From Candidatus Nitrososphaera evergladensis SR1 (GTDB taxonomy: Archaea; Thermoproteota; Nitrososphaeria; Nitrososphaerales; Nitrososphaeraceae), in the NCBI RefSeq assembly GCF_000730285.1, contig NZ_CP007174.1:2294001-2358000 (forward strand): DNA of 64,000 bases, given 5' to 3'. The translations under genes were made by a program, and so were the position numbers. Positions 1 to 64,000 of the stretch are shown one piece after another. The notes under the pieces are model-generated. The model was given only the letters and a program-made list of their open reading frames with translations. It did not search any database and was not told the DNA's origin. Within the stretch, counting starts at the first letter, position 1. Every line of letters begins with the position of its first letter.

Positions 1-671
1 TCAACAGCGCCCAGTCGCGCGCCGCTGGATACGCCACCGTGTCAAACAGCGACGTGACAGAGATAGACATTGCAGACGCGATAAACAGCTATTTTGCAGC
101 CAAGGACAGGGCTGCTGCAATGCAGGTCTTTGCAAGGGCTGACGCCTCGTTTCCGGACCCCCGGTACGAGGGCATGTCGCCGGAGGCAAGGCGCAAGGAC
201 ATGGTTGCCGCGCTGTTTTCATCCATCGTTTCGTCGCACGCTGTTGACAAAGAGTCGCTTGCAGAGCTTCTCGACGTCCTTTCAAAAGCAGACGTGGTGG
301 TGGGCAGGGTCAGCAGGAACAGGCAGTGGAGCCTCTTGCGCTATGTGCGGGACATGCTTTCAGCCGGCCTGTACGCCAAGTCTAGGGGCAAGGACATCAA
401 GTACAGCCAGTATGCTATGCCTTGGCCGGTGATGGGCCCCATATTTGCAAGGTCGCAGACCACTCGAAAAATCGCGTCCGCAGTCGGCCCTGCCATGAAC
501 GTGTCAAGGAGCACTGCAAGCTCGACAGTGCTGCCGTACCTCGTGCGCGCCATCATCGATGAAAAGGTCGACACTTCTGAATTTGCAATCACGAACTTTG
601 GCGACGAGTCGATAGGCGAGTCGCTTGGAAAGGAAGTCGAGCGGGCAAAGGGGGCCAGGAAGAAAAAGTGA
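1..671 (+). CDS. rfcL: Replication factor C large subunit, C-terminal part (truncated by window edge)
   Basis: This is the C-terminal collar region of the clamp-loader large subunit, which with RfcS loads PCNA on DNA during replication. The frame is open from base 3 with no stop before the window edge, so the AAA+ ATPase half lies outside. The visible 220 or so residues are helical and contain the collar-type stretch QWSLLRYVRDMLSAG followed by a YAMPWP segment, as in archaeal RfcL, and end in a basic tail (GARKKK) that could be the PCNA-interacting end. A GTG at 39 could be mistaken for the start, but homology continues around it. The next gene overlaps the stop codon by 4 bases (GTGA). Family call is by pattern recognition. 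Confidence 0.75.
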   Translation, partial: NSAQSRAAGYATVSNSDVTEIDIADAINSYFAAKDRAAAMQVFARADASFPDPRYEGMSPEARRKDMVAALFSSIVSSHAVDKESLAELLDVLSKADVVVGRVSRNRQWSLLRYVRDMLSAGLYAKSRGKDIKYSQYAMPWPVMGPIFARSQTTRKIASAVGPAMNVSRSTASSTVLPYLVRAIIDEKVDTSEFAITNFGDESIGESLGKEVERAKGARKKK

Positions 672-1054
672 GCGACGGCAAAGAGTTCTGGATAAAGTTG
701 CTGGTAAAGTACAAGGGCAAGTGCGCCGTCTGCGGCAAAGAAATCCCGCAGGGAGAATACGCGCTCTGGTCAAGGGCATCCAAGGCCATCAAGCATGTCA
801 AGTGCGAGGTGCAGCTGCAGCAACAGAAAGAAGGACAGCGGCATGATGAAGCGCCGGAAGAAGAGACGTCGCTGGAACTAAAGTGCTTTGTATGCGGCAA
901 AAACGCCGGCTGCGCCACGTGCAGCCTGGAGGCCGACTGCAACCGCGCAATAGTGTCGCAGGCGTGCATATGCGAGTCTTGCCTGTCAGGGCCGGACGCT
1001 TATGACAGATATCAGCAGGCGTTCTTGGCAAAAATAGCAAAGCTTAAAATGTAA
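668..1054 (+). CDS. Small zinc-binding protein of unknown function
   Basis: A 128-residue protein starting at a GTG that overlaps the rfcL stop, so it is translationally coupled to it. It has two clusters of cysteines: CAVC with a following HVKC near residues 19-46, and CFVC plus CATCSLEADC and CICESC towards the C-terminus. These look like two treble-clef or zinc-ribbon modules joined by a glutamine- and glutamate-rich linker. I do not recognise the family. Position next to the clamp loader suggests a nucleic-acid-related role, but that is only context. Confidence 0.65.
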   Translation: MSDGKEFWIKLLVKYKGKCAVCGKEIPQGEYALWSRASKAIKHVKCEVQLQQQKEGQRHDEAPEEETSLELKCFVCGKNAGCATCSLEADCNRAIVSQACICESCLSGPDAYDRYQQAFLAKIAKLKM

Positions 1055-1056
1055 AT

Positions 1057-1296
1057 GTGCCAGACGCATCATTGGTGGAAAAAATGTCAAGCGAATACGA
1101 GCAAAACGTTGGCCAGCTTTTGGCAGAAAAAAAGGCGGAGCTTGAGGAGCTTGCCAAGAACCCAAAAGAGAACGCCGTCAAGATCTCGCAGCTCACACTT
1201 GAAATTGATTCGCTTGAAGCCATGTACGAGAACTATAACCTTGGCCTGAACGTCTTTCGCAGGGCGCAGGGCGGAAGGGCAGGCCTGAGAGAGTAA
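1057..1296 (+). CDS. Small coiled-coil protein of unknown function
   Basis: A 79-residue protein that begins with GTG two bases after the preceding stop. An ATG at 1055 is in another frame and gives an unrelated peptide. Residues 5-60 are charged and heptad-like (LLAEKKAELEELAKN, then LTLEIDSLEAMYENY), typical of a short antiparallel coiled coil, with a basic glycine-rich end. It is the last gene of the rfcL run. No function can be assigned. Confidence 0.55.
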   Translation: MPDASLVEKMSSEYEQNVGQLLAEKKAELEELAKNPKENAVKISQLTLEIDSLEAMYENYNLGLNVFRRAQGGRAGLRE

Positions 1297-1324
1297 GTGC
1301 TACTCCTCTCTCTAAAGATGTGGT

Positions 1325-1633
1325 TTAACCGCCCTTGACCTTTTTCACTACGGCATCAAAGTTGCTGAGCGGCACTATTTTCACAGTATTGAAGGCGGAG
1401 ATGCCAGCCTCTATGCACATTGCTTCGATCTCATGCGGGCTGTCTGCCTCTACAATGATTACCCATTCATGCTCCAGCACAGACATATAGAACCCGTGGA
1501 TCTTCCTAACATGGAATTTTTCAGTGATCGACTTGATCTTGTCGTCGATCATTATCATCGTGTCCTTGCTCTGCTTGTTGTTAAGCGGGCATGATTCCGG
1601 GCTGTGGGTTGCAAATACTCCAAATAATGCCAT
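1325..1633 (-). CDS. Small dimeric alpha/beta-barrel-like protein (GYD/DUF3303-like), unknown function
   Basis: A 102-residue soluble protein. After a 30-residue variable N-terminus it shows the alternating pattern of a ferredoxin-like or dimeric alpha/beta barrel: strand, then VLEHEWVIIVEADSPHEIE with a helix, then a C-terminal strand IVPLSNFDAVVKKV. That EAD-helix arrangement resembles GYD or DUF3303-like single-domain proteins, many of them uncharacterised. An A/T-rich TATA-like element at about 1656-1664 lies 26 bp upstream of the ATG, which supports this start and leaderless transcription. Fold assignment is tentative. Confidence 0.6.
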   Translation of the reverse strand: MALFGVFATHSPESCPLNNKQSKDTMIMIDDKIKSITEKFHVRKIHGFYMSVLEHEWVIIVEADSPHEIEAMCIEAGISAFNTVKIVPLSNFDAVVKKVKGG

Positions 1634-1868
1634 GTATCAAAAAAAATGCAGCAGAATATTAAAACGTAATTATCCATTCAACTTGATCATTCCTGCGCCT
1701 TGAGAACGCGCCTATGAGGTTTCTTTCGCAGTGCTTCTCACTTCCCGGTTGCGGTAGAATGCCAGAAGGCATTTTGGATAGCTGAATCAGAGAATGCTGC
1801 TCATGTTCCTCGGATTGTCAATGAATCATAAATAAAACTAGAGTACTTTCTTTAGAAAACCTTCTTTT

Positions 1869-2921
1869 TCAGAGTCTCTGCGGAGTCGTCACTATCTTGC
1901 CGAACAGCTGCGAGTCTGCCATCTTGACGTGGCCTTCGACCATGTTGCCAAATGGAAGGATGGTGTCAATCACTGGCTTTATTCTGCCCTTGCTTACCCA
2001 TCGTATCACTTCCTCCAACCCTGCTTTGGTTCCCTGCGTTGCGCCCAGCAGGTTGGTTCCCCGGAAAAAGAGGTATCTCAGGTCAATTGCCGAGTCGTAG
2101 CCTGTGGTGGCGCCTGTTGACACGAGCGTGCCTCCCATCTTCAACAGCCCTACTTCTTGTGGAAACACGGTCTTGCCGATGTGCTCATAGATTATGTCCA
2201 CTCCTTGCCTGTTTGTTATGTCGCGGACCTTCTTGTACCAGTCAGCTTCTCGGTGATTAACCGCATGGTCTGCGCCAAGCTCCAGGCACTTGTCCATCTT
2301 GTCTTTGTTGCCGGCAGTAGCAATGACGTCGCAGTTGAACAACTTGGCAATCTGTATGCCAGCTATTCCCATGCCACTTCCTCCACCCATTATAAGGACC
2401 GTCTGGCCGGGCCTGATTTTGGCACGCGTAACAAGCATGTGCCAGGCAGTCATGCCCACCATGCAAATTGCTGCCGCATCGGTAAACGATACGTTGTCAG
2501 GGAGCTTGACTACGTTTACTTCTGGCAAATGCGTGTATTGCGCAAAGCCGCCCCATAGCGGGCCGGTCTGGAATCCCCATACCTTCCTGCTGATGCAGTC
2601 ATATTCCCTTCCGGATGTGCATTCATAGCATACCCTGCAAGTCAGGTTTGGATGCGAGGCCACCCTGTCTCCAACCTTGATGTTTGTCGTGACATTCTCA
2701 CCGACTTCGACAACCGTTCCGGCGATGTCGCTCCCCGATATGTGAGGCATTGGGATCTTGATCGGCTCGCCCCAGATGCCCCACAGGTCGTTGTAGTTGT
2801 ACGACGCAGCTTCAACTTTAATCAAGACTTCATTGGCTTTTGGTTTCGGCGTATCAATGTCTTCGATTTTTACTACTTGCCTAGGATCTTTGCTGTGTTC
2901 CCTGTATACGGCCGCTTTCAT
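1869..2921 (-). CDS. Zinc-containing MDR-family dehydrogenase/reductase
   Basis: Medium-chain dehydrogenase/reductase of about 350 residues. The start at 2921 (MKAAVYREHSK) is preferred over an ATG at 2972, because MDR proteins begin this way and a CTATAA box sits about 26 bp upstream. The structural-zinc motif is intact (CRVCYECTSGREYDC), as is the NAD(P)-binding GGGSGMG loop. The usual catalytic zinc cysteine is replaced in the SYNYNDLWG segment, which points to an enoyl-type reductase rather than a classical alcohol dehydrogenase. It is divergent from the acyl-CoA carboxylase operon, so a role as an acryloyl-CoA or crotonyl-CoA reductase is an attractive inference. Substrate is unproven. 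Confidence 0.85.
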   Translation of the reverse strand: MKAAVYREHSKDPRQVVKIEDIDTPKPKANEVLIKVEAASYNYNDLWGIWGEPIKIPMPHISGSDIAGTVVEVGENVTTNIKVGDRVASHPNLTCRVCYECTSGREYDCISRKVWGFQTGPLWGGFAQYTHLPEVNVVKLPDNVSFTDAAAICMVGMTAWHMLVTRAKIRPGQTVLIMGGGSGMGIAGIQIAKLFNCDVIATAGNKDKMDKCLELGADHAVNHREADWYKKVRDITNRQGVDIIYEHIGKTVFPQEVGLLKMGGTLVSTGATTGYDSAIDLRYLFFRGTNLLGATQGTKAGLEEVIRWVSKGRIKPVIDTILPFGNMVEGHVKMADSQLFGKIVTTPQRL

Positions 2922-3092
2922 ATGCAGACTCTCGTCTTTGACATCGTTATAGATGGCAATATATTCATTCAAAGGGCAATGTGTAGTTTTTAGCGCCGGC
3001 TGTGTTTTGAAAAGTTAGAGCAGGAGCACTATGCAATTGGCATTATTCTAACGTCCAAGTCTTATATTACCGCCCATAACGGAAATAATGAA

Positions 3093-3100
3093 TTTATATA
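3093..3100 (+). promoter_or_regulatory. TATA box of the acyl-CoA carboxylase operon
   Basis: The sequence TTTATATA lies about 30 bp before the ATG at 3129. Expected transcription start is near 3122, leaving a very short leader. The 200-bp gap is shared with the divergent MDR reductase gene. Confidence 0.6.
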
Positions 3101-3128
3101 GCCACTCGCCGGCATTAACTACACTCCC

Positions 3129-4673
3129 ATGCATGAAGAAAAAGTAAAGCGGCTGGCTGCATTGAAAAAGTCCGCCGAGAGTGGCGGTGGCGACGAGCGC
3201 ATCGAGGCCCAACACTCAAAGGGCAAACTTACTGCACGCGAGAGGATAGCACTATTACTGGACGAAGGAAGCTTTGTCGAGATTGACAAGTACGTCACCC
3301 ACAGGGGCGACGACCCGACCGTCCAGAAATTCTACGGCGACGGCGCGGTGACCGGGTTTGGCACGGTCAATGGCAGGCAGGTCTTTGTTTTCGCTTATGA
3401 TTTCACGGTCCTTGGCGGATCGCTTGGAGAAATGACAAGCAAAAAAATCACTAAAGTCATGGACCACGCCATGAAGGTCGGGTGCCCAATCATAGGCATC
3501 ATCGACTCTGGCGGCGCAAGGATTCAGGAAGGCGTCAACAGCCTTGACGGCTATGGCGACATCTTTTTCCGCAACACGATGGCTTCAGGAGTCATTCCGC
3601 AAATAACGGCAAGCATCGGCCCGTGCGCAGGCGGCGCCGTGTATTCGCCGGCGATGACTGACTTTGTCGTGATGGTAGAAAACATTGGCCAGATGTTCGT
3701 GACGGGGCCGGAAGTGGTAAAGGAGGTCCTGAGCCAGGACGTATCGTTTGAAGAGCTGGGAGGCGCACGTGCGCACGGCTCGAAATCCGGCGTGGCGCAC
3801 TTTGTAGCCAAGAACGAGTACGACTGCTTTGACAGGATAAAGAAACTGCTTTCATTCATACCGCAAAACAACACGGAAGAGCCGCCGATGGCGGCAGAGT
3901 CGACTGACGACCCCAACAGGGTAGATGCCAACCTGATAAACATCCTGCCAGAGAACCCGTACCAGCAGTATGACATGAAAGAGATAATCAAGTCAGTCGT
4001 CGACAACGGAGACTTTTTTGAGGTGCACGAGCTGTTTGCCGATAACATCCTAGTAGGCTTTGCAAGGATGGGCGGAAGGACGGTAGGCATCGTTGCAAAC
4101 CAGCCGATGTACCTTGCGGGTGCACTTGACATCAACTCGTCCAACAAGGCAGCCAGGTTCATCAGGTTCTGCGACTCGTTCAACATCCCGATTGTCACGC
4201 TGGTAGACACGCCAGGATACCTGCCTGGAACTGACCAGGAGCACAACGGCATCATCAGGCACGGAAGCAAACTATTGTATGCGTATTGCGAAGCGACGGT
4301 GCCCAAGGTAACTTGCATTGTAGGCAAGGCGTACGGAGGAGCCTATATCGCAATGGGAAGCAAGAACCTGCGCGCCGATGTCAACTATGCATGGCCAAAC
4401 GCCGAGATCGCAGTGCTTGGCCCGGAAGCAGCTGTTACGATTATCCACAGAAAAGAGCTGAAAACCGCGCCAGACGCGCCCATGATGAAGAAAAAGCTTG
4501 CCAAGGACTACCGCGACAAGTTTGCAAACCCCTACCTTGCGGCTGAAAGGGGCATCATCGACGTGGTAATCGACCCGATGGAGACAAGGCCCATGATAAT
4601 CCGCGCGCTGGAAGCACTTGCGAACAAAAAGGAAGCAAGGCCGTGGAAAAAGCACGGCAACATCAACCTGTAG
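3129..4673 (+). CDS. pccB: Acetyl-/propionyl-CoA carboxylase, carboxyltransferase subunit
   Basis: A 514-residue carboxyltransferase with both crotonase-fold halves fused. It transfers CO2 from carboxybiotin to acetyl-CoA and propionyl-CoA, the CO2-fixing steps of the 3-hydroxypropionate/4-hydroxybutyrate cycle in ammonia-oxidising archaea. Seen in the sequence: the N-terminal KLTARERIALLLDEGSF signature, the acyl-CoA pocket region (GGARIQEGVNSLDGYGDIF), FVTGPEVVKEV with GGARAHGSKSGVAHF, and the second-half TPGYLPGTDQE and GKAYGGAYIAMGSK. Length fits PccB (about 510-530). It is followed by biotin carboxylase and biotin carrier genes in one operon, the order known in this group. Whether it prefers acetyl- or propionyl-CoA cannot be read here; the archaeal enzyme uses both. 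Confidence 0.95.
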   Translation: MHEEKVKRLAALKKSAESGGGDERIEAQHSKGKLTARERIALLLDEGSFVEIDKYVTHRGDDPTVQKFYGDGAVTGFGTVNGRQVFVFAYDFTVLGGSLGEMTSKKITKVMDHAMKVGCPIIGIIDSGGARIQEGVNSLDGYGDIFFRNTMASGVIPQITASIGPCAGGAVYSPAMTDFVVMVENIGQMFVTGPEVVKEVLSQDVSFEELGGARAHGSKSGVAHFVAKNEYDCFDRIKKLLSFIPQNNTEEPPMAAESTDDPNRVDANLINILPENPYQQYDMKEIIKSVVDNGDFFEVHELFADNILVGFARMGGRTVGIVANQPMYLAGALDINSSNKAARFIRFCDSFNIPIVTLVDTPGYLPGTDQEHNGIIRHGSKLLYAYCEATVPKVTCIVGKAYGGAYIAMGSKNLRADVNYAWPNAEIAVLGPEAAVTIIHRKELKTAPDAPMMKKKLAKDYRDKFANPYLAAERGIIDVVIDPMETRPMIIRALEALANKKEARPWKKHGNINL

Positions 4674-4678
4674 GTGAA

Positions 4679-6196
4679 ATGCAAAAAATGTCCAAGAAAA
4701 TCACGAGCATCCTGATTGCAAACAGGGGCGAGATAGCACTGCGCGTAATCAGGGCCTGCAAGGAACTTGGCATAAGGTCAATCGCGATATACTCTGACGA
4801 AGACACGCGTGCGGTGCACGTAAAGAGGGCAGACGAGGCATACCACATCGGCCCGGCCCCGCCGGCGCAAAGCTACCTGAACATGGCCAAGATCGTCGAG
4901 ACTGCGAAAATGGCTGGCGCCGACGCAATCCACCCCGGCTATGGCTTTCTGTCAGAGAACGAGAATTTCCCCGAGATGTGCGAGAAGAACGGCATCATAT
5001 TCATCGGTCCGACTGCAAAAGCGATGGATGTCACCGGCGACAAGATGAAGTGCAAGGCAGTCATGAAAAAGGCCAAGGTCCCAACCGTCCCGGGAAGCGA
5101 CGGCATCATCGAGGACGTGGAAAAGGCCGCAAACATTGCGCACGAAGCAGGCTATCCGGTGATGCTAAAGTCGGCTTTTGGAGGCGGTGGCAGGGGCATC
5201 AGGCTCTGCAAGGACGAAAAGCAGTTGCGCCAAGAGTTCGAGATGGCGTCTGCCGAGTCCAAGGCTGCCTTTGGCAAGTCCGCGCTGTTTGTAGAGAAAT
5301 ACCTTCAAAGGATCAGGCACATCGAGTTCCAGTTGCTGCGCGACTCGCACGGCAACGGCCGACACCTGTTTGAGCGCGAATGCTCGATACAGCGCAGGCA
5401 CCAGAAACTTATCGAAATGTCGCCGTCGCCGGTGGTCGACCAGAAGACCAGGGAAAGGATTGGCGAGATAGCGGTAAGGGCGGCAGCCGCAGTCGATTAC
5501 CTCAACGCAGGCACTGCAGAATTCCTGCGTGACCCGGAAGGCAACTTTTACTTTATCGAGATAAACTCCCGCCTGCAGGTGGAGCACCCTGTCACAGAGC
5601 TCGTGACCGGCCTTGACCTCGTGAAACTCCAGATCCACGTGGCGCAGGGAGGCGAGATCCCCTTCAAGCAGGAAGACTTGAAGATGAACGGCTGCGCAAT
5701 AGAATGTCGTATAAACGCAGAAGACCCGTTCTACGACTTTGCGCCATCGACTGGCGCAGTGCCAAACTGCAACATCCCCTACGGCCCCGGCGTCAGAGTC
5801 GACACGTACCTGTACCCAGGCTGCACGGTTTCTGGCTACTATGACTCGCTTGTGGCAAAACTGCTTGCATGGGGAAGCAACTTTAACGAGGCCCGCATAA
5901 GGATGAGAAACGCGCTGGACGAGTTTACCATAGAGGGCATCAACACCACAATCCCGCTGTACAAGACGATAATGACCGAACCCAACTTTAACAAGGGTGA
6001 GATTTCGACAGACTACCTTGACCGCTTCAAGGTCTTTGACAAGATGAATGAAGAGGTCAAGGCGGAAGCATCAAAGAACGCCCAGGCTGCAGTGGCGGCC
6101 GCGCTGTTGCAGTCAGAGCTTGTGAAAAAGACTTCGCAGAACAATAACAACGGTCAAAAAGCTTCCAGGTGGAAGATGATGAGGGCGACAAGCTGA
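4679..6196 (+). CDS. accC: Biotin carboxylase subunit of acetyl-/propionyl-CoA carboxylase
   Basis: ATP-grasp enzyme of about 505 residues that carboxylates biotin on the carrier protein using ATP and bicarbonate. It shows the N-terminal ILIANRGEIALRVIRACKELG signature, the HPGYGFLSEN motif, the glycine-rich ATP lid (FGGGGRGIRL) and the EINSRLQVEHPVTE catalytic loop, then the biotin-carboxylase C domain. The frame is open back to 4643 inside pccB, but the ATG at 4679 has GGTGA just upstream and gives the normal N-terminus. The last 40 residues (Ala-rich, then Asn/Lys) extend past the usual domain end. It sits 5 bases after pccB and one base before the carrier gene. Confidence 0.95.
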   Translation: MQKMSKKITSILIANRGEIALRVIRACKELGIRSIAIYSDEDTRAVHVKRADEAYHIGPAPPAQSYLNMAKIVETAKMAGADAIHPGYGFLSENENFPEMCEKNGIIFIGPTAKAMDVTGDKMKCKAVMKKAKVPTVPGSDGIIEDVEKAANIAHEAGYPVMLKSAFGGGGRGIRLCKDEKQLRQEFEMASAESKAAFGKSALFVEKYLQRIRHIEFQLLRDSHGNGRHLFERECSIQRRHQKLIEMSPSPVVDQKTRERIGEIAVRAAAAVDYLNAGTAEFLRDPEGNFYFIEINSRLQVEHPVTELVTGLDLVKLQIHVAQGGEIPFKQEDLKMNGCAIECRINAEDPFYDFAPSTGAVPNCNIPYGPGVRVDTYLYPGCTVSGYYDSLVAKLLAWGSNFNEARIRMRNALDEFTIEGINTTIPLYKTIMTEPNFNKGEISTDYLDRFKVFDKMNEEVKAEASKNAQAAVAAALLQSELVKKTSQNNNNGQKASRWKMMRATS

Positions 6197-6197
6197 T

Positions 6198-6710
6198 ATG
6201 GAGTTCAAAGTCGGCGACCTTGCACAGATGCTGAGCGGCGAAGTGCTCAGGACCACAGGGAACAACTCGGTGCTTGTAAAGATAGGCGACAAAGAGCACA
6301 CGATAAGGCTGCTGAAATCCGGCACAAACGAGTTTGAGTTCATACTCGACAACACGTTCCATCACGCCAAGATCCTCCAGTCTGGAAGCGCCGAAGTGAA
6401 ATTGATGCTGGACGGCCAGCCTATAACGGTAAAGAAGCATTCCAAGCTGACAGAAGTGCTTGAAAAGGCATCGGCGCTTGGCGGCGCAGGAGGCGGAGAC
6501 CGCAACCTTGCAAGCCAGATTCCGGGAAGGGTTGTCAATATTGCCGCCAAGCCAGGGACAGAGGTCAAAAAGGGCGACGTGATAGTGGTGCTTGAATCGA
6601 TGAAGATGCAGGTGGCTGTCAAGGCCCACAAGGACGGCAACCTGAAGGAAATAAAGGTAAAGCAGGGAGCCAGCGTCGCAAGAAACGACATTCTGGCAGT
6701 AATAGAATAA
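6198..6710 (+). CDS. bccP: Biotin carboxyl carrier protein of acyl-CoA carboxylase
   Basis: A 170-residue protein carrying the biotin that shuttles carboxyl groups between the two upstream enzymes. The C-terminal biotinyl domain (residues about 100-170) has the conserved VLESMKMQ motif, with the biotinylated lysine at residue 136, followed by a hammerhead with conserved glycines. The N-terminal 80 residues form the linker domain typical of archaeal and propionyl-CoA-type carriers. A Gly/Ala hinge (LGGAGGGD) joins the two. It is the third gene of the operon. A biotin ligase (BirA) is needed but is not in this window. Confidence 0.95.
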   Translation: MEFKVGDLAQMLSGEVLRTTGNNSVLVKIGDKEHTIRLLKSGTNEFEFILDNTFHHAKILQSGSAEVKLMLDGQPITVKKHSKLTEVLEKASALGGAGGGDRNLASQIPGRVVNIAAKPGTEVKKGDVIVVLESMKMQVAVKAHKDGNLKEIKVKQGASVARNDILAVIE

Positions 6711-6727
6711 TAATAGTCTCAGGTTTT

Positions 6728-7483
6728 TTAGCGCCTGTGCTGTTGTTTTTCTTCGATTTTCTTTGCCAGCGTCATCACTGCAAACAGCCCGACGCCTATT
6801 GACGACAGCACAAAGAGCGCGGTAGAGGCCATCAGGACGATAGCATTTCCTGCTGCCACGCCTGCCGCAACTGCTGCAAGCGACGCTATTGCAGAAATGC
6901 CCAGCGCCATCAGCAGTTTTTTGCCAGGAGCCCTGTTGCGCAATGCAACTGCCGCCGGCGACAGGTAAACTGCGCCAATAAGCGCGCTTGCGGCAAAGCC
7001 TGCAACGACAGCGCCTCCTTCGCCTGCAGACATGCCATAGCCCTTTTCTGCCACCTGCAGTATGCCAAGGAGCGGGTATATGGCAGTCTTGATAGTTGCC
7101 TGCGCCCACGGGTTTGCGCGCTCGTAATCTGCAACAGATGGGCTGAAAGAGTAGTACCAGCCGTTAAAGACGTTCATGAAACTAGAGCCTGCTGCTGTTG
7201 AGAGGATGTGGTTGTCTCTAAAGCCGCGGAGAAACTGCACCTGCGGCGTAAGCTCCGAGCCAAACGCCGCAGTCGCAATAAGACAGCCGGACGGCTGCCG
7301 CGCCGGCTGCACGGTTCCTGTCTGATTGTTGGCGCGCTTTACCTGGGCAGACACGTTGTCGCCAAAGCCAAGCGAGTCTCCTTCCTCTGCCATTGCAGGC
7401 AGAGTGGGAAGAAGAAGCAATAACGCCAGTGATACTGCCACAAAAGTTGCCAGTGCGACCCCATAGAAGGCAGTTTTGCGCAT
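6728..7483 (-). CDS. Exported membrane protein with CFI-box domain
   Basis: About 251 residues with an N-terminal signal peptide (MRKTAFYGVALATF then Leu-rich core, AMAEE cleavage region). Residues 66-130 hold a CFI-box-CTERM-like domain: SGCLIATAAFGSELTPQV, FLRGFRD, then YYSFSPSVADYE. Several hydrophobic helices follow and it ends in a charged cytoplasmic tail. The ATG at 7483 is chosen over an upstream open stretch to 7606, because a TATA box lies 28-35 bp before it and the signal peptide starts there. The protein encoded at 55877-57781 carries the same C-terminal half. The family is widespread but its function is unknown; proteolytic sorting has been suggested for related CTERM domains. 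Confidence 0.8.
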   Translation of the reverse strand: MRKTAFYGVALATFVAVSLALLLLLPTLPAMAEEGDSLGFGDNVSAQVKRANNQTGTVQPARQPSGCLIATAAFGSELTPQVQFLRGFRDNHILSTAAGSSFMNVFNGWYYSFSPSVADYERANPWAQATIKTAIYPLLGILQVAEKGYGMSAGEGGAVVAGFAASALIGAVYLSPAAVALRNRAPGKKLLMALGISAIASLAAVAAGVAAGNAIVLMASTALFVLSSIGVGLFAVMTLAKKIEEKQQHRR

Positions 7484-7510
7484 CTTGCTGCAAAAATAGC
7501 TGTCATTTGT

Positions 7511-7518
7511 ATATAAAT
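7511..7518 (-). promoter_or_regulatory. TATA box for the CFI-box protein gene
   Basis: ATTTATAT on the minus strand lies 28-35 bp upstream of the ATG at 7483. It fits leaderless or near-leaderless transcription and decides the start of that gene. Confidence 0.55.
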
Positions 7519-7563
7519 AATTACAATTATCAGCAGCAGGAATAGGCTTGCAGTAGTTTTCTT

Positions 7564-8358
7564 CTAGTGTATACAAAGGTCTGTGGGGCGGCCGGGCTCC
7601 ATCCACTTTAATCGATGCTCCAGTCCAGCGGCAGTGAAGGCTTGTTCAATGTCATCGCGGGATTCAGAGTAATGCGCCCATCCTTCAAAGTGCAACGGTA
7701 TAATGGTAGTAGCACGTGAAAAGGCGTGCGCGGCTTTTACCCCTTCAGCGGCAGTGAGTGTAAGATGCCAAGGGCCGACTTCTGTGACCCTTGCCGCCCC
7801 CATGAACAGGACTGCCACCCGTATCGAGAAGCGCCGGCTGACCTCCACCAGACCTTCATGCCAGACAGTATCGCCAGAAATGTAAACCGCGTATTCCGGC
7901 GCGTCGGCAAACGCAAGCACGAACCCGGTCACGGGGCCGCGATCTGCATGGACGGGCCCATGACGCGCCGGTGTTCCAGTAATTTGCAGAACACGGCTGT
8001 TGCCGCCGTCCCTAGCAGGAATGCCAATTGTTTGCCACGGGGACAGGCCGATTGCCCTGTCTCCCAGGCGTTTTGCTGCTGCAGGTGTCGTCAAAACCCG
8101 GGCCGAATGGTCAAGAGAAGCCCTCCCCATGGTGTCAAGGTTATCTAGATGCTGGTCGTGACTGAGCAACACTGCATCCAGAGAGCCGATGGCGTCATGA
8201 CCAATGGCAGGGCCGCGTGTCTTGCGCAGCACATACAGGCTTGTCCGGTATTCGCCAGGAGGATCAAATGTCGGGTCGGTGAGGAAGCGCAATCCCCCAA
8301 GTTCGATGAGGGCGGTAGGCCCGCCGATGTACGTGAACCGTAGCTTGAGATCATTCAT
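7564..8358 (-). CDS. Metallo-beta-lactamase-fold hydrolase, atypical metal motif
   Basis: A 264-residue single-domain MBL-fold protein related to the UlaG/YtnP-type hydrolases. It starts with LRFTYIGGPTALIELGGLR and LTDPTFDPPG, then has LLSHDQHLDNLD at the place of the HxHxDH metal site, a later HGP segment, the SGDT aspartate, and a final PLHFEGWAHYSE. The motif has one residue more than the canonical HxHxDH and an Asn for the last His, so metal content may differ. The gene is GC-rich and bacterial in flavour, stands alone, and its 3' end overlaps the promoter side of the CFI-box gene. Substrate unknown; transfer from bacteria is plausible. Confidence 0.85.
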   Translation of the reverse strand: MNDLKLRFTYIGGPTALIELGGLRFLTDPTFDPPGEYRTSLYVLRKTRGPAIGHDAIGSLDAVLLSHDQHLDNLDTMGRASLDHSARVLTTPAAAKRLGDRAIGLSPWQTIGIPARDGGNSRVLQITGTPARHGPVHADRGPVTGFVLAFADAPEYAVYISGDTVWHEGLVEVSRRFSIRVAVLFMGAARVTEVGPWHLTLTAAEGVKAAHAFSRATTIIPLHFEGWAHYSESRDDIEQAFTAAGLEHRLKWMEPGRPTDLCIH

Positions 8359-8439
8359 GATGATGCATATATGCGCCTCACACAGATTTCTCTTTAATCA
8401 TATAAAATAAGAAAAAAATGAGAAAGAGAGAAGAGGGTC

Positions 8440-8943
8440 TCAGTTGTTGCTGCTGCCGTTATTCTTCTTCAAGAACTCTTTTATCTCGGCATAGTTTGGC
8501 TCGACGAGCGGGTTGTCAGACACCCACCTGTAGCGCACCTTGCCCTGCTCGTCCAGTATGAACACCGACCTCTTTGCCGCATTATAGTCGGGCATGCTTG
8601 CCAGCTTTTTCATGACGATTCCGTACTTTTTGATGACCTTTCTTCCATAGTCTGAAAGCACGGGAAAGCTCAGGTGATGGTTGTTGGCAAAGGCCTTGTT
8701 GACAAACGGGCCGTCCACAGAGATTCCAAGCACGTTTGCGCCATAGTCCCGGAGCTCATCAAGCGAGTCGCGGATTGCGCACATTTCTGCCGTGCAGACC
8801 GACGACTCGGCCGCAGGAAAGAATGCAAGTATTGTCTTTTTGCCTCTGAAATCGCTCAGCTTGCGGTTCTTCAGGTCCTGGTCCGGGAGTTCAAATTCGG
8901 GAGCTTTTTGGCCTATCTTTAGAGATGACTTGGCTGCTGCCAT
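8440..8943 (-). CDS. Peroxiredoxin, BCP/AhpC-TSA type
   Basis: A 167-residue thioredoxin-fold peroxidase reducing hydrogen peroxide and organic peroxides. The peroxidatic Cys is C50 in the motif ESSVCTAEMC, with C55 five residues later as in BCP-type atypical two-Cys enzymes. The C-terminal half has FILDEQGKVRYRWVSDNP, usual for the family. The ATG at 8943 gives MAAAKSSLK; a TTG two codons earlier is less likely. It is a single gene between the MBL hydrolase and the cysteine desulfurase. The reductant partner is not in the window. Confidence 0.92.
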   Translation of the reverse strand: MAAAKSSLKIGQKAPEFELPDQDLKNRKLSDFRGKKTILAFFPAAESSVCTAEMCAIRDSLDELRDYGANVLGISVDGPFVNKAFANNHHLSFPVLSDYGRKVIKKYGIVMKKLASMPDYNAAKRSVFILDEQGKVRYRWVSDNPLVEPNYAEIKEFLKKNNGSSNN

Positions 8944-8991
8944 ATGCAAGAGAGCGGCCGAGCTTGCAATAAAAAGATTTTCAACTATACG

Positions 8992-10167
8992 TCAGGCGTA
9001 CTTGGACTTGAAGGGCGAAAGCGACCGCAGCTCTTTTACCACGCCTGCAAGTGCCGACACCGTCCTGTCCATTTCCTCCTTTGTGTTCTGCATCGACAGG
9101 CTGATGCGGAGCGAGCCTGTTATCTCCTCGTAGGAAAAGCCCATTGCCTTTAGCACGTGCGACGGCTTTTGCTTCTTGACCGAGCAGGCCGAGCCTGTGG
9201 ACGCGGCAATCCCTTCTTCGTCCAGCTTTATTATCAGGTCCTCGCCGTTTACCCCAAAAAACGTGAAATGAGCGTTGGCGGCAAGCCTGCTTGTCCTGGA
9301 ACCGTTTAGCCTGCTGTGCGGGATCTCTGACAGGACGTTTTCAATGAGGCAGTCCCTGAGAGCAGACACCTGTCTCTGGTACTCGGCAAGCCGGCCCTTG
9401 GCAAGCTCGCACGCCTTGCCAAAGCCGACTATTCCCGGGACGTTTTCGGTGCCGGAGCGCATGGCAGATTCCTGCCCGCCTCCGTGGATTATCGGCATTA
9501 TCTCCAGCCCGTCGCGGATGTACAGCGCCCCGACCCCTTTTGGCCCGTTTATCTTGTGCGACGACATTGACAACAGGTCGACGCCAAGGTCCTTGACATC
9601 CACGGGTATCTTGCCGGCGGCCTGCACCGCGTCGGTGTGAAAGAGCGCGCCGGCGTCGTGCGCAATCTTGGCAAGCTCCTTTATTGGCTGGATGGTGCCC
9701 ACCTCGTTGTTTGCGTGCATGATGCTGACAAGCGCTGTCGAAGGCGTGATCGCCTCCTTGAGGACTTCTGGCCTCACTAGCCCTTCGGGCGTGACTGGCA
9801 GAAACGTCACATTGTAGCCCAGCCTTTCAAGGTCGCGGCACGGCTCTAGCACGGCGTCGTGCTCGATGTAGCTTGTTATTATGTGGTTCTTTGACGGGTC
9901 CTTGCTTTTCGCATAGTCGGCCGTCCCCTTGACAGCAAGGTTGTCAGCCTCCGTGCCGCCTGACGTGAACGTTATCTCTTGCGGCTTGGCGCTCACAAGG
10001 TCGGCCACGCGTTTTCTGGCAAGCTGTATCGCCCGCGTCGTCTCCCTGCCAAAGTAGTGTATCGAAGACGGGTTGCCAAACTGCTGTTTCAGGTAAGGGA
10101 TCATCTCCTGTATCACCTCGTCTGCTACTGGGGTTGACGCGGCGCTGTCAAGGTAGATTCGCTCCAT
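8992..10167 (-). CDS. Cysteine desulfurase (NifS/IscS family)
   Basis: A 391-residue PLP enzyme that takes sulfur from cysteine for Fe-S clusters, thio-tRNA or, from its context, nickel-pincer cofactor synthesis. The start ATG at 10167 overlaps the larE stop (TGATG). Seen: the N-terminal YLDSAASTPV, the PLP lysine in MSSHKINGPKGVGALY (K205), and the sulfur-accepting Cys in STGSACSVKK (C328) on a short loop. It is co-transcribed with larE and larC upstream. LarE in the sacrificial form uses its own Cys, while other forms receive sulfide on an Fe-S cluster, so a desulfurase here fits a sulfur-supply role. Confidence 0.93.
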   Translation of the reverse strand: MERIYLDSAASTPVADEVIQEMIPYLKQQFGNPSSIHYFGRETTRAIQLARKRVADLVSAKPQEITFTSGGTEADNLAVKGTADYAKSKDPSKNHIITSYIEHDAVLEPCRDLERLGYNVTFLPVTPEGLVRPEVLKEAITPSTALVSIMHANNEVGTIQPIKELAKIAHDAGALFHTDAVQAAGKIPVDVKDLGVDLLSMSSHKINGPKGVGALYIRDGLEIMPIIHGGGQESAMRSGTENVPGIVGFGKACELAKGRLAEYQRQVSALRDCLIENVLSEIPHSRLNGSRTSRLAANAHFTFFGVNGEDLIIKLDEEGIAASTGSACSVKKQKPSHVLKAMGFSYEEITGSLRISLSMQNTKEEMDRTVSALAGVVKELRSLSPFKSKYA

Positions 10168-10970
10168 CAATCGACCACCGCCAGCTTGCCGCTCTTGTAG
10201 CCGGAAGCGTCTATTGTCACAAAGCGGAAACCCAGTTCCTTTAGTTTTTTATCCAAGAGGTCCAGTTTTTCAGGGTCAAACATCCTGCCCAGCTCATCCC
10301 TTCCTACCTCTATTCTTGCAATCTCTCCGTGGTCCCGGACACGCACCTGTCGAACCCCAAATATCGACTTGACTATTATCTCCGAGCTTTCTATCTTGCG
10401 CAGCTTTTCGTATGTCACTTCCATGCCGACAGGTATTCTTGACGCCAGGCACGCGTTTGAGGGCTTGTCGTACACGGACAGCCCAAATTCTTTTGCCATC
10501 CGGCGGATCTCGGCCTTGCCGATGCCAAGCTCCACCATCGGGCTTTTCACGCCGTTTTCACGGAGCGCCCTGATGCCCGGACGATAGTCTGACAGGTCGT
10601 CAATGTTCGTGCCGTCCACTACCAGCTGCGCGCCGGCCTTTTTCGCCTCGCCGGCAAGGTGCTGCCCAAGCTCTGTCCTGCAGTGGTAGCAGCGCATTCC
10701 GTCGTTTTTTACAAACTCGGGGTTTTCAAGCTCGTCGTACTCTATTACCAGGTGCCTGATGCCGATTTCCTGCGCGACCTTGCGGGCGGTGGCAAGCTCC
10801 TCGTCTGCAAGAGTCTTGTAGTCAGCGGTTATCGCAATGGCGTTGTCGCCAAGCGCCTTTTTTGCGGCAAGGGCAACCACCGCGCTGTCGACGCCCCCAG
10901 ACAGCGCCACTATGACCCTGCTGCCTGCAGGGAACCACGAAACCAGCCTGTCAAGAGAAGTAGCAGTCAT
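10167..10970 (-). CDS. larE: LarE, sulfur insertase for the nickel-pincer nucleotide cofactor
   Basis: A 267-residue PP-loop ATP pyrophosphatase. It adenylates and thiolates the pyridinium dicarboxylate made by LarB. The PP-loop SGGVDS is at residues 24-29, a conserved GMRCYHCRTEL pair gives C94 and C97, and C174 lies in SNACLASRIPVG, the place of the sacrificial sulfur-donor Cys in Lactobacillus LarE. Having several cysteines leaves open the Fe-S-cluster variant. It overlaps larC upstream by 4 bases and the cysteine desulfurase downstream, so the three genes form one operon. Confidence 0.92.
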   Translation of the reverse strand: MTATSLDRLVSWFPAGSRVIVALSGGVDSAVVALAAKKALGDNAIAITADYKTLADEELATARKVAQEIGIRHLVIEYDELENPEFVKNDGMRCYHCRTELGQHLAGEAKKAGAQLVVDGTNIDDLSDYRPGIRALRENGVKSPMVELGIGKAEIRRMAKEFGLSVYDKPSNACLASRIPVGMEVTYEKLRKIESSEIIVKSIFGVRQVRVRDHGEIARIEVGRDELGRMFDPEKLDLLDKKLKELGFRFVTIDASGYKSGKLAVVD

Positions 10971-12205
10971 ACTTTGTGCACCACCTGCGCGTTTACGATT
11001 TCCATCACGCGCCTTGCAGGCACGCCAAGCCTTGCAGCGATTATCTTGATGTCCTCAAACTCGGGCTTGGCTCCCATAGTGTTGCCCTGTGCATCCTTGG
11101 CAACCTTGACGTGCACGTTGAACGTGTTTTCGCCTATCGTTACCGGCACCGTCACCACCGCCCTTTGGAGCACGTAGCGCTCCACCTGCTGTACGCGTGC
11201 ACCAAGCGTGCCCGACTCGGAAAACAGGATTGAAAGCACCGCATTTAGCAGGAAATTGTCTGCGACGACTCTGACAAGGTACGTAGGCCTGTTCTTTTTC
11301 GTGGTGCCCGGTATTATCGTCACGTCCTTGGCGCCGGCGTCTGTTAGCCTGTCGATGAGGTTGCCCATTACCTCTCCTGTTGCGTCGTCGACGTTTGTTT
11401 CCACCACGCAGACGGTGTCCTTCTCAAGGGCTACTGGCGAACTGCCGATAAGGACGCGGACGACGTTGGCAAAGCCTTCAAACTTTTTGCCGCCTGCGCC
11501 ATAGCCGATTTTCTCCGGCACGATTGTAGGATAATAGTCGACGCTTCCTTCCGCCAGGTTTGCAAGGAGCGCGGCTCCAGTCGGCGTCGTCAGCTCCTCC
11601 TTTGCCTGGCCGCCGGCAAGCGCAAAGTGCCTGCCCTGGAATATGTGCAGGATTGCGTCAGCAGGGTTTGGCACCGTGCCGTGCGAAAACGTCAGCTTGC
11701 CCCCGCCCACTGCCACCTGTGTAGACACTATTTTTGAGCCAAAGAGTGAAAGGTCCTGGAGGGCGGTGGCGCAGCCCACAATGTCTGCAAGCGTGTCCAC
11801 GCTGGACGCCTCGTGCAGGTGCACGTTGCTGAAATCCTCGCCGTGGACCCTGGCCTCGGCAGAGACTATCGTCTTTAGGGTGTCAAGCGCAAACGCCTTG
11901 GCCCTCTGCTCAAGGTCGAGCGTGTCGCAGGTTTTTGTTAGCGCGCGCAGCATCTCGGCGCCCTTGCGCTCGTGCACGCCGTCCTTGTACGACAGCTGCA
12001 GTTGCGTCGCCGAAAATCCGTGCGTAACTATTTTTTCAAAAGAGGCATTGCTTATCTTGCTGCCCTTCAGGCTGTCCTGGCACGCAAATATGGCGTCCCG
12101 CACCTTTTTTGCGCTGGCGCCGGCGTCCACCAGCGCAGACACTAGCATGTCGCCTGCAATGCCGGCCACCTGGCAGTCAATGACAGCTATCTTGTCATTT
12201 GTCAT
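10967..12205 (-). CDS. larC: LarC, nickel insertase of the nickel-pincer nucleotide cofactor
   Basis: About 412 residues, a CTP-dependent cyclometallase that inserts nickel into the dithio-pyridinium cofactor. The N-terminus IAVIDCQVAGIAGDMLVSAL and the HLHEASSVDTLADIVG and SHGTVPNPADA segments are LarC signatures, as is TNVDDATGEVMG in the second half. It is one uninterrupted frame, unlike lactobacilli where larC is split by a programmed frameshift. The ATG at 12205 is preferred to a TTG five codons upstream. A TATA-like ATTATAAAG lies near 12240-12248. First gene of the larC-larE-desulfurase operon. Confidence 0.92.
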   Translation of the reverse strand: MTNDKIAVIDCQVAGIAGDMLVSALVDAGASAKKVRDAIFACQDSLKGSKISNASFEKIVTHGFSATQLQLSYKDGVHERKGAEMLRALTKTCDTLDLEQRAKAFALDTLKTIVSAEARVHGEDFSNVHLHEASSVDTLADIVGCATALQDLSLFGSKIVSTQVAVGGGKLTFSHGTVPNPADAILHIFQGRHFALAGGQAKEELTTPTGAALLANLAEGSVDYYPTIVPEKIGYGAGGKKFEGFANVVRVLIGSSPVALEKDTVCVVETNVDDATGEVMGNLIDRLTDAGAKDVTIIPGTTKKNRPTYLVRVVADNFLLNAVLSILFSESGTLGARVQQVERYVLQRAVVTVPVTIGENTFNVHVKVAKDAQGNTMGAKPEFEDIKIIAARLGVPARRVMEIVNAQVVHKV

Positions 12206-12482
12206 GTGTGAGAGATACAAAAAATATTCAGTGCGGCGCTTTATAATATCGTTTATTATTGCTACTATGATTCAACAACTATGCACCGGCCGTCAGGTCC
12301 TTTTCTGTGCTTTAGCCGGTGGGTGTGACAACCGACAAGCCTGTGCTCCGTACAGCCGCAGATAGGACAGCGCTTTATCGTCCCGCCCTCCTTTTCTCCC
12401 ATATGACCCAAATCTGGCTCAACAGGCTTATGTGCGTTGCAATATCGTTTTTATTTATCACTGCACACAAGAGGCTCCACAT

Positions 12483-12842
12483 ATGGACACGCCAAGGGAG
12501 CTTGAATGGTACCTGCGAGACCACTTTTTCCGGCAGGCCGGAAAGGGCAGGACCCAGTTCCAGAGAAGCGCCATCGCCGGCGAGATGGCAAGTTTATACT
12601 TGCGCTACCGCGGATACGACCCGCAGCAGCTTGCAGAGAGCATGTCCCCGGTGATTGACGACCTTGTCTCTATGCAGGTACTGAAACAGACAGGTGACAA
12701 CCTGGAGGTCGCAGGCTCCCTTGTCCGAATGCAGTGCGCCAAGTGTTTTTACGTCAGCTATCTTCTTGCAGATAAAGAGCCCAAGACGTGCCAGCGTTGC
12801 TCAGGGACAGAGCTGCACGAGTTTCCAAAACGCAAGCAGTAA
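12483..12842 (+). CDS. Zinc-ribbon protein of unknown function
   Basis: About 119 residues. The N-terminal 80 residues are helical with a winged-helix flavour (GRTQFQRSAIAGEMASLYL, then SPVIDDLVSMQVLKQTGD). The C-terminus is a zinc ribbon of CAKC...CQRC spacing. The ATG at 12483 is chosen because an A/T-rich TATTTAT element is 24-33 bp upstream; the frame is open further upstream but has no promoter. This resembles archaeal transcription-related zinc-ribbon proteins, but I do not recognise the family. Confidence 0.65.
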   Translation: MDTPRELEWYLRDHFFRQAGKGRTQFQRSAIAGEMASLYLRYRGYDPQQLAESMSPVIDDLVSMQVLKQTGDNLEVAGSLVRMQCAKCFYVSYLLADKEPKTCQRCSGTELHEFPKRKQ

Positions 12843-12850
12843 ATAAAAAA

Positions 12851-12870
12851 GAATGAATGAATGAATGAAT
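12851..12870 (+). repeat. Tandem GAAT x5 microsatellite
   Basis: Five perfect GAAT units just before and across the first possible ATG of the next gene. A change in unit number would move start codons relative to the downstream frame. Confidence 0.8.
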
Positions 12871-13265
12871 CAAGCTTATTAAGCAAGTTTTTCCCTTACC
12901 CGGTCGTATTGCCAGACCTTGACGAGCTGTGCAAAAAGGTGTTTGCAGTAGACCCTGCCATCAGGTTTGCCGGCGTGATTGACAAGATGGGCAGGCTTGT
13001 AGCCGGAGGCATGCGCACGGGGCTAAGCCCGCTAGAGTCCGTACGGGACATGGACAAGCTGTACATCGAGTTTGCGCTCCGAAACGCCATGCGCAAAGAG
13101 TTCAACGCAGACTTTGGCAAGACAATTTTCACGTTTTCTGAAAGGGAGCGGATAAAGCTGGCGACATTTCCGCTGCAGGACGACGACAACCTATTGCTTG
13201 TCTCTATTGAAAAGGACAAGCCCCACGACAAAATAATAAGCGGGATACTGGCAGTCGTACGCTGA
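12861..13265 (+). CDS. DUF6659-like small thaumarchaeal protein
   Basis: Up to 134 residues. The conserved part begins near residue 16: LPDLDELCKKVFAVDPAIRFAG, then DKMGRLVAGGMRTGLSPLE, a helical segment, and a final FPLQDDDNLLLVSIEK strand pair. This is the layout of a family of thaumarchaeal proteins with a roadblock- or profilin-like fold. The ATG start sits in the GAAT repeat; a TTG at about 12909 would give exactly the conserved domain and may be the true start. The next gene overlaps by one base (TGATG). Function unknown, possibly sensory. Confidence 0.65.
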   Translation: MNESSLLSKFFPYPVVLPDLDELCKKVFAVDPAIRFAGVIDKMGRLVAGGMRTGLSPLESVRDMDKLYIEFALRNAMRKEFNADFGKTIFTFSERERIKLATFPLQDDDNLLLVSIEKDKPHDKIISGILAVVR

Positions 13266-13519
13266 TGCCTGCCACCAACAGCAGCAAAAGAAAAAAACGC
13301 TCGCGGCAAGGAGAGGACGACGAGCTTGTCCCGCCGCGCAAGATAACCGGCAAAGAGCTGACAGAGCTTGAGGAGTTGAGCGCAAGGCTCACCACACTTG
13401 TTGAAATGCTTGACGAAAAGGGCATCATCAACAAAAAAGAGTACGACCGTACAGTGGCGATGCGCCTGCACGAAATATCCAAGGCGGGGGCAATTGAAGA
13501 GCTGGACGAGGAACTCTAG
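13265..13519 (+). CDS. Small charged protein of unknown function
   Basis: An 84-residue soluble protein. A basic N-terminus (SSKRKKRSRQ) is followed by a helical stretch, TELEELSARLTTLVEMLDEKG, and a conserved-looking IINKKEYDRTVAMRLHE like the short coiled-coil hairpins used for protein docking. Its ATG overlaps the upstream stop, and the membrane-protein gene follows two bases after its own stop, so it is coupled to both. No family recognised. Confidence 0.55.
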   Translation: MPATNSSKRKKRSRQGEDDELVPPRKITGKELTELEELSARLTTLVEMLDEKGIINKKEYDRTVAMRLHEISKAGAIEELDEEL

Positions 13520-13521
13520 TC

Positions 13522-14226
13522 ATGCAGGCGCAAAGAGCATTTTTCCTTGCCATCATCGCAGGGATTATCGGAGGCGCTATCGCAGTGGCAATCAACTTTG
13601 TCGTTGTGCAGGCCCGGCAGAGCGAGATCGCAAATTTCTATACGGACGAGTTTGTTGCGCCGAGCATAATCGACGAGGGCGAGTTTGACCAAAAGCTGCA
13701 AGAGCTACAGATACAGAACGTTGCGCTGCCGATTGCAATTGGTGTCGGAGGAGGCGTACTTGTCGCCGCGGTGTACCTGAGGGTTGGCGCCGGCGCCTTC
13801 AAAGTTGCAGTCGCAGTTGCTGGCGCGGCGTGGCTTGCGCTCTATGTCATGCCGGCGGTAAAATACCCGGCAAACTCTGACACCGCCTTTAACCCAGAAG
13901 GCGACGGCGGGTACTCGATGCTCTATGCAGGCTACATGGCCGCATCAGGGCTTGCGGCTCTTGGCTCTGCAATAGCGTTTTCAAAGACGAAAAGAAAGAA
14001 TTGGTACGTTGGAGCCGCAGGCCTGTACATCGGAATAATAGCCGCGCTCTATGTCTCGTTCCCGGCCTTTTCCGGCCTGGAATTTGTGCCCCAGCAGTTG
14101 CTCGCAGGGTGGCGCTCGTCGATGGCAGCAGGCATGACCGCGTTGTGGTTTGCACTTGGCATAATTGCAGGTGCATTGCTGGAACGTGAAGAGAAGAAGG
14201 AAAAAGGCGTCGAGAAAGGGATTTGA
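13522..14226 (+). CDS. Multi-pass membrane protein (CbtA-like)
   Basis: A 234-residue integral membrane protein with six likely helices, beginning with FFLAIIAGIIGGAIAVAINF. A periplasmic loop follows helix 1 (FYTDEFVAPSIIDEGEF), and a conserved-looking AVKYPAN segment and a C-terminal FALGIIAGALLE helix precede a Lys/Glu tail. The YP motif and the six-helix pattern recall CbtA, a cobalt-transport-associated family often linked to B12 regulation in other organisms. This link is tentative and there is no cobalamin riboswitch visible here. Confidence 0.65.
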   Translation: MQAQRAFFLAIIAGIIGGAIAVAINFVVVQARQSEIANFYTDEFVAPSIIDEGEFDQKLQELQIQNVALPIAIGVGGGVLVAAVYLRVGAGAFKVAVAVAGAAWLALYVMPAVKYPANSDTAFNPEGDGGYSMLYAGYMAASGLAALGSAIAFSKTKRKNWYVGAAGLYIGIIAALYVSFPAFSGLEFVPQQLLAGWRSSMAAGMTALWFALGIIAGALLEREEKKEKGVEKGI

Positions 14227-14388
14227 AGCCTTTTGCGGCAGGGTAAGTGTTTTATTATTTGCAGAACTTGAGCTTTGGCTTGAATTCCCTGTCTATTTCT
14301 TCTCTAGACTTTTCACCAAATTCTATCGGACTGTTGTTTCGTCAGGCTATGTGTTATTCCCATTTCCATAAACATGCATGTGGCAAAA

Positions 14389-15636
14389 TTAGTCAGAGTT
14401 TTTTCCTTCAACTGGTCTGACGTTTCTGAAATTAAGGTACAGAGCTATATCGTATGCTATCTTTAGAGCGCCGCCCAGCACAAAAGGAGCTGATAGCACG
14501 GGCAGAACCTGCAGGATGTAGCCGGTCAGGGACGGCGACACTGCTTGAGAGATGTTTCGAGACATATTGGTGATTCCAGCCGCAGGCGTCCTTTCTTCCT
14601 CGCTTACGACCGCGACAATGTACGATTGCCTTGTGGGAACATCCATCTGCGACAGGGCCATCCTTGTCAGGTAAAACGCGATTGCCAGAGGCAGCGAAGG
14701 GGCAAACCCAACAAGAATAAGAAATACATTGGACGGTATGTGGGTAAAGACCATCGTGTTTACAAGCCCTATCCTGTCCGCGATCTTTGCCGCAGCTAGA
14801 AAGGAAAATGCCGTCAGTACTCCGGCCACTGAAAAGATCAATGACAGGACAGCCAGATCAACGTTGAACTTGGTAAAGAACCAGAAAGATACGATGCTCT
14901 GGATGACAAAGCCTCCTGCAAAGGAATCAACGGCAAACAAGCCGGATAGCTTGCCGACAAGATGCTTTGATTGAGGAGACAGCGCCTGCGTAACAGGCTT
15001 CTTCTTGTTTGTAATATCTCGTGTTGTTGCCTCTATCTTATTTGAAAGCATAAAGTAAATTGCCGTTGCAACAATTCCAAGGACGCTGTATAGCAGGAAA
15101 AGAGGCTTTATTGATTCAACGGGATTCCACCCGTACTGTTGCTGGAGGATGGCAGGCAAGCCCGAAAGAAGGATTCCTCCAGACATTGCAAAAGTGCCAG
15201 CCATGTTATAGAGGGCAAACACAGTGTTCCTCTTTCGGCTATCGTTGACAGTCTGCGGAAGCAGCGCCTGTTCTAGTGAAAGAAACGCGCCTGTTTCAGA
15301 GCCGGTGACATTTATTGTACCGATGAGGGCTGCAGCAATCAAGGCAAGGTAGCTCTCGCTTGCCAGAAATATTGCGCCGGCAATTGACATCAATGCGCCA
15401 AAGAGAATGAGCGTCTTGCGCCTGCCGATCCTGTCAGCATAAAAACTTGCAAAAAGCGTGAAAATTACGCTGTTGACAAGCGTGGCGGTGAGCACAATTC
15501 CGATCAGGATGTCGTCAAAACCAAGCAGCTTTAGGTATATTGCCAGAACTATGCTAAGAAAGCCGTAAGCAAAGGTTCTTACAATTCTGGCAGAGAAAAC
15601 CAGCTTGCCGTCAGCCGACAGCCATCCCATAGGCAA
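14389..15636 (-). CDS. Major facilitator superfamily transporter
   Basis: A 415-residue, twelve-helix MFS protein. The loop 2-3 signature is present (ADRIGRRKTLILFG), with a weaker copy between helices 8 and 9 (AAKIADRIGLVNTM), and a long central cytoplasmic loop (residues about 210-235). The segment TRQSYIVAVVSEEERTPAAG at helix 10-11 is typical of drug and metal-efflux-like MFS proteins. It is followed downstream on the same strand by an intergenic gap, and preceded by a ChrB-domain gene reading into it, which suggests oxyanion or metal stress. Substrate unknown. Confidence 0.88.
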   Translation of the reverse strand: MPMGWLSADGKLVFSARIVRTFAYGFLSIVLAIYLKLLGFDDILIGIVLTATLVNSVIFTLFASFYADRIGRRKTLILFGALMSIAGAIFLASESYLALIAAALIGTINVTGSETGAFLSLEQALLPQTVNDSRKRNTVFALYNMAGTFAMSGGILLSGLPAILQQQYGWNPVESIKPLFLLYSVLGIVATAIYFMLSNKIEATTRDITNKKKPVTQALSPQSKHLVGKLSGLFAVDSFAGGFVIQSIVSFWFFTKFNVDLAVLSLIFSVAGVLTAFSFLAAAKIADRIGLVNTMVFTHIPSNVFLILVGFAPSLPLAIAFYLTRMALSQMDVPTRQSYIVAVVSEEERTPAAGITNMSRNISQAVSPSLTGYILQVLPVLSAPFVLGGALKIAYDIALYLNFRNVRPVEGKNSD

Positions 15637-15665
15637 AGTGGATCTCTACATTATGTTGTATAATG

Positions 15666-16124
15666 TTAGTGTCTGCTTGATGATGATGTTGACTTTGTGT
15701 TTGTTGACTTGCAAAAGGCGTACAGAGCGTCGTAAAGGTAAAACTGCTTTGCCATGTTGTCATAGTCATCTTTTGAGATCAGGCTAAAGCCGGTTGCCAT
15801 GGCAACCAAACCTTCTGATTGTGGAGTCAGCGACCGGTTTGGGGTATCCGCGCCTCTCACTATTCGGGCCAGTTCCAGCAGGGCAGGCTCCTTTCTGGCC
15901 AGATCATACTTTTTTACGATTGCATCGAAGGAGCATTCTTCGCCATGATGGCCAAGCTCCGCGTTTGGGACGTCAAAAGGTATAGCGTCCATTTCTTTGG
16001 CAGTCTGCATGACTTTGTCGGCTGCCACAAAAAGAAATTCCGCATCCCTGTCCACAAAATTTTTTATCAGCCATGGACAGGCTATCCTGTCTATTTTTGC
16101 GTGCTCTCTTGTCACCCACTTCAT
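15666..16124 (-). CDS. ChrB C-terminal domain protein (chromate-resistance family)
   Basis: A 152-residue protein matching only the C-terminal domain of ChrB. Signature segments are VTREHAKIDRIACPWLIKNFVD and IPFDVPNAELGHHGEECSFD, plus the RGADT motif. In proteobacteria ChrB senses chromate, while stand-alone ChrB domains occur with rhodanese or transporter genes. The Ser-rich tail (STNTKSTSSSSRH) is probably non-essential. It lies 30 bp upstream of an MFS transporter gene on the same strand, so the two likely form an operon. Chromate specificity is not established. Confidence 0.82.
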   Translation of the reverse strand: MKWVTREHAKIDRIACPWLIKNFVDRDAEFLFVAADKVMQTAKEMDAIPFDVPNAELGHHGEECSFDAIVKKYDLARKEPALLELARIVRGADTPNRSLTPQSEGLVAMATGFSLISKDDYDNMAKQFYLYDALYAFCKSTNTKSTSSSSRH

Positions 16125-16240
16125 TTTCTTGTCATCCGCTCCAAATCAAACAACAGTAATGAGATTGAGCAGTTAGCTATTTTGATTTTCCGTACTATGG
16201 TTGAGGAAGGCTTAAACCTGCTACGTGAACAATTGAACTA

Positions 16241-16972
16241 ATGATAGCAAAAACCGCTGCAGCTTCAATAATGATGGGCATTGTTTTTGCAACGGCCCTC
16301 TCATTCGCAGGAATCTTGATCCCTACGCAAATTCAGGCACAAAATATGACAGAGCCCACCAATAACATGACAGCAATGAATAATTCAAACTCAAATTCTT
16401 CAGTTTTAGCTGGTGGCGCGGTAAACTCGACAGGGCTTGACACATTTTCAGCTGCCGGCCCTATTGCAGGCTTGATCCTTCCGGCTTCGCCTGCAGAATC
16501 AAATTCAACTGGAAGCAACATGACACTGCCGTCATCATCATCACAAAACACAACTGCACTTGCGTCAGTTGTGCCTGCAAAGACATTCATCCTTAGTGGC
16601 GCATGGCACCTAAATGCCGAAAATGGAAAGGTAACATTCTTTGACGCAAGGTTCACAAAGGTGCATCTTGACGCCAGCAATCGCCACGTACATGAGATCA
16701 GCAACTTCCGCCCAGCAAGCAACGACACGTCAATTCGGCTGAACGCCAACGGAACTACTACAATAATGGGAACCACCGATGTAGCCCTTAACCACGCGAT
16801 CACGTGGACCAACGTCAAGACAGCCATAGTGATAGATAAACTCAGTACAATAACCATTATGCTAGATCCAAAGGATACCTCAAATCACTTTGTAGGGCAA
16901 TCCATCTATGGGACTGTAAGCATGTTGAAAGACAAGAACGGAAATCATGTTGCAATGTTTGCACGTCCCTAG
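16241..16972 (+). CDS. Secreted Asn/Ser/Thr-rich protein, unknown function
   Basis: A 243-residue exported protein. A signal peptide covers residues 1-33 (ending PTQIQAQ), then a low-complexity linker rich in Asn, Ser and Thr that offers many N-glycosylation sites (residues 34-110). A folded domain follows (SGAWHLNAENGKVTFFDARF, HVHEISNF, GTTDVALN). CTTAAA about 28 bp upstream supports the ATG. Similar domains occur in other exported proteins of this group, but the function is unknown. It has no C-terminal membrane anchor. Confidence 0.75.
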   Translation: MIAKTAAASIMMGIVFATALSFAGILIPTQIQAQNMTEPTNNMTAMNNSNSNSSVLAGGAVNSTGLDTFSAAGPIAGLILPASPAESNSTGSNMTLPSSSSQNTTALASVVPAKTFILSGAWHLNAENGKVTFFDARFTKVHLDASNRHVHEISNFRPASNDTSIRLNANGTTTIMGTTDVALNHAITWTNVKTAIVIDKLSTITIMLDPKDTSNHFVGQSIYGTVSMLKDKNGNHVAMFARP

Positions 16973-17121
16973 TTCGAGGTAGGGGTACAAGGCATTATCC
17001 ATGCCGAGCCTCCTATTTCTTTTTATTCTCTTAATCTTCCCTTCCAAGGCAATAATAATAGATTTTGCAGTTTCAGCATAGAACTCAAAGAAAACTATTC
17101 GGTAAGAATCCAAAGTAAGAA

Positions 17122-17225
17122 TGGCGCCGGGAGAGGGATTTGAACCCTCGGGACCCTTACGGGTCACAAGCTGGCTGGAAAGCAGATTTCCAGGCTTGCG
17201 CCCTCCCGGGCTAGGCGACCCCGGC
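17122..17225 (-). tRNA. tRNA-Ser(GGA) with 15-nt intron
   Basis: Folding the minus strand gives a seven-pair acceptor (GCCGGGG with TCCCGGC), discriminator G73 as in archaeal tRNA-Ser, an encoded CCA (17122-17124), a T arm GAGGG-TTCAAAT-CCCTC and a long variable arm hairpin GACCC-GTAA-GGGTC. The anticodon stem CAAGC/GCTTG encloses a 22-nt loop, which becomes a normal 7-nt loop with anticodon GGA once 15 nt are removed (17173-17187). The splice site forms a bulge-helix-bulge: four pairs CTGG/CCAG with three-base bulges AAA and CCA, cut at the canonical 37/38 position. It reads UCC and UCU codons. Confidence 0.93.
17173..17187 (-). other. tRNA intron (canonical 37/38 position)
   Basis: Fifteen nucleotides reading ATCTGCTTTCCAGCC on the minus strand. 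Its CCAG pairs with CTGG of the anticodon loop to form the central helix for the archaeal splicing endonuclease. A naive fold without the intron would give anticodon CUG and a wrong identity. Confidence 0.85.
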
Positions 17226-17250
17226 AACCAAGCACCGTTTTGGCCCCTTC

Positions 17251-17260
17251 ACTATATAAT
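17251..17260 (-). promoter_or_regulatory. TATA element upstream of tRNA-Ser, nearly palindromic
   Basis: ACTATATAAT lies 26-35 bp upstream of the tRNA 5' end on the minus strand. Read on the plus strand it lies about 31-40 bp before the small Cys-rich gene at 17291, so one element may serve both directions. Confidence 0.55.
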
Positions 17261-17290
17261 TCAATCAAAGCAAAAGTAGCAAGATAAAAA

Positions 17291-17482
17291 TTGAGGAACG
17301 CCGATTGTTACTTGTTTTTGAGCAGCAGCAACCAAGGACTTTCTGACAACTGCAAGGGCGGAAACCACGTCGACTGCAGCGACTGTATGTGCAAGTGCCA
17401 CATACCCGGCACGATTGAAAACCTGTCAAGGAACATTGCCAGGCTTGACCGCAAGCGCCCGGGAATTGGCGAGACGATCTAG
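17291..17482 (+). CDS. Small cysteine-rich protein
   Basis: A 63-residue reading frame with a TTG start. The core DNCKGGNHVDCSDCMCKCH has five cysteines and two histidines in 18 residues, a likely zinc- or iron-binding knuckle, followed by a basic helical tail (NLSRNIARLDRKRPG). Small proteins with this CxxGxHxxC pattern recur in related archaea. The exact start is unsure, since other TTG codons follow at 17306-17315. Its stop codon abuts the cbf5 stop on the other strand. Confidence 0.5.
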   Translation: MRNADCYLFLSSSNQGLSDNCKGGNHVDCSDCMCKCHIPGTIENLSRNIARLDRKRPGIGETI

Positions 17483-18538
17483 CTAGACATCGTCGCTTTC
17501 CAGCTTGCCCAGGTCCACTTCCGGGTGTATGGCTACGTCAGGTGCTGCAGCGTGCTCGCCCCTTGAGCGCCACGCCTTTGGATAAGTGTCCGGCCTCATT
17601 ATCAGGCGCTTCATCACAAACGCTACGCCCCTTGCGCTTTCCTCAATCTGCTCCTTTGTCATTGCCGCCTCGGCAAGGCCGACTATCTCGCCCTTGAGGG
17701 TATAGACGCCGACAAGCTCGCCGGCGCGCAGGTCCTTTGGCACCGCTATCACGCCGGGCACGGCAAGCGGCGCGCCGTGGCACAGCGCGTCCACCGCGGT
17801 GTCCCGCACTGTTATGCCGCGGATTCCTTCAAGGCAGCGCTCAATGGGCAGAACCAGCCGGCGGAGTTTCTCTTCGTCGCCGGTCTCCTTGTAGCGCTGG
17901 TACGCGTCTGCGAGGTCGTGCAGGCGCACAAGGCCGTCTTTTTCGTACAGGTTGCTCACCTGCGTGCGGCGCAACTCTACCATCGTCGCTCCCGGCGACA
18001 GCACCTCGCCAATGTCGTAGATTATCTTGCGTATGTACGTGCCTGCCTGGCAGAGAATGCGCATCAGTATAAGCCTGTCATAATCTTCGATATAGTCAAA
18101 CTCGTACACGGTGCGGACGCGGGTTACCCTCTTGACAGAAGAGCGCTGCGGGGGCCTCTGGTATATTTCGCCCGTGAATTCTTTCATTGTCCGCCTTACC
18201 TTGTCTGCCGGCGCGTGCGCGTGCAGGCGTGCAAGCGCATAGTATTCCTTGGGCCCAAGCAAAAGCACGCCAAGGGCTTTTGTCCCTTCGCCAAGCCCTA
18301 TTGGCAACAACCCGGTCGCCCCCGGGTCAAGCGTTCCCGAGTGGCCGGCCTTTTCTATCTCCAGTATCCTCTTTACCCACGCCACAACCTCGTGGCTTGT
18401 CGGGCCCGCAGGCTTGTCTATCAGTATCAGGCCGTAATACAACAGCTCGCTTATCGGCCTCTTGTCTGGGTAGTGGCCGTAGCGCTCGTCTGTCACGTCC
18501 TCGTCGACGTTGACGAGATTTTCTAACTGCGGCAACAT
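17483..18538 (-). CDS. cbf5: tRNA/rRNA pseudouridine synthase Cbf5
   Basis: A 351-residue TruB-family enzyme, catalytic subunit of the H/ACA ribonucleoprotein that makes rRNA pseudouridines, and able to act on U55 of tRNA. The catalytic Asp is D71 in GHSGTLDPGATGLLPIGLG. YIRKIIYDIGEVL and VELRRTQVSNL follow, then a C-terminal PUA domain (about 255-330: VPGVIAVPKDLRAGELVGVYT). An unusual acidic C-terminal tail (VDLGKLESDDV) ends the protein. Last gene of the secY-adk-cmk-cbf5 run, a conserved archaeal order. Partners Nop10, Gar1 and L7Ae are not in the window. Confidence 0.93.
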   Translation of the reverse strand: MLPQLENLVNVDEDVTDERYGHYPDKRPISELLYYGLILIDKPAGPTSHEVVAWVKRILEIEKAGHSGTLDPGATGLLPIGLGEGTKALGVLLLGPKEYYALARLHAHAPADKVRRTMKEFTGEIYQRPPQRSSVKRVTRVRTVYEFDYIEDYDRLILMRILCQAGTYIRKIIYDIGEVLSPGATMVELRRTQVSNLYEKDGLVRLHDLADAYQRYKETGDEEKLRRLVLPIERCLEGIRGITVRDTAVDALCHGAPLAVPGVIAVPKDLRAGELVGVYTLKGEIVGLAEAAMTKEQIEESARGVAFVMKRLIMRPDTYPKAWRSRGEHAAAPDVAIHPEVDLGKLESDDV

Positions 18539-18545
18539 CCCATCA

Positions 18546-19136
18546 TCATCTGCCTACCTGGCGCCTTACGATGAGCTTGGCCACTTCTATCAGCGCGTCC
18601 AGGCTCAGCAGGTCCGTGTTGAGCGCATAGTCAAACACCGAAAGGTCCTCTCCAAACGTAAAGCCGTAGAGGTTCTTGTATATCTTGATGTTTTCGTTGT
18701 CCCGGAGGTTCACTATCTTTTCCGCTTCGGCCACGGCAATCCCGTCGCGGTTTGCCATGCGCTTTGCGCGGCTGCGCGACGAGCCCTTGAGCCAGAACTT
18801 GATTATAGCGCTATCGTTGACAAGCCACGGGAGCGTATAGCTTGTTATCACGGCGCTTTCTGACTTTAGTATCTCCTCCAGTTTCTTGTCGACGCGCTTG
18901 TCAAAGGAAGGGTCGCGCTTGCGCTCCTGCATGAACATCTTGGCCTCCGGCGTGTCCCACCAGTCGCTTTTTGCAGTGTCCGTGGAATACCCCTTCTCCC
19001 GGGCAAGCATCTTTAGTATGTCGCCTCCGTTGTACATTGTCAGACCAAACTCTTTGGCAAGCGCGCCTGCAATCGTGGTCTTGCCCACGGCCGGCCAGCC
19101 AGAGATCACGATGCTTGGTTTTTTTGCTGCGGCCAT
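18546..19136 (-). CDS. cmk: Cytidylate kinase (archaeal type)
   Basis: A 196-residue P-loop kinase phosphorylating CMP and dCMP. The Walker A loop is SGWPAVGKTTI (about 12-22), and the CMP-binding region is YNGGDILKMLAREKGY. The lid with basic residues SSRSRAKRMANRDG and a following DNENIKIYKNLYGF segment match the archaeal Cmk family (about 180-195 residues). It lies between the EMC3-like membrane protein and cbf5, separated by 3 and 7 bp, so it is part of the ribosomal operon transcript. Confidence 0.92.
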   Translation of the reverse strand: MAAAKKPSIVISGWPAVGKTTIAGALAKEFGLTMYNGGDILKMLAREKGYSTDTAKSDWWDTPEAKMFMQERKRDPSFDKRVDKKLEEILKSESAVITSYTLPWLVNDSAIIKFWLKGSSRSRAKRMANRDGIAVAEAEKIVNLRDNENIKIYKNLYGFTFGEDLSVFDYALNTDLLSLDALIEVAKLIVRRQVGR

Positions 19137-19139
19137 GTC

Positions 19140-19733
19140 TCACATGCTCGGCATACTCGTCTTGGTGACCTTGCCCACTATGCCGGAAAAGGCAAACGAC
19201 GTGAGCAGGAACCATCCCCACAGGTAGACCTCGCCGGGCACTTCACATGCCCCCTTTGGGTTGCCCTTGTCGTCCAGCTGCTGGTGGTTCTGGACGTCCT
19301 GGTCGCTGCACATTATCCACGGGATGTGTATCGGCGATATGGCCACCACCTGGCCAAATATCGACGGAAAGACGAATATCCATATCAGAAACGACGGGAG
19401 CATGTAGATGAGCATTGGGCGCATCTGCTGCTGTTGCACTTCAAGGGCCATCTTGTTGACGTAGGCCTGCTTTTTCTTCAACTCTTCAATTTCGTCCTTG
19501 TTGCCTTTTTTCACGGCGGCGGTGTAGGCCTTGCGCCAGTCGTTTGTCTCCTTCATTATCCTGTTGACGCGATCGATGTCGGTGGTTTTCCGGCGCAGCA
19601 TGGCAAACGCAAAGCTCATGCCCACAGATATCGCCATCGCCACAAGGGTCGCCGTGAGAAAGTCAGGAAATATCGGGTGCCTAGTGTACTGGGGCGAGAA
19701 CAGCTGCAGTATCAGGCTGCCAAAGTCTATCAT
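19140..19733 (-). CDS. EMC3/TMCO1-like membrane insertase (DUF106)
   Basis: A 197-residue Oxa1-superfamily membrane protein, the archaeal YidC-like insertase. Helix 1 (residues about 27-45) is followed by a cytosolic coiled coil (DWRKAYTAAVKKGNKDEIEE, then KKQAYVNKMALEVQQQQMRP), then a second helix PMLIYMLPSFLIWIFVFPSI, an exposed loop and a third helix near the end. The Gln-rich QQQQMRPM stretch matches this family. It overlaps adkA by 4 bases and lies beside secY, consistent with a job in membrane-protein biogenesis together with the translocon. Confidence 0.88.
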   Translation of the reverse strand: MIDFGSLILQLFSPQYTRHPIFPDFLTATLVAMAISVGMSFAFAMLRRKTTDIDRVNRIMKETNDWRKAYTAAVKKGNKDEIEELKKKQAYVNKMALEVQQQQMRPMLIYMLPSFLIWIFVFPSIFGQVVAISPIHIPWIMCSDQDVQNHQQLDDKGNPKGACEVPGEVYLWGWFLLTSFAFSGIVGKVTKTSMPSM

Positions 19734-20350
19734 TTCTTTAGAGGCTCTCCTCCCTCTGCAAGGATGCCGGCCACGCCTGCGGCCGCGTCGTCAACTTGGC
19801 CGTCGCCGTTTATAACTATTGCAAACGGCGCGCCGGTCAGAATAGAGCATGATGCTAGCATCATCTTGGAAAAGTCAAGGTCATTTTTAATGGCTTCGGG
19901 CGAGGCCTCGTCGCGCTGGCGGGTCGGGTCGTTCTTCCGGCGTTCGGCTATCTCGTACGGGTCTGCCGCCACCATTATCAGGTTTGTAGGGTTCATTATG
20001 GTAACAAGTCTCATGGGCAGGCCGGGGTAATAGCCTTCGCGCGTGCTTATGAACAGGTGCGTGTCGACTATGACCACGTCATCCTGCATCTCGGCGATGC
20101 GGCGTGCCGCCTGCTCTTGCAATTTTTTTTGTTGCTCGACAGGGAGCCGGCGCATCTCGTCGCGGTTTTTCACGCCTATTTTTTGCGCCTCTTCAAACAT
20201 CAGCGTCCCGTAGGTGACGATGGTTGCCTTGCGCTTTTCTGGCGACGACGATAGCAGCTCCGCCGCGCGGGTGATGACCGTTGTCTTGCCCACGCCGGGG
20301 ATGCCGACTATAATAGCGCGCTTTCTGTGATTATTATTATTTCCTGCCAA
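19730..20350 (-). CDS. adkA: Adenylate kinase, archaeal type
   Basis: A 206-residue archaeal adenylate kinase interconverting ATP, AMP and ADP. Walker A is GIPGVGKTTVI (about 17-27), YGTLMFEEAQKIGVKNRDEMR forms the AMP-binding region, and DTHLFISTREGYYPGLPMRL and the RKNDPTRQRD lid segment follow, as in archaeal trimeric AdkA. An Asn/His-rich leader (NNNNHRK) precedes the domain. It overlaps the end of secY by 14 bases and the EMC3-like gene by 4, showing translational coupling. Confidence 0.93.
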   Translation of the reverse strand: MAGNNNNHRKRAIIVGIPGVGKTTVITRAAELLSSSPEKRKATIVTYGTLMFEEAQKIGVKNRDEMRRLPVEQQKKLQEQAARRIAEMQDDVVIVDTHLFISTREGYYPGLPMRLVTIMNPTNLIMVAADPYEIAERRKNDPTRQRDEASPEAIKNDLDFSKMMLASCSILTGAPFAIVINGDGQVDDAAAGVAGILAEGGEPLKK

Positions 20351-21770
20351 GGAGAGCCGCCAGTTTGGGCATGTATGTGTCGACCTGCTCTTTGACCAGC
20401 GTCTGGTAGTAGCTGACCATGATGTTCACCATCAGGAGTATTCCTGTGCCGGAGCCAAAGACGTTCAGGATATCCGACAGCGACGCAAGGAGGCCGATGA
20501 TGACTCCGCTGATTATCGTAAGCGACGGTATGTACCTATTCAGCAGCGATTCGACCGAGTTCTCTGAGCGCCGGAATCCGGGCACCTGCACGTCGGCGTC
20601 AAGCAGGTTCTTTGCGGCAGTCTTGGCCGAAAGACCTCCCAGCTCCACCCAGAGCCTTGAAAAGATGGTCACTATAGTCACAAAGAATATGACGTACACC
20701 ACCGCCCGCACGGGATCTGCGGCCACGTGGTCAAGGCTCCTTGGCGATGTGATGTAGTACAGTATGCCGCCCGTCGGCGTCTGAGGGGAACTGGGGTCAA
20801 ACTGTGCTATCCAGTTGAACGCAGGGTTCGTGTTGTTAGGGTTATAGTTGGTCCACATCATCTGGCCCATAAACACCGCGTTTGCGATGAGCGCCGACGA
20901 CAGGATGACGGGGATGACGGACGTGTACAGCAGCTTGATAGGGTAGACCGCCGTAAAGCCCCTGTATTTTGTAGAGACTATGGGTATGTCGACGTGTATC
21001 CCCTCTATATACACGAGCACTAGTATGACTGCAACCGTGAGCCCAAGGCCGAATATGCTTGGGAGCTGGCCTGAGCGGAAGATGGCATCCTGCCCGTGGC
21101 CTTCGATTGTGGACTGGATGGTAAACGGCAGTATGCCCGTAGGGCCGTCCTGCGCGGGAAACGGGCTGAACACACTCCACAGGATCGTCTGGGCGATGCC
21201 GGCCATGATAAACAGCGAGAGCCCAGAGCCGATGCCCCAGCCCTTCTGCACGAGCTCGTCAAGCAGCATGACCAGTATAGAGGCGCTGATGAGCTGCGCC
21301 ACTACGATTGCGATTATCTGCGGGCCTCCGACGAGGGGGCCGTAGACGCTGATGCCGTACAGCGAGCCTTCTGCCACGATTACTATTATCGTCACTATCT
21401 TGGTCGCCGACGTAAAGAGCGACCTGTCGTCAGGGTTCTTGAAGTCAAGGCGGATGAGGTCCGACCCCTTGAGCAGCTGCATCAACAGCCCTGCCGTGAC
21501 TATAGGCCCTATGCCGAGCTCCATCAGCGTTCCCTGCTGTGCCGCAAAGATGACCCTTGCAAACGCAAGGAAGTCGAACTTGGGGTCGCTTGTTACTCCG
21601 TAAAGCGGGATCTGGCCCATTACAAGATAGAGGAGTAGTGCAATGCCGGTCCAGGCGAACTTTTCAGTTAAAGAGATCTTTTTCTTGGGCTTTGGGACCT
21701 GAGGGACATATGCCGACGCCGACCTTATAACGCGGCGAAGGACATTCTCATTCTGAGTCGTGCTGCTCAT
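20337..21770 (-). CDS. secY: Preprotein translocase subunit SecY
   Basis: A 477-residue, ten-helix protein that forms the Sec translocon channel for secretion and membrane insertion. Seen are helix 2 with the plug-side YGVTSDPKFDFL segment, GIGPIVTAGLLMQLLKG of the lateral gate, GIGSGLSLFIMAGIAQ, and VPGFRRSENSVESLLNRYIPSLT near the end. Two large loops (residues about 195-220 and 300-330) are extended over the minimum. The ATG at 21770 overlaps the L15 gene by 23 bases. Part of the spc ribosomal operon. Confidence 0.95.
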   Translation of the reverse strand: MSSTTQNENVLRRVIRSASAYVPQVPKPKKKISLTEKFAWTGIALLLYLVMGQIPLYGVTSDPKFDFLAFARVIFAAQQGTLMELGIGPIVTAGLLMQLLKGSDLIRLDFKNPDDRSLFTSATKIVTIIVIVAEGSLYGISVYGPLVGGPQIIAIVVAQLISASILVMLLDELVQKGWGIGSGLSLFIMAGIAQTILWSVFSPFPAQDGPTGILPFTIQSTIEGHGQDAIFRSGQLPSIFGLGLTVAVILVLVYIEGIHVDIPIVSTKYRGFTAVYPIKLLYTSVIPVILSSALIANAVFMGQMMWTNYNPNNTNPAFNWIAQFDPSSPQTPTGGILYYITSPRSLDHVAADPVRAVVYVIFFVTIVTIFSRLWVELGGLSAKTAAKNLLDADVQVPGFRRSENSVESLLNRYIPSLTIISGVIIGLLASLSDILNVFGSGTGILLMVNIMVSYYQTLVKEQVDTYMPKLAALLGRK

Positions 21771-22188
21771 CGGCTATAACCTCGCCACCTGCTGCCGTGA
21801 TCTTGGCTCTGGCTCCCTCTGACACCTTTGCAACCTTGATAGTGTAAGCGCCGCTGATCTTGCCTCCGCCCAGCAGCTTGTCATAGCCAAGCGCGGTCAG
21901 GTCGAGGACGACCTTGCCCTTTTCGTCGGCCTTGCCGTGCTTGGCAAAGACCGCGTCGAGGTCGCGGACGTTGAGCCACGTGTTCACGACGTTGCGGTTA
22001 AAAGAGTTGAACGGGTCGTGACCAAAGTGGTTTGGTTCTTCGATTACTGTCCTTATAAAGAAGTGTTTGTGCTTGCCAGCGCCGCCAATTCCTCCGCGGC
22101 TTCCTGCCTGCCTGTGCTGGCCGATCTGGCCCCAGCCACAGTACCTGCTCCCACGCTGCCTTCTGCTTTTTCTGAATCTAGTAGCCAT
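21748..22188 (-). CDS. rpl15: Ribosomal protein L15 (uL15)
   Basis: A 146-residue large-subunit protein binding 23S rRNA. The archaeal N-terminus FRKSRRQRGSRYCGWGQIGQ is basic and glycine-rich (GGIGGAGKHKH), and the C-terminal L18e/L15 domain ends with KISGAYTIKVAKVSEGARAK. A C-terminal acidic tail EQHDSE overlaps the start of secY. Position between L30 and SecY is the standard spc order. Confidence 0.95.
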   Translation of the reverse strand: MATRFRKSRRQRGSRYCGWGQIGQHRQAGSRGGIGGAGKHKHFFIRTVIEEPNHFGHDPFNSFNRNVVNTWLNVRDLDAVFAKHGKADEKGKVVLDLTALGYDKLLGGGKISGAYTIKVAKVSEGARAKITAAGGEVIADEQHDSE

Positions 22189-22261
22189 AATTAATCATCA
22201 CATCATCCCTTTGTTGTGCTGGAGTTGTTTCAAATTTCATATTCACCTTAATTAAGTCTTA

Positions 22262-22720
22262 CTAGAGCATCCTCTTGACGATCTCGACAAGCCCTTCATC
22301 GTCGCCAAGCACGCCTGCCTGGGAGTATTGCTGCTTTGTCTTTCGCTTAAAGCCGCCCTTTGGCGGTGAGAGCGCAAACCACGGCTTGATGCCTTCCACC
22401 TTGGACATTGCGATTTTGTTGTCTGCAATAGCCGATGCAAGCTCGTCAATGCTCTTGTATTCCTTTGGAAGGTCCGCCTTGGTTATCGGCTTGTAGCCGG
22501 CCTTTCTTCCCCTCTTCTCAAGGAGCTCCTTTACAGTGGCCGCGTCGGCCTTGGTCCAGGCGACCACTTCCTTTACCTTGCGAAGCATACCAAGCGACTC
22601 GTCCGATTCTGGAACCAGAGTCGCGCGAAAGCGCCTGTCCAGATTGAGGTTGTCAAGCGTAGTCTTTGCCCACGCTGGTATGTTTACGGTCCCTTTGATT
22701 CTAACAACTAGATATGCCAT
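22262..22720 (-). CDS. rpl30: Ribosomal protein L30 (uL30)
   Basis: A 152-residue large-subunit protein of the long archaeal-eukaryotic type. It starts with LVVRIKGTVNIPAWAKTTLDN and LNLDRRFRATLVPESDESLG, the conserved core, then ends with the archaeal extension holding SPPKGGFKRKTKQQYSQAG. It is 7 bp from the S5 gene and 73 bp from L15. Confidence 0.95.
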   Translation of the reverse strand: MAYLVVRIKGTVNIPAWAKTTLDNLNLDRRFRATLVPESDESLGMLRKVKEVVAWTKADAATVKELLEKRGRKAGYKPITKADLPKEYKSIDELASAIADNKIAMSKVEGIKPWFALSPPKGGFKRKTKQQYSQAGVLGDDEGLVEIVKRML

Positions 22721-22727
22721 ATGATTA

Positions 22728-23348
22728 TCAACCCACGCTGTACGTGCTTCTCAGCGCGTTAAAGACTGCCTTTGTAGTCGATGACATTGTGTTTGTAGAG
22801 CCAAACGTCTTGGTCCACGAGTCCTTAAGGCCCGCCAGTTTTAGCAGGTTCTTGATGTTCTCGCCGGCCACCAGCCCCAGTCCCCTTGGACCCGGGATGA
22901 TTTCAAGCGTGACGCTTCCGCCCTTGCCCCTCACCTTGAACGGCACAGAGTGGAGCTGCGTGCACTTGCACTCCCAGCTTCCGCACCCGAGTTTTACCGG
23001 GATGACGTTGAGGTATGCTGCATTAGTGGCTTTGTCGATGGCAAGACGCATCTGGGAGGCCTTGCCCTTGCCGATGCCAAACCAGCCTGCCTCGTTTCCT
23101 ACCGCCACGAGGGCGTTAAAGCGGGTCATCTCGCCGGCGTCGGTCTGCTTTTGCACGATGCCGACGTGCACAACCTGGCTCTTGATGTCGGGCAACAGGT
23201 GCTTGACTATCTCGGATTCCTGTATGCGCTGCCCGTTCTCGTATATCTGATCCATCGAGGTTATCTTGCCTGCCAGCACATCACGCCCTAGCGCGGTGCG
23301 TGGCTTCCATTCTGCCTGCTGCTGTTGGGATGAAAACATGCTGCTCAT
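22728..23348 (-). CDS. rps5: Ribosomal protein S5 (uS5)
   Basis: A 206-residue small-subunit protein with the double-stranded-RNA-binding-like N-terminal half and S5 C-terminal domain. RFNALVAVGNEAGWFGIGKGKA and the archaeal VIPVKLGCGSWECKCTQLHSVP insert with three Cys are visible, then GSVTLEIIPGPRGLGLVAGE. It overlaps L18 by 4 bases (ATGA). Confidence 0.95.
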   Translation of the reverse strand: MSSMFSSQQQQAEWKPRTALGRDVLAGKITSMDQIYENGQRIQESEIVKHLLPDIKSQVVHVGIVQKQTDAGEMTRFNALVAVGNEAGWFGIGKGKASQMRLAIDKATNAAYLNVIPVKLGCGSWECKCTQLHSVPFKVRGKGGSVTLEIIPGPRGLGLVAGENIKNLLKLAGLKDSWTKTFGSTNTMSSTTKAVFNALRSTYSVG

Positions 23349-24073
23349 TCTTTCTTCTTACCTGCCTTTTCTGATTTCTTGGGTTTTTCTTCCTTTGCTT
23401 CTTGCTTCTTTGGCGAAGCTTTCTTGTTGTCCTTCGAAGACTTGCCTTCCTTTGCCGGCGCTGCCTGTTCTTTCTTTTCCTTCTTGGGCTTTGGCGCCTC
23501 CTCTGCTGCTTTGCCAGAGATCTTGAACCTGACCTCCTCAAAGTGCGCAGGGTAGTCTTCAGGTTTTAGGCCGTTCTTCAAAAGTGCTGAAAATCGTGAC
23601 TTGTATTCTTCCTCGTTTGCCTTGAGGCTTGACGCATAGTCTGCGATGTGCTGGCCGGAGATCCTCTCGGCGTCTGGCAGCGACTCTTCTGAAATCGGGA
23701 TGTTGACGCCCGAGTCTGCGATGCCCTTGGCGCATGTCGCCACTCTTGTGGTAAAGTGGTCCTTGCCGATGTAAAGGACTGCCTTGTTCGTGCCCTTTTC
23801 CAGAGCCTTCTTGCCCAGAAGCAGGCCGGTCAGGTAGCACGCCGGCAGGCTGTTTGTAGAGCCCTTCCAGCCGTGCTTGGTGACTAGCTCGTGGCTGTGC
23901 GCTGATGCAATGACCAGGTCGCCTGTCGGGGTCGGCTTTAGGATCTGGGCAGCCACGTTCTGGTCGGTAACTTTGACAGTGGCAAACGAGTGCCTGCCGA
24001 CAATGACGGCGGCCCTCTTGCGATAATTGGTCTTGTCAAGACGGATTCTCTTGAGAGTACGGACATAAGTCAA
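23345..24073 (-). CDS. rpl18: Ribosomal protein L18 (uL18) with long charged tail
   Basis: A 242-residue 5S-rRNA-binding protein. The usual archaeal L18 core (about 1-175) has YRKRAAVIVGRHSFATVKVT and HGWKGSTNSLPACYLTGLLLG. After that comes an extra tail of about 65 residues made almost only of Lys, Glu, Ala, Pro and Ser (KPKKEKKEQAAP and similar). The start is a TTG at 24073; an ATG slightly upstream is out of frame. A TATA box at 24124-24131 precedes it, so this is the first gene of the visible spc segment. Confidence 0.93.
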   Translation of the reverse strand: MTYVRTLKRIRLDKTNYRKRAAVIVGRHSFATVKVTDQNVAAQILKPTPTGDLVIASAHSHELVTKHGWKGSTNSLPACYLTGLLLGKKALEKGTNKAVLYIGKDHFTTRVATCAKGIADSGVNIPISEESLPDAERISGQHIADYASSLKANEEEYKSRFSALLKNGLKPEDYPAHFEEVRFKISGKAAEEAPKPKKEKKEQAAPAKEGKSSKDNKKASPKKQEAKEEKPKKSEKAGKKKE

Positions 24074-24123
24074 TGAGTACCATTCACTTCCTGTTTGATT
24101 AGAGATGCAAAAATTCTATAGCA

Positions 24124-24131
24124 CTTATAAA
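24124..24131 (-). promoter_or_regulatory. TATA box of the L18-S5-L30-L15-secY run
   Basis: GTTTATAA on the minus strand lies about 50 bp upstream of the L18 TTG start. Expected transcription start is near 24100, giving a leader of about 25 nt that contains GGAAGTGA. Confidence 0.55.
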
Positions 24132-24133
24132 CG

Positions 24134-24922
24134 TTAACGGGTCTGCCTCGTCGCAGACTTGGCAACAGACGCTGCAAACGCGCCGGCGCCAACTCCGTTG
24201 TCGATGTTGACCACTGCAAGGCCCAGTGTACAGGACTGAAGCATCGACGCAAGCGCTGCGATGCCGTCTGCGCCAAAGCCATAGCCCACTGACGTCGGGA
24301 CGCCTACCACAGGGACGTCAACCATCGACGCGACCACCGATGCAAGCGCGCCTTCCATGCCTGCCACCACCACGATTGCGCCAACCTTTTTTGCAAGCAT
24401 CTCCTTGAGGGCAGGAAACACCCTGTGCATACCGGCTATTCCAACGTCATAGCTTGTGATAACGTCGCAGCCCATCGCCTCTGCCACCAGCCTTGCCTCT
24501 TCTGCGACTCCGATGTCAGAAGTGCCGGCGGCCATTATCCCCACCCTGCCAAGCGCCTGCTTTTGTTTTTGTGATTTGTTTGCAGCAGCAACAAGGATCG
24601 TGGTGCTGTTTCTGCCCACCTCCACAAAAAGCCCCTTTTTCTTTAATGCAGAGGCAAGTTTTGCCAGGTCCTTCTTTTTCACCCTGCTCACCACCACCTG
24701 GCCGTTGCGCTTGACTGCGGCCACTGCAATCTGCAGTGTGTCGGCGTACTCTTTTCTTTCTGCAAAGACTATCTCCGGAAGGCCCCTTCTCATCTCCCGG
24801 CCCACGTCAAGCCGGGCAATGTTGTCGACGTGCTCTATAGCGTGAATAGAGATCTCTTTCTGCGCCTCCTCCGCGGTTATCGCGCCTTTGGCAAATTTCT
24901 CCAGAATGGTGCGCAGATCCAA
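24134..24922 (-). CDS. larB: LarB, carboxylase/hydrolase of nickel-pincer cofactor synthesis
   Basis: A 262-residue PurE-like protein that carboxylates nicotinic acid adenine dinucleotide and hydrolyses it to the pyridinium dicarboxylate mononucleotide. It has the N-terminal LarB helix (ILEKFAKGAITAEEAQKEI), LDVGREMRRGLPEIVFAERK, and the PurE-like core GIMAAGTSDIGVAEEARLVAE, GIAGMHRVFP, VVAGMEGALASVVA, and PVVGVPTSVGYGFGADGIAA. The start is TTG at 24922. It lies 50 bp after mdh on the same strand and 60 bp before L18, 12 kb away from larC-larE. Confidence 0.93.
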   Translation of the reverse strand: MDLRTILEKFAKGAITAEEAQKEISIHAIEHVDNIARLDVGREMRRGLPEIVFAERKEYADTLQIAVAAVKRNGQVVVSRVKKKDLAKLASALKKKGLFVEVGRNSTTILVAAANKSQKQKQALGRVGIMAAGTSDIGVAEEARLVAEAMGCDVITSYDVGIAGMHRVFPALKEMLAKKVGAIVVVAGMEGALASVVASMVDVPVVGVPTSVGYGFGADGIAALASMLQSCTLGLAVVNIDNGVGAGAFAASVAKSATRQTR

Positions 24923-24971
24923 CGCTTCAGGGTTTGGACAAAAAGGGATAAAAGGTTTCCAGAAAAAAGAG

Positions 24972-25886
24972 CTAGAGCGGGAGTGCCTTTATCGCTTCCC
25001 TGACGCTTGCCACGCCCTTGTCAAAGACGCCCTGCTCAAAGCTGTCAAGCTTTAGCTCGACTATTTTTTCAACGCCGCCAGCGCCAATGACTGCCGGAAC
25101 GCCGATGCACAGGTCAGATACCCCGTACTGGCCGTCCAGGTAAGCGGACACTGGAATAACCATCTTCTTGTCCTTTGCCATCGACTCAATCATGGTGGCA
25201 ACCGCGTTGCCCGGCGCGTACACTGTTGCGCCCTTTAGCGCGATTACCTCTGCAGCGACTTTTTTTGTCTTTTCAAAAATGTCTGTCGCCTGTTCTTTTG
25301 TGATAAAGTCGTGCAGCGGGATTCCGCCCAGCGATGAAAACCGTGTGAGCGGGAGCATGTTCTCGCCGTGCTCGGATATCACCATCGCCTGTATAGAGTC
25401 GCGGGAGACGCCTGTTGCTTCCTGTATGTAGCTCTTGAACCTCGACAGGTCGAGCATGCCGCCCATGCCCATCACCTTGCTCTTTTGTGCGCCGATGGTC
25501 TTGAGCGCAAGGTAGGTCATCGGGTCAAGCGGGTTTGTGACTACAATGACGGTTGCGTCCTTGGCATACGTCGCTATTTTTGATGCGACATCCTTTACAA
25601 TGCCGGCGTTTATCTTTAGCAGGTCCATGCGCGTCATGCCCGGCTTTCTGCCGACGCCGGCCACAAGCACCACATAGTCAGAGCCGCGCATGTCTTCATA
25701 GTTGTTGGAGCCCCGGGCGACAGAGTCAGAGCCGCGCTCTGACAGCTGGTGGTTGATGTCCATTGCCTCGCCCTGCGGAAGGCCCTGCACTATATCCAGA
25801 AGGAGAACGTCGTCAAGCTCTCTCAGGCCGCAGTTCAGCGCGGCCGAAGCGCCCACTTTGCCCGATCCAATTACAGTTATTGTCAT
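24972..25886 (-). CDS. mdh: Malate dehydrogenase (LDH/MDH family)
   Basis: A 304-residue NAD(P)-dependent enzyme interconverting malate and oxaloacetate. It shows the Rossmann [16 protein letters not shown], the substrate loop [19 protein letters not shown] whose Arg residues point to malate rather than lactate, the [12 protein letters not shown] motif, and the catalytic His in [19 protein letters not shown] box sits 27-34 bp upstream of the ATG, so the mRNA is likely leaderless. It is followed by larB, then the ribosomal run. Malate dehydrogenase serves the incomplete TCA cycle and anaplerosis here. Confidence 0.93.
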
Positions 25887-25912
25887 TTGGAGGTGCTAGC
25901 GAGCTGGATTAC

Positions 25913-25920
25913 TTATAAAT
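25913..25920 (-). promoter_or_regulatory. TATA box of mdh
   Basis: ATTTATAA on the minus strand, 27-34 bp upstream of the mdh ATG at 25886, matching leaderless spacing. Confidence 0.65.
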
Positions 25921-25980
25921 CTACAAATCCTAATTCTATTTATCGAGGTATTCCCGTAGCCTGACGCATATTTCCTAATA

Positions 25981-25988
25981 CCTTAAAT
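25981..25988 (+). promoter_or_regulatory. TATA-like element for the membrane-anchored gene at 26015
   Basis: CCTTAAAT ends 26 bp before the ATG. The same CTTAAA(T) core recurs at matching distance before several other genes here (29273, 34514), so it is a recurrent promoter form in this genome. Confidence 0.5.
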
Positions 25989-26014
25989 GGAACTTTGCCC
26001 TTTTCAATGACTGA

Positions 26015-26587
26015 ATGTCTGGGAAAAAAGGCAAGCGCGACGACAGCTATTTTGCTGCCGACCGGCGCAAGAAGAAAAAGTACGTGATGATAATAGTTCC
26101 GATTATCGCCGCAGTGGTGGCAATAGGCGCGGTTTCAGCCCTTTTGTACAAGCCCCCGGAGGTACAGGCAATAAGCGGAGTCGAATGCCATCCCTCAGAG
26201 ATCACAAACTACCACGTCCATGCTCACCTCGACGTGCTTGTAGACGGGAAAAACCAAACGGTTCCATCTAACATAGGGATAATGCAGTCTCCGCACTGCC
26301 TTTTCTGGCTTCACACCCATGATGACACAGGCACCATACACGTAGAGGCGCCGCAGCAAAGGCAATTCACGCTGGGCCAGTTCATGGACATCTGGAAACA
26401 GACGCACAGCGGCTCAAATTCGTTCTTTGACTCGGTGGCAGGCAAGCCGCTAAAGGCGTACGTCAATGGCACAGAGTTCCAGGGAGACTATAAGAACATA
26501 GAATTGAAATCGCGCCAGCAAATAGTCCTTGCGTACGGCAACCCTCCGGATAAAATCCCGACCCACGACTTTGGCAGCCTGCGCTAG
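26015..26587 (+). CDS. Membrane-anchored extracellular protein with His-rich motif
   Basis: A 190-residue protein with a basic cytosolic N-terminus, one membrane helix (about 25-47) and an external domain. The domain has SGVECHPSEITNYHVHAHLDV, PHCLFWLHTHDDTGTIHVEAP and LGQFMDIWKQT, with many histidines and two cysteines close to each other in sequence motifs; metal (perhaps copper) binding is a reasonable inference. Similar proteins occur widely in thaumarchaea and some actinobacteria, without known function. The promoter element upstream supports the start. It stands 56 bp ahead of the YcaO gene. Confidence 0.72.
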   Translation: MSGKKGKRDDSYFAADRRKKKKYVMIIVPIIAAVVAIGAVSALLYKPPEVQAISGVECHPSEITNYHVHAHLDVLVDGKNQTVPSNIGIMQSPHCLFWLHTHDDTGTIHVEAPQQRQFTLGQFMDIWKQTHSGSNSFFDSVAGKPLKAYVNGTEFQGDYKNIELKSRQQIVLAYGNPPDKIPTHDFGSLR

Positions 26588-26643
26588 AAACAACAGCAAA
26601 AGCTTGATATGAACTTGTCAGGCGCTTCTTTCTAGCAACAAGC

Positions 26644-27981
26644 GTGCCTCCCCGGATAGAGCTGCAGAGCAGGAAAAAGTGGACCGTAAACGGCACCTCA
26701 AGGATAAGGCCGGCTCAAGAGACCTTGCAAAAGGTCATGCCCCTCACCAAAAAGATAGGGGTCACGAGGCTTGCAGACATTACGGACATGGACGTGCTCC
26801 GCATACCAAACTATTCGGCAGTCCTGCCCGGCACCGAAGACTACATCTGGGTGTACAGCGGCAAGGGCCCCACGAGGGAGCACGCGATGGCAAGCGCGCT
26901 CATGGAAAGCATCGAGCGCTATTCCTCATTGCCCGCAGGAGGCCCGCGGAACTTTGTCAGGGCAAGCTATGCAGAACTGTCAAAGTCGCAAAAAGTCTTG
27001 CACCCTGACGAGATCGTCGAGCCGACGCGCTTTGAGTACCGCGACGACATGCTGATGGACTTTCTTCCGGGCTTTGACATCGCCAACAATAACGAGGAGG
27101 TGATGGTGCCAGCCCCAATAGCGCTTTTCCGCTACAACCCGCCGGCCCCGGCGGTAAACCCGTTTTCATATTTTCACACAAACGGCCTTGCGTCTGGCAA
27201 CGTGATGGAAGAGGCTGTCTGCCATTCGCTGTGCGAGGTCATAGAGCGCGACGCAATGAGCGTGGCAGAACTCCGCGCAAGCGCCATTCCCTTCCATGTC
27301 CTGCGAAGCATCATCCATTCGCTCAACGCCGCTGGCATCCAGACAAAACCAATGCAGGCAGACAGGTTCGTCGACGATCCGGGCATTTTCCCCGACGTCG
27401 ACATTTCCGAAGTCGACTTCGAGCCTGTCAGAAAACTGGTGAAAAAATTTGACAGGGCCGCCATCCCGCTCATAATCAAGGACATCACGTCGGATATTGG
27501 CGTCCCCACGTTCAACGCAAGCAGCATCGAGTGGGTCACGCACGACTATGGCTACCTTGCAGAAGGCCACGGCACGCACCCTGACGCAAGGATTGCCCTT
27601 TTGAGGGCGATAACGGAGGTGTCGCAGACTCGCGCCGCCAACATACAGGGAGCGCGCGACGACCTGCGCAAGATAAGGTACGGCGAGAACAACACGGACG
27701 ACAAGAGGGCCTGGCAGTTCATGCCGTCTACTAAAAAGATCAAGTTTTCAGAGGTCAAGACGTACTTCCACGAGGACATACTTGACGACATCAAGTTCAT
27801 ACTTGACAGGCTGAGAAACGCCGGCCTTGGCAGGGCGATAATCGTCGACCTGACAAACCCGGACCTTGCAGTCCCGGTCGTCAGGGCTATCGTGCCGGGG
27901 CTTGAGACTTTCAAGATAACAAAGTCGGTGGTGGGAATGAGAGCGAGGGCGCTTTTTAGGCAATGGCAAAAAAACCAATAA
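26644..27981 (+). CDS. YcaO-family ATP-dependent cyclodehydratase/thioamide synthetase
   Basis: A 445-residue YcaO protein, starting at GTG. YcaO enzymes activate a peptide amide with ATP, then attack it with an internal or external nucleophile. Family features seen: EHAMASALMESIERYSSL and FHTNGLASGN, EEAVCHSLCEVIERDAMS, and LLRAITEVSQTRAANIQGARDD, the conserved ATP/Mg-binding glutamate-rich helices. The stop overlaps the TfuA-like gene by 19 bases, so the two are coupled. YcaO-TfuA pairs install a thioamide, as in methyl-coenzyme M reductase thioglycine and thioviridamide-like peptides. The target in this organism is not evident. Confidence 0.92.
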   Translation: MPPRIELQSRKKWTVNGTSRIRPAQETLQKVMPLTKKIGVTRLADITDMDVLRIPNYSAVLPGTEDYIWVYSGKGPTREHAMASALMESIERYSSLPAGGPRNFVRASYAELSKSQKVLHPDEIVEPTRFEYRDDMLMDFLPGFDIANNNEEVMVPAPIALFRYNPPAPAVNPFSYFHTNGLASGNVMEEAVCHSLCEVIERDAMSVAELRASAIPFHVLRSIIHSLNAAGIQTKPMQADRFVDDPGIFPDVDISEVDFEPVRKLVKKFDRAAIPLIIKDITSDIGVPTFNASSIEWVTHDYGYLAEGHGTHPDARIALLRAITEVSQTRAANIQGARDDLRKIRYGENNTDDKRAWQFMPSTKKIKFSEVKTYFHEDILDDIKFILDRLRNAGLGRAIIVDLTNPDLAVPVVRAIVPGLETFKITKSVVGMRARALFRQWQKNQ

Positions 27982-28646
27982 TATTTTTAGGCCCAAGCCT
28001 GAGCCACGAAAAGGCAAGCAAGATCTTGCCGGAGGCAGAGTTTCGGCCGCCGGCCAAAAAGGGCGACTTGCTGAGGCTGGCTGCAAGCCCCGATGTCTCT
28101 ATGGTCGGGCTTGTCGACGGCGTGTTCCTGCAGGACTATCCCCCCACGCCGATTGAAGTGTACCAGTTGGCCAGGCGGGAAGGCGTCCTCTTGGCGGGGG
28201 CTGCAAGCCTAGGCGCGCTGCGCGCAGTTGAGCTGGAAAAGTTTGGCATGGTCGGCATCGGCAGGGTATTTGAACTGTACAAGGGCGGCAAGATAGACGC
28301 CGACGACGAGGTTGCAGTCACGTTTGCAGACGGAGATTTCCACCTCCAGTCAGAGGCGATGGTGGACATTCGCTACAACCTGTTCCTTGCGCACAAAAAA
28401 GGCATAATCGGCAAGGACACGAAAAAGGCGCTTGCCAAGGTTGCAAAGGCCACCTATTTTCCACACCGCAACTATCCCGACATTATCGAGGCGACGCGGA
28501 GGAAATACCGCGACAGTCTGAATAATTATGACGACATTGATGCCTTTCAAACATATATTGAAAAAAACAGAAAGAGCCTGAAAGAGATGGACGCAATCAA
28601 GCTGGTCGAGTTTTTCAAGGCCCGTCTTGGGGCGGAAAAGAAATAG
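27963..28646 (+). CDS. TfuA-like protein, YcaO partner
   Basis: A 227-residue TfuA-domain protein, thought to help YcaO with sulfur delivery in thioamide formation. The start MAKKPIIFLGPSLSHEKASKI is the classic TfuA N-terminus, and VDGVFLQDYPPTPIEVYQLARR, LAGAASLGALRAVELEKFGMVG and the DGDFHLQSEAMVDIRYNL segment follow. It overlaps the ycaO 3' end by 19 bases. The C-terminal third is charged and helical. No sulfurtransferase or RiPP-precursor gene is obvious next to it, but a cysteine desulfurase is present elsewhere in the window. Confidence 0.9.
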   Translation: MAKKPIIFLGPSLSHEKASKILPEAEFRPPAKKGDLLRLAASPDVSMVGLVDGVFLQDYPPTPIEVYQLARREGVLLAGAASLGALRAVELEKFGMVGIGRVFELYKGGKIDADDEVAVTFADGDFHLQSEAMVDIRYNLFLAHKKGIIGKDTKKALAKVAKATYFPHRNYPDIIEATRRKYRDSLNNYDDIDAFQTYIEKNRKSLKEMDAIKLVEFFKARLGAEKK

Positions 28647-28691
28647 TCTTAAATCACCTGTCTGGCTTTTGAAAAGCGTCACATCATCACC

Positions 28692-29267
28692 ATGAAGATA
28701 TACACCAAGACAGGCGACAAGGGCGAGACCGGCCTTATCGGAGGCAGGCGCGTCAGCAAGGCAGACTTGCGTATAGTGGCCTACGGAGCAGTGGACGAAC
28801 TGAACTCCAGCATCGGCCTTGCGGTGTCGTCACTTTGCGGAAAAGAAAAGGTGTTTTCCGACTTGGCAGATGTCTTGACGCAGGTGCAAAACGACCTCTT
28901 TATAGTCGGCTCGGACCTTGCCGATTCCGACTATCCAAAAAGCCAGTACAACACGCCGCGCACAGACGAAAATATGGCCTCCGCGCTAGAGCCTGTCATC
29001 GACAAATTTGAATCAGAACTGGAACCGATAACGTTTTTCATACTGCCGGGCGGAAGCGCCGAAGCGTCGATGCTGCACGTGTGCAGGGGCGTTGCAAGGC
29101 GCGCCGAGACGGCCGCGGTGGCGCTCTACAGGTCAGAGAGCATAAACCCCGCCATAATCATGTACCTGAACAGGCTGGCAGACCTGCTGTTTGTGGCGGC
29201 AAGGCTTGCAAACAAGAGGCAGGGCGTGCCTGACGTGGCATGGAAGAAAAAGAAGTCGTCACAATAA
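28692..29267 (+). CDS. Cob(I)alamin adenosyltransferase, PduO type
   Basis: A 191-residue trimeric enzyme that transfers adenosine from ATP to cob(I)alamin to make coenzyme B12. The ATP-binding N-terminus KIYTKTGDKGETGLIGGRRVSK, then VDELNSSIGLA, the PGGSAEASMLHVCRGVARRAET segment with conserved Arg and Glu, and LNRLADLLFVAARLANK match PduO. Adenosylcobalamin is needed by methylmalonyl-CoA mutase and class II ribonucleotide reductase in these archaea, so it supports the carbon cycle whose carboxylase lies at 3-7 kb. It is 46 bp after tfuA. Confidence 0.95.
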   Translation: MKIYTKTGDKGETGLIGGRRVSKADLRIVAYGAVDELNSSIGLAVSSLCGKEKVFSDLADVLTQVQNDLFIVGSDLADSDYPKSQYNTPRTDENMASALEPVIDKFESELEPITFFILPGGSAEASMLHVCRGVARRAETAAVALYRSESINPAIIMYLNRLADLLFVAARLANKRQGVPDVAWKKKKSSQ

Positions 29268-29272
29268 TAAAA

Positions 29273-29280
29273 CCTTAAAT
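29273..29280 (+). promoter_or_regulatory. TATA-like element for the small membrane protein at 29301
   Basis: CCTTAAAT lies 21-28 bp upstream of the TTG at 29301. It supports that a 62-residue product starts there. Confidence 0.5.
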
Positions 29281-29300
29281 GCTGCATCTAGACATTGTAG

Positions 29301-29489
29301 TTGTTGGACCACGTCAGAAACGTCACGCTCATTATCGTGATAACGGCGCTCATGGCGTTTGGCCTGATAGGAGTTACCCTGCTTGTTGACCTCCTTCCAA
29401 TACCCGCAATGCACGCTGCTTCTTCTTCTACTACTGCTGCTGCCAATATCGTCGATCAAGTAGCTTTAAAGTCTGGATTTACCAATTGA
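29301..29489 (+). CDS. Small single-helix exported or membrane protein
   Basis: A 62-residue product starting at TTG. A strong hydrophobic helix (TLIIVITALMAFGLIGVTLL) precedes a possible cleavage region (PAMHAASS) and then a 20-residue Ser/Thr/Ala-rich tail ending SGFTN. It looks like a short secreted peptide or a bitopic membrane protein. An upstream TATA-like element at the right distance supports expression. It is near the YcaO-TfuA pair but separated by the adenosyltransferase gene, so a precursor-peptide role would be speculation. Confidence 0.5.
   Translation: MLDHVRNVTLIIVITALMAFGLIGVTLLVDLLPIPAMHAASSSTTAAANIVDQVALKSGFTN
29463..29470 (+). promoter_or_regulatory. TATA-like element for the C2H2 protein gene at 29497
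   Basis: GCTTTAAA-like core about 27-34 bp upstream of the ATG at 29497, inside the end of the preceding small gene. Confidence 0.45.
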
Positions 29490-29496
29490 GACACAT

Positions 29497-29625
29497 ATGG
29501 AAGAAGATCAAGTCAGCTGCCCCTACTGTGGTTCCGCCTTTAAGGACAAGGAACAACTTTCAAAGCACATCGACAGGATCCACCACGGTTCTGGCCTGCT
29601 TGAAGGCGACACCACGAAATGGTGA
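29497..29625 (+). CDS. Very small C2H2 zinc-finger protein (42 aa)
   Basis: A complete 42-residue reading frame. Residues 8-29 form a classical C2H2 finger, CPYCGSAFKDKEQLSKHIDR followed by IHH, with the hydrophobic F and L at the usual positions. A promoter-like element lies upstream and the next gene starts inside its last codons (ATG at 29619), so it is coupled to the HD hydrolase. Short single-finger proteins like this are common in archaea; they may bind DNA, RNA or a partner protein. Target unknown. Confidence 0.75.
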   Translation: MEEDQVSCPYCGSAFKDKEQLSKHIDRIHHGSGLLEGDTTKW

Positions 29626-30188
29626 AAGATAAAGACCTAACTCCATTTTTTGACGCGGTCATTGGGTTAAAGTACGTCAGGCGCGCGGGGTGGGCTGCCA
29701 AGGTTGGAATCAAAGACCCGGAATCAGTTGCGGACCATTCATTTGCCATGTGCGCAGTCGGCATGGCGCTTTCGGACATTCTGGGTTTTGACACCCGGAA
29801 GGTGCTAAAGATGATAGTGCTACACGACCTGGCAGAATCTGCGGTGGGCGATTATATGCCCGGAGAGGTCAGCATAATTCAAAAGCGGCAGGAAGAGGAT
29901 GGCGCGATGCAAAAGATCCTTGCGTGCCTGCCTGCAAAGGTAAGGTCTGATTATGCAAAAATCTGGCGCGAGTATCTGCAGGACAAGACAAAAGAGGCAA
30001 GGTTTGTGCACAGGATTGACAAACTAGAGATGGCCCTGCAAGCGGCAAGGTATGCAAAAGACGGGCACCCGGAGGAACTGCTGGCGCAGTTTTTCGATTC
30101 GGCGCACAAGGCAGTCGACATTGATGACGACATCTTGGCAGAAATCCTAAAGTCTTTAAGCCCGGCTCAGCGCATGAAAAACCGATAA
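29619..30188 (+). CDS. HD-domain hydrolase (HDDC2/YfbR-like)
   Basis: A 189-residue metal-dependent phosphohydrolase. The metal-binding set is visible: ESVADHSFAMCAVG (first His), MIVLHDLAESAVGDYMPGE (the HD pair and a conserved Glu) and the later FVHRIDKLEMALQA (final Asp). This pattern matches the HDDC2/YfbR group, which includes 5'-deoxynucleotidases. The start overlaps the C2H2-finger gene by 7 bases. A nucleotide-pool cleaning role is inferred from the family. Confidence 0.9.
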   Translation: MVKDKDLTPFFDAVIGLKYVRRAGWAAKVGIKDPESVADHSFAMCAVGMALSDILGFDTRKVLKMIVLHDLAESAVGDYMPGEVSIIQKRQEEDGAMQKILACLPAKVRSDYAKIWREYLQDKTKEARFVHRIDKLEMALQAARYAKDGHPEELLAQFFDSAHKAVDIDDDILAEILKSLSPAQRMKNR

Positions 30189-30194
30189 TAACAC

Positions 30195-30518
30195 ATGCAG
30201 TATTTTACGGCTCTCAAGATAGGCGAAAAGAGGGTCAAGGTCGCGCAGGATCTTTTGGCAAAATACACAGGGACTGCGATGCCGGCGCTTGCGCTCAAGG
30301 ACAACAAGGACAACAAGTGGGAGCCGGTGGGCGAGGAGAATCTCTATGCGATAGTGAAAGAGCCGGGCGGCTACATGATCGCGCTGTGCGACAACAAGGG
30401 AGTCGCAAAGGCAATCGCGCAGTGGTTTGCTGAGGACACCAAGAACCAGATCGTTGAAAAGATAAAGTCCGAGCAGAACATGCAGGAATATTTCGGCAAG
30501 CTGTCGCTTCCGATATAA
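30195..30518 (+). CDS. Conserved small protein, unknown function
   Basis: A 107-residue soluble protein directly after the HD hydrolase (6-bp gap). It has mixed alpha/beta character: a helix with KRVKVAQDLLAKYTGT, strands around NLYAIVKEPGGYMIALCDN, and a helical end DTKNQIVEKIKSEQNMQEYFG. There are no cysteine clusters or membrane segments. I do not recognise the family. Gene order suggests co-transcription with the hydrolase. Confidence 0.6.
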   Translation: MQYFTALKIGEKRVKVAQDLLAKYTGTAMPALALKDNKDNKWEPVGEENLYAIVKEPGGYMIALCDNKGVAKAIAQWFAEDTKNQIVEKIKSEQNMQEYFGKLSLPI

Positions 30519-30553
30519 CTTTATTATAGCTGAAAAGGACTACGTGAATAGCT

Positions 30554-31801
30554 TTGGCAGCAGGCAAGCACGAGCAAGAGATCGAGGTCAAGGGACACCT
30601 CATCGACTCGATGATACTTACAAGGATATTTGACCACGTCATGGACCTAAAGGGCGACTTTCAGGTCCTCGAATTCACGGTAGGCAAGAAAAAGAAGGAC
30701 CCAAGCTACGCCCGCCTGCTCGTGCGGGGCAAGGATGAGGAGCACCTTGAGCGCATACTGGAGGCCGTGTACCGGGAGGGCGCGCAGCCCGTCTCTGTGC
30801 AGGAGGCAAGGCTCGTGCCTGCAAGCGCCGACTGCGTCATGCCCGACGACTTTTACAGCACGACCAACAACCCCACGCAGGTTTTCCACTCTGGCCGGTG
30901 GATAGACGTCCAGAACATGATGATGGACAAGTGCATAGTTGTAGATGTCAAGAGCATGACTGCAGAGTGCAAGATGATCCGCGACCTGAAAAAAGGCGAC
31001 ATGATTGTAGTAGGCGAGCGCGGCGTGAAAATAACGCCGCAGGAGCGCCCGAGGGAAGGCGTCGACATTTTTCAGTTCATGTCAAGCTCCAGTTCCAGCG
31101 AGCGCCCCACGCAGCACATCGCCCGAAAGGTTGCAGACGACATTTACAATACCAAAAAAGAGGGAGGCAAGATAATCGTGGTTTCAGGCCCAGTGCTTGT
31201 GCACTCGGGAGCGTCAGAAGCGCTTGCGCGCCTTATCAGGATGGGCTACATCGACGGTCTGCTTGCAGGAAACGCAATCGCCGTCCACGACGTTGAAAAC
31301 GCGCTTTTGGGCACGTCGCTTGGGATGCACGTCAAGGACGGCACGCTTGCTGTCAGGGGCCACCGCAACCACATGCAGGCCATAAACGAGGTGTTCAAGG
31401 CCGGCGGCCTGAAGGCGATGGTGGAGAAAAAGATCCTGAAAAGCGGCGTGATGTACGAATGCATCAAGCATGACGTGCCGTTCGTTCTTGCAGGCTCTAT
31501 CCGCGACGACGGCCCGATACCCGACGTCGTGACAGACGTGGTGGAGGCGCAGCGCAGGTACAAAAAAGTACTAAAGGGCGCCAAGATGGTGCTGATGTTC
31601 TCGACAATGCTCCACTCCATTGCAGTCGGCAACATGCTCCCCTCGTCGGTAAAGGTGGTGGCAGTTGATATTAGCCAGCCCGTCGTGACAAAGCTGGTGG
31701 ACAGGGGCACGGCGCAGGCAGTGGGCATCGTGACGGACGTTGGCGCGTTCTTGCCCATAGTGGCAGACCACCTTGAAGAAAAGGTGGCAAGGCGCAAGTA
31801 G
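30554..31801 (+). CDS. Archaeal ornithine cyclodeaminase (LOR/SDH-like, TIGR00300 family)
   Basis: A 415-residue two-domain protein. The N-terminal domain (about 1-110) is the LOR/SDH conserved region (GHLIDSMILTRIFDHVMDLKG), and the C-terminal domain binds NAD (IIVVSGPVLVHSGASEALAR, GNAIAVHDVENALLGTSLG, and VLAGSIRDDGPIPDVVTD). This family was shown in a methanogen to convert ornithine to proline with ammonia release, and the same domain sits at the C-terminus of cyanobacterial AgrE. The start is TTG at 30554. Proline synthesis is the inferred role. Confidence 0.85.
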   Translation: MAAGKHEQEIEVKGHLIDSMILTRIFDHVMDLKGDFQVLEFTVGKKKKDPSYARLLVRGKDEEHLERILEAVYREGAQPVSVQEARLVPASADCVMPDDFYSTTNNPTQVFHSGRWIDVQNMMMDKCIVVDVKSMTAECKMIRDLKKGDMIVVGERGVKITPQERPREGVDIFQFMSSSSSSERPTQHIARKVADDIYNTKKEGGKIIVVSGPVLVHSGASEALARLIRMGYIDGLLAGNAIAVHDVENALLGTSLGMHVKDGTLAVRGHRNHMQAINEVFKAGGLKAMVEKKILKSGVMYECIKHDVPFVLAGSIRDDGPIPDVVTDVVEAQRRYKKVLKGAKMVLMFSTMLHSIAVGNMLPSSVKVVAVDISQPVVTKLVDRGTAQAVGIVTDVGAFLPIVADHLEEKVARRK

Positions 31802-31869
31802 CGGTAGTAATAAACTATATAAACTACATTTAGAATCCCTAAATCTTCGTTCTACTATATTGTACTTGT

Positions 31870-32847
31870 ATGTCTACCAGAACATTCCTTAATTTCGACA
31901 GGCTGGTCAGCCAAAAGGGTTCAGGGTCCCAGGCGATTGCAGGAGTGGTCATTCTTATAGTGGGGCTGGCAGTAGCCAACGTAATCGGGAGCGCAGCTCT
32001 GGCCTACGTGGTTGCGATCATCGGCGTTGCAGTGATAATCTCGGCGTTTCTCATGATAATCAAGCAGTACGAAAGGGCGGTGATTCTGAGGCTTGGACGG
32101 TTCCAGAGGCAGGTGGGGCCCGGCGTGCAGATTAGGATCCCGTTTGCTGACAACATTCTGGTGATTGACGTACGCGAAAAAGTGCGCGAGTTCACGGCAG
32201 AAAGGATGCTGACAAAGGACAACGTGCCAGTCACCATAGACGCGATCCTCAGGTACAGGATAATAGAGGACAGGGCCCGCGACGCCATACTGAACGTGGA
32301 GAACTTTAACGACATGATCCAGCAGGTCTCCCAGACCACCTTGCGCAACAACATCGGCGCGTCGTATTTTCAAGACATACTGTCCAAGAGGGAAGAGGTC
32401 AACAAGCACATCAAGGAGGTCATTGCGGAGGAGTCGAGGAGCTGGGGAATCGAGGTAAGGGGCGTGGAGATCCGGCAGGTTGCGATACCAAAAGAACTCG
32501 AAGACGCAATGTCGATGCAGGCGCAGGCCGAGCGGGAGAAGAACGCGAGGGTGACGTACGGCGAGTCGGAGGTCCTTGTGGCAAAGCAGTTTGAGGAAGC
32601 GGCCAAGGTATACACTGACAACCCTGTCGCGTACGCGCTCAGGCAGTCCAACATGCTGTACGAGTCGATAAAGGTGCAGGGCAACACGATAGTCATGGTC
32701 CCTTCAGAGTCGCTCAACTCGATAGGCTTTGGAAACCTTGCGCTGACGCAGGCGTACTTGGACAACATAAAGAGCGTGGCGGCGGCAAAAGCGGCTACTG
32801 CAGTGGCGGATGACAAGAGCGGAAGCGAAGGAGAAAAGAAGAGCTAA
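31870..32847 (+). CDS. SPFH-domain (stomatin/slipin-like) membrane protein
   Basis: A 325-residue stomatin-like protein. A long hydrophobic hairpin covers residues 25-65, then the SPFH domain: YERAVILRLGRFQRQVGPGV, ADNILVIDVREKVREF, NVPVTIDAILRYRIIE and the slipin-type RGVEIRQVAIPKELEDAMSMQ. A coiled-coil EREKNARVTYGESEVL leads to the C-terminus. Such proteins form oligomeric rings in membranes and often act with an NfeD protease, which is not in this window. A TATATAAA-like box near 31815 gives a leader of about 25 nt. Confidence 0.92.
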   Translation: MSTRTFLNFDRLVSQKGSGSQAIAGVVILIVGLAVANVIGSAALAYVVAIIGVAVIISAFLMIIKQYERAVILRLGRFQRQVGPGVQIRIPFADNILVIDVREKVREFTAERMLTKDNVPVTIDAILRYRIIEDRARDAILNVENFNDMIQQVSQTTLRNNIGASYFQDILSKREEVNKHIKEVIAEESRSWGIEVRGVEIRQVAIPKELEDAMSMQAQAEREKNARVTYGESEVLVAKQFEEAAKVYTDNPVAYALRQSNMLYESIKVQGNTIVMVPSESLNSIGFGNLALTQAYLDNIKSVAAAKAATAVADDKSGSEGEKKS

Positions 32848-32883
32848 TACGCAGGTCTTGCAGATAATGACGCATATAGCGAC

Positions 32884-33288
32884 ATGAGCAACAAGAAAAA
32901 GCCGGCTGATGATGATAGAGATAATTTCAGCCATCTATCGCAGGAGCAAAGAGAAGTATGCTGGAACAAGGGCACAGAGGCCCCGTTCACTGGCAAGTAC
33001 TGGAACAGCCACGAAAAGGGCGTGTACCGCTGCGCGGCATGCGGTGCAGAACTTTTCAGCTCTGACACAAAATTTGATTCGGGCACCGGCTGGCCCAGCT
33101 TTTACAAGCCTGTCAAGGACGCAAACGTAAAGGAAGAGACGGACACAAGCTACGGCATGGTAAGGACAGAAGTCATGTGCAGCAAGTGCGGCGCTCACCT
33201 TGGCCACGTGTTTGACGATGGGCCGAACCCCACGGGCCTGCGCTACTGCATCAATTCGCTTTCGCTTGACCTGGAGAAAAGGGGATAA
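32884..33288 (+). CDS. msrB: Peptide methionine (R)-S-oxide reductase MsrB
   Basis: A 134-residue repair enzyme that reduces methionine-R-sulfoxide in proteins. Zinc is held by C50/C53 (CAAC) and C99/C102 (CSKC), and the catalytic Cys is C122 in [23 protein letters not shown] and the GHVFDDGP segment are family hallmarks. The GTPase-like partner is not needed; thioredoxin is the usual reductant. It is followed 8 bp later by a GIY-YIG-like gene. Confidence 0.96.
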
Positions 33289-33296
33289 GAGGAGAA

Positions 33297-33599
33297 ATGA
33301 GCGAGGAGCAACAACAGGAATGGTCAGAGTGGCTTGACTTTGACAGCGCGCACGTCAACTCTGTCCCAGAGGCTGCAGGCGTGTACCTGATGCACGCAAG
33401 CATGAAGGTGATGCGCATCGGCGGAAGCGACAACGTCAGAAAATCCCTGCAAGAGCTGCTTGCAGACCCATGCGCAAGCAAGGCCAAAAGGTTCCACTAC
33501 ATGCTGACGCAGTCTCATGCGTCAGTGGCAGAGCAGTTGGTTAAGGACTACAAAGAAAAGCATCAGGGCAAGCTGCCTGCGTGCATGGAAGAGAAATAA
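33297..33599 (+). CDS. Small GIY-YIG-like domain protein
   Basis: A 100-residue protein. The central AAGVYLMHASMKVMRIGGSDNVRKSLQELL fits the GIY-YIG-like strand pattern in which GVY replaces GIY and the YIG is RIG. The remainder is a helical RFHYMLTQSHASVAEQLVKDY. Such short domains are found in archaea without an apparent nuclease active site (the key Arg/Glu set is not clear). It lies directly after msrB and before two tiny Cys-containing genes. Confidence 0.6.
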   Translation: MSEEQQQEWSEWLDFDSAHVNSVPEAAGVYLMHASMKVMRIGGSDNVRKSLQELLADPCASKAKRFHYMLTQSHASVAEQLVKDYKEKHQGKLPACMEEK

Positions 33600-33610
33600 G
33601 GAAAAAAAAT

Positions 33611-33733
33611 ATGATGCTTGTACGCTGCTATACGTGTAACCGCGTCTTTGACATCGACAAGCCTGCCGAGCGCAAGGAAGCGATAAAGCACAGCCAGGCG
33701 TGCCACGAAATGACCCGCGGTTTTCGGGCTTGA
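33611..33733 (+). CDS. Very small zinc-finger-like protein (40 aa)
   Basis: A 40-residue frame starting with ATGATG, 11 bp after the preceding gene. It begins LVRCYTCNRVFD and ends with HSQACHEMTRG, giving a CxxC plus H/C-C-H set suitable for one zinc. The same small-protein design (single CxxC with a later His or Cys pair) appears three more times in this window. Likely co-transcribed with msrB. Confidence 0.6.
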   Translation: MMLVRCYTCNRVFDIDKPAERKEAIKHSQACHEMTRGFRA

Positions 33734-33750
33734 CGATTGTAAGGTACGAT

Positions 33751-33758
33751 TGTTAAAT
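33751..33758 (+). promoter_or_regulatory. TATA-like element for the YHS gene
   Basis: TGTTAAAT about 30-37 bp before the ATG at 33788. Confidence 0.4.
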
Positions 33759-33787
33759 ATCCGCATCAGTTTTACACAGATACAGAG

Positions 33788-33925
33788 ATGCCAAAAGATC
33801 CTATTTGCGGAATGGAAGTGAGCGAAGAATCGAAATTCAAGTCCAGAAAGGGCGGCCAGACGATCTACTTTTGCTGCCCGCATTGCAAGTCCAAGTTTGA
33901 CGTGGACCCTGCAAAATTTACGTAA
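33788..33925 (+). CDS. YHS-domain protein (45 aa)
   Basis: A complete 45-residue single YHS domain: DPICGMEVSEESKF, then IYFCCPHCKSKFDVDPAKF. YHS domains bind a metal ion (copper or similar) through the Cys residues and are found in copper ATPases, oxygenase partners and stand-alone metallochaperones. The gene lies just before a PadR-type regulator, with an operator between them, so it may belong to a metal- or stress-responsive set. Copper is inferred from the family. Confidence 0.85.
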   Translation: MPKDPICGMEVSEESKFKSRKGGQTIYFCCPHCKSKFDVDPAKFT

Positions 33926-33939
33926 GGCATATATTTCGG

Positions 33940-33969
33940 TATCGAGTATTCGATATCGATAATTCGATA
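33940..33969 (+). promoter_or_regulatory. Double palindromic operator before the PadR gene
   Basis: Two overlapping inverted repeats of the form TATCGA-N4-TCGATA occur at 33940-33955 and 33954-33969. They share the middle TA, and the second one ends on the A of the ATG start. An A/T-rich TATA element (CATATATTT) lies just upstream at 33928-33936. Binding here would block transcription start, so it is a likely PadR autoregulation site. Confidence 0.8.
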
Positions 33970-34394
33970 TGGGAATGTGGATGTTTGGTGAGATGCGCAG
34001 GAGGCGCGGATTGAGGATGTGGGTGATAACGCTGCTAGAGCGTTCGCCCAAGAACGGAGCAGAGATAATGGACGAGATGGAAATGATGACCAAGGGCTGG
34101 TGGAGGCCTTCGCCGGGATCGGTCTACCCCCTGCTTGAGAGCCTGGTACAGGAAGGATTCATCAAAAAGAGGGAGGATGGCAAGTACGAGCTGACGCAGA
34201 GGACAAAGGAAGACATGGGATGGCCCTATGGGTCCCACGCAGGCCAGCCAAGGACCGTGGAGGACATGCTCAAAGAGATAAGCGGCTATGTCTCTTATTT
34301 TGAAGATCTTGTCAAATCAGACAAGTCAAAGATAGAGCCGCAAAAGGAAAAGATAAAGGAAATAGCAGAAAGGCTGGCGGCACTGAGCAAATGA
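33969..34394 (+). CDS. PadR-family transcriptional regulator
   Basis: A 141-residue winged-helix regulator with a C-terminal helical dimerisation arm. The PadR N-terminus is clear: RRGLRMWVITLLERSPKNGAEIMDEME, GWWRPSPGSVYPLLESLVQEGFI and KKREDGKYELT (the wing). The C-terminal PQKEKIKEIAERLAALSK is a coiled coil. The start codon is part of a double palindrome, pointing to negative autoregulation. Neighbouring YHS and Cys-rich genes on the same strand are candidate targets. The effector is unknown. Confidence 0.92.
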   Translation: MGMWMFGEMRRRRGLRMWVITLLERSPKNGAEIMDEMEMMTKGWWRPSPGSVYPLLESLVQEGFIKKREDGKYELTQRTKEDMGWPYGSHAGQPRTVEDMLKEISGYVSYFEDLVKSDKSKIEPQKEKIKEIAERLAALSK

Positions 34395-34513
34395 CGCTGT
34401 TGCAGGTTCAATAGAATCAGGCAGCGGCAGTATTTTATTTGCCGGGCCTGCCAATATTTTTTTCAGTTTGCCAAGGTGACAAAAAGTTGTGTAAACTAAT
34501 CTACATCCGGTTG

Positions 34514-34520
34514 CTTAAAT
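34514..34520 (+). promoter_or_regulatory. TATA-like element for the small zinc-ribbon gene
   Basis: CTTAAAT, 25-31 bp before the ATG at 34545. Confidence 0.5.
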
Positions 34521-34544
34521 CGAAATTCCATTAACTAACCCTCT

Positions 34545-34676
34545 ATGACAAAGGAATTCTGCCACTTGTGCAAGGATGGAGGAAAAGAGTGCGTCGAGAT
34601 AGACGAGAGCAGGGAAGTAGCCATGATGAAAATTCATCCCAGGTGCTCAGTCTGCGGCCGGCTGCTTGTGCAGTGA
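34545..34676 (+). CDS. Very small zinc-ribbon protein (43 aa)
   Basis: A 43-residue frame with FCHLC and CSVCGRLL separated by 26 residues, so four cysteines that can hold one zinc like a ribbon. Another Cys lies in GGKECVEID. A promoter-like element is present at the right distance, and the frame is complete with its own stop before gatB on the other strand. This is the fourth tiny metal-binding protein in the 29-35 kb stretch. Function unknown. Confidence 0.65.
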   Translation: MTKEFCHLCKDGGKECVEIDESREVAMMKIHPRCSVCGRLLVQ

Positions 34677-34696
34677 GATAAATGAATGATAAATAA

Positions 34697-36136
34697 TCAG
34701 GATTCCCGGAGCTTTTTGTTTATCAGCTCAAGCGCGGTTTTCGGGTCCGCACGGCCCCTTGTATGCTGCATCACTTTGCCAAGCAAAAAGTTGGCCGCAG
34801 CAGGATTCTTTTTTGCGTCTGCAACTGCCGCCGTTTCTGCTGCAAAGACAGCATCGATTGCCTGAGCAAGCGCGCCGGCGTCGTCTATCTTAGACGCCTG
34901 CGTCTTTTTGGCCACCTGCGAGGGCATCTCGCCAGTCTTTACCACCTGGCCCAGGATTTGCTTTGCGGTCGCGCGGTTTATGGTATTCTGCTCCACCAGT
35001 TTGGCAAGGTCGGCAATGTGCTCTGGCCCCACCTTCAAGCCGGCAAGCATGGCGTGCTGCTCCTCCTTGGCCTTTTCATCTACAAAGCCCATGAGGTCCG
35101 TCACTATCCAGTTTGCAACCTCTTTTGGTGAGTTGTAGATCTTTATTGCCGACTCGAAAAAGTCGGCAAGCTCTTTGTTGTCTATCAGCACCTGCGCAAC
35201 GTGAGGGGTCAGGCCAAGTGACGAAACAAACCTAGCTTTTCGCGCGTCTGGAAGCTCGGGCATCGACTGTTCAAGCGACGAGATAAAACCTGCGCCCAGC
35301 TCTATTGAAGGTATGTCCGGCTCGGGGAAATAGCGGTAGTCCTGCTCTTCCTCTTTTGACCTTGACTCTTTTGTCACCTTGCGCGCGTCGTCCCAGTGCC
35401 GAGTTTCCGCTTTCACTTCGATGTCGCGGGAGACCATCGTCTTTTGCCTCGCCATCTCGTAGCGGAGCGCCTTTTCCACCTCGGAAAACGACCCGACGTT
35501 CTTTATCTCGACGCGGTGGCCGCCGGCGACTGAAACGTTTGTGTCGCAGCGCACCGACCCTTCAAGCCTAGTGTCGCAGACTCCAAGGTGCTCTACTATC
35601 GACGTTACCTTGTTCAGAAACTCCCTTACATCCTTTGGGTCCACAAAGTCCGGCTCTGTCACAATCTCTACAAGGGGCACGCCGGCGCGGTTATAGTCGA
35701 CAAGGGTGTAGGTGCTCTTTTCCATGCTGCCACCTTCGTAGACCAGCCTGCCGGGGTCCTCTTCCAGCTGCACCCGGCGCATACGCACCGACTTGCCGTT
35801 TCCGTATTCCAGCTTGCCGTCGACTCCGATGCTCGTTATGCCGTAGGCGTTGTACTGCGTGAGCTGGAAATTCTTTGGAAGGTCAGGGTAAAAGTAGTTC
35901 TTGCGGTAGAACATTATCTCCTCTGGGACCTTGCAGCCAAGGGCAAGAGATATCATGCCGGCAAACTCGACCGCCTTTTTGTTCAAAAGAGGCAGAGTGC
36001 CGGGCAGGCCCGTGCAGGTCGGGCAGATGTTGGCGTTAGGCTCTTTGCCGCGATAGTCGCAGCTGCATGGGCAGAACAGCTTGCTCCTTGCGCCAGTAAG
36101 CTGGCAGTGGATTTCAAGGCCTATCTTGTATTCCAT
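34697..36136 (-). CDS. gatB: Aspartyl/glutamyl-tRNA(Asn/Gln) amidotransferase subunit B
   Basis: A 479-residue kinase-like subunit that phosphorylates the Asp or Glu on mischarged tRNA before amidation. The signature YKIGLEIHCQLTG, then KLFCPCSCDYRGKEPNANICPTCTGLPGTLP (zinc cysteines), RKNYFYPDLPKNFQLTQY, and the C-terminal GatB/YqeY helical domain with TINRATAKQIL are all present. Length fits the family. It is the last gene of gatC-gatA-gatB, with a 2-bp gap from gatA. Confidence 0.96.
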   Translation of the reverse strand: MEYKIGLEIHCQLTGARSKLFCPCSCDYRGKEPNANICPTCTGLPGTLPLLNKKAVEFAGMISLALGCKVPEEIMFYRKNYFYPDLPKNFQLTQYNAYGITSIGVDGKLEYGNGKSVRMRRVQLEEDPGRLVYEGGSMEKSTYTLVDYNRAGVPLVEIVTEPDFVDPKDVREFLNKVTSIVEHLGVCDTRLEGSVRCDTNVSVAGGHRVEIKNVGSFSEVEKALRYEMARQKTMVSRDIEVKAETRHWDDARKVTKESRSKEEEQDYRYFPEPDIPSIELGAGFISSLEQSMPELPDARKARFVSSLGLTPHVAQVLIDNKELADFFESAIKIYNSPKEVANWIVTDLMGFVDEKAKEEQHAMLAGLKVGPEHIADLAKLVEQNTINRATAKQILGQVVKTGEMPSQVAKKTQASKIDDAGALAQAIDAVFAAETAAVADAKKNPAAANFLLGKVMQHTRGRADPKTALELINKKLRES

Positions 36137-36138
36137 CT

Positions 36139-37575
36139 TTACAGGTCAGGGCTCCTCTGCACCTTGGCGACGCTTTCAAACGTATAAGCGGCGTCAAACA
36201 TTGTCTGCTCGGAAAACTCGTCGGCCATGAACTGCAAGCCTATGGGCAGGTTGTTGTTTGAAAAGCCGGCCGGAACCGAGATCGCCGGGATGCCTGCGAG
36301 GTTTGCCACCACAGTGTCAACGTCAACGAGGTACATCTTTAACGGGTCGTCTACCTTTTCGCCTATAGGAAACGGCAGGATCGGCATCGTCGGACCTATC
36401 AACACATCAAACTGCGTAAACAGGGATTTCAGCTCGCGCCTCAAAAGCGAGCGCACCTGCTGCGCCTTTAGGTAGTACTTGCCGTAATAGCCTGACGAAA
36501 GCACGTACGAGCCGGTGATTATCCTGCGCTTGACCTCCTCGCCAAAGTTGCTCCTGCTCTTTGCAAAATACGAGTTCCACTCGTAGCCGTCAGGGCTCAT
36601 GTCAAAGCCGTAGCGGACGTTGTCATAGCGGGCAAGGTTGCTTGATGCTTCCGCCATCGCTATCGTGTAGTATGATGCAAGCGCGTACTGCACAGACGGC
36701 ATGGAAGCCTCGGCGCACCGGCAGCCTTCTTTCTCAAGAGTGTCATAGGCGCTGTACACTATCTTTGACACTTTGGGATCCGCATCTTCGACAAACTCTT
36801 TGACGAGCCCTACGCGGAGAGGCATCTTGCTTACAAGGTACGACGGCTTGCCGGGCGCAGTGGTATGGTCGTTGTCGTCCTGGCCTGCCATGGCGGCAAG
36901 CGTGGCCGCAACGTCTGCGACCGTCCTTCCGACCGGGCCGACCTGCTCCAGGCTGTTTGCGTATGATATCAGCCCGTACCTGCTTACCAGACCGTACGTC
37001 GGCTTTAGCCCCACTACAGAGCAAAAGCTTGCAGGGCACCTTACAGAGCCACCGGTGTCAGAGCCAAGCGATATGGCGCATTCAAGCGCCGCGACGCTTG
37101 CCGCGCTCCCGCCCGACGAGCCCCCCGGCACCCGGGAGATGTCCCACGGGTTTCGGGTCGGGCCGTTTCTACTGAATTCTGTGGTTGAGCCCATCGCAAA
37201 CTCGTCGAGGTTTGCCTTGCCGATGACGATTGCGCCGGCGTCCTGCAATCGTTTGACAACGGTCGCGTCGTACGGAGGGACATAGCCGTCAAGCATCTTT
37301 GAGGCGCACGTCGTCCTGATGCCTTTTGTAGAAATATTGTCCTTGATGCTTACTGCAACGCCGGCAAGAGGGCCGGCGGCTTCTCCGTCTCGGATCTTTT
37401 TGTCAAGGGCGCGTGCCTGCTCTACTGCGCCCTTGCTGTTCACCGTTACAAGGGCGTTTACCTTTGGCTCGACGACTTCGATGCGCTCCAGTATTTGATG
37501 AATGTACTCCTCGGCGGAAAACTCGCGGTTTTTCACGCCGTTTGCAACCTGCGAAGCGTCGAGCCTGTACAGCAA
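36139..37575 (-). CDS. gatA: Aspartyl/glutamyl-tRNA(Asn/Gln) amidotransferase subunit A
   Basis: A 478-residue amidase-signature enzyme that supplies ammonia from glutamine. The Ser-cisSer-Lys triad is visible: K78 in VSIKDN, S153 in VPGGSSGGSAAS, and S177 in GSDTGGSVRCP. YGLISYANSLEQVGP and ISVPAGFSNNNLPIGLQ follow. Archaea use GatDE for Gln-tRNA, so GatCAB with a non-discriminating AspS is mainly for Asn-tRNA. It lies between gatC and gatB. Confidence 0.96.
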   Translation of the reverse strand: MLYRLDASQVANGVKNREFSAEEYIHQILERIEVVEPKVNALVTVNSKGAVEQARALDKKIRDGEAAGPLAGVAVSIKDNISTKGIRTTCASKMLDGYVPPYDATVVKRLQDAGAIVIGKANLDEFAMGSTTEFSRNGPTRNPWDISRVPGGSSGGSAASVAALECAISLGSDTGGSVRCPASFCSVVGLKPTYGLVSRYGLISYANSLEQVGPVGRTVADVAATLAAMAGQDDNDHTTAPGKPSYLVSKMPLRVGLVKEFVEDADPKVSKIVYSAYDTLEKEGCRCAEASMPSVQYALASYYTIAMAEASSNLARYDNVRYGFDMSPDGYEWNSYFAKSRSNFGEEVKRRIITGSYVLSSGYYGKYYLKAQQVRSLLRRELKSLFTQFDVLIGPTMPILPFPIGEKVDDPLKMYLVDVDTVVANLAGIPAISVPAGFSNNNLPIGLQFMADEFSEQTMFDAAYTFESVAKVQRSPDL

Positions 37576-37576
37576 C

Positions 37577-37861
37577 CTAGACCATCCTCGGGCCCTTTAC
37601 AAAGCCGTCCTTGCGGTACTTTGTTCCAAGAGTGTCGGCGCCAAACGCGCGCTCTTCGTCCTGGCGCAGTTCAGAGAACTTTTTCTTTGACTTGATGACC
37701 TCGGCTTTTTCAAGCGGGATGGTGTCCAGTCTGTCAAGGTACGCGATTATCTGCTCTATCTGCGAGGTGTACTTGGCAAGCTCCTCGTCTGACAGCTCTA
37801 TCCTGGAGAGCCAGCCAAGATGCCTCACCTCTTCTCTTGTCACTTTTGCTGTTGTTGTCAT
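37577..37861 (-). CDS. gatC: Aspartyl/glutamyl-tRNA(Asn/Gln) amidotransferase subunit C
   Basis: A 94-residue small subunit that wraps around GatA and GatB to stabilise the complex. TREEVRHLGWLSRIELSDEE, IEQIIAYLDRLDTIP and a C-terminal DGFVKGPRMV match GatC. The ATG at 37861, four bases after the aspS stop region, gives the normal length; the frame is open upstream to 37885 inside aspS but without support. The gene order aspS-gatC-gatA-gatB shows a dedicated transamidation operon. Confidence 0.93.
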   Translation of the reverse strand: MTTTAKVTREEVRHLGWLSRIELSDEELAKYTSQIEQIIAYLDRLDTIPLEKAEVIKSKKKFSELRQDEERAFGADTLGTKYRKDGFVKGPRMV

Positions 37862-37865
37862 TTCT

Positions 37866-39266
37866 CTATGGCGCCAGCCTGTCAATGTCGCGGGGGTAGA
37901 ACGTCGCGTCGCGTATGTTCTCTATTTTTGCCAGTGCCATGAGCAGTCTTTCAAGGCCCATGCCAAAGCCGGCGTGGGGCGGGACTCCAAAGTCAAATAC
38001 GCGAAGGTGATAGTCAAAGGCGTCCGGCTTTAGCCCCTGCTTTTGCATCCTCTCTATCAGTTGATTCTTGCGGTTAATCCTTGTGCTCCCGGACGACATT
38101 TCCAGAGGCCCGTACATCAGGTCGAACGACTCGCACACCTTTGGGTCGTCGGCCCTTGGCTTGACGTAGAACGGCTTGGTCGATGTCGGCCAGTCGACGA
38201 TAAAATAGAACCCGTTGAGGCGCTCGTCCTGCAGGCTCTTCATCACCTGCGGCGAGATGTCGTCGCCCCACTGGATGCGCTCGCCGGCCTCCTGCAGCTT
38301 GTCGATGAGGTCAGAGTACGAGTATTTTGGGAACGGCAGCTCAAGGGCGGGCATTGCAATTTCCAGAAACTCCAGGTCTGCCTTGTTGCGGTCCTTGACC
38401 GAGTCGATGATGTGGATTATCATTCGCTCAAGGAGCGCCATGACGTCGCCATAGTCGGCAAAGGCGCGCTCGACGTCTACGGACGTGGCTTCTGACAGGT
38501 GGCGGTTTGTGCGCGACGGCTCGGCGCGGAATATCGGGCCTATCTCAAAGACGCTCTCAAAGGCCATCGTCAGCTGCTCCTTGTAAAGCTGCGGGCTCTG
38601 GGCAAGAAACGCCTCGCGGTCGTAGTAGAATATCGGGAACAGCGCGGCTCCTCCTTCCGTCGCTGTCGCTATCATTTTGGGCGTGCTGACTTCGGCAAAA
38701 TCCTGCCGCGACAGGAACTCGCGGATTGCGTTCACCACGGTCTGCCGGATGCGAAATATCGAGCCCAGCTGCTGCCTCCTCAGGTCGACTGCGCGAAGGT
38801 CAAGGCGGGTGTCGATGCCAACAGGCGACGACTTGCCGGTGGTCATGAAAGGCGCGGCCTTTTTTGCCACCGAGAACGCCTTTATCTCTGCCGGCACGAC
38901 CTCGGCTCCGTTTGGCGCCTTTTCCTGCGGCCTCACCTTGCCGCGCACGCCTAGCGAGGTGTGCTCCTTGACTTCCTTGGCAAGGGCGAACAGCTGCTCG
39001 CCCACCTCGCTCTTTTTGGCAGTCACCTGGACTTCGCCATGCATGTCCTTGATTATAATGAATGAGATATTGCCATGGTCGCGCACGCTTGACACCCAGC
39101 CCATTATCACGACCTCCCGGTCTGCCATCGCAGGGCCCACTTCCTTTGAGTAGTGGGTGCGCCTCCACTGGCCCAAGTCTTCTTCCTTCAGCAGTTCTTC
39201 TTCCAAATTAAATAGGCGTGTTTGTACTGTAGAGGTTATTAATTTAACCGAAAAGTCAAGGTGCAA
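37866..39266 (-). CDS. aspS: Aspartyl-tRNA synthetase, archaeal type (probably non-discriminating)
   Basis: A class II synthetase of 436-466 residues charging tRNA-Asp and probably tRNA-Asn. It has an N-terminal OB fold (REVVIMGWVSSVRDHGNISF), then motif 2 (FRAEPSRTNRHLSEATSVDVE) and motif 3 (GFGMGLERLLMAL). The longest frame starts with TTG at 39266, but a TATA-like TATTTAAT near 39207-39214 lies inside it; a TTG at 39176 (before GQWRRTHYSKEV) would match usual archaeal AspS N-termini. It is upstream of gatCAB, which supports a mischarging route to Asn-tRNA. Confidence 0.93.
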   Translation of the reverse strand: MHLDFSVKLITSTVQTRLFNLEEELLKEEDLGQWRRTHYSKEVGPAMADREVVIMGWVSSVRDHGNISFIIIKDMHGEVQVTAKKSEVGEQLFALAKEVKEHTSLGVRGKVRPQEKAPNGAEVVPAEIKAFSVAKKAAPFMTTGKSSPVGIDTRLDLRAVDLRRQQLGSIFRIRQTVVNAIREFLSRQDFAEVSTPKMIATATEGGAALFPIFYYDREAFLAQSPQLYKEQLTMAFESVFEIGPIFRAEPSRTNRHLSEATSVDVERAFADYGDVMALLERMIIHIIDSVKDRNKADLEFLEIAMPALELPFPKYSYSDLIDKLQEAGERIQWGDDISPQVMKSLQDERLNGFYFIVDWPTSTKPFYVKPRADDPKVCESFDLMYGPLEMSSGSTRINRKNQLIERMQKQGLKPDAFDYHLRVFDFGVPPHAGFGMGLERLLMALAKIENIRDATFYPRDIDRLAP

Positions 39267-39350
39267 GGCAGACAGACGAGAAGACAGGCTGCCAGCATTG
39301 CTTCAAAATAGTAATAAAAAGAAAAAGAAAAGATTTTGCCCTCTAGTTTG

Positions 39351-39980
39351 TCACATGCCGCCGCCCTCGGTCATGTTCATGCCGCCACCACCACCGCCTT
39401 CAGCACCACCTTGTTCCGCTGCTGCAAGGTTGGGCATTATTTCATCGACGCCTACAAACACCGTGCTAGTATCAGTCAGTTGCACGTCCTCGCTGCCTGC
39501 GTTCTTGATGGCAACGTCGGTGATTATTGGATTGTTCGGGTCGTCATGGGATGCTATGTCTACATGATACATGCACTGCTCCCCCGGAGTTGACAACTGC
39601 GAAACGAACTCGAGATTTGCAGGCTTTAGGTCAGGTGCCTGCCCGATCAACACCTGCACTGAAGCATTGTGCTGGGCATCGCAGGGAACTTGTAGCGCAA
39701 TATGACCCTTCATTATATGGTACGGCGTGGCGTCATATACATGCATAAAGCCGCCTGCGGGAATGGTCAGAGGCCCCGTTAACAAGACAGAATCCCTTGC
39801 TATCGTGCTCTCCCCCACTACCACCTGCGCGTTGGCCGTCCCTATTGTTGTTGTCACCCAGGCAGCCGAAAATGCCGCCGTTAATAATATGCCGGTCATT
39901 GCAGTCGCCAAAAATCTATGTTTGGTCATCATTGATGCCTTGATTTTGGTGCCGCTGTCGCCTTGAGACATCCTCGTCAT
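39351..39980 (-). CDS. Exported Gly/Met-rich protein, unknown function
   Basis: A 209-residue secreted protein. The signal peptide lies at about 20-50 (ATAMTGILLTAAFSAAW, TANAQ cleavage), then one beta-rich domain (GPLTIPAGGFMHVYDATPYHI, CDAQHN, VSQLSTPGEQCMYHVDIAS) with two cysteines that may pair. It ends with a glycine/methionine tail (GGGGGGMNMTEGGGM) of the kind that binds Cu(I). A CTTTAA element 27 bp upstream of 39980 supports this start. No family recognised. Confidence 0.7.
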   Translation of the reverse strand: MTRMSQGDSGTKIKASMMTKHRFLATAMTGILLTAAFSAAWVTTTIGTANAQVVVGESTIARDSVLLTGPLTIPAGGFMHVYDATPYHIMKGHIALQVPCDAQHNASVQVLIGQAPDLKPANLEFVSQLSTPGEQCMYHVDIASHDDPNNPIITDVAIKNAGSEDVQLTDTSTVFVGVDEIMPNLAAAEQGGAEGGGGGGMNMTEGGGM

Positions 39981-40328
39981 ATATTTTTCAATGGCTCGAT
40001 CTTCTTTAAGGATGTCTCACATGTTTTCCTAAGAAATATGCGGTAATTGCTTGAACTGGCTGCAAGTATGGCAAATTTACGATATGCAAGCATAGCATTA
40101 ATTTTTTCCTTCAGCGCTGCCAAGAGCCTTTGACCGGCATTAGCTGTCAGATGCTTTTTCCACAATGTCTGCAAAAAACTCGCTTCAGCGTCATTCCACA
40201 TACACGCATATCCACATCTTGGAGCAGAGTTTCTAGAGGCTGCTAACGTTTCAAAGAATTTGCGTAACTAAGAACATGCTAGAAATCCGTGCTACAAAGC
40301 ATATATCCTATAATGGGTTTTTCATTCC
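39981..40328. other. Intergenic region between divergent exported-protein genes
   Basis: About 348 bp between two divergent genes. It holds the TATA-like elements of both (near 40003-40010 on the minus strand, 40300-40307 on the plus strand). A 74-codon minus-strand frame at 39977-40201 has no recognisable features and overlaps the promoter, so I do not call it. Nothing else is evident. Confidence 0.5.
40300..40307 (+). promoter_or_regulatory. TATA box of the exported protein gene at 40329
   Basis: CATATATC lies 22-29 bp before the ATG at 40329, in the leaderless range. Confidence 0.55.
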
Positions 40329-41240
40329 ATGAATAGCGTTTCTGCAATCCTCTTGCTTGGACTTTTGTCATTTGGCGCCATAATCTCTTCTTCTGCAAAA
40401 CCAGCCTTTGCCCACACGTTTAGCGGAGACGAAAGCGCGACATTTCTTGCCAAGGTCGAGGGATTAAAGGTCGAAATAAATCAGATTGGCAAGAACATCT
40501 CAAATTCTTCTCTTGTCAAGTGGCACGTCGACAAGATCGGCGAATTCTGGAACGCAAACGATACCAAGGAAGTCGCCGAAAGAAATCAGCGCGTTGCCAA
40601 TGATGTTACCACAGGTCTGGATAAACTCTTTTCAGAAGTTAACAAGACAAACCCCGATCCTGCAGTGGTCAACCAGACGGCAAGCGGCCTGCAAGATACC
40701 CTTGGAGAGGTCGTATCCGTAAGGATTGACAGCTCTGCGCTACAGAATGCAACTGTAAATGCTCTTGCCTTGAGAAGCGTGCTGGATGAAACTCTGGAAG
40801 ATTATGGAATAGCAACGGGCGTGTCGGAAGAAGAAGAGGAGGAGGGCGGCAACAGCACTTCAGCGGCCAACCAAGCAGCGGAAGCAACGACAGGTCCGGC
40901 CAAAATAGTCAACATGGCGGCATACCAGACGGCGCAGGGACTTGCAGCATCTGCAACTGGCATGTTTGACAAGCTAAAGACAATGTCGTCAAGTAACGCT
41001 ACATCTGCAATAGGTGAGATCGACAAGGGATTAAAAGACCTGCAAAAGGCTATCGCAGACAAGGCACCACTTGACGACGCAAAGAAAATAGTCGACGGCA
41101 CTATCAACCCTAACTTGCAGGCCGCGTACAGGCTGCAGGTAGTCCCAGAGTTTCCGGTGCCCTTGCTGATGTCCGTGGGCGCTATCGCAGCCGTCGTGGT
41201 AATTACAAGGTACTACAGGCATTTTCGCAGAGCTAGCTGA
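40329..41240 (+). CDS. Exported helical protein with PEF-type C-terminal sorting signal
   Basis: A 303-residue protein with a signal peptide (residues 1-28, ending AFAHTF) and a long helical domain starting TFSGDESATFLAKVEGLKVEI. An acidic stretch EEEEEEGG (around residue 170) splits the domain in two. The C-terminus is VVPEFPVPLLMS, a hydrophobic helix and RRAS, a PEF-CTERM-like tail processed by archaeosortases. The protein at 57857-58789 is its paralogue, with the same HxFSGDESAxFLAxV opening. Function unknown; surface location is inferred. Confidence 0.78.
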   Translation: MNSVSAILLLGLLSFGAIISSSAKPAFAHTFSGDESATFLAKVEGLKVEINQIGKNISNSSLVKWHVDKIGEFWNANDTKEVAERNQRVANDVTTGLDKLFSEVNKTNPDPAVVNQTASGLQDTLGEVVSVRIDSSALQNATVNALALRSVLDETLEDYGIATGVSEEEEEEGGNSTSAANQAAEATTGPAKIVNMAAYQTAQGLAASATGMFDKLKTMSSSNATSAIGEIDKGLKDLQKAIADKAPLDDAKKIVDGTINPNLQAAYRLQVVPEFPVPLLMSVGAIAAVVVITRYYRHFRRAS

Positions 41241-42225
41241 GCTGCAAGACACCGCCAGATATCTTGCGTATGATCTCCTCGGCTTTTTCCTTTTTTACCA
41301 CGCCTGTCACAAAGTGAGGCTTGCCGCCTCCCCGGCCGTCGGCGCCTGCCGCTTCGCGAAAGACCTTGTTGCAATCAAGATCAATGTTTTCCATCGCTTC
41401 GTTCCTTGCAAAGATAAAGTAGGCGTTATTATTGTCGTCACTTTCAGCACCAGCAGCATTATTGTTTTTGTTGGCAATGACTACCACCGCATTGGGTTCG
41501 GCTATCTTTTCCCCTGCGAATTCCTGCAGCGACTCGTCAGCAAGGCCGGAAAACACTCCGCTGTAGACCCTGATTTTGCTGTTGTTGTTTTCAGCAGGCA
41601 CCATCGACCGCAGTTTTTCCATGCTCAATGCCTTTAGCTTTTTAAAGGCAGACTCGCCTTCCAGCCTGACTTTTCTTGCAGTATTTTCCACGGTGTTCAG
41701 GTTTGCGCCCAGCTCGCCGCAGACCTTTATCATTTTTGCCGAAAGCGAAACTGCGGTGTCTTTTGCGTGCCTGCCCACTGCAAAGTCTACTTCGTATTCG
41801 CTTCCGCTCCTCGACAGCCTAGTTACGAGAAAGAACCCGCACTCTTGCAGGTTGCCGACGTGCTCCATGGCGCACGCGGTGACATCGTGGCCTGCTATCT
41901 CTACCACCCGCACCTCTCCGGATATGCGCTGCTCGTTTGCCCGGAGTGAAGGGTTGGCGTTTCTTGCCTCTCCAAGCGAGGGATAGGTGCGGGTCGTCAC
42001 CTCCCGGCCTTCTTCAATGAGCGCATTTACCATGACCTCTGCCCTCACGATGGTGTCAATGTCCAGCTGCGAAATCGCGATAAAGGCGGTATTGCCGCCA
42101 TCTTTTTTGTTGTGCTCGACCTTTCTCACCTGCAGCGTCCGGCCAAGGATCTTTTGCAGCGCGCCGATAAACGCGTGCTCGGCCGTATGCGCTGCTGCCA
42201 CCATCGTCGCCTTTTCTCCTTCCAT
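41233..42225 (-). CDS. Alanyl-tRNA editing-like protein (AlaX/DHHA1 type)
   Basis: About 330 residues. The N-terminal editing domain has the HxxxH zinc pair (AAAHTAEHAFIGAL) and the later CxxxH (VTACAMEHVGN), as in AlaX proteins that hydrolyse Ser-tRNA(Ala). The C-terminal half is DHHA1-like with a glycine-rich region (GADGRGGGKPHFVTG). Asn-rich inserts (NKNNNAAGAESDDNNN) are unusual. The ATG at 42225 is used since a TTTTTATT box lies 26-33 bp upstream. It shares its upstream region with the island edge repeat. Confidence 0.88.
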   Translation of the reverse strand: MEGEKATMVAAAHTAEHAFIGALQKILGRTLQVRKVEHNKKDGGNTAFIAISQLDIDTIVRAEVMVNALIEEGREVTTRTYPSLGEARNANPSLRANEQRISGEVRVVEIAGHDVTACAMEHVGNLQECGFFLVTRLSRSGSEYEVDFAVGRHAKDTAVSLSAKMIKVCGELGANLNTVENTARKVRLEGESAFKKLKALSMEKLRSMVPAENNNSKIRVYSGVFSGLADESLQEFAGEKIAEPNAVVVIANKNNNAAGAESDDNNNAYFIFARNEAMENIDLDCNKVFREAAGADGRGGGKPHFVTGVVKKEKAEEIIRKISGGVLQLS

Positions 42226-42250
42226 GTGGCTTGCAATAGGCAGGCAGGGC

Positions 42251-42258
42251 AATAAAAA
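42251..42258 (-). promoter_or_regulatory. TATA box of the AlaX-like gene
   Basis: TTTTTATT on the minus strand, 26-33 bp upstream of the ATG at 42225. A second TATA-like motif sits further upstream inside the edge repeat (42322-42329). Confidence 0.5.
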
Positions 42259-42284
42259 CATGGAATCTGTCGGGGTTCACGGAG

Positions 42285-42340
42285 AAAACAAGCGCAGACT
42301 CTTCTCACGCGTCGCTACTTCTTTTATACATCTGCACATA
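42285..42340. repeat. Island left-edge imperfect direct repeat (copy A)
   Basis: About 57 bp that recurs at 51259-51316. Both begin AAAACAAGCGCA and share TCGCTACTTCTTTT-AT-CATCTGC-CATA; about 45 positions match. On the minus strand it contains TATAAAAGAAGTAGCGA, so it could instead be a duplicated promoter. Confidence 0.7.
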
Positions 42341-42405
42341 CACACATGCGCGCGTTTCCAGCGGGCTACAAATACAAGCGTAGTTGTAGATGTTAATTTT
42401 TTATC

Positions 42406-42935
42406 ATGGCAGGCTTGCCGGGCAACTGTGACCTTGATCCCGCGGTTTGCTTTTTGCATGAACTTGATGAGAGCAAGGAGTCGTTGGTGTATGACATGCA
42501 AGAGTTGTCCCGGTGGCTCGTTGATCTGTCAGTAATACAGTTGCTTGAAGAAAAGAAGTTAAAGAAATTCGATTTCATCGTGACAGAGAACTATCATATC
42601 CGGCTCAAGGAGCAGACGGCAAAAGCATTGATTGAAAGGATAAAGTTGAATATGAATGCAAAATCAATATTCAAGGGAAGAGATATGCTTCTTATCAATC
42701 AGTTCTATTTGGGAATGTACGGGCGCTTGCAAACTTTGCAGGCAGCAAAACAAAGTCATTGTCATTAGATGTTCCGCAGTTGGAGATTAAGAGAAACGAT
42801 AGTACAGGATTACAACAGCAAATCCTCTTGATGACGCCGGAAGAAAGGAGGAAGCGCGGAATCAACAAGTCCACGTTGTAGCACAAGAAAAAATAATTGA
42901 CAGAAGGAAAGACGGTCAAGGTATGTGGCAAATTG
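42406..42935 (+). pseudogene. cas1: cas1 remnant (C-terminal half, frameshifted)
   Basis: The first frame (42406-42720) reads LDPAVCFLHELDESKESLVY then DMQELSRWLVDLSV and DFIVTENYHIRLKEQTAKAL, the C-terminal half of the CRISPR integrase Cas1 with its catalytic His and Asp. The Glu-bearing N-terminal half is missing. Near 42720 homology moves to another frame (ALANFAGSKTKSLSLDVPQL, then EIKRND), near 42840 it moves back (EERRKRGINKSTL), and a TAG stops it at 42880 where Cas1 proteins usually continue with an aromatic residue. No cas2, effector genes or CRISPR repeats are seen near it. It is not functional. Confidence 0.85.
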
Positions 42936-43078
42936 CTCTCAAAGCTAGTTTGAGACAGAAGACGCCAAGAATTCTAATTTATTCCTACTATTCCCCCCTA
43001 AGAATATCGCTGCGGCGATTACCATGGTGGCTATTGGCCAAGGTGGCTCTGCTTCCAATACAGCTCACACAATAAATC

Positions 43079-44116
43079 CTATTGTTCAACAGGTCCAAAG
43101 TCCGCTTGAACATCATCATTGCCATTCCTTGTTAGCCTCTTCTGATGAGTGCCATCAGCATCCATGATGTAGATTTGAAACCGGTTGCCATCGTCCTTAT
43201 TATTTGAATATACTATCTTCTTTCCGTCGGGAGACCAACTTGGGTCTACATCATTATCAGTCTTTGAGAAATTATTATTCACTGCTGTCAACCTCTTCTG
43301 GTGTGTACCATCAATATCTGTGACACAGACTCTAGCTTGGGCACCGTCTCTTGTACTTATGAATACGATCTTCTTTCCATCCGGCGACCAGTTGGGAGAG
43401 TAATTGTGCAAGCTGTTGGTCGTCAGCCGTGTTGGGTGCGAACCGTAAATATCGGTTACATATAGCTCGTATAGAACATCACCGTCCTTCTTGGCTGTAC
43501 CTACGATCTTTGTTGCATCAGGCGACAGCTTGGGCCAATAAACGATTGCGCTACTATTTGTCAACCGCGTCTGGTTTATGCCATCGGCGTTCATCACATA
43601 AATACCAGTTACAAGAGGAAGATCTCCTAGCAGAAATCCCTCACTAAGGTGAGTAGCCTTGGTAAAAAAGATCTTTTTGCCGTCTGACGACCAATTTGGC
43701 GATAAATTATCCGCGTAATCATTTGTCAACCGCGTCTGATTCGTACCGTCAGCATTCATTACATAGATCTCGCCAGTGCCATCTCTCCAACTCACAAATG
43801 CAATCTTTTTTCCATCAGGTGACCATCGAGGAGAATAGTCGAGCGTATTGTTTGTCAGCCTTCTTTCATTTGTACCATCAGCATCGATTACAGAGATCCC
43901 TTGGGTGCCGTCAGCTCTCGTGCTCATAAACACAATTTTGCCATTTTTCCCGGGAAATGCAGCCGATGCTTTCTGAGGAGCAGAAGAAGACATTGTAATA
44001 ATCATTAATGTGCCCAAGGTTGAGACAACAATTGAAGCCACGAGTAGCATAGACAGAGAGACAGCAGCTATTGCACTTTTCTTGTTGTTGGTAGCGTTAT
44101 ACCCCATATCTTTCAC
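43079..44116 (-). CDS. TolB-like beta-propeller exported protein (PD40 repeats)
   Basis: A 345-residue protein with an N-terminal membrane segment (residues about 17-42) and a six-blade propeller outside. Repeats contain variants of WSPDGKKIVF and the linker DADGTNxxRLTN, typical of PD40/TolB propellers that mediate protein-protein contacts. The start is GTG at 44116 (overlapping the preceding stop as GTGA), or the ATG three codons later. Co-transcribed with the upstream PEF-tail protein, so both may sit together at the cell surface. Confidence 0.85.
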   Translation of the reverse strand: MKDMGYNATNNKKSAIAAVSLSMLLVASIVVSTLGTLMIITMSSSAPQKASAAFPGKNGKIVFMSTRADGTQGISVIDADGTNERRLTNNTLDYSPRWSPDGKKIAFVSWRDGTGEIYVMNADGTNQTRLTNDYADNLSPNWSSDGKKIFFTKATHLSEGFLLGDLPLVTGIYVMNADGINQTRLTNSSAIVYWPKLSPDATKIVGTAKKDGDVLYELYVTDIYGSHPTRLTTNSLHNYSPNWSPDGKKIVFISTRDGAQARVCVTDIDGTHQKRLTAVNNNFSKTDNDVDPSWSPDGKKIVYSNNKDDGNRFQIYIMDADGTHQKRLTRNGNDDVQADFGPVEQ

Positions 44117-45366
44117 CTTTGCTCTCCTTCTTTGCTAACGCTTCTAAATCTGTGTATTAGCACGATGATTCCAACCGCGAACCCTGCTATCGATGGAAAA
44201 ATACTCGAGGGAGCATGAAATTCTGGGACGACAGCCTGAGAAAAGGAAACAGAAAAATACATTCTTGAGGTGTTTGTGGGAACCTCTTTTGCCATCCTAA
44301 GAATTCCATCCTTGTTTAAGATCAAGTGGATGACCAATGTAGAATTGGTAGAGGTTCTGTCAATGAATGCCGCGCCTTCTTTGTATGTTATTGGAAATCC
44401 ATTTACAGTTGCATTGATAGCCATAGCACCCGACAATTCATTGACAGAGTTTGGTATCATGATGTCTTGATGTACAACCATGTCCTTTGGAGTCAACTCG
44501 GTAGTGTTCCAGAAGTACGGAATAGACCAAGTCAATGTGTGCTTTTTGTCATCGAATCTAAAATCTTCAGGTTTGTCAGATTGGGTCAGGACGGTCAGAT
44601 TGTACGTTTTCCCGTTGGCTGTAATAATCGGCTCAGGTAGAGCCTGCTCTAAATAACGCCATACATTAAACGTCGGAGCATCGGATTCGTTGAAAACGGA
44701 CGGCCGAACTCCACCAGTATTGGCGGCAAGAATTCTTATCTGAAAGAGATAAAGTCCTGTTGAAAAGCCTTCAGGCACTTGGATTGTTACGGTGTCATTG
44801 TGATTAGCAACAACAACTGCATTATTCATCAGCGAAGAAGAATTTCTTTGCCCCTCATCAACAGTAGCAACGGTACCAGCGCTACGAGTTCCATCCCCTG
44901 TTTTCGCCTGTTCTACACTGTGTAACATATTCATAACCAACGTGCCATTCTTTGAGTAGAATGTCTCATGAAAAAGCACTTTGTTCTGCGTTATTTTTTT
45001 GACTGCGATGTTATAGGTAGTATGTAAAATGGTGTGACCATCAGAAATGTCGCAAAGCCTGATGCTTGCAGATAAATTTCCATTATAATTATTAGCAGGC
45101 AGAAATGCAGTATTCCGCGGCAAGTATGGTGCGTGCGGAGTCAGTATAACATCAACATCTGTTAGTGCATCTCCTATTTTATGCGGGGCACGGTCTCGGT
45201 TGAAGTCGGCTCCCTTGTCAGGATTCATGGCGATTGTGCCATCGCCACAAGGTTGTGCCTGTGCATACGCTCGTGCCTTAAATGAAAATTGCTGAGTCAG
45301 AAACGGTATTGATATTGCAAGCGCCAAACAAATGCTCAGCATCATTCTACCAATAACCGCGTTCAT
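44113..45366 (-). CDS. Exported beta-rich protein with PEF-type C-terminal tail
   Basis: A 417-residue surface protein with a signal peptide (about 1-36, ending ARAYAQA) and two or three Ig-like beta domains (DVDVILTPHAPYLPRNTAF, VLFHETFYSKNGTLVMNM, LTWSIPYFWNTTEL). It ends VVPEFHAPSSIFPSIAG plus a hydrophobic helix and basic residues, a PEF-CTERM-like sorting signal. Many NxS/T sites fit S-layer-type glycosylation. The domain plan resembles the N-terminal part of the CFI-box protein at 55877-57781. It overlaps the TolB-like gene by 4 bases. Function unknown. Confidence 0.75.
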   Translation of the reverse strand: MNAVIGRMMLSICLALAISIPFLTQQFSFKARAYAQAQPCGDGTIAMNPDKGADFNRDRAPHKIGDALTDVDVILTPHAPYLPRNTAFLPANNYNGNLSASIRLCDISDGHTILHTTYNIAVKKITQNKVLFHETFYSKNGTLVMNMLHSVEQAKTGDGTRSAGTVATVDEGQRNSSSLMNNAVVVANHNDTVTIQVPEGFSTGLYLFQIRILAANTGGVRPSVFNESDAPTFNVWRYLEQALPEPIITANGKTYNLTVLTQSDKPEDFRFDDKKHTLTWSIPYFWNTTELTPKDMVVHQDIMIPNSVNELSGAMAINATVNGFPITYKEGAAFIDRTSTNSTLVIHLILNKDGILRMAKEVPTNTSRMYFSVSFSQAVVPEFHAPSSIFPSIAGFAVGIIVLIHRFRSVSKEGEQR

Positions 45367-45506
45367 TTCGGCACTTCAACTGTAGAAAGTCATACGCGTT
45401 TAATCAAACTATGGGAAAACGATTCTGTTAGGACTTTCAGGTATTTCCATAGTTCTTTCTTCTTGCTTACATCTTTATCTGTTTTGCATTACCACAATAC
45501 TTTAGG

Positions 45507-46433
45507 GTGATAATGGCAAGGGGTATCATTGTTGCCGCGGTTGTTGGAATTGTTGTATTCCTGCTGACATCATCATCATCCGCTATTGCCTTGGCTGCAG
45601 CAACAAACCAAACTTCGACCGCTACCGGCTCCTCGCAGCATTTCTCTTCTCTTTTAACAGTTAGAGCTGAAGGTCTTGATGGTCGTGAGCTTGTACTGCT
45701 ACCTTTGATATTCTCTCATCAAGGAAACGTGACCATAAAAGAAGCACCAGCCAAGTTAAACATCCCAAGCAACATACAAAATTACACAATTACAGCACCA
45801 GATACACTATTTTCTAATTTTGATAATGCAACGTTTGGCCACTAGAAGGACACTCTTTCCACAAATAGAACCAGAACCATAAGCATTTCCAACAATAATA
45901 ATGATGATGGCGACGATAACGGCAGTGATAGTGGCGGCTCAGAGAATCTTACAGCTGTCTATAGATTCATCACTCCCGCATGCGATGGTTGTAGAGCATT
46001 TTTGCATGAGGGCTTTGCTGAGCCATTAGTGATAAGGATTGTTGATTCTGAAGGCAACTTGCTTAATGGCGCTAGGGTGACAGCCGCACCCAAAACCGGG
46101 CCCTTGATGCCTTCCTCTGGCTTTTCACCCGCAGTTACTTTTTCTAATTTGAAGAATGCAACGACTTATGTTGTTTCTGTACCAACGACTTTTGTTGGCA
46201 GTAATTTCATAAGCATTAGTAATAGTCATACCAGTAGCAGCAATGATGATGACGGCAACAGCAGTAGTGGCGATAGTAGTAGCGGAATCTACCATTTCGA
46301 TCATTGGCAGGGAATAGACGGCTACTACCATTATAGCAGAAACACCTACAACATAGAGGTAACGGTTTATTCTTCTCCTACTTTCTTCGCAAACTATGAG
46401 ATAACACTCATAGCAGTTTACAACAAGGAATAA
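45507..46433 (+). pseudogene. Exported-protein gene interrupted by one in-frame TAG
   Basis: The frame is open from a signal-peptide start at 45507 (hydrophobic core GIIVAAVVGIVVFLL) through 45842, then TAG at 45843-45845, then continues in the same frame without any other stop to 46433. The second part holds an Asp/Asn/Ser-rich linker, then TPACDGCRAFLHEGFAEPLV and a beta domain with two more low-complexity stretches. Together it is a 308-codon exported protein. A nonsense mutation is the simplest reading; readthrough of the TAG is possible but unsupported. Confidence 0.7.
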
Positions 46434-46617
46434 CTATCATCATAATCGTAATCTTGATCATGTAATAATCAACAATATATGAAAAAAAAGCGGCGCGCTA
46501 ATTCATGCTCGAAAAGTCCACATTGAGGAAAGGAAGTCCGATAACTCTGAAAGACAAGACGGTTGCACGCCTGCTCGCGTACATCCGCTTTACCTATGAA
46601 GGTCATTTCTCACTTCG

Positions 46618-46660
46618 TCAATCAACGCAAATTCAGCAGAATGAAGGGTCTTATCTATTC
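46618..46660. repeat. Relic repeat copy 1 (minus-strand coding relic GIDKxxHSAEF)
   Basis: About 43 bp sharing some 36 positions with 48068-48110. On the minus strand both read as GIDK(P/T)xHSAEF(T/A)LI, so they look like two eroded C-termini of one protein family. This copy overlaps the end of the alpha/beta-hydrolase gene. Confidence 0.6.
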
Positions 46661-47952
46661 CAATTCCTGTCAGGATCGGTCAACCAAGAGTACATGTCTT
46701 CCAACAGGTAGTCAGGAAGGCGACCCGGCCGGTCAATCCAGCTGTCCTTGCCAATGTTGATCAGACCGTGACCATGGCCCGGATACACAATTATGGTATG
46801 GTCAGGATGGTTTAGAGCCAGCAGCTTCTGCTCCAGCATAAACGCTTGTTCGGGTGGCTGGCCTATGTCACGTCCGCCATGAATTAGCAGGATGCCAGTA
46901 GAGTTTAGGTTTCCAATTACGCTCAGGTTGTCCATGTCTGCAAACGACCTCATCATCGGTGGACACCCGACGCCTAGATACGGGCAGGATTTGTCCTTGG
47001 TATCTACAAATATTGATTGAAATCTCTGTTCAAGAAATGCTCGAAGAGTGGTGTCGATTTTTACTGCTTTTTCTTCATTGCCGACGTTGACTTCTCCTGT
47101 CCTTAATCCTTCGATGAATTGAAAGTTGCCTGTAGCACTACCACTATTGTTGTCAACCAAGATCTTGCCTGGAAGCGGACCGAGAGTCCAATAGGGTGTG
47201 TTCCTCGTTGCTGCAACCTCTGATAGCGATAGAAGGCCGTCATGGTTGACATCCAAGACTTCCCTTGTAAATTGGAGGGTGGTGTTTACCATCTGCGTAT
47301 GGATCAAATCACCTATTTTATCAGCGGCGCTGGACATCAGAACCACATTCTTTACAAATGGATTGGCGGCAGCCACCCTTGTCGCTATCCATGTTCCCTG
47401 GCTTGCACCGAATATTGAAATATTGTTCTTGTCAAATTCTGGCTGTTTGGCCAGGGTATGCAGCGCCTTGTTTGCATCGCTGATAAGGTCATCCATTGTC
47501 TCGTTATACCATAGGCCAAGGTTTTCTACAGTGCTGTTTGCGCCAATTGCCCTCTTGTCATAGCGCAAAACCACAAAGCCTCTTTCAGACATGTATTCTG
47601 CAATTTGCTTGAATGGTCGGATATCAGGAGGGAAGAAATGATCCTTGTCTGCCGGCCCCAATCCATGGATCAAGAGAAGTGCGGGAAGTGAATGGTTAGC
47701 CAAGGCCGGCAATGTCAGCTCTGCATCTGTATGTATTCCCCCTCCCAAATCTATAGTCAAATCTCTGTGGCGGATTGTCTTGCTATGCTCATCGTCGCTA
47801 ACGTTTGTCGAAGAAGGAGAGGAGGAAGAGCCAGAAGGAACGCTGGTGCTGCCGTCAGTACTATTAGTAGTAGGTACAGAGTCGCCCTGAGCGAACACGG
47901 TTACTGGAATAATGAATAGAGAAAGGACAATTGCTAAAGCAGACTTGATCAT
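46651..47952 (-). CDS. Exported alpha/beta-hydrolase with EF-hand loop
   Basis: A 433-residue secreted hydrolase. A signal peptide (1-22, TVFAQG) is followed by a Ser/Thr-rich linker, then the alpha/beta-hydrolase fold: ALLLIHGLGPADKDHFFPPD (oxyanion loop), RYDKRAIG, the nucleophile elbow GASQG, a later Asp in HGGRDIGQPP and the catalytic His in YPGHGHGLI. Between them a cap insert contains DVNHDGLLSLSE, a textbook EF-hand calcium loop. It stands between two relic repeats. Likely a surface esterase or peptidase; substrate unknown. Confidence 0.88.
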   Translation of the reverse strand: MIKSALAIVLSLFIIPVTVFAQGDSVPTTNSTDGSTSVPSGSSSSPSSTNVSDDEHSKTIRHRDLTIDLGGGIHTDAELTLPALANHSLPALLLIHGLGPADKDHFFPPDIRPFKQIAEYMSERGFVVLRYDKRAIGANSTVENLGLWYNETMDDLISDANKALHTLAKQPEFDKNNISIFGASQGTWIATRVAAANPFVKNVVLMSSAADKIGDLIHTQMVNTTLQFTREVLDVNHDGLLSLSEVAATRNTPYWTLGPLPGKILVDNNSGSATGNFQFIEGLRTGEVNVGNEEKAVKIDTTLRAFLEQRFQSIFVDTKDKSCPYLGVGCPPMMRSFADMDNLSVIGNLNSTGILLIHGGRDIGQPPEQAFMLEQKLLALNHPDHTIIVYPGHGHGLINIGKDSWIDRPGRLPDYLLEDMYSWLTDPDRNWNR

Positions 47953-48057
47953 CCGAGTCTTCTTCTTGTGTGATAATAAAAGAGTATCCGCGCTGTCTGC
48001 TAGTAGTAACGTTCCACCATATCGATAGTAACTAGTTTTTGGATTCCAGTCAGTGTA

Positions 48058-48222
48058 CTATTGCTTCTCAATCAACGTAAATTCAGCAGAATGTGGAGGC
48101 TTATCTATACCCCACATCCGTGATGGAGGGATATAGATGGAGAAGACATTTCCGTTGCTACGATCATATGTACTATACCAAAAACGAGTCAAATGACTAA
48201 AATAATGTAGCAAGCTTGGTCG
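48058..48222 (-). pseudogene. Relic C-terminal coding segment of an unknown protein
   Basis: A 54-codon open stretch between two stops with protein-like composition: SLLHYFSHLTRFWYSTYDRS, then NGNVFSIYIPPSRMWGIDK and PPHSAEFTLIEKQ at the end. It has no start codon of its own. The last third is repeated in degraded form at 46618-46660. It looks like the tail of a lost gene. Identity unknown. Confidence 0.5.
48068..48110. repeat. Relic repeat copy 2
   Basis: Partner of 46618-46660, 1.45 kb away in the same orientation, with the alpha/beta-hydrolase gene between them. Confidence 0.6.
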
Positions 48223-48421
48223 GTGCTATTTGGAGATAGCTAGCTGGAGAGTTGCAGCTTTGTCATCTTGACGTTGCTAACCATAGTGGCTAACAATTGT
48301 GCCGCAATAATAGGCAAAATGGAAGAAAAGGAGCTCCCTTACGAGTTGCTCGACAAAGAATCTAGCAGCTTTTCGCAGCGTTGTTGATTAGTCCGTTGGG
48401 CAGATATCCCGCTCAAATAAG

Positions 48422-48903
48422 TTAAGCCATGGCGACACTCGTGCCCTTGCTTTGATCCCAAGTCGCAAAGTAAAGAGGAGATATTTCTATTATAACAGAC
48501 TCTCCACTCCTTATGGAATGCATTAGAAACTTTGCAATCTTGTTCTCGAGGCTCCCTGTATACTTGACCACTAATTTCTCTGCGAATGGTACGTTTCTAT
48601 TAACATCTTCAGAGATAGTGGCTATGCCTTTGCCTCTTACTCCTTTGTACGGGACGCTTTCATCATCAATGCAAAAATAGACGGCGCCCCTATTTCTGAT
48701 ATTTTGGGCTTTCCTAGAGTTCTGACTTGTTTCAAAGTACAACTTGTACCCATCAAAGTAGTACCATACCGGGTGCACATTGGGGTCGCCTTTATCATCT
48801 ATAGTTCCTAGTCGAACAAATCGCCTACCTGTTGAAAGTTCTTCGCCTCGTCTTCAGTCATAGCTGAACCGAGCCCGGGCTCGCTTGCATCAAGAATTTT
48901 CAT
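48422..48903 (-). pseudogene. Frameshifted pyridoxamine-oxidase-like (FMN/F420-binding) protein
   Basis: The 3' frame (48422-48778 and further up) gives TGRRFVRLGTIDDKGDPNVH then PVWYYFDGYKLYFETSQNSR, and a C-terminal GESVIIEISPLYFATWD, the split-barrel fold of PPOX-type proteins. A natural N-terminus (MKILDASEPGLGSAMTEDEA) starts at 48903 in another frame and runs to KNF near 48835, where one base seems lost. A GTG at 48778 is not a natural start since it cuts the barrel. If the sequence is right, the gene is broken; a sequencing error is the alternative. Confidence 0.8.
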
Positions 48904-49121
48904 GTCAGTCCATTTTCAGATTAGGGCAATAATTTCGTTTAGCCATACAATTCTCTTTAAGTAGACCTCTTTGATTCTGAATCTGTGCCAGAAGGCAAGC
49001 CGTGACTGCTTCCTTTCTTCCCGATGAGAGTGGTGGGGATATGTACAGAATCGACAAAATCGCCGCTACGTCCGTGTACACTACGCTTGTCAAATGAACC
49101 AATAAGACGCATCCAACTACT

Positions 49122-49880
49122 TTACCATTCGATCCTCTTTCTATCGAAGAAGAAGCCGCCCGTTGGACCTCTGTCTGGCAATGTAGCTAGCCAGGCAGCT
49201 GTGTCAGCTCCGTCTTCTACAGACCTTGGAGCAGAAGGACCGCCCATGTCTGTCCGAACCCAGCCTGGGTCGACCGCGTTTACCAGTATGTTAGTATCTT
49301 CTCTCCTCAGTTCGTTTGCAAACATAATGGTCAGTACGTTTAAGCTTGATTTTGATAGGCTGTAAGCAGGAGCATAAAGACTCTGTTGTATTGTAGTCAG
49401 AGCTCCAGCGCCGCTAGATACATTTACTATCCTACCGTACTTGTTTTTCTTCATCATGGGCACAAAAGACTGACAAAGGCGCCATGCACCAATCAAGTTA
49501 GTCTCGAGTGTGGCTTTGACAATTTGTAGGTCAATTTTGCTTGGGAGGTTATCGGTCTCATCAAGTAGGACGCCTGCATTGTTCACCAAAATGTCGAGCT
49601 TGCCAGATCTAGAATGAATTGTGCTAGCTAGCTTATCGACTGAATCTTGGTCTGTAACGTCAAGCTCAAAGGCAGAGACGGTTGTTGTCGTTGTGGTGGT
49701 TGTACCGCCCGCTGGCGGCGGTGCTATTGATCTTGCTGCCGCCTCTCCTTGGCGAATGTCTCTTGAACCAATAATTACGCTAATCCCCTGTAGGGCAAGC
49801 TGCTTGGAAATTGCAAAGCCAATTCCCCTGTTTCCACCAGTTACTAAGGCAACTTTTTTTGATTGGTTTGTAGTAGACAT
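49122..49880 (-). CDS. Short-chain dehydrogenase/reductase (SDR)
   Basis: A 252-residue classical SDR oxidoreductase. The cofactor motif TGGNRGIG (residues 14-21), NNAG (100-103), the catalytic Ser around 156 (VSSGAG) and YxxxK (Y173, K177 in PAYSLSK) are present, and the C-terminus has NAVDPGWVRTDMGG. An eight-Thr tract (about 60-67) lies in a surface loop between strand 3 and the adenine-binding Asp. NADP preference is likely from SRD after strand 2. It is 26 bp from the interrupted dehydrogenase gene upstream. Confidence 0.92.
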   Translation of the reverse strand: MSTTNQSKKVALVTGGNRGIGFAISKQLALQGISVIIGSRDIRQGEAAARSIAPPPAGGTTTTTTTTVSAFELDVTDQDSVDKLASTIHSRSGKLDILVNNAGVLLDETDNLPSKIDLQIVKATLETNLIGAWRLCQSFVPMMKKNKYGRIVNVSSGAGALTTIQQSLYAPAYSLSKSSLNVLTIMFANELRREDTNILVNAVDPGWVRTDMGGPSAPRSVEDGADTAAWLATLPDRGPTGGFFFDRKRIEW

Positions 49881-49906
49881 AAGGTATCGCCCGGTATCCT
49901 TTTCTG

Positions 49907-50932
49907 TTAAGGCCGCAACAGTGTCTTGATTGCGTGACGCTCGTCCATTGCGCGGTAGCCCTCGGCGACTTGGTCGAGGGGCAAGACCAGATCGAAGACC
50001 TTGCCGGGATTGATCGTTCTACTCCATACAAGGTCGATCAGTTTGGGCAAGAAGCGGCGCACCGGAGCGGGCCCACCGTGCAGATGGACATGGGAGAAGA
50101 ACAGCTGCACACCATCGAGTGCGACGCCGTGCGGCACGCCAACATAACCCACGTAGCCACCGGGGTGAGTAGAATTTATCGCCTACATCATCGACTGTTG
50201 AGTGCCAACGCACTCCAGCACCGAGTCAGCGCCGATTCCGTTCGTCAGCTCTTTGATACGGGCCACGCCCTCACCGCCGCGCTCAATCACGATTTCGGTC
50301 GCGCCAAAGTCTCGGGCGAGCTTCTGCCGCGACGGGTGACGGCTCATCGCAATAATTCGCTTCGCTCCCATCTGCTTTGCAGAGAGCACACCAAGCAGCC
50401 CGACTGCTCCATCACCGACCACCGCAACCGTTGAGCCAGTTTTAACGTTCGCCGTCGATGCGGCGAACCACCCTGTCCCCATGACATCAGAGAGCGTCAG
50501 GAGGCTAGGGACCAAGTCCTCTGCGGGGACATCCGGAGTTGCGACAAGGGTGCCGTCAGCAAGCGGGACGCGCAGCAACGGCGCCTGCGCGCCGCCAACG
50601 GGCTCGCGTTCAAGACAGGAGGACTGATAACCGATCTGGCAGTTGGGACAGGTGTCGTCGGATGCAAAGAATGAGCCGATGACGAACTGGCCAGGCTTGA
50701 TGGATTTGACCGCGCTTCCGACCTCTTCTACAATGCCGCAGTATTCGTGGCCCATGGGGGTCGGTTGGGCAATGGGTTCGATGCCGCGGTATGGCCACAA
50801 GTCAGATCCGCAGATGCATGCAGCCGAGTTCCTGATGATGGCGTCGGTCGGCTTGACGATCTTCGGGGCCTTGTGCTCCTCGAAGCGTATGTCGCGTGGC
50901 CCGTACAGAATACTGCCTCGCATGGTTTTCAC
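49907..50932 (-). pseudogene. Zinc-dependent alcohol dehydrogenase gene with in-frame TAG
   Basis: The N-terminal part (50932-50186) has RNSAACICGSDLWPYRG (catalytic Cys), PMGHEYCGIVEEVG (catalytic His-Glu), a CPNCQIGYQSSC zinc loop and a VVGDGAVGLLG cofactor loop. After QQSMM the codon is TAG (50183-50185), and the same frame goes on with PGGYVGYVGVPHGVALDGVQ to the normal end KTLLRP at 49907. CAG to TAG would explain it. The gene is GC-rich and close to bacterial threonine-dehydrogenase-like enzymes, so it looks acquired. A GTG or ATG inside could still give a short C-terminal product, which would be inactive. Confidence 0.8.
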
Positions 50933-51006
50933 TCCTTATTTTCTGCGCCTCGGGAATACCGCGATACTTCCGTCAAACTGCTGCCGCGGGTGAACGATAT
51001 TGTTGC

Positions 51007-51159
51007 CATTGGATGCTTGCCTTCTGTGATAAATGCATCTGTATGGCACACTCGGGTTGCATGAATTTTTGTCAAGACCTGATTAGTTGAAGGCTTTGGC
51101 GTAGAAACCTCTTTGACTTGCCACCTGGCGCCTGCGCTTGGAACAACTGCCGCTTTCAT
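51007..51159 (-). pseudogene. N-terminal stub of a second alcohol dehydrogenase
   Basis: About 51 codons, MKAAVVPSAGARWQVKEV then HATRVCHTDAFITEGKHPM, equal to the first quarter of a zinc alcohol dehydrogenase including the catalytic-Cys segment. Past this the frame carries unrelated residues and ends before the next gene. It lies just upstream of the interrupted dehydrogenase, so two related genes once stood here, or one was lost by recombination. Confidence 0.7.
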
Positions 51160-51258
51160 ATCAACAGCTGCACGCAATGTGCCTAAACAGTTTCGGAGAA
51201 CTTGTCTGTAGGCATCGTTAGTTAGGCTGGCCAAATTTGAACTGCCATACCAGTAGTA

Positions 51259-51316
51259 AAAACAAGCGCAAATTCTGCTTTGTGCATCGCTACTTCTTTT
51301 TATGCATCTGCGCATA
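51259..51316. repeat. Island right-edge imperfect direct repeat (copy B)
   Basis: Partner of 42285-42340 in the same orientation, 9 kb apart, with one extra T in the TTTTT run and several substitutions. On the minus strand it contains CATAAAAAGAAGTAGCGA, promoter-like. Confidence 0.7.
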
Positions 51317-51812
51317 TGCGTGGAGCGAAAAGCGCGACTTTCAATTGAAGCAAGACTAGCAAAGATTAGGTACGTATGTACATATGTTGTTACATAACTT
51401 GATGCATTGTTGCCTATCGGGCAAGAATCTATTCTATCAGCATCTCACAATTCTTAATAGCTCACGACTCTTTTCATTAATCAGAGAGAGAGAGAGAGAG
51501 AGAGATGACTTTTGGATGCATCAATTTCATCATCCAAAATGGCTCATGCCGGTAGATTCATCAGCTTATTTACGGATTCCACATCATCATTATCATATCC
51601 ATTTTTTACTACAAGCGACGGAGAGGACTATCTCCCTGTTTGAAGTTCAAGAATGAGATTACTTCGAAGAGATTGATAATCCGGCGATAGCATCAACGTA
51701 CTGTCGCTTGCTGCAGCAAAGATGCGCCATAATATTGATGAGGAAGATTCAGCTGTTTTCAAGTTAAGCAATCTTTTTTGCATCGTTGTGGGAATTCTGT
51801 ATGTGTGCCTAA
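51317..51812. other. Intergenic region with AG microsatellite
   Basis: About 500 bp between the right-edge repeat and the Rieske gene. A 90-codon plus-strand frame crosses it but is driven by the AG tract (RERERER) and has no recognisable features, so it is not called. No RNA or clear promoter other than A/T-rich patches. Confidence 0.45.
51483..51505. repeat. AG dinucleotide microsatellite, 23 bp
   Basis: Eleven perfect AG units plus a final A, followed by TGACTT. Long pure dinucleotide tracts are rare in archaeal genomes and may vary in length. Confidence 0.9.
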
Positions 51813-52442
51813 ATGAAGGAGGTCAAGTCCGGTCGTAATACCGGTGGTGGCTGGAATCCAAAGACATCCAGAAGAGATTTTCTAAAATTGATGGTAGCAG
51901 TGGGCACGGTTTTCACGTTTGCGCCGTTTGTAGACTGGGGCAAGTTCCTCCCCAACCCTCAGACAAACGTACCCGCAAAGGCCAAGGCAGAACTTCCAGA
52001 CGGCTCGCAGGCCAATGTGAATACTTTTCCCGTAAATTCTTCGCAAGTGGTAATATACCCAAAGACCAATGATGAAGTGCTCAATCAAGAAGCGTTCCGC
52101 ACGTGGCAGTTCATAAGACTCCCGGAAGAACTTGGAGGCACCAAGAACGACGTCTCGGCATTTCGGATGTACAGCTCTGTCTGCCTCCACCTCTGGTGCC
52201 TCTGGAAGTACTTTCCAGACCCGGGCCGCAAGAGAGGAGAATGCCCCTGCCACGGCAGCATGTACGACCCGATGAATGGCAAGGCATTTGCAGGGCCGGC
52301 GTCGCTGCAGGCTCCTCCAACAAACGTACTTCCCGAACTGGATTTAGAAGCAGACGAGAAAGGAGACATCTGGATAAAACCAGCCAACTGGAGCGTAAAT
52401 GGAAACGGGATAGTAGGATATGGAAGGTTTTTGAATCAGTGA
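51813..52442 (+). CDS. Rieske iron-sulfur protein with Tat-type signal
   Basis: A 209-residue membrane-anchored Rieske protein of an electron-transfer complex (bc1-like). The twin-arginine motif SRRDFLKLM and a hydrophobic helix form the anchor (18-45). The [2Fe-2S] ligands are C124 and H126 in box I (CLHLWC) and C144 and H147 in box II (CPCHGS), with C129 and C146 able to form the usual disulfide. A Lys/Ala-rich hinge lies between. No cytochrome b gene is next to it here. Ammonia oxidisers use such complexes to pass electrons from quinol to copper proteins. Confidence 0.93.
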   Translation: MKEVKSGRNTGGGWNPKTSRRDFLKLMVAVGTVFTFAPFVDWGKFLPNPQTNVPAKAKAELPDGSQANVNTFPVNSSQVVIYPKTNDEVLNQEAFRTWQFIRLPEELGGTKNDVSAFRMYSSVCLHLWCLWKYFPDPGRKRGECPCHGSMYDPMNGKAFAGPASLQAPPTNVLPELDLEADEKGDIWIKPANWSVNGNGIVGYGRFLNQ

Positions 52443-52534
52443 TGGCAGAAGCATGTACGTACAATATATGTAATAATATCACATCCGGGCTCAAAGCAAG
52501 TCGCTGTTGATGCCATGTCGGGCTGGGACTCGAT

Positions 52535-53356
52535 CTAAACTATCTTTGCCTTCCTGACGTCGGCCGGCCCGGCATGCAGCCATGCGTGGTCGAACAGGTC
52601 TGTACACCATTCGACGAACTCGGGGCTGTCCCCGGCCAGCATCGCGCCCATGTCCACCTCTCCCTTGGCGTTTGGGAACATTATCGCCGCCCGCCCGTCT
52701 GCGATGTACAGGGCGGTGCTTACCTTGTCCACCATCCGCTGCTCGATGGCGTTTGCAGAGGTAAGCTTGGCCATCGCCGGTATGATTTCATCCATCACGT
52801 TCTGCGGAAACACGGTGTTGCACCCTATGATGGTCCGGAGCTCCACTCCCCTTCTTGCCCTGTCGATGAGTATCTGGCCCTCCTCTGGCCACGCCTGCGA
52901 GACCATTACCTTGAGCTGCCTTGTGGCCGACATCTCTAGTTTTTTCAGGTCCTGCATCACGACGGTCACGGTCTCGACCATCCTGCACTTTTCAAGGGCG
53001 CCCATCCGGTGCACAAACTTGTCTGGAAGGAATGCAAGCGTGTGTTCCTGAAAAAACCGTGAATGTTTTTTCATGAACCGGAAATACGGCAGCTGCATCG
53101 TTATTGCCCGGCCAAACTCGCTCAGGTAAAACTCGCCGTCCCTCCTTTCAAGGATTCCCGACTCTAGCAGCCTGTTGGCGTTCCGGTGCACATCCTGCAC
53201 TGTAACCCCAAGCTCCCTCGCAAGAGTGCTTAGCTTTGCAGGCCTGTTTGCTACCGACGCGATTATGGCGCAGCGCGTCTCGCTTGCTAACTCCATGAAC
53301 AGGCTGGCGGCCTCGACAGGCTCGTCAGAACCGTCCACAGGGATACTAGAGTGCAT
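52535..53356 (-). CDS. Winged-helix regulator with FilR1-like (DUF1724) domain
   Basis: A 273-residue regulator. N-terminal ArsR-like winged helix at about 15-85 (FMELASETRCAIIASVAN, TVQDVHRNANRLLESGILE, then the wing RRDGEFYLSEFG), followed by the FilR1-middle-type domain (CRMVETVTVVMQDLKKL, DKVSTALYIADGRAAIMFP and FVEWCTDLFDHAWLHA). Such regulators are common in euryarchaea and thaumarchaea; FilR1 controls filament and methanogenesis genes in Methanosaeta. Targets here unknown. Confidence 0.85.
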   Translation of the reverse strand: MHSSIPVDGSDEPVEAASLFMELASETRCAIIASVANRPAKLSTLARELGVTVQDVHRNANRLLESGILERRDGEFYLSEFGRAITMQLPYFRFMKKHSRFFQEHTLAFLPDKFVHRMGALEKCRMVETVTVVMQDLKKLEMSATRQLKVMVSQAWPEEGQILIDRARRGVELRTIIGCNTVFPQNVMDEIIPAMAKLTSANAIEQRMVDKVSTALYIADGRAAIMFPNAKGEVDMGAMLAGDSPEFVEWCTDLFDHAWLHAGPADVRKAKIV

Positions 53357-53451
53357 CGGCGCTAATTAAGACTTTCAGCAGCTTTGTTAAAAGTTAAGCA
53401 GGCCACGCAAGGGTTGCGACCTCTTGTTGAGGAGGGAATATCATCACACTA

Positions 53452-54339
53452 TTGCCATATTACAGGTACAACATGACAACAGGAGAGTTTGAAATAAGAG
53501 GGCAGTTTGCAGAACTGCAGAGAAAGTACAAAGAATACCTGCCAAAGGTCGATCCCGAATTGATAGACGAGCTCCTCCTGCGCCAGATGGAAAACCCGTC
53601 CAACCCTGACCCGATATTCATGGTGGAGGTGTTTACTAGGCCCGGCCTTGACACGGAAAAGGTCAGGAGGTACATCATTGAAAAGACTGGAATGAGTCCG
53701 GCCATATACGACAACGGCACGCACTATGTGACAAACCAGAAACTCAACTTGAAGATACTAAAAGAGATCTCGGACTCTGACGACGTCTTGGAGGTCACGG
53801 GCGAGTACACGGGCGGGATTGGCGCGTACGGCGCGTCGCACGAGCACAGGGAAATTGAAAATACGAGGGGAGCCGCAAGCGGGCGCGGAAGCCCACCTGA
53901 GAAAGAAGTGCCCCGGTACGCAGAGCACGAAAAAAAGACTAGCAACCTGAGAATTGCAGTGTATACAGCTGCAGGAATCATTGGCGCAGTTATAATTGCA
54001 GGCTGGGTCATAAGCGGGGGGATGCTTCCAAACGCCAATGTCGGAGGAGGAAGCAACAGCGCAAACACCGCCGCCACGATTCCAGGGGTGCCGGGCGCAG
54101 TGCACGGCTTTGTCGCAGGCCCGGGAGGTCTGCCGGCAATCGGCGCAAGCGTGATAGCTGCAGAGCAAAACACGGGGCACCACGCAAACGCGTTTGTGTC
54201 TGTAAACGGCCAGTACTTTTTGGACTTGCCCCCAGGCAACTATGTCATCATAGCGGCGTACCCAGACGGGACAAACAGGGCAGTCAACGGGTTCGTGGTC
54301 GGAAGCGGTTCGGAGCACCGTCTCGACTTTGCCTACTAA
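53452..54339 (+). CDS. Membrane protein with extracellular carboxypeptidase-regulatory-like domain
   Basis: A 295-residue protein. The cytosolic N-terminal 160 residues are hydrophilic (LPKVDPELIDELLLRQMENP, PIFMVEVFTRPGLDTEKVRR) and end with charged residues. A single helix (YTAAGIIGAVIIAGWVISGG) follows, then a Gly/Asn linker and an external CarboxypepD_reg or transthyretin-like domain (GAVHGFVAGPGGLPAIGASV, DLPPGNYVIIAAYPDGTN). The start is TTG at 53452, or ATG seven codons later. A possible signal relay across the membrane; function unknown. Coupled to the next gene by overlap. Confidence 0.75.
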   Translation: MPYYRYNMTTGEFEIRGQFAELQRKYKEYLPKVDPELIDELLLRQMENPSNPDPIFMVEVFTRPGLDTEKVRRYIIEKTGMSPAIYDNGTHYVTNQKLNLKILKEISDSDDVLEVTGEYTGGIGAYGASHEHREIENTRGAASGRGSPPEKEVPRYAEHEKKTSNLRIAVYTAAGIIGAVIIAGWVISGGMLPNANVGGGSNSANTAATIPGVPGAVHGFVAGPGGLPAIGASVIAAEQNTGHHANAFVSVNGQYFLDLPPGNYVIIAAYPDGTNRAVNGFVVGSGSEHRLDFAY

Positions 54340-54748
54340 CAACAACACGCGGGCGGCAACTACGACGGCTACCTCAAGGTGGCTGTACTATGCGGCGGCA
54401 GGCGCGACTGCAATCGCGGGGATACTGCACCTGTACATGGGGCCGGGCACGCTCGGCTTTAACGCAAACACGGGCGTGTTCTTTATCGTCTCAGGAATAG
54501 CCCAGCTCTTCTGGGTCGTGCCGATGATAAAGAGATGGGGCAGGCCGTGGTACGCGGTAGGAATCGCAGGGACGGCTGTCCTGGTGGCGATATACTTTGT
54601 CACGAGGATGCCGGGAAACCCGATCACCGGAAGGGGCGGACCATTAAACGCGATGGGTGCAGTCACAGAGATAGCGCAATTTGCGTTTATCGGCCTCGCT
54701 GTGGCCATTCTTGTGATGGAGAGCAGGCGCAGGCGCGCCGCCGCCTGA
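54329..54748 (+). CDS. Four-helix membrane protein
   Basis: A 139-residue protein, TTG start overlapping the preceding stop by 11 bases. Four hydrophobic helices (WLYYAAAGATAIAGILHLYM, VFFIVSGIAQLFWVVPMI, YAVGIAGTAVLVAIYFVT and IAQFAFIGLAVAILVM) with short loops and a basic C-terminus. A similar small four-helix protein lies at 60645-61052, with the same HLYM-like first helix end. No family name can be given; it may be a small envelope or electron-transfer accessory protein. Confidence 0.7.
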   Translation: MPTNNNTRAATTTATSRWLYYAAAGATAIAGILHLYMGPGTLGFNANTGVFFIVSGIAQLFWVVPMIKRWGRPWYAVGIAGTAVLVAIYFVTRMPGNPITGRGGPLNAMGAVTEIAQFAFIGLAVAILVMESRRRRAAA

Positions 54749-54838
54749 TCCTCTCTCCCTCTTCGTCTGCCGCTTTTTTTCTTCTTGGCAAGAAGGATTT
54801 TAACCTCCCGTCCGGTACAACCAAGACGCGTATCCGTC

Positions 54839-55894
54839 TTGGCAAACACCAACAACAAAGCTAAAAAAATCACCACCATTGCAACCCTTGGCTCGCACTG
54901 CGCGCTACAGGTGTTAAAGGGCGCAAAGGACGAGGGCTTTCGCACGCTCCTTGTATGCGAGAAAAAGCGCGTCGGCCTTTATGAGAGGTTTGGCTTTATC
55001 GACGACATGATAATAGTCGACAAGTTTTCAGAGGTGGCCGGCGACAGGTGCAAGGCCGCGCTAAAGAAAAAGGACGCCATCATAATCCCGCACGGCACGC
55101 TCATTTCGCAGATGTCAAGCGACGAGATAGAGAAAATAGAGACCCCGGTATTTGGCAACAAGTGGATACTGCGCTGGGAGGCCGACAGGGAGATGAAGCA
55201 GAAACTGATGGAAGAGGCAGGGCTGCGCACCCCAAGGCCAGTACAATCCAAAGACAAGATAAGCGGCCTCTGCATAGTAAAGTTGCACGGCGCAGCCGGC
55301 GGCAGGGGCTACTACCTTGCGTGGAACCGCGAGAGCTTTGAGGAAGGCGCAAAGAGGCTTGTACAGCAGGGCATGATAAGGGGAGAGCAGGACCTTTACA
55401 TCCAGGAATTCATAAGGGGCGTGCCGGTGTACCTGCAGTATTTCTATTCTCCTGTGACAAAGTCCCTAGAGTTGCTGGGTGTTGACAGGCGCTACGAGTC
55501 GGACATTGACGGCATTGGAAGGATACCGGCCAAACAACAGTTGGGAGCAGGAGGCGAGCCCTCGTACACGGTCGTCGGCAACATACCACTTGTCCTGCGA
55601 GAGTCGCTCCTTGACGAGGTGTACAAGATGGGCGAGAGCTTTTGCAGGGCAGCCGAGCGGCTGGTCAAGCCGGGAATGCCCGGGCCGTTCTGCCTTGAAG
55701 GCGTGTACGACAGCGAGGGCAGGTTCACCACGTTTGAGTTTTCCGCAAGAATAGTTGCCGGGACGAACCTGTACGTGGACGGCTCGCCGTACTCTGGCTT
55801 GCTCTATGACGAGCCTATGAGCATGGGCAGAAGAATCGCCCGCGAAGTCAAGATGGCAAAGAGAAAGAACTGCCTTTCAAGCATCGTCACGTGA
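54839..55894 (+). CDS. purP: FAICAR synthetase PurP (archaeal purine synthesis)
   Basis: An ATP-grasp enzyme of 352 residues that forms FAICAR from AICAR, formate and ATP, replacing PurH in archaeal IMP synthesis. The N-terminus TTIATLGSHCALQVLKGAKD, HGTLISQM, FGNKWILRWEADREMKQKLM, KLHGAAGGRGYYLAW and the C-terminal EFSARIVAGTNLY match PurP. The frame is open back to 54785, but a TTTAACC box at about 54798-54805 puts the start at the TTG at 54839. PurP is not found in bacteria. Confidence 0.93.
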   Translation: MANTNNKAKKITTIATLGSHCALQVLKGAKDEGFRTLLVCEKKRVGLYERFGFIDDMIIVDKFSEVAGDRCKAALKKKDAIIIPHGTLISQMSSDEIEKIETPVFGNKWILRWEADREMKQKLMEEAGLRTPRPVQSKDKISGLCIVKLHGAAGGRGYYLAWNRESFEEGAKRLVQQGMIRGEQDLYIQEFIRGVPVYLQYFYSPVTKSLELLGVDRRYESDIDGIGRIPAKQQLGAGGEPSYTVVGNIPLVLRESLLDEVYKMGESFCRAAERLVKPGMPGPFCLEGVYDSEGRFTTFEFSARIVAGTNLYVDGSPYSGLLYDEPMSMGRRIAREVKMAKRKNCLSSIVT

Positions 55895-57781
55895 TATTTT
55901 CTTTTGCACGAGCCGTACCACTGCAAGGGCCGCCGCTGCCGCAAGCGCGACTACAAACGCCGGCGTCGTTATTGATAGCGCCAAAGCAGAGCCCGCCGCA
56001 AGGGCTGCAAGCGTTGCAGTGAGGGCGCCTGCCGCGGCTAGTGCGGCAATTGCAACAATCCGCAGGTTGACCTTTTTCCTTGCAGCTATTGCCGCGCCAG
56101 CTGCCAACGGCGAAACATAGACGGCGCCGATAAGAGTACTTGCGACTGCGCCAGCGAGAATGGTTCCACCCTCGCCCCCGCCCGCACTTGAAAACGCCTG
56201 CTCTGACGCCATCAGTATCCCAAATAAAGGATACACCGCTGCTTTTACTGTTGCCTGAAGCCACGGCTGCTCTCTTTCATAGTCTGCCACCTGCGGGCTG
56301 AAAGAGTAGTAGACTGTATTGAAGACGTCCATAAAGGCCGAGCCGGACATTGATTTTAGCACATAATCGTCCCTGAACCCTCTCAGGAACTGCACCTGCG
56401 GCGTAAGCTCAGAGCCAAACGCGGCCGTTGCGATAAGACAGCCGGACGGCTTTTGTTGTTGCTGTTGCGACTGGGACGGTGCAGGGTTGTTGGTGTTGTC
56501 GCCCTGCAGCACCACCACATCTATTTTGGCAGACTCGTTTTCACCGTTTATCTTTTGTGCCGTCACGCTATAGCTGCCTGCCGCAGGGAACGCATACTGG
56601 GTTGTAAATGTGCCCATGCCGGATGTCAGGTGCTGGCGGTAGACCTCCTGCCCGTCCTTGGTTATGACAAAGTCAAAAGCTGCATTTTCAAGGAGGGTGC
56701 TCATGCCACCCGTCGCCTGATTGTTCTGGAGATTCATGACAAACGTGGTTGGTACGCCTGACTCTATCACCTCCGGACCCCACGACATCTCCCAGAGGTA
56801 TTTTTGCGTGGTAGAGAGCAGGTCGAGCGGGAACTTGGGTTTTTCCGATGTTTTTAGCACAAAGTCTATCGTGCCATTACCACTGCTACCGCCCGAGGCA
56901 GGGATGCTTGTCAGCCTGTCGTTGTTGAGCACAAAGTGGACCAGGCGCAGATCCTCAGAAGAATAGTCGTCGATGAGCACTGCGTCTATTGGGAGTTCCT
57001 TTCCATTGGCGTAGCCGTGGTAGCCGTTTACCTGCAGCTCCTTCAGGGCCTTTGGGAACTCTAGCTCCATGTGCACGACCGGCACCTGCGATACATAGGT
57101 GGAGCTCCAGTTAAACGGCATCGAAAAAGAGATGGAATTTGTAGCCCTGTCGTAGTCAAGGCTGGAAGCGTCAGCATAGTAGGTCTTGACAGACATCTTT
57201 TGGTTCCCTTCAGCGGTCTGGACGGTAAAGTCCTGGGTGCTAGAGACGCTGACGTACAAATCAAACGTTTGGTCCGACCCTACCTGCAAGCCAGTACTTG
57301 AGCCTTGCAGCGTGACTGCTATCTTGTACAGCCCGCCGTCTGACATCATCATGCTCTTTATTTCCACGGGCGCGTCCTTGCTGACATTTACCCTGTCAGG
57401 ATTTGCCTGGCCGTTTACTTGCGCCACCTTGGCGCTTGCATCGGGAGTCAGCTTTGCAAACACTATTCCATCGGACGAGTGGAATTCCTGGTCGAGAAGT
57501 ATCTTGTCGTCTTTTGCCACAGTAACATGGTAGTCAATGCCGGCAATAGTAGCGTTGTTGCCAGCGTCAAGCGTCCTTATCATGAGAGTCGGCTGTGCCT
57601 TGCCGGCGGTATCGATGTCGTTTGGAGAGAGCGACGCCTCCACCGCCACCTGCCTGCCCCCTATCGCCACAGGAAGCGATTTGTCGGTGCCAACGCCGTG
57701 TCCGTATGCGCTCAACGTAGAGCCACTAAAAAATACCAGCGTCGCCAGCAAAAGGGGCGCCAGGTAACGCTTCACGGACAT
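55877..57781 (-). CDS. Large exported protein with beta domains and C-terminal CFI-box membrane domain
   Basis: About 634 residues. After a signal peptide (MSVKRYLAPLLLATLVF, AYGHG) come three Ig-like beta domains (about 35-420: HEFHSSDGIVFAKLTPDAS-like strands, TFVMNLQNNQATGG, and GMGTFTTQYAFPAAGSYSVT), a Pro/Gln hinge (PAPSQSQQQQQKPSG), then the CFI-box domain CLIATAAFGSELTPQVQFLR and several membrane helices. The last 190 residues are a clear paralogue of the protein at 6728-7483. A TCTTTATT box about 20-26 bp before 57781 supports the start. The family may be sorted or processed at the box; function unknown. Confidence 0.8.
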   Translation of the reverse strand: MSVKRYLAPLLLATLVFFSGSTLSAYGHGVGTDKSLPVAIGGRQVAVEASLSPNDIDTAGKAQPTLMIRTLDAGNNATIAGIDYHVTVAKDDKILLDQEFHSSDGIVFAKLTPDASAKVAQVNGQANPDRVNVSKDAPVEIKSMMMSDGGLYKIAVTLQGSSTGLQVGSDQTFDLYVSVSSTQDFTVQTAEGNQKMSVKTYYADASSLDYDRATNSISFSMPFNWSSTYVSQVPVVHMELEFPKALKELQVNGYHGYANGKELPIDAVLIDDYSSEDLRLVHFVLNNDRLTSIPASGGSSGNGTIDFVLKTSEKPKFPLDLLSTTQKYLWEMSWGPEVIESGVPTTFVMNLQNNQATGGMSTLLENAAFDFVITKDGQEVYRQHLTSGMGTFTTQYAFPAAGSYSVTAQKINGENESAKIDVVVLQGDNTNNPAPSQSQQQQQKPSGCLIATAAFGSELTPQVQFLRGFRDDYVLKSMSGSAFMDVFNTVYYSFSPQVADYEREQPWLQATVKAAVYPLFGILMASEQAFSSAGGGEGGTILAGAVASTLIGAVYVSPLAAGAAIAARKKVNLRIVAIAALAAAGALTATLAALAAGSALALSITTPAFVVALAAAAALAVVRLVQKKISRDDA

Positions 57782-57856
57782 CAAGACGCAAAAAGGCAAA
57801 ATAAAGATTTGTAATATAAAAGAGTAAAAGGGCAGTTGCTGCCCTCCTCTCTGTTA

Positions 57857-58789
57857 CTACTGAGTCATGTTCCCTTCCATGCTGCCCGTCATGTTGCCGG
57901 TCATGTTTCCAGATATCTCTGTCTCTTGATCATGATCGCTGCTTGACCCTTCTTCTTCCATCGGCAGGCTAAACGCATCCATAAGGTTCTGGTGTACCTT
58001 GCCGTGCACGATCACAGTCACTGCTTCAAGAGATGATTGGCCGTCAACGGCGTTCTTTAACTCGTCCAGCCCGGACCTTAGTTTGGCCATAGAGGCTTCA
58101 GAACCAGCTGGCGCAACTGCGCTTAGCTTGTAGTACATGCTTGACGCCTTTAGTGCAAGCCACCTGGCAGACTGGTACGCCGGCATGTTGACAACCTTGT
58201 CGTGCGCTCCTTCTTCCATCGCGCTGCTACTGCTACCAGTCATGTTCATGCTGCCGCTAGAATGATCGTGATCCCCTTCTTCCATTACGCCGTAGGCACC
58301 CTGGTACGATTCCAGAATTTCGTTTACCAGATCTGCAAATACCAGCGCGTTCACGGTCGAGTTGGTCAACTGGCTTTTATCAATCCTGGCAGCGACAGTC
58401 TCGCCAAGCAGGCCGTTGATGTCCTTTATCTGCTGGACGATTTCGGACCTCGGGCTGTTGCCTTCAACAGAGGTCTTTAGCTTTCCCAGAGCTGCAGGGA
58501 GGTCCGTTCCAAGCCTCTGGTTCCGCTCGGCTATTTCCTTGATGGTAGCCGCGCTCAGATGCTCGGCTGCATGCTCGGCGTGCTGCCTGGCAGAGTCGTG
58601 GTTGCCCACGTAGTTGCCGCCTACAAGCATGAGATGAATCTTTAGCGTGTCGACATTCGCAAGAAACGCGGCGCTTTCGTCGCCGGAGAAGTTGTGTGCA
58701 AACGCCCTCTGCTGTCCTGCAGATGCATAGGCCAGTCCGCCCACCATCATGGCCGCAAGCAAGAGTGCGGTGGTGCTTTTCCTTTCCAT
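57857..58789 (-). CDS. Exported helical protein with Met/His-rich segments
   Basis: A 310-residue secreted protein, paralogue of the one at 40329-41240. Signal peptide (1-31), then AHNFSGDESAAFLANVDTLK and a long helical domain (SARQHAEHAAEHLS, IVQQIKDINGLLGETVAARI). In place of the PEF tail it has Met/His-rich stretches: EEGDHDHSSGSMNMTGSSS in the middle, and SGNMTGNMTGSMEGNMTQ at the end. These could bind copper. In ammonia oxidisers copper capture outside the cell is essential, so a copper-buffer role is an inference. Confidence 0.75.
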   Translation of the reverse strand: MERKSTTALLLAAMMVGGLAYASAGQQRAFAHNFSGDESAAFLANVDTLKIHLMLVGGNYVGNHDSARQHAEHAAEHLSAATIKEIAERNQRLGTDLPAALGKLKTSVEGNSPRSEIVQQIKDINGLLGETVAARIDKSQLTNSTVNALVFADLVNEILESYQGAYGVMEEGDHDHSSGSMNMTGSSSSAMEEGAHDKVVNMPAYQSARWLALKASSMYYKLSAVAPAGSEASMAKLRSGLDELKNAVDGQSSLEAVTVIVHGKVHQNLMDAFSLPMEEEGSSSDHDQETEISGNMTGNMTGSMEGNMTQ

Positions 58790-58851
58790 AAATGTAGAAA
58801 TATACTATCCTTTAATTAGGGTTCTAGTACACCGGCCGAAGTAACTGTACT

Positions 58852-59421
58852 TTATATCTTGTTTTTAGAGTGCAAATAGACTGCGATGCCAGCGATCACG
58901 ACCGCGGCAGGCGTCACGTAGTATAGTAGCAGTTCATCAAGCGGGATGCCGGGCGGAAACGCCGTGACGTCAAAGCTTGCCGCAAGCGGCTGCGACGCGT
59001 ATTTCGCATCGCCGGGGATGCGGGTCTGCAAGGTCACTACATAGTCGCCTGGCGTGTCAAACCTGTAGCGGGTGGTAACGTCGCTTATCTCAGACAGGCG
59101 GTAAGGCTCCTGGTATATTGGGTTGCCCGTACGCTTGTCTGCAATTACCACCGATGTGTAGACGTTGTAGAGGTTGTTGCCGTCATTGGCAAGCACGCTA
59201 AAGTTGAGGGTAGAGTTGGTTCCAATTATGGGGCTTGAAGGGTACGGCTGGAACACTATCTGGTAGTTATCCACTTGCTTTGTGGCGCCAAAAAAGTGGG
59301 CGTACGCCGGGGCAAAAAAGAACACACCTGCAGAAAAGAGCGTGACGATTATTGCAAGGAAGCGCAGAGGCAGCAGCAACAGCATCAGTCTCTGTTTGTT
59401 TTGGCGCTTTGCATATTTCAA
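58852..59421 (-). CDS. Membrane-anchored YtkA/FixH-like exported protein
   Basis: A 189-residue protein. The signal helix (PLRFLAIIVTLFSAGVFFF) is followed by AYAHFFGATKQVDNYQIVFQ and a beta-sandwich (NSTLNFSVLANDGNNLYNVY, YRFDTPGDYVVTLQTRIPG), and a C-terminal membrane helix (LLLYYVTPAAVVIAGIAVYL). The layout is that of YtkA-like domains often found beside copper or cytochrome-oxidase genes. The first His after the cleavage site (AHFF) could be a metal ligand. Confidence 0.7.
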   Translation of the reverse strand: MKYAKRQNKQRLMLLLLPLRFLAIIVTLFSAGVFFFAPAYAHFFGATKQVDNYQIVFQPYPSSPIIGTNSTLNFSVLANDGNNLYNVYTSVVIADKRTGNPIYQEPYRLSEISDVTTRYRFDTPGDYVVTLQTRIPGDAKYASQPLAASFDVTAFPPGIPLDELLLYYVTPAAVVIAGIAVYLHSKNKI

Positions 59422-59586
59422 CTATGTTAGTACATCTGCCGGATGAACCACAATTGCTAATATCTGTGCAGGGCACAATTATTCTGCAGCGCCAGATCGC
59501 TGCGCACAGAAAAAATATGCATATACGCCTGTTCATTACACGGAGTGGGGAACTTGTTCTTCTCCTCCTCTTCCCCTTCCGTGTAG

Positions 59587-60114
59587 TCAAGCTTTTGACT
59601 TTCTTCTGCTTCGAATTATCACTATTGCGCCCGCGGCCGCTGCCCCTGCCGCTCCGATTCCGGGCGCCACGGTGTAGAGGTAAAAGTCGTTTGGCCCGGC
59701 CACGTTGAGTATGAACGTAAACGTCAGTGTCTGGCCGCTGTAGGCATTGTCCATGAGGTCGGCGTAAAGCACGTACTTGCCCGGCTCTGCAAAGGTGCGG
59801 TCGTACGCATAGTGGCCGTACGGAATCACTATTGGGCCGGCCGTTGCGACTTCAGCGCCATCCTTTACCAGCCTTATCTTTACCGGCACGTCCACCAGGT
59901 CGTCGCCGTTGACGCCGGAGATCCTCATCACCACCTTTGCAGGCACGCCGGATACAAGCTTGGCCGGCTCGGTGGCAACATCAAATTGATAGTTGCCTAT
60001 GCGTTGCTTGTACATGGCGTTCTTTAGCGGGTCGGCAAAAGCCGGCTTGGCAACTATCAACATAAAGACGGCTGCAAGGGCTATTGCACAGGCAAGCGAC
60101 TTTAGCAACAACAA
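59587..60114 (-). CDS. Membrane-anchored YtkA-like exported protein
   Basis: A 175-residue relative of the next gene downstream: signal peptide (1-27, ending AFADP), a single Ig-like YtkA domain (YQFDVATEPAKLVSGVPAKV, DDLVDVPVKIRLVKDGAEV, GKYVLYADLMDNAYSGQTL) and a C-terminal anchor (APGIGAAGAAAAGAIVIIRS) with basic tail. The start ATG is 9 bp after the stop of the winged-helix regulator upstream. Likely part of the same envelope operon. Confidence 0.72.
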   Translation of the reverse strand: MLLLKSLACAIALAAVFMLIVAKPAFADPLKNAMYKQRIGNYQFDVATEPAKLVSGVPAKVVMRISGVNGDDLVDVPVKIRLVKDGAEVATAGPIVIPYGHYAYDRTFAEPGKYVLYADLMDNAYSGQTLTFTFILNVAGPNDFYLYTVAPGIGAAGAAAAGAIVIIRSRRKSKA

Positions 60115-60122
60115 CAGCTATG

Positions 60123-60641
60123 CTAGAGCTCGTCCAACATTTCAACGTAATTGTCGACGACCTTGTCGGCAAAGGTCTGGCGGTACTTGGAAAGCACGTC
60201 GGCGATGAGCTCCTTGTTTGCAAGGCTGTACAGCTGGTACTCGCCATACCTGACGGACAGGATGCCGGCGTCCTTTAGCCGCTTTAGGTGCGCCGAAATG
60301 GTGGAAGGCGCCTTGCCCGTGTGCTCGACTATTTCTGCAAAAGTGCACATGTCCTGCGACAGCACAAACGACACTATCTCGCGTATTGGCTCGTGCCTGA
60401 TGTAGCCCAGCACCTGCGACTCGCTTTCCGGCACGTTGACCGGATAGTAGCGGGTGATTCGCGCCTGCTGCCTATCCACCCTTATCACGCTTGCCCTTTC
60501 AAGCGCCGACAGATGATATGTCAGCACGCCGTTTGCAAAGCCGGTAGACCGCAAGAGTTCCCGGTAGCGGATGCCCGGCTCACGCTCGATAAGCTTCAAG
60601 AGGAGGTCCTGGGCGCTGACGGTTTCAGATAGTTCTTCCAT
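60123..60641 (-). CDS. Two-domain winged-helix transcriptional regulator
   Basis: A 172-residue regulator with two helix-turn-helix units. The first spans about 10-60 (LKLIEREPGIRYRELLRSTG, FANGVLTYHLSALERASVIR), the second about 85-150 (DMCTFAEIVEHTGKAPSTIS, AHLKRLKDAGILSVRYGEYQ). The second domain looks like ArsR-type repressors but has no obvious Cys metal site apart from one Cys (MCTF). It is centred between the CopCD-like gene and the YtkA-like genes, all on one strand, so it probably controls this copper or envelope cluster. Confidence 0.85.
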   Translation of the reverse strand: MEELSETVSAQDLLLKLIEREPGIRYRELLRSTGFANGVLTYHLSALERASVIRVDRQQARITRYYPVNVPESESQVLGYIRHEPIREIVSFVLSQDMCTFAEIVEHTGKAPSTISAHLKRLKDAGILSVRYGEYQLYSLANKELIADVLSKYRQTFADKVVDNYVEMLDEL

Positions 60642-60644
60642 ATC

Positions 60645-61052
60645 CTATTTGTTCACCTTGAGCACTCCAAGCCCAAACAGGCTGAGCATTCCAAGCACGA
60701 TTATGTGCGGGAATTCTATATCAAGATTTGGCATGTTCAGGAAGAACAAGAGCCCCGCTGCCTGGAACAGGTAAAACACTTCAGATACCCCAAGCGCGAT
60801 GAACCCAAGCGTCATGTACAGTGTCCTTGCACCGCCAGCGCGCATGTACGCAGTCAGCGAGACGACGCTCAGAAACGTGGCTATCACGAGGCTTGCGATG
60901 TGCAGTATTATGTGGAAGAATATCGACGGGTGCAGGACGTGCGGGAGCACTAGAGGCGCAATGATGCCTACCACTATGGCTGCGGTGAGCCCAAATACCA
61001 GCGGCTTTGAAGCCGTCGCCTCCTGAACAGGCTGGTTGCTACCCGTCTGCAT
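60645..61052 (-). CDS. Four-helix membrane protein
   Basis: A 135-residue protein with four hydrophobic helices (PLVFGLTAAIVVGIIAPLVL, FFHIILHIASLVIATFLSVV, LYMTLGFIALGVSEVFYLF and IIVLGMLSLFGLGVLKV). The HIILHI pair of histidines in helix 2 could be haem or metal ligands. It precedes the regulator gene by 3 bp and follows the CopCD-like gene. Function unknown. Confidence 0.72.
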   Translation of the reverse strand: MQTGSNQPVQEATASKPLVFGLTAAIVVGIIAPLVLPHVLHPSIFFHIILHIASLVIATFLSVVSLTAYMRAGGARTLYMTLGFIALGVSEVFYLFQAAGLLFFLNMPNLDIEFPHIIVLGMLSLFGLGVLKVNK

Positions 61053-61106
61053 CCACCAATAAATTGGTGGTTCTGGCCTAATAAAGGGATTGGTACAAAA
61101 CCAGAA

Positions 61107-63023
61107 CTAGCTCAGGGCGGCAAGCGTCTTTTTCATCTGTATCCTGCTCTGCCTTGCATAGAATGCGCTCCCGCCGGCCACGGCTGCGGCAAGACCCATC
61201 GCAAGGGCCGCAAACGAGTCAAAGCTTGGCATAGGCATTTCTTTAGGGTTGTTATTGTTTTCCATTCCCGGCATCGTTGCCATTCCGGGCATCATTGTTG
61301 TCGTCGACCCGTTGCCAAGGTTTGCGACAAAGCTGTGGTTCAGGTCGTACGCGTTTATCCTCTGCGCTATAAAGTCTATCTTCCACTCGCCTGCCTGGCT
61401 CAAATAGCCTCCGGTGGCCGAATAAACACTGCCGTCGCCGGCTTTTTGCAGCGTGACTACCAGCGGCCCCACCCCGGCGTTCACGTTTGTAAACCGCAGC
61501 ACCACGCTTGCAATGTTTTGCGGAGGCTTGCCGTCTCCTTCCAAGAGCGTGGCTGTAAACGTGTTGACGCCCGGCTGGAAGGGCGATATCTCCAGCGCGA
61601 CATCCGTGCCGGCTATGTTCACTTGGTGCATAAAATGCTGGCCTGGCTGCTCCATGGCCGCCTGCATTGGAGGCGACGTTATCGTGAGAAACGACGCGGC
61701 AAGGAGCACGCCTATCCCGACAAGCGCCTCGGCCTTGATGGTCCGGCCAAAGCGCGCCGTGGCGGCATATTCTTGCTGGCGGCGGCCTGATCTTTTTGCA
61801 ATCACGACCAGTTCCCGGTGCAGCCTCAGCTGGTGGTATGCGCCAAGGAGGACCATGGGGAGGGCGGCTGCAAGCTTTATCGCAAGGCTCGTCCCGTACG
61901 GCGTGGAAAAGAGCGAGTCCAGCATGTGCAGGTGGACCCATGCCATGTAGATCCCAGTCACGCCGATGACCCCAAGCGACGCGGTGGCCACAAGCGAAAA
62001 GGTTGGAAGCGCAGTCGCAAGCTGGCGCGGAGACTGCCGCGTCGCCGGCGCAAACACGGCTGCCAGGTAGAACAGGCCCCCGACCCACGCAGACACTGCC
62101 ATAAAATGCGTCCAGTCAAGCGCGATCGCAAGCGCGGGCAGAAACGGCGCGGCAGAGTTGTGGCTCAGTATGCTGTTTGAGAACAGCGAGACCGCGCCTG
62201 CCGCAAGCGCGGCATACAATAGCAGCAGTTTGCTGCCATTTTTCTTCACCATGTAGGCAAAAATCGCGCCGGCCACTATTGCAGATGTTGCAAGCCGGAT
62301 TAGCCACACGGCGCCGGCAGGCGAGGTTGCAACAAGCGACTGTACGGCCTGCCCAAGTGGAGCGCCAGCTGCCACGGCAAGGTTGCCGGCCTGCAAGAGC
62401 ATGATTACGGTGGCAGACGCGGCCATGGCGCCTGCGCTTGCAAGCAGGATGATTGAAAACCTGCGAGACGGACGGCCTTCAAGCTTTTTCTGCAGGATCG
62501 CGTGTGCCATCGCCCCGCCGACTATTGCCGCCTGCGCCACCAGCAGAGGCCACTTGGCAAGCGCGTCTTCAGACGACGTGACGTACCGCGTCTCGCTTGG
62601 CGTCTGCTGCTGCGGCATTACCTCGTGGCCCACGCCAAAGACGTATGCGCCTTCCGTGATGTGCCCGTCGTCAAGTGACATCGTAAACCATGACACGGTG
62701 TAGATCCCGTCCTTGACCTTGTTCGTGTCGATTGTCACAGCGGCCTGCCTGCCGTTTTCGCCAATGACTGAAAAGTCGTTGTTGTCGACGCGCTGGTCCT
62801 GCGCGTCTGCGACTCGGATGTAGCTTACCTTTGGGTCCGGGCGCTCTGAAAAGGATATTGCAAGCTGTCGCGGAAGCTCGGACTTTTCATGGAACTGCGC
62901 GTTTGGCCCAATGGAATATTTCGCCGGCACCGCATGGCCAAACGCAGGCTCTACTGTAGGCAGCAGTAGCGCAAGAGCTGCCAGCGCAAAAATAACGAGG
63001 AAGGACAGGCGATGGCTCGACAT
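61107..63023 (-). CDS. CopC-CopD fusion, copper resistance/uptake membrane protein
   Basis: About 638 residues. The signal peptide (1-31) is followed by a CopC domain (PAFGHAVPAKYSIGPNAQF with the N-terminal His ligand, PDPKVSYIRV, MSLDDGHITEGAYVFGVG), then a CopD domain of eight or so helices (DWTHFMAVSAWVGGLFYLAA). A further external domain (DVALEISPFQPGVNTFTATL, YtkA-like) ends with the Met-rich MMPGMATMPGMENN and a last helix. The ATG at 63023 is chosen because the region to 63131 lacks a signal. This is the copper import or handling gene of the cluster. Confidence 0.9.
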   Translation of the reverse strand: MSSHRLSFLVIFALAALALLLPTVEPAFGHAVPAKYSIGPNAQFHEKSELPRQLAISFSERPDPKVSYIRVADAQDQRVDNNDFSVIGENGRQAAVTIDTNKVKDGIYTVSWFTMSLDDGHITEGAYVFGVGHEVMPQQQTPSETRYVTSSEDALAKWPLLVAQAAIVGGAMAHAILQKKLEGRPSRRFSIILLASAGAMAASATVIMLLQAGNLAVAAGAPLGQAVQSLVATSPAGAVWLIRLATSAIVAGAIFAYMVKKNGSKLLLLYAALAAGAVSLFSNSILSHNSAAPFLPALAIALDWTHFMAVSAWVGGLFYLAAVFAPATRQSPRQLATALPTFSLVATASLGVIGVTGIYMAWVHLHMLDSLFSTPYGTSLAIKLAAALPMVLLGAYHQLRLHRELVVIAKRSGRRQQEYAATARFGRTIKAEALVGIGVLLAASFLTITSPPMQAAMEQPGQHFMHQVNIAGTDVALEISPFQPGVNTFTATLLEGDGKPPQNIASVVLRFTNVNAGVGPLVVTLQKAGDGSVYSATGGYLSQAGEWKIDFIAQRINAYDLNHSFVANLGNGSTTTMMPGMATMPGMENNNNPKEMPMPSFDSFAALAMGLAAAVAGGSAFYARQSRIQMKKTLAALS

Positions 63024-63058
63024 GGCTCTTTTAGCACACGAAAAAAAGAGATGCGGCT

Positions 63059-63817
63059 TTACTTGCCCCGCCGCGCCACTGCCACTGCGCCTATCGCTAT
63101 GCCCACTATGCCAAGGCCGACTCCTGCCCACGCCATCATCATGTTGCCACCGTCATTGTTGCTTGATGTTGCTGTAGTCGGCGCCTTGACGGATGCCACG
63201 TCGCTCTGGAGCTGCGTTATGGCCTTGCTCACGTCGTTGTTCTGCATGTACGGCTCGGGGAACCCTGCGTCAGTGCGCTGCTCAAAGCAACCATAGCCCC
63301 CAGTTACTCCCTTTCTCACTACGCCTTCTGACACCGTGACAGTCGAGTTGTTTGACTGCGCGCCAGCCTCACCTGCAGGCGTGCACGAGAACGTGAGGTT
63401 GACCGGCGTGTTGTTTATCGTCCCAAAAATGTGGTACGTGTACGTCGTCGCAATGGTAGGGTAGAATGGCGCGCTGTACTGGCCCGGCGAATTGAACACG
63501 GGCTCTAGTGGCATCTCTTTCTTTTTGTCTCCCGCCCCTATCTCGACTTTTAGCGTCTGCTCAAGGCCGGTGACAGGAGTCGCCCCCGCCGCGCGAGAGT
63601 TCATCGGGTCGCTCGGGTCTGCGTTGAGGACGCGAAGGTCAACTCCAGTCTTGTCGTCAACAAACGCCGGCTCGTTGAGCGAGCCTATTACTATCAAGTA
63701 GTCCTTGCCGCCTATCGTATAGAGCTGGCGCTGGTGCGCAAAGGCCGGTGCCGTAAAAGCGCCTGCCAAGAGAAGCGCGACCGCTACTGTCCCAGCTATA
63801 ATTACTGCGAGTTTCAT
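63059..63817 (-). CDS. Exported membrane-anchored protein next to CopCD
   Basis: A 252-residue protein with signal peptide (1-27, APAFAHQ), a beta-rich domain (LYTIGGKDYLIVIGSLNEPA, DPSDPMNSRAAGATPVTGLE, GQYSAPFYPTIATTYTYHIF) and a C-terminal helix (AWAGVGLGIVGIAIGAVAVA) before RRGK. A central coiled-coil-like DVSKAITQLQSDVASV occurs before the anchor. The His directly after cleavage (AHQRQ) mirrors CopC and the YtkA-like neighbours, so N-terminal His copper binding is possible. 36 bp upstream of the CopCD-like gene. Confidence 0.72.
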   Translation of the reverse strand: MKLAVIIAGTVAVALLLAGAFTAPAFAHQRQLYTIGGKDYLIVIGSLNEPAFVDDKTGVDLRVLNADPSDPMNSRAAGATPVTGLEQTLKVEIGAGDKKKEMPLEPVFNSPGQYSAPFYPTIATTYTYHIFGTINNTPVNLTFSCTPAGEAGAQSNNSTVTVSEGVVRKGVTGGYGCFEQRTDAGFPEPYMQNNDVSKAITQLQSDVASVKAPTTATSSNNDGGNMMMAWAGVGLGIVGIAIGAVAVARRGK

Positions 63818-63900
63818 GGATGTATTGCGTGTTATAGAAAATTTAAGAAAAGTGGTACATCCGGCGAATGCACTATTATTTTAAAAAAGAAAAAAAGAAG

Positions 63901-64000
63901 TTAGTGCAGGTTTCTCATAGCCGTACGGACGTTGCGCTTCAAGTCCATCTCGCTCTTGGCGTACATCAGTGCGCTTATCACGATGCCGGCGGCTATTGCA
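63901..64000 (-). CDS. C-terminal end of a membrane protein (runs off window)
   Basis: The last 32 codons before a TAA on the minus strand: IAAGIVISALMYAK then SEMDLKRNVRTAMRNLH. It looks like a final helix with a basic cytosolic tail. The rest lies beyond the window edge. It could be another member of the exported-protein cluster. Confidence 0.55.
   Translation of the reverse strand, partial: AIAAGIVISALMYAKSEMDLKRNVRTAMRNLH

Follow-up and report, generated by a model that had tools for sequence, protein, structure and literature searches.

The overlapping ycaO and tfuA genes of the window (the whole 64-kb stretch of DNA analyzed here) are best read as an old, vertically inherited thioamidation system specific to ammonia-oxidizing archaea (AOA). 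The most likely substrate of this system is a separately encoded small protein of about 58 residues, a combined reading toward which we lean modestly. This small protein is the best candidate for the missing target or partner of the pair. By analogy with characterized relatives, TfuA would release sulfide from a sulfur carrier (its role is summarized in PMC13063428 as sulfide release from a thiocarboxylated carrier), and YcaO would activate a backbone amide with ATP, the amide oxygen being swapped for sulfur. The acceptor would be the small protein, which resembles an NHLP leader, and not a ribosomal or MCR-like protein. It would be made from a monocistronic gene of its own, divergent to ycaO in most AOA and elsewhere (about 1,320,578-1,320,754) in the genome that carries the window. 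Because the small protein looks like a leader without a cleavable core, we expect the thioamide to sit either within the leader domain or in the short C-terminal tail, and the product to be kept in the cell rather than secreted.

The first-pass annotation described an overlapping YcaO-TfuA unit, and this description holds: both reading frames are present (Table 1), they share 19 nt (27963-27981), and each matches its Pfam family (PF02624 for YcaO, E 1.3e-74; PF07812 for TfuA). The nearest NCBIfam models, TIGR03266 for YcaO (285 bits, below the cut-off of 365) and NF033432 for TfuA (199 bits, below the cut-off of 235), are those of the McrA-glycine thioamidation pair, to which the window pair is related; against NF040716, YcaO scores 32 bits with a cut-off of 700. 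In alignments, S84, M87, E88, E91, and R92 of YcaO are invariant across AOA and MCR-type sequences, and the ATP-site motifs are intact, with no variation between AOA and MCR-linked enzymes. In having YcaO paired with TfuA and these motifs preserved, the window shows what marks YcaO-TfuA thioamide-forming systems. An AlphaFold model of YcaO, for which the window sequence and methanogen relatives served as input, reached a pTM of 0.86 with low confidence at residues 215-246, and its best PDB match was the M. jannaschii YcaO (6peu/6pe3). A TfuA profile of AOA and MCR-type sequences matched the solved TfuA 6xp8 at 3.3e-71. No leader-binding (RRE) domain separate from the YcaO domain was recognized with Pfam or NCBIfam. 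Only one YcaO gene is present in the genome (a single contig of 2.95 Mb), and PF02249 (McrA) has no match there, in keeping with the earlier description of an organism without MCR; the sampled AOA are likewise without a PF02249 match. An McrA-like target was rejected on this ground and because no exact G[FY][FY]G[FY]D motif occurs in the genome.

Table 1. Positions (window numbering) of the YcaO-TfuA pair and of the YcaO motifs and insertion region discussed in the text
Feature	Position	Strand	Description
ycaO	26644..27981	+	445 aa; predicted ATP-dependent amide-activating (thioamide-forming) enzyme, AOA clade
tfuA	27963..28646	+	227 aa; predicted sulfur-delivery partner of YcaO; PF07812 2.2e-35; AOA clade 100/100
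YcaO motif S-A-L-M-E-S-I-E-R (residues 84-92)	26893..26919	+	From alignments
YcaO motif E-V-I-E-R-D-A	27235..27255	+	ERD invariant; from alignments
Region with AOA-specific ~35-residue insertion (residues 213-258)	27280..27417	+	Right after ERDA; from alignment spacing, low model confidence

To place the pair, we surveyed 250 genomes of the class and found TfuA in 42 of them. Every genome of f1, the family of the window, has it (35 genomes), as do six from f3 and one from f5, and no f2 genome does. YcaO scored above its cut-off in the same 42 genomes, and an apparently decayed YcaO in one f2 genome (G155) was rejected as a chance match. We take f1 to be Nitrososphaeraceae, f2 Nitrosopumilaceae, and f3 Nitrosocaldaceae, going by the known AOA groups. 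Across a phylum sample of 349 genomes, the TfuA carriers were 26 genomes of families f22 and f51, all McrA-bearing, and eight AOA without McrA. A comparison with methanogen YcaO, one of the checks proposed in the first-pass annotation, was made with a maximum likelihood tree of 65 proteins. All AOA YcaO fell in a single clade (100/100) with a long stem. This clade is sister to the MCR-linked YcaO (joint branch 88/90) and not nested among them, and within it the f3 and f5 sequences group together. The TfuA tree also gathered the AOA sequences in one clade (100/100) and left the MCR side without resolution (p-AU 0.253). The AOA enzymes further differ in the spacing between ERD and DITSD, which is 77-81 residues in AOA YcaO, 41-46 in YcaO of the MCR type, and 45-48 in bacterial YcaO linked to TfuA; an insertion of ~35 residues after ERDA is absent from both of the latter groups. 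The insertion region is a candidate docking site for the small protein.

The large neighbors of the pair differ by genus, and none is common to different families. Four genes of the same strand come after the pair in genus g1, to which the window belongs (window 28692-31801). They encode a PduO-type cobalamin adenosyltransferase, an HD phosphohydrolase, a 107-aa orphan, and an NPN-dependent ornithine cyclodeaminase. The three enzymes were rejected as conserved partners because they adjoin the pair only in this genus. No conserved exporter, peptidase, or further modifying enzyme was found around the pair in AOA, which agrees with the earlier remark that no export gene stands beside it. A scan for small conserved open reading frames returned one family, of 55-65 residues, that is divergent to ycaO in 10 of 12 AOA genera from three families. 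The gap to ycaO is -39 to 300 nt, or about 1-1.5 kb in genus g19. The small gene is not beside the pair in genus g1 and its sister genus g3, from whose pairs it has moved away, and no relative of its family occurs in the 64-kb window. The first-pass statement that no precursor adjoins the pair is therefore correct for the window but does not extend to most related genomes. An overlapping pair in an organism without MCR, with no precursor or export gene next to it, should nonetheless have a target other than MCR, as that annotation argued.

A search for genes that co-occur with the pair had also been suggested, and it identified the same small protein. Searched against the 250 class genomes, a profile (A3) built from 19 members detected the ~58-residue protein in 40 of the 42 that have the pair, each time at E <= 1e-21, and no convincing copy in the 208 genomes without the pair, where the best match (4e-4) fell within a 990-aa frame. 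In the two remaining pair-bearing genomes (G184 and G223), the YcaO match lies 563 and 256 bases from a contig start, so the divergent small gene is probably off the contig. The small protein had no match in 27 McrA-bearing genomes and is absent from MCR-type and bacterial pair loci; a search for plasmid-borne relatives found none. As a guard against circularity, we used held-out models trained on one set of families and tested on the other. A model of f3 and f5 alone recovered all f1 copies (that of the window's genome at 2.4e-13), and a model of f1 alone recovered all f3 and f5 copies (7.5e-10 to 1.1e-14), with cross-family recovery overall at E 4e-8 to 1e-15. In the window's genome, the small gene (1320578-1320754) lies ~1.0 Mb from the pair (2320644-2322646). 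Throughout g1 and g3 its neighbors are always a Kef-type antiporter gene on one side and a DNA-glycosylase-like gene on the other (names given by reading the sequence). It is the sole gene of its transcription unit, and no exporter, peptidase, or further modifying enzyme is conserved around it. Two observations give good support to the tie between the pair and the small protein, namely synteny in three families and the retention of both once they had been decoupled. Taken by itself, co-occurrence is less telling than its counts imply, since presence runs along family lines and there may have been very few losses.

Purifying selection acts on the small gene, with a median dN/dS of 0.20 across 72 comparable pairs. 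In most copies a TATA-like box precedes a TTG start codon by ~25-35 nt, an arrangement that fits leaderless archaeal mRNAs. The encoded domain is conserved and its tail variable, the most constant residues being A17, F23, R24, and L35 (58-position core, numbered from zero). Most of the 19 members match two leader families of the NHLP clan, 16 of them NF038399 (E <= 0.01) and 14 TIGR03793; the scores of 15-26 bits are all below the cut-offs of 40-51, a weak but consistent signal whose likeness is leader-type and not DNA-binding. The small protein has no GG site, hypervariable core, or conserved C-terminal tail and ends where a RiPP core would start. A core behind the stop codon was rejected because the frame past the stop is not conserved. 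Judged by these sequence features, the small protein is a leader-like domain without a core and not a textbook RiPP precursor. In the first-pass annotation, the proposal of a new thioamidated protein was to be refuted by a precursor found to co-occur with the pair. This objection applies in part. What co-occurs is an NHLP-leader-like protein, but one that has no core, and the proposal survives in altered form with this protein as the candidate. The same genome also encodes a 92-aa NHLP-like protein (L256:9620-9895 (-), ~387,620-387,895) with a weak match to the small protein (4.7e-5) and to TIGR03793; we rejected it as a second copy and regard it as another NHLP-like protein, possibly a separate precursor.

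Each known system shares part of this arrangement. The McrA-glycine pair of methanogens (TIGR03266 and NF033432; PMC5589413) has the same overlapping two-gene unit and motifs and forms the sister clade, its YcaO being 34-41% identical to that of AOA. The AOA system differs in that its genome has no McrA, its scores are below both cut-offs, its clade lies outside the MCR-linked clade, its YcaO has the ~35-residue insertion and no counterpart of the methanogen GYER-KR-N-W stretch, and it has a small-protein partner. Bacterial thioamidated RiPP clusters (PMC6511847, PMC8120280) likewise combine the pair with a short leader-type peptide, and a Rhizobium pair adjoins a Nif11-leader precursor. Of the features of such clusters, AOA have the linked leader-type peptide gene but no cleavage site or core and no exporter, peptidase, or modifying enzyme; the AOA small protein is moreover conserved family-wide, and the two groups are set apart in both the YcaO and TfuA trees. 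With NHLP leader precursors (TIGR03793, NF038399, PF14407; PMC2887384) the small protein shares the leader domain and its signature, A..PEFR..L...P...L..Y, but it scores below all cut-offs and stops ahead of the GG site, without a core. Its distance from the modifying genes has precedent, since NHLP precursors can be remote from theirs and TOMM precursors of the Bacillus cereus group lie >1 Mb away (PMC2887384). Finally, the E. coli YcaO, which thioamidates uL16 (PMC13063428), also acts outside MCR and outside a RiPP cluster. It is acidic, has a ~150-residue TPR region, and works without TfuA, whereas the AOA enzyme is near neutral (pI 6.88 in the window, AOA median 6.46) and TfuA-linked. Because E. 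coli YcaO thioamidates uL16, the RimO-type alternative raised in the first-pass annotation is obsolete.

Serving as the substrate is the simplest role for the small protein, and a trans-acting leader or adaptor is its main rival. Against the substrate reading stand the missing core, GG site, and conserved tail, NHLP matches below their cut-offs, the lack of an RRE domain, and the small number of independent losses. A leader acting in trans would bind YcaO, perhaps at the AOA-specific insertion, and activate it or direct it to another protein, a possibility we regard as unlikely. It would suit a leader-like domain with neither core nor cleavage site, a conserved domain with a variable tail, and an AOA-only insertion beside an active-site motif. 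NHLP leaders are three-helix bundles, and YcaO engages the folded domain by protein-protein contacts (PMC12455567), which suits the substrate reading too. However, the trans-acting role requires a further target protein, and the literature searched gave no example of a natural leader without a core that serves YcaO in trans.

Slightly less probable still, in our estimate, is that the target is a conserved protein of housekeeping or metabolism, comparable to uL16 in E. coli and McrA in methanogens, and that the small protein is no more than a fellow traveler or operon regulator. Two protein targets of YcaO are known, no RiPP genes are conserved around the pair in AOA, and divergent placement is common for regulators. 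Yet the YcaO of the window (pI 6.9, 445 aa, no ~150-residue TPR region) is unlike the acidic uL16 type, McrA and its exact motif are missing from the genome, and the small protein is leader-like rather than DNA-binding-like and was kept after separation from the pair in two genera. That the pair is a remnant of methanogenesis without a specific function seems very improbable to us. Its closest characterized relatives do modify MCR, and the TfuA carriers of the sampled phylum are McrA-bearing genomes and AOA. However, no sampled genome of the window's family has lost the pair, its motifs are invariant, and the AOA clade, with its own insertion, lies outside and not inside the MCR clade.

The presence of the pair in AOA is not new: homologs close to methanogen YcaO were reported in 2017 in the eLife paper on McrA thioamidation (PMC5589413), and a survey from 2021 put the number of TfuA-related clusters in Thaumarchaeota at eight (PMC8120280). 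The literature searched held no joint mention of YcaO with Nitrososphaera or Nitrosopumilus or of thioamide with Nitrosocaldus, and no description of a core-less NHLP-type protein linked to the pair. We consider it fairly probable that such a stand-alone protein is either thioamidated in its own backbone for intracellular use or is a natural leader that acts in trans and guides YcaO toward some other protein. AOA YcaO genes have been known since 2017 without a proposed target, and a genetically tied small protein makes the question directly testable. If the proposal is true, it would be a new mode of YcaO chemistry, which would then reach a core-less precursor, and ammonia oxidizers would have their first assigned thioamidation system. 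The biology of abundant soil nitrifiers would thereby be linked to an unusual modification with sulfur. The AOA that carry the pair are those of soil and hot springs. The small protein is found in all sampled Nitrososphaera-like genomes and in other thermophilic-type AOA families and is absent, like the pair, from the small-genome family f2.

The survey also turned up other YcaO genes. Genome G201 has a second AOA-type YcaO paralog without TfuA (L087:8488-9888 (-), 52% identical). In two genomes of genus g5, a second YcaO of ~820 aa adjoins a ~346-aa protein (L084:687-3152 (-) and L085:2472-4928 (+)), possibly as an azole-forming (TOMM-like) cluster separate from the TfuA-linked pair. A methanogen-type YcaO-TfuA (L167) in a MAG titled Candidatus Nitrosotalea probably lies on a mis-binned contig.
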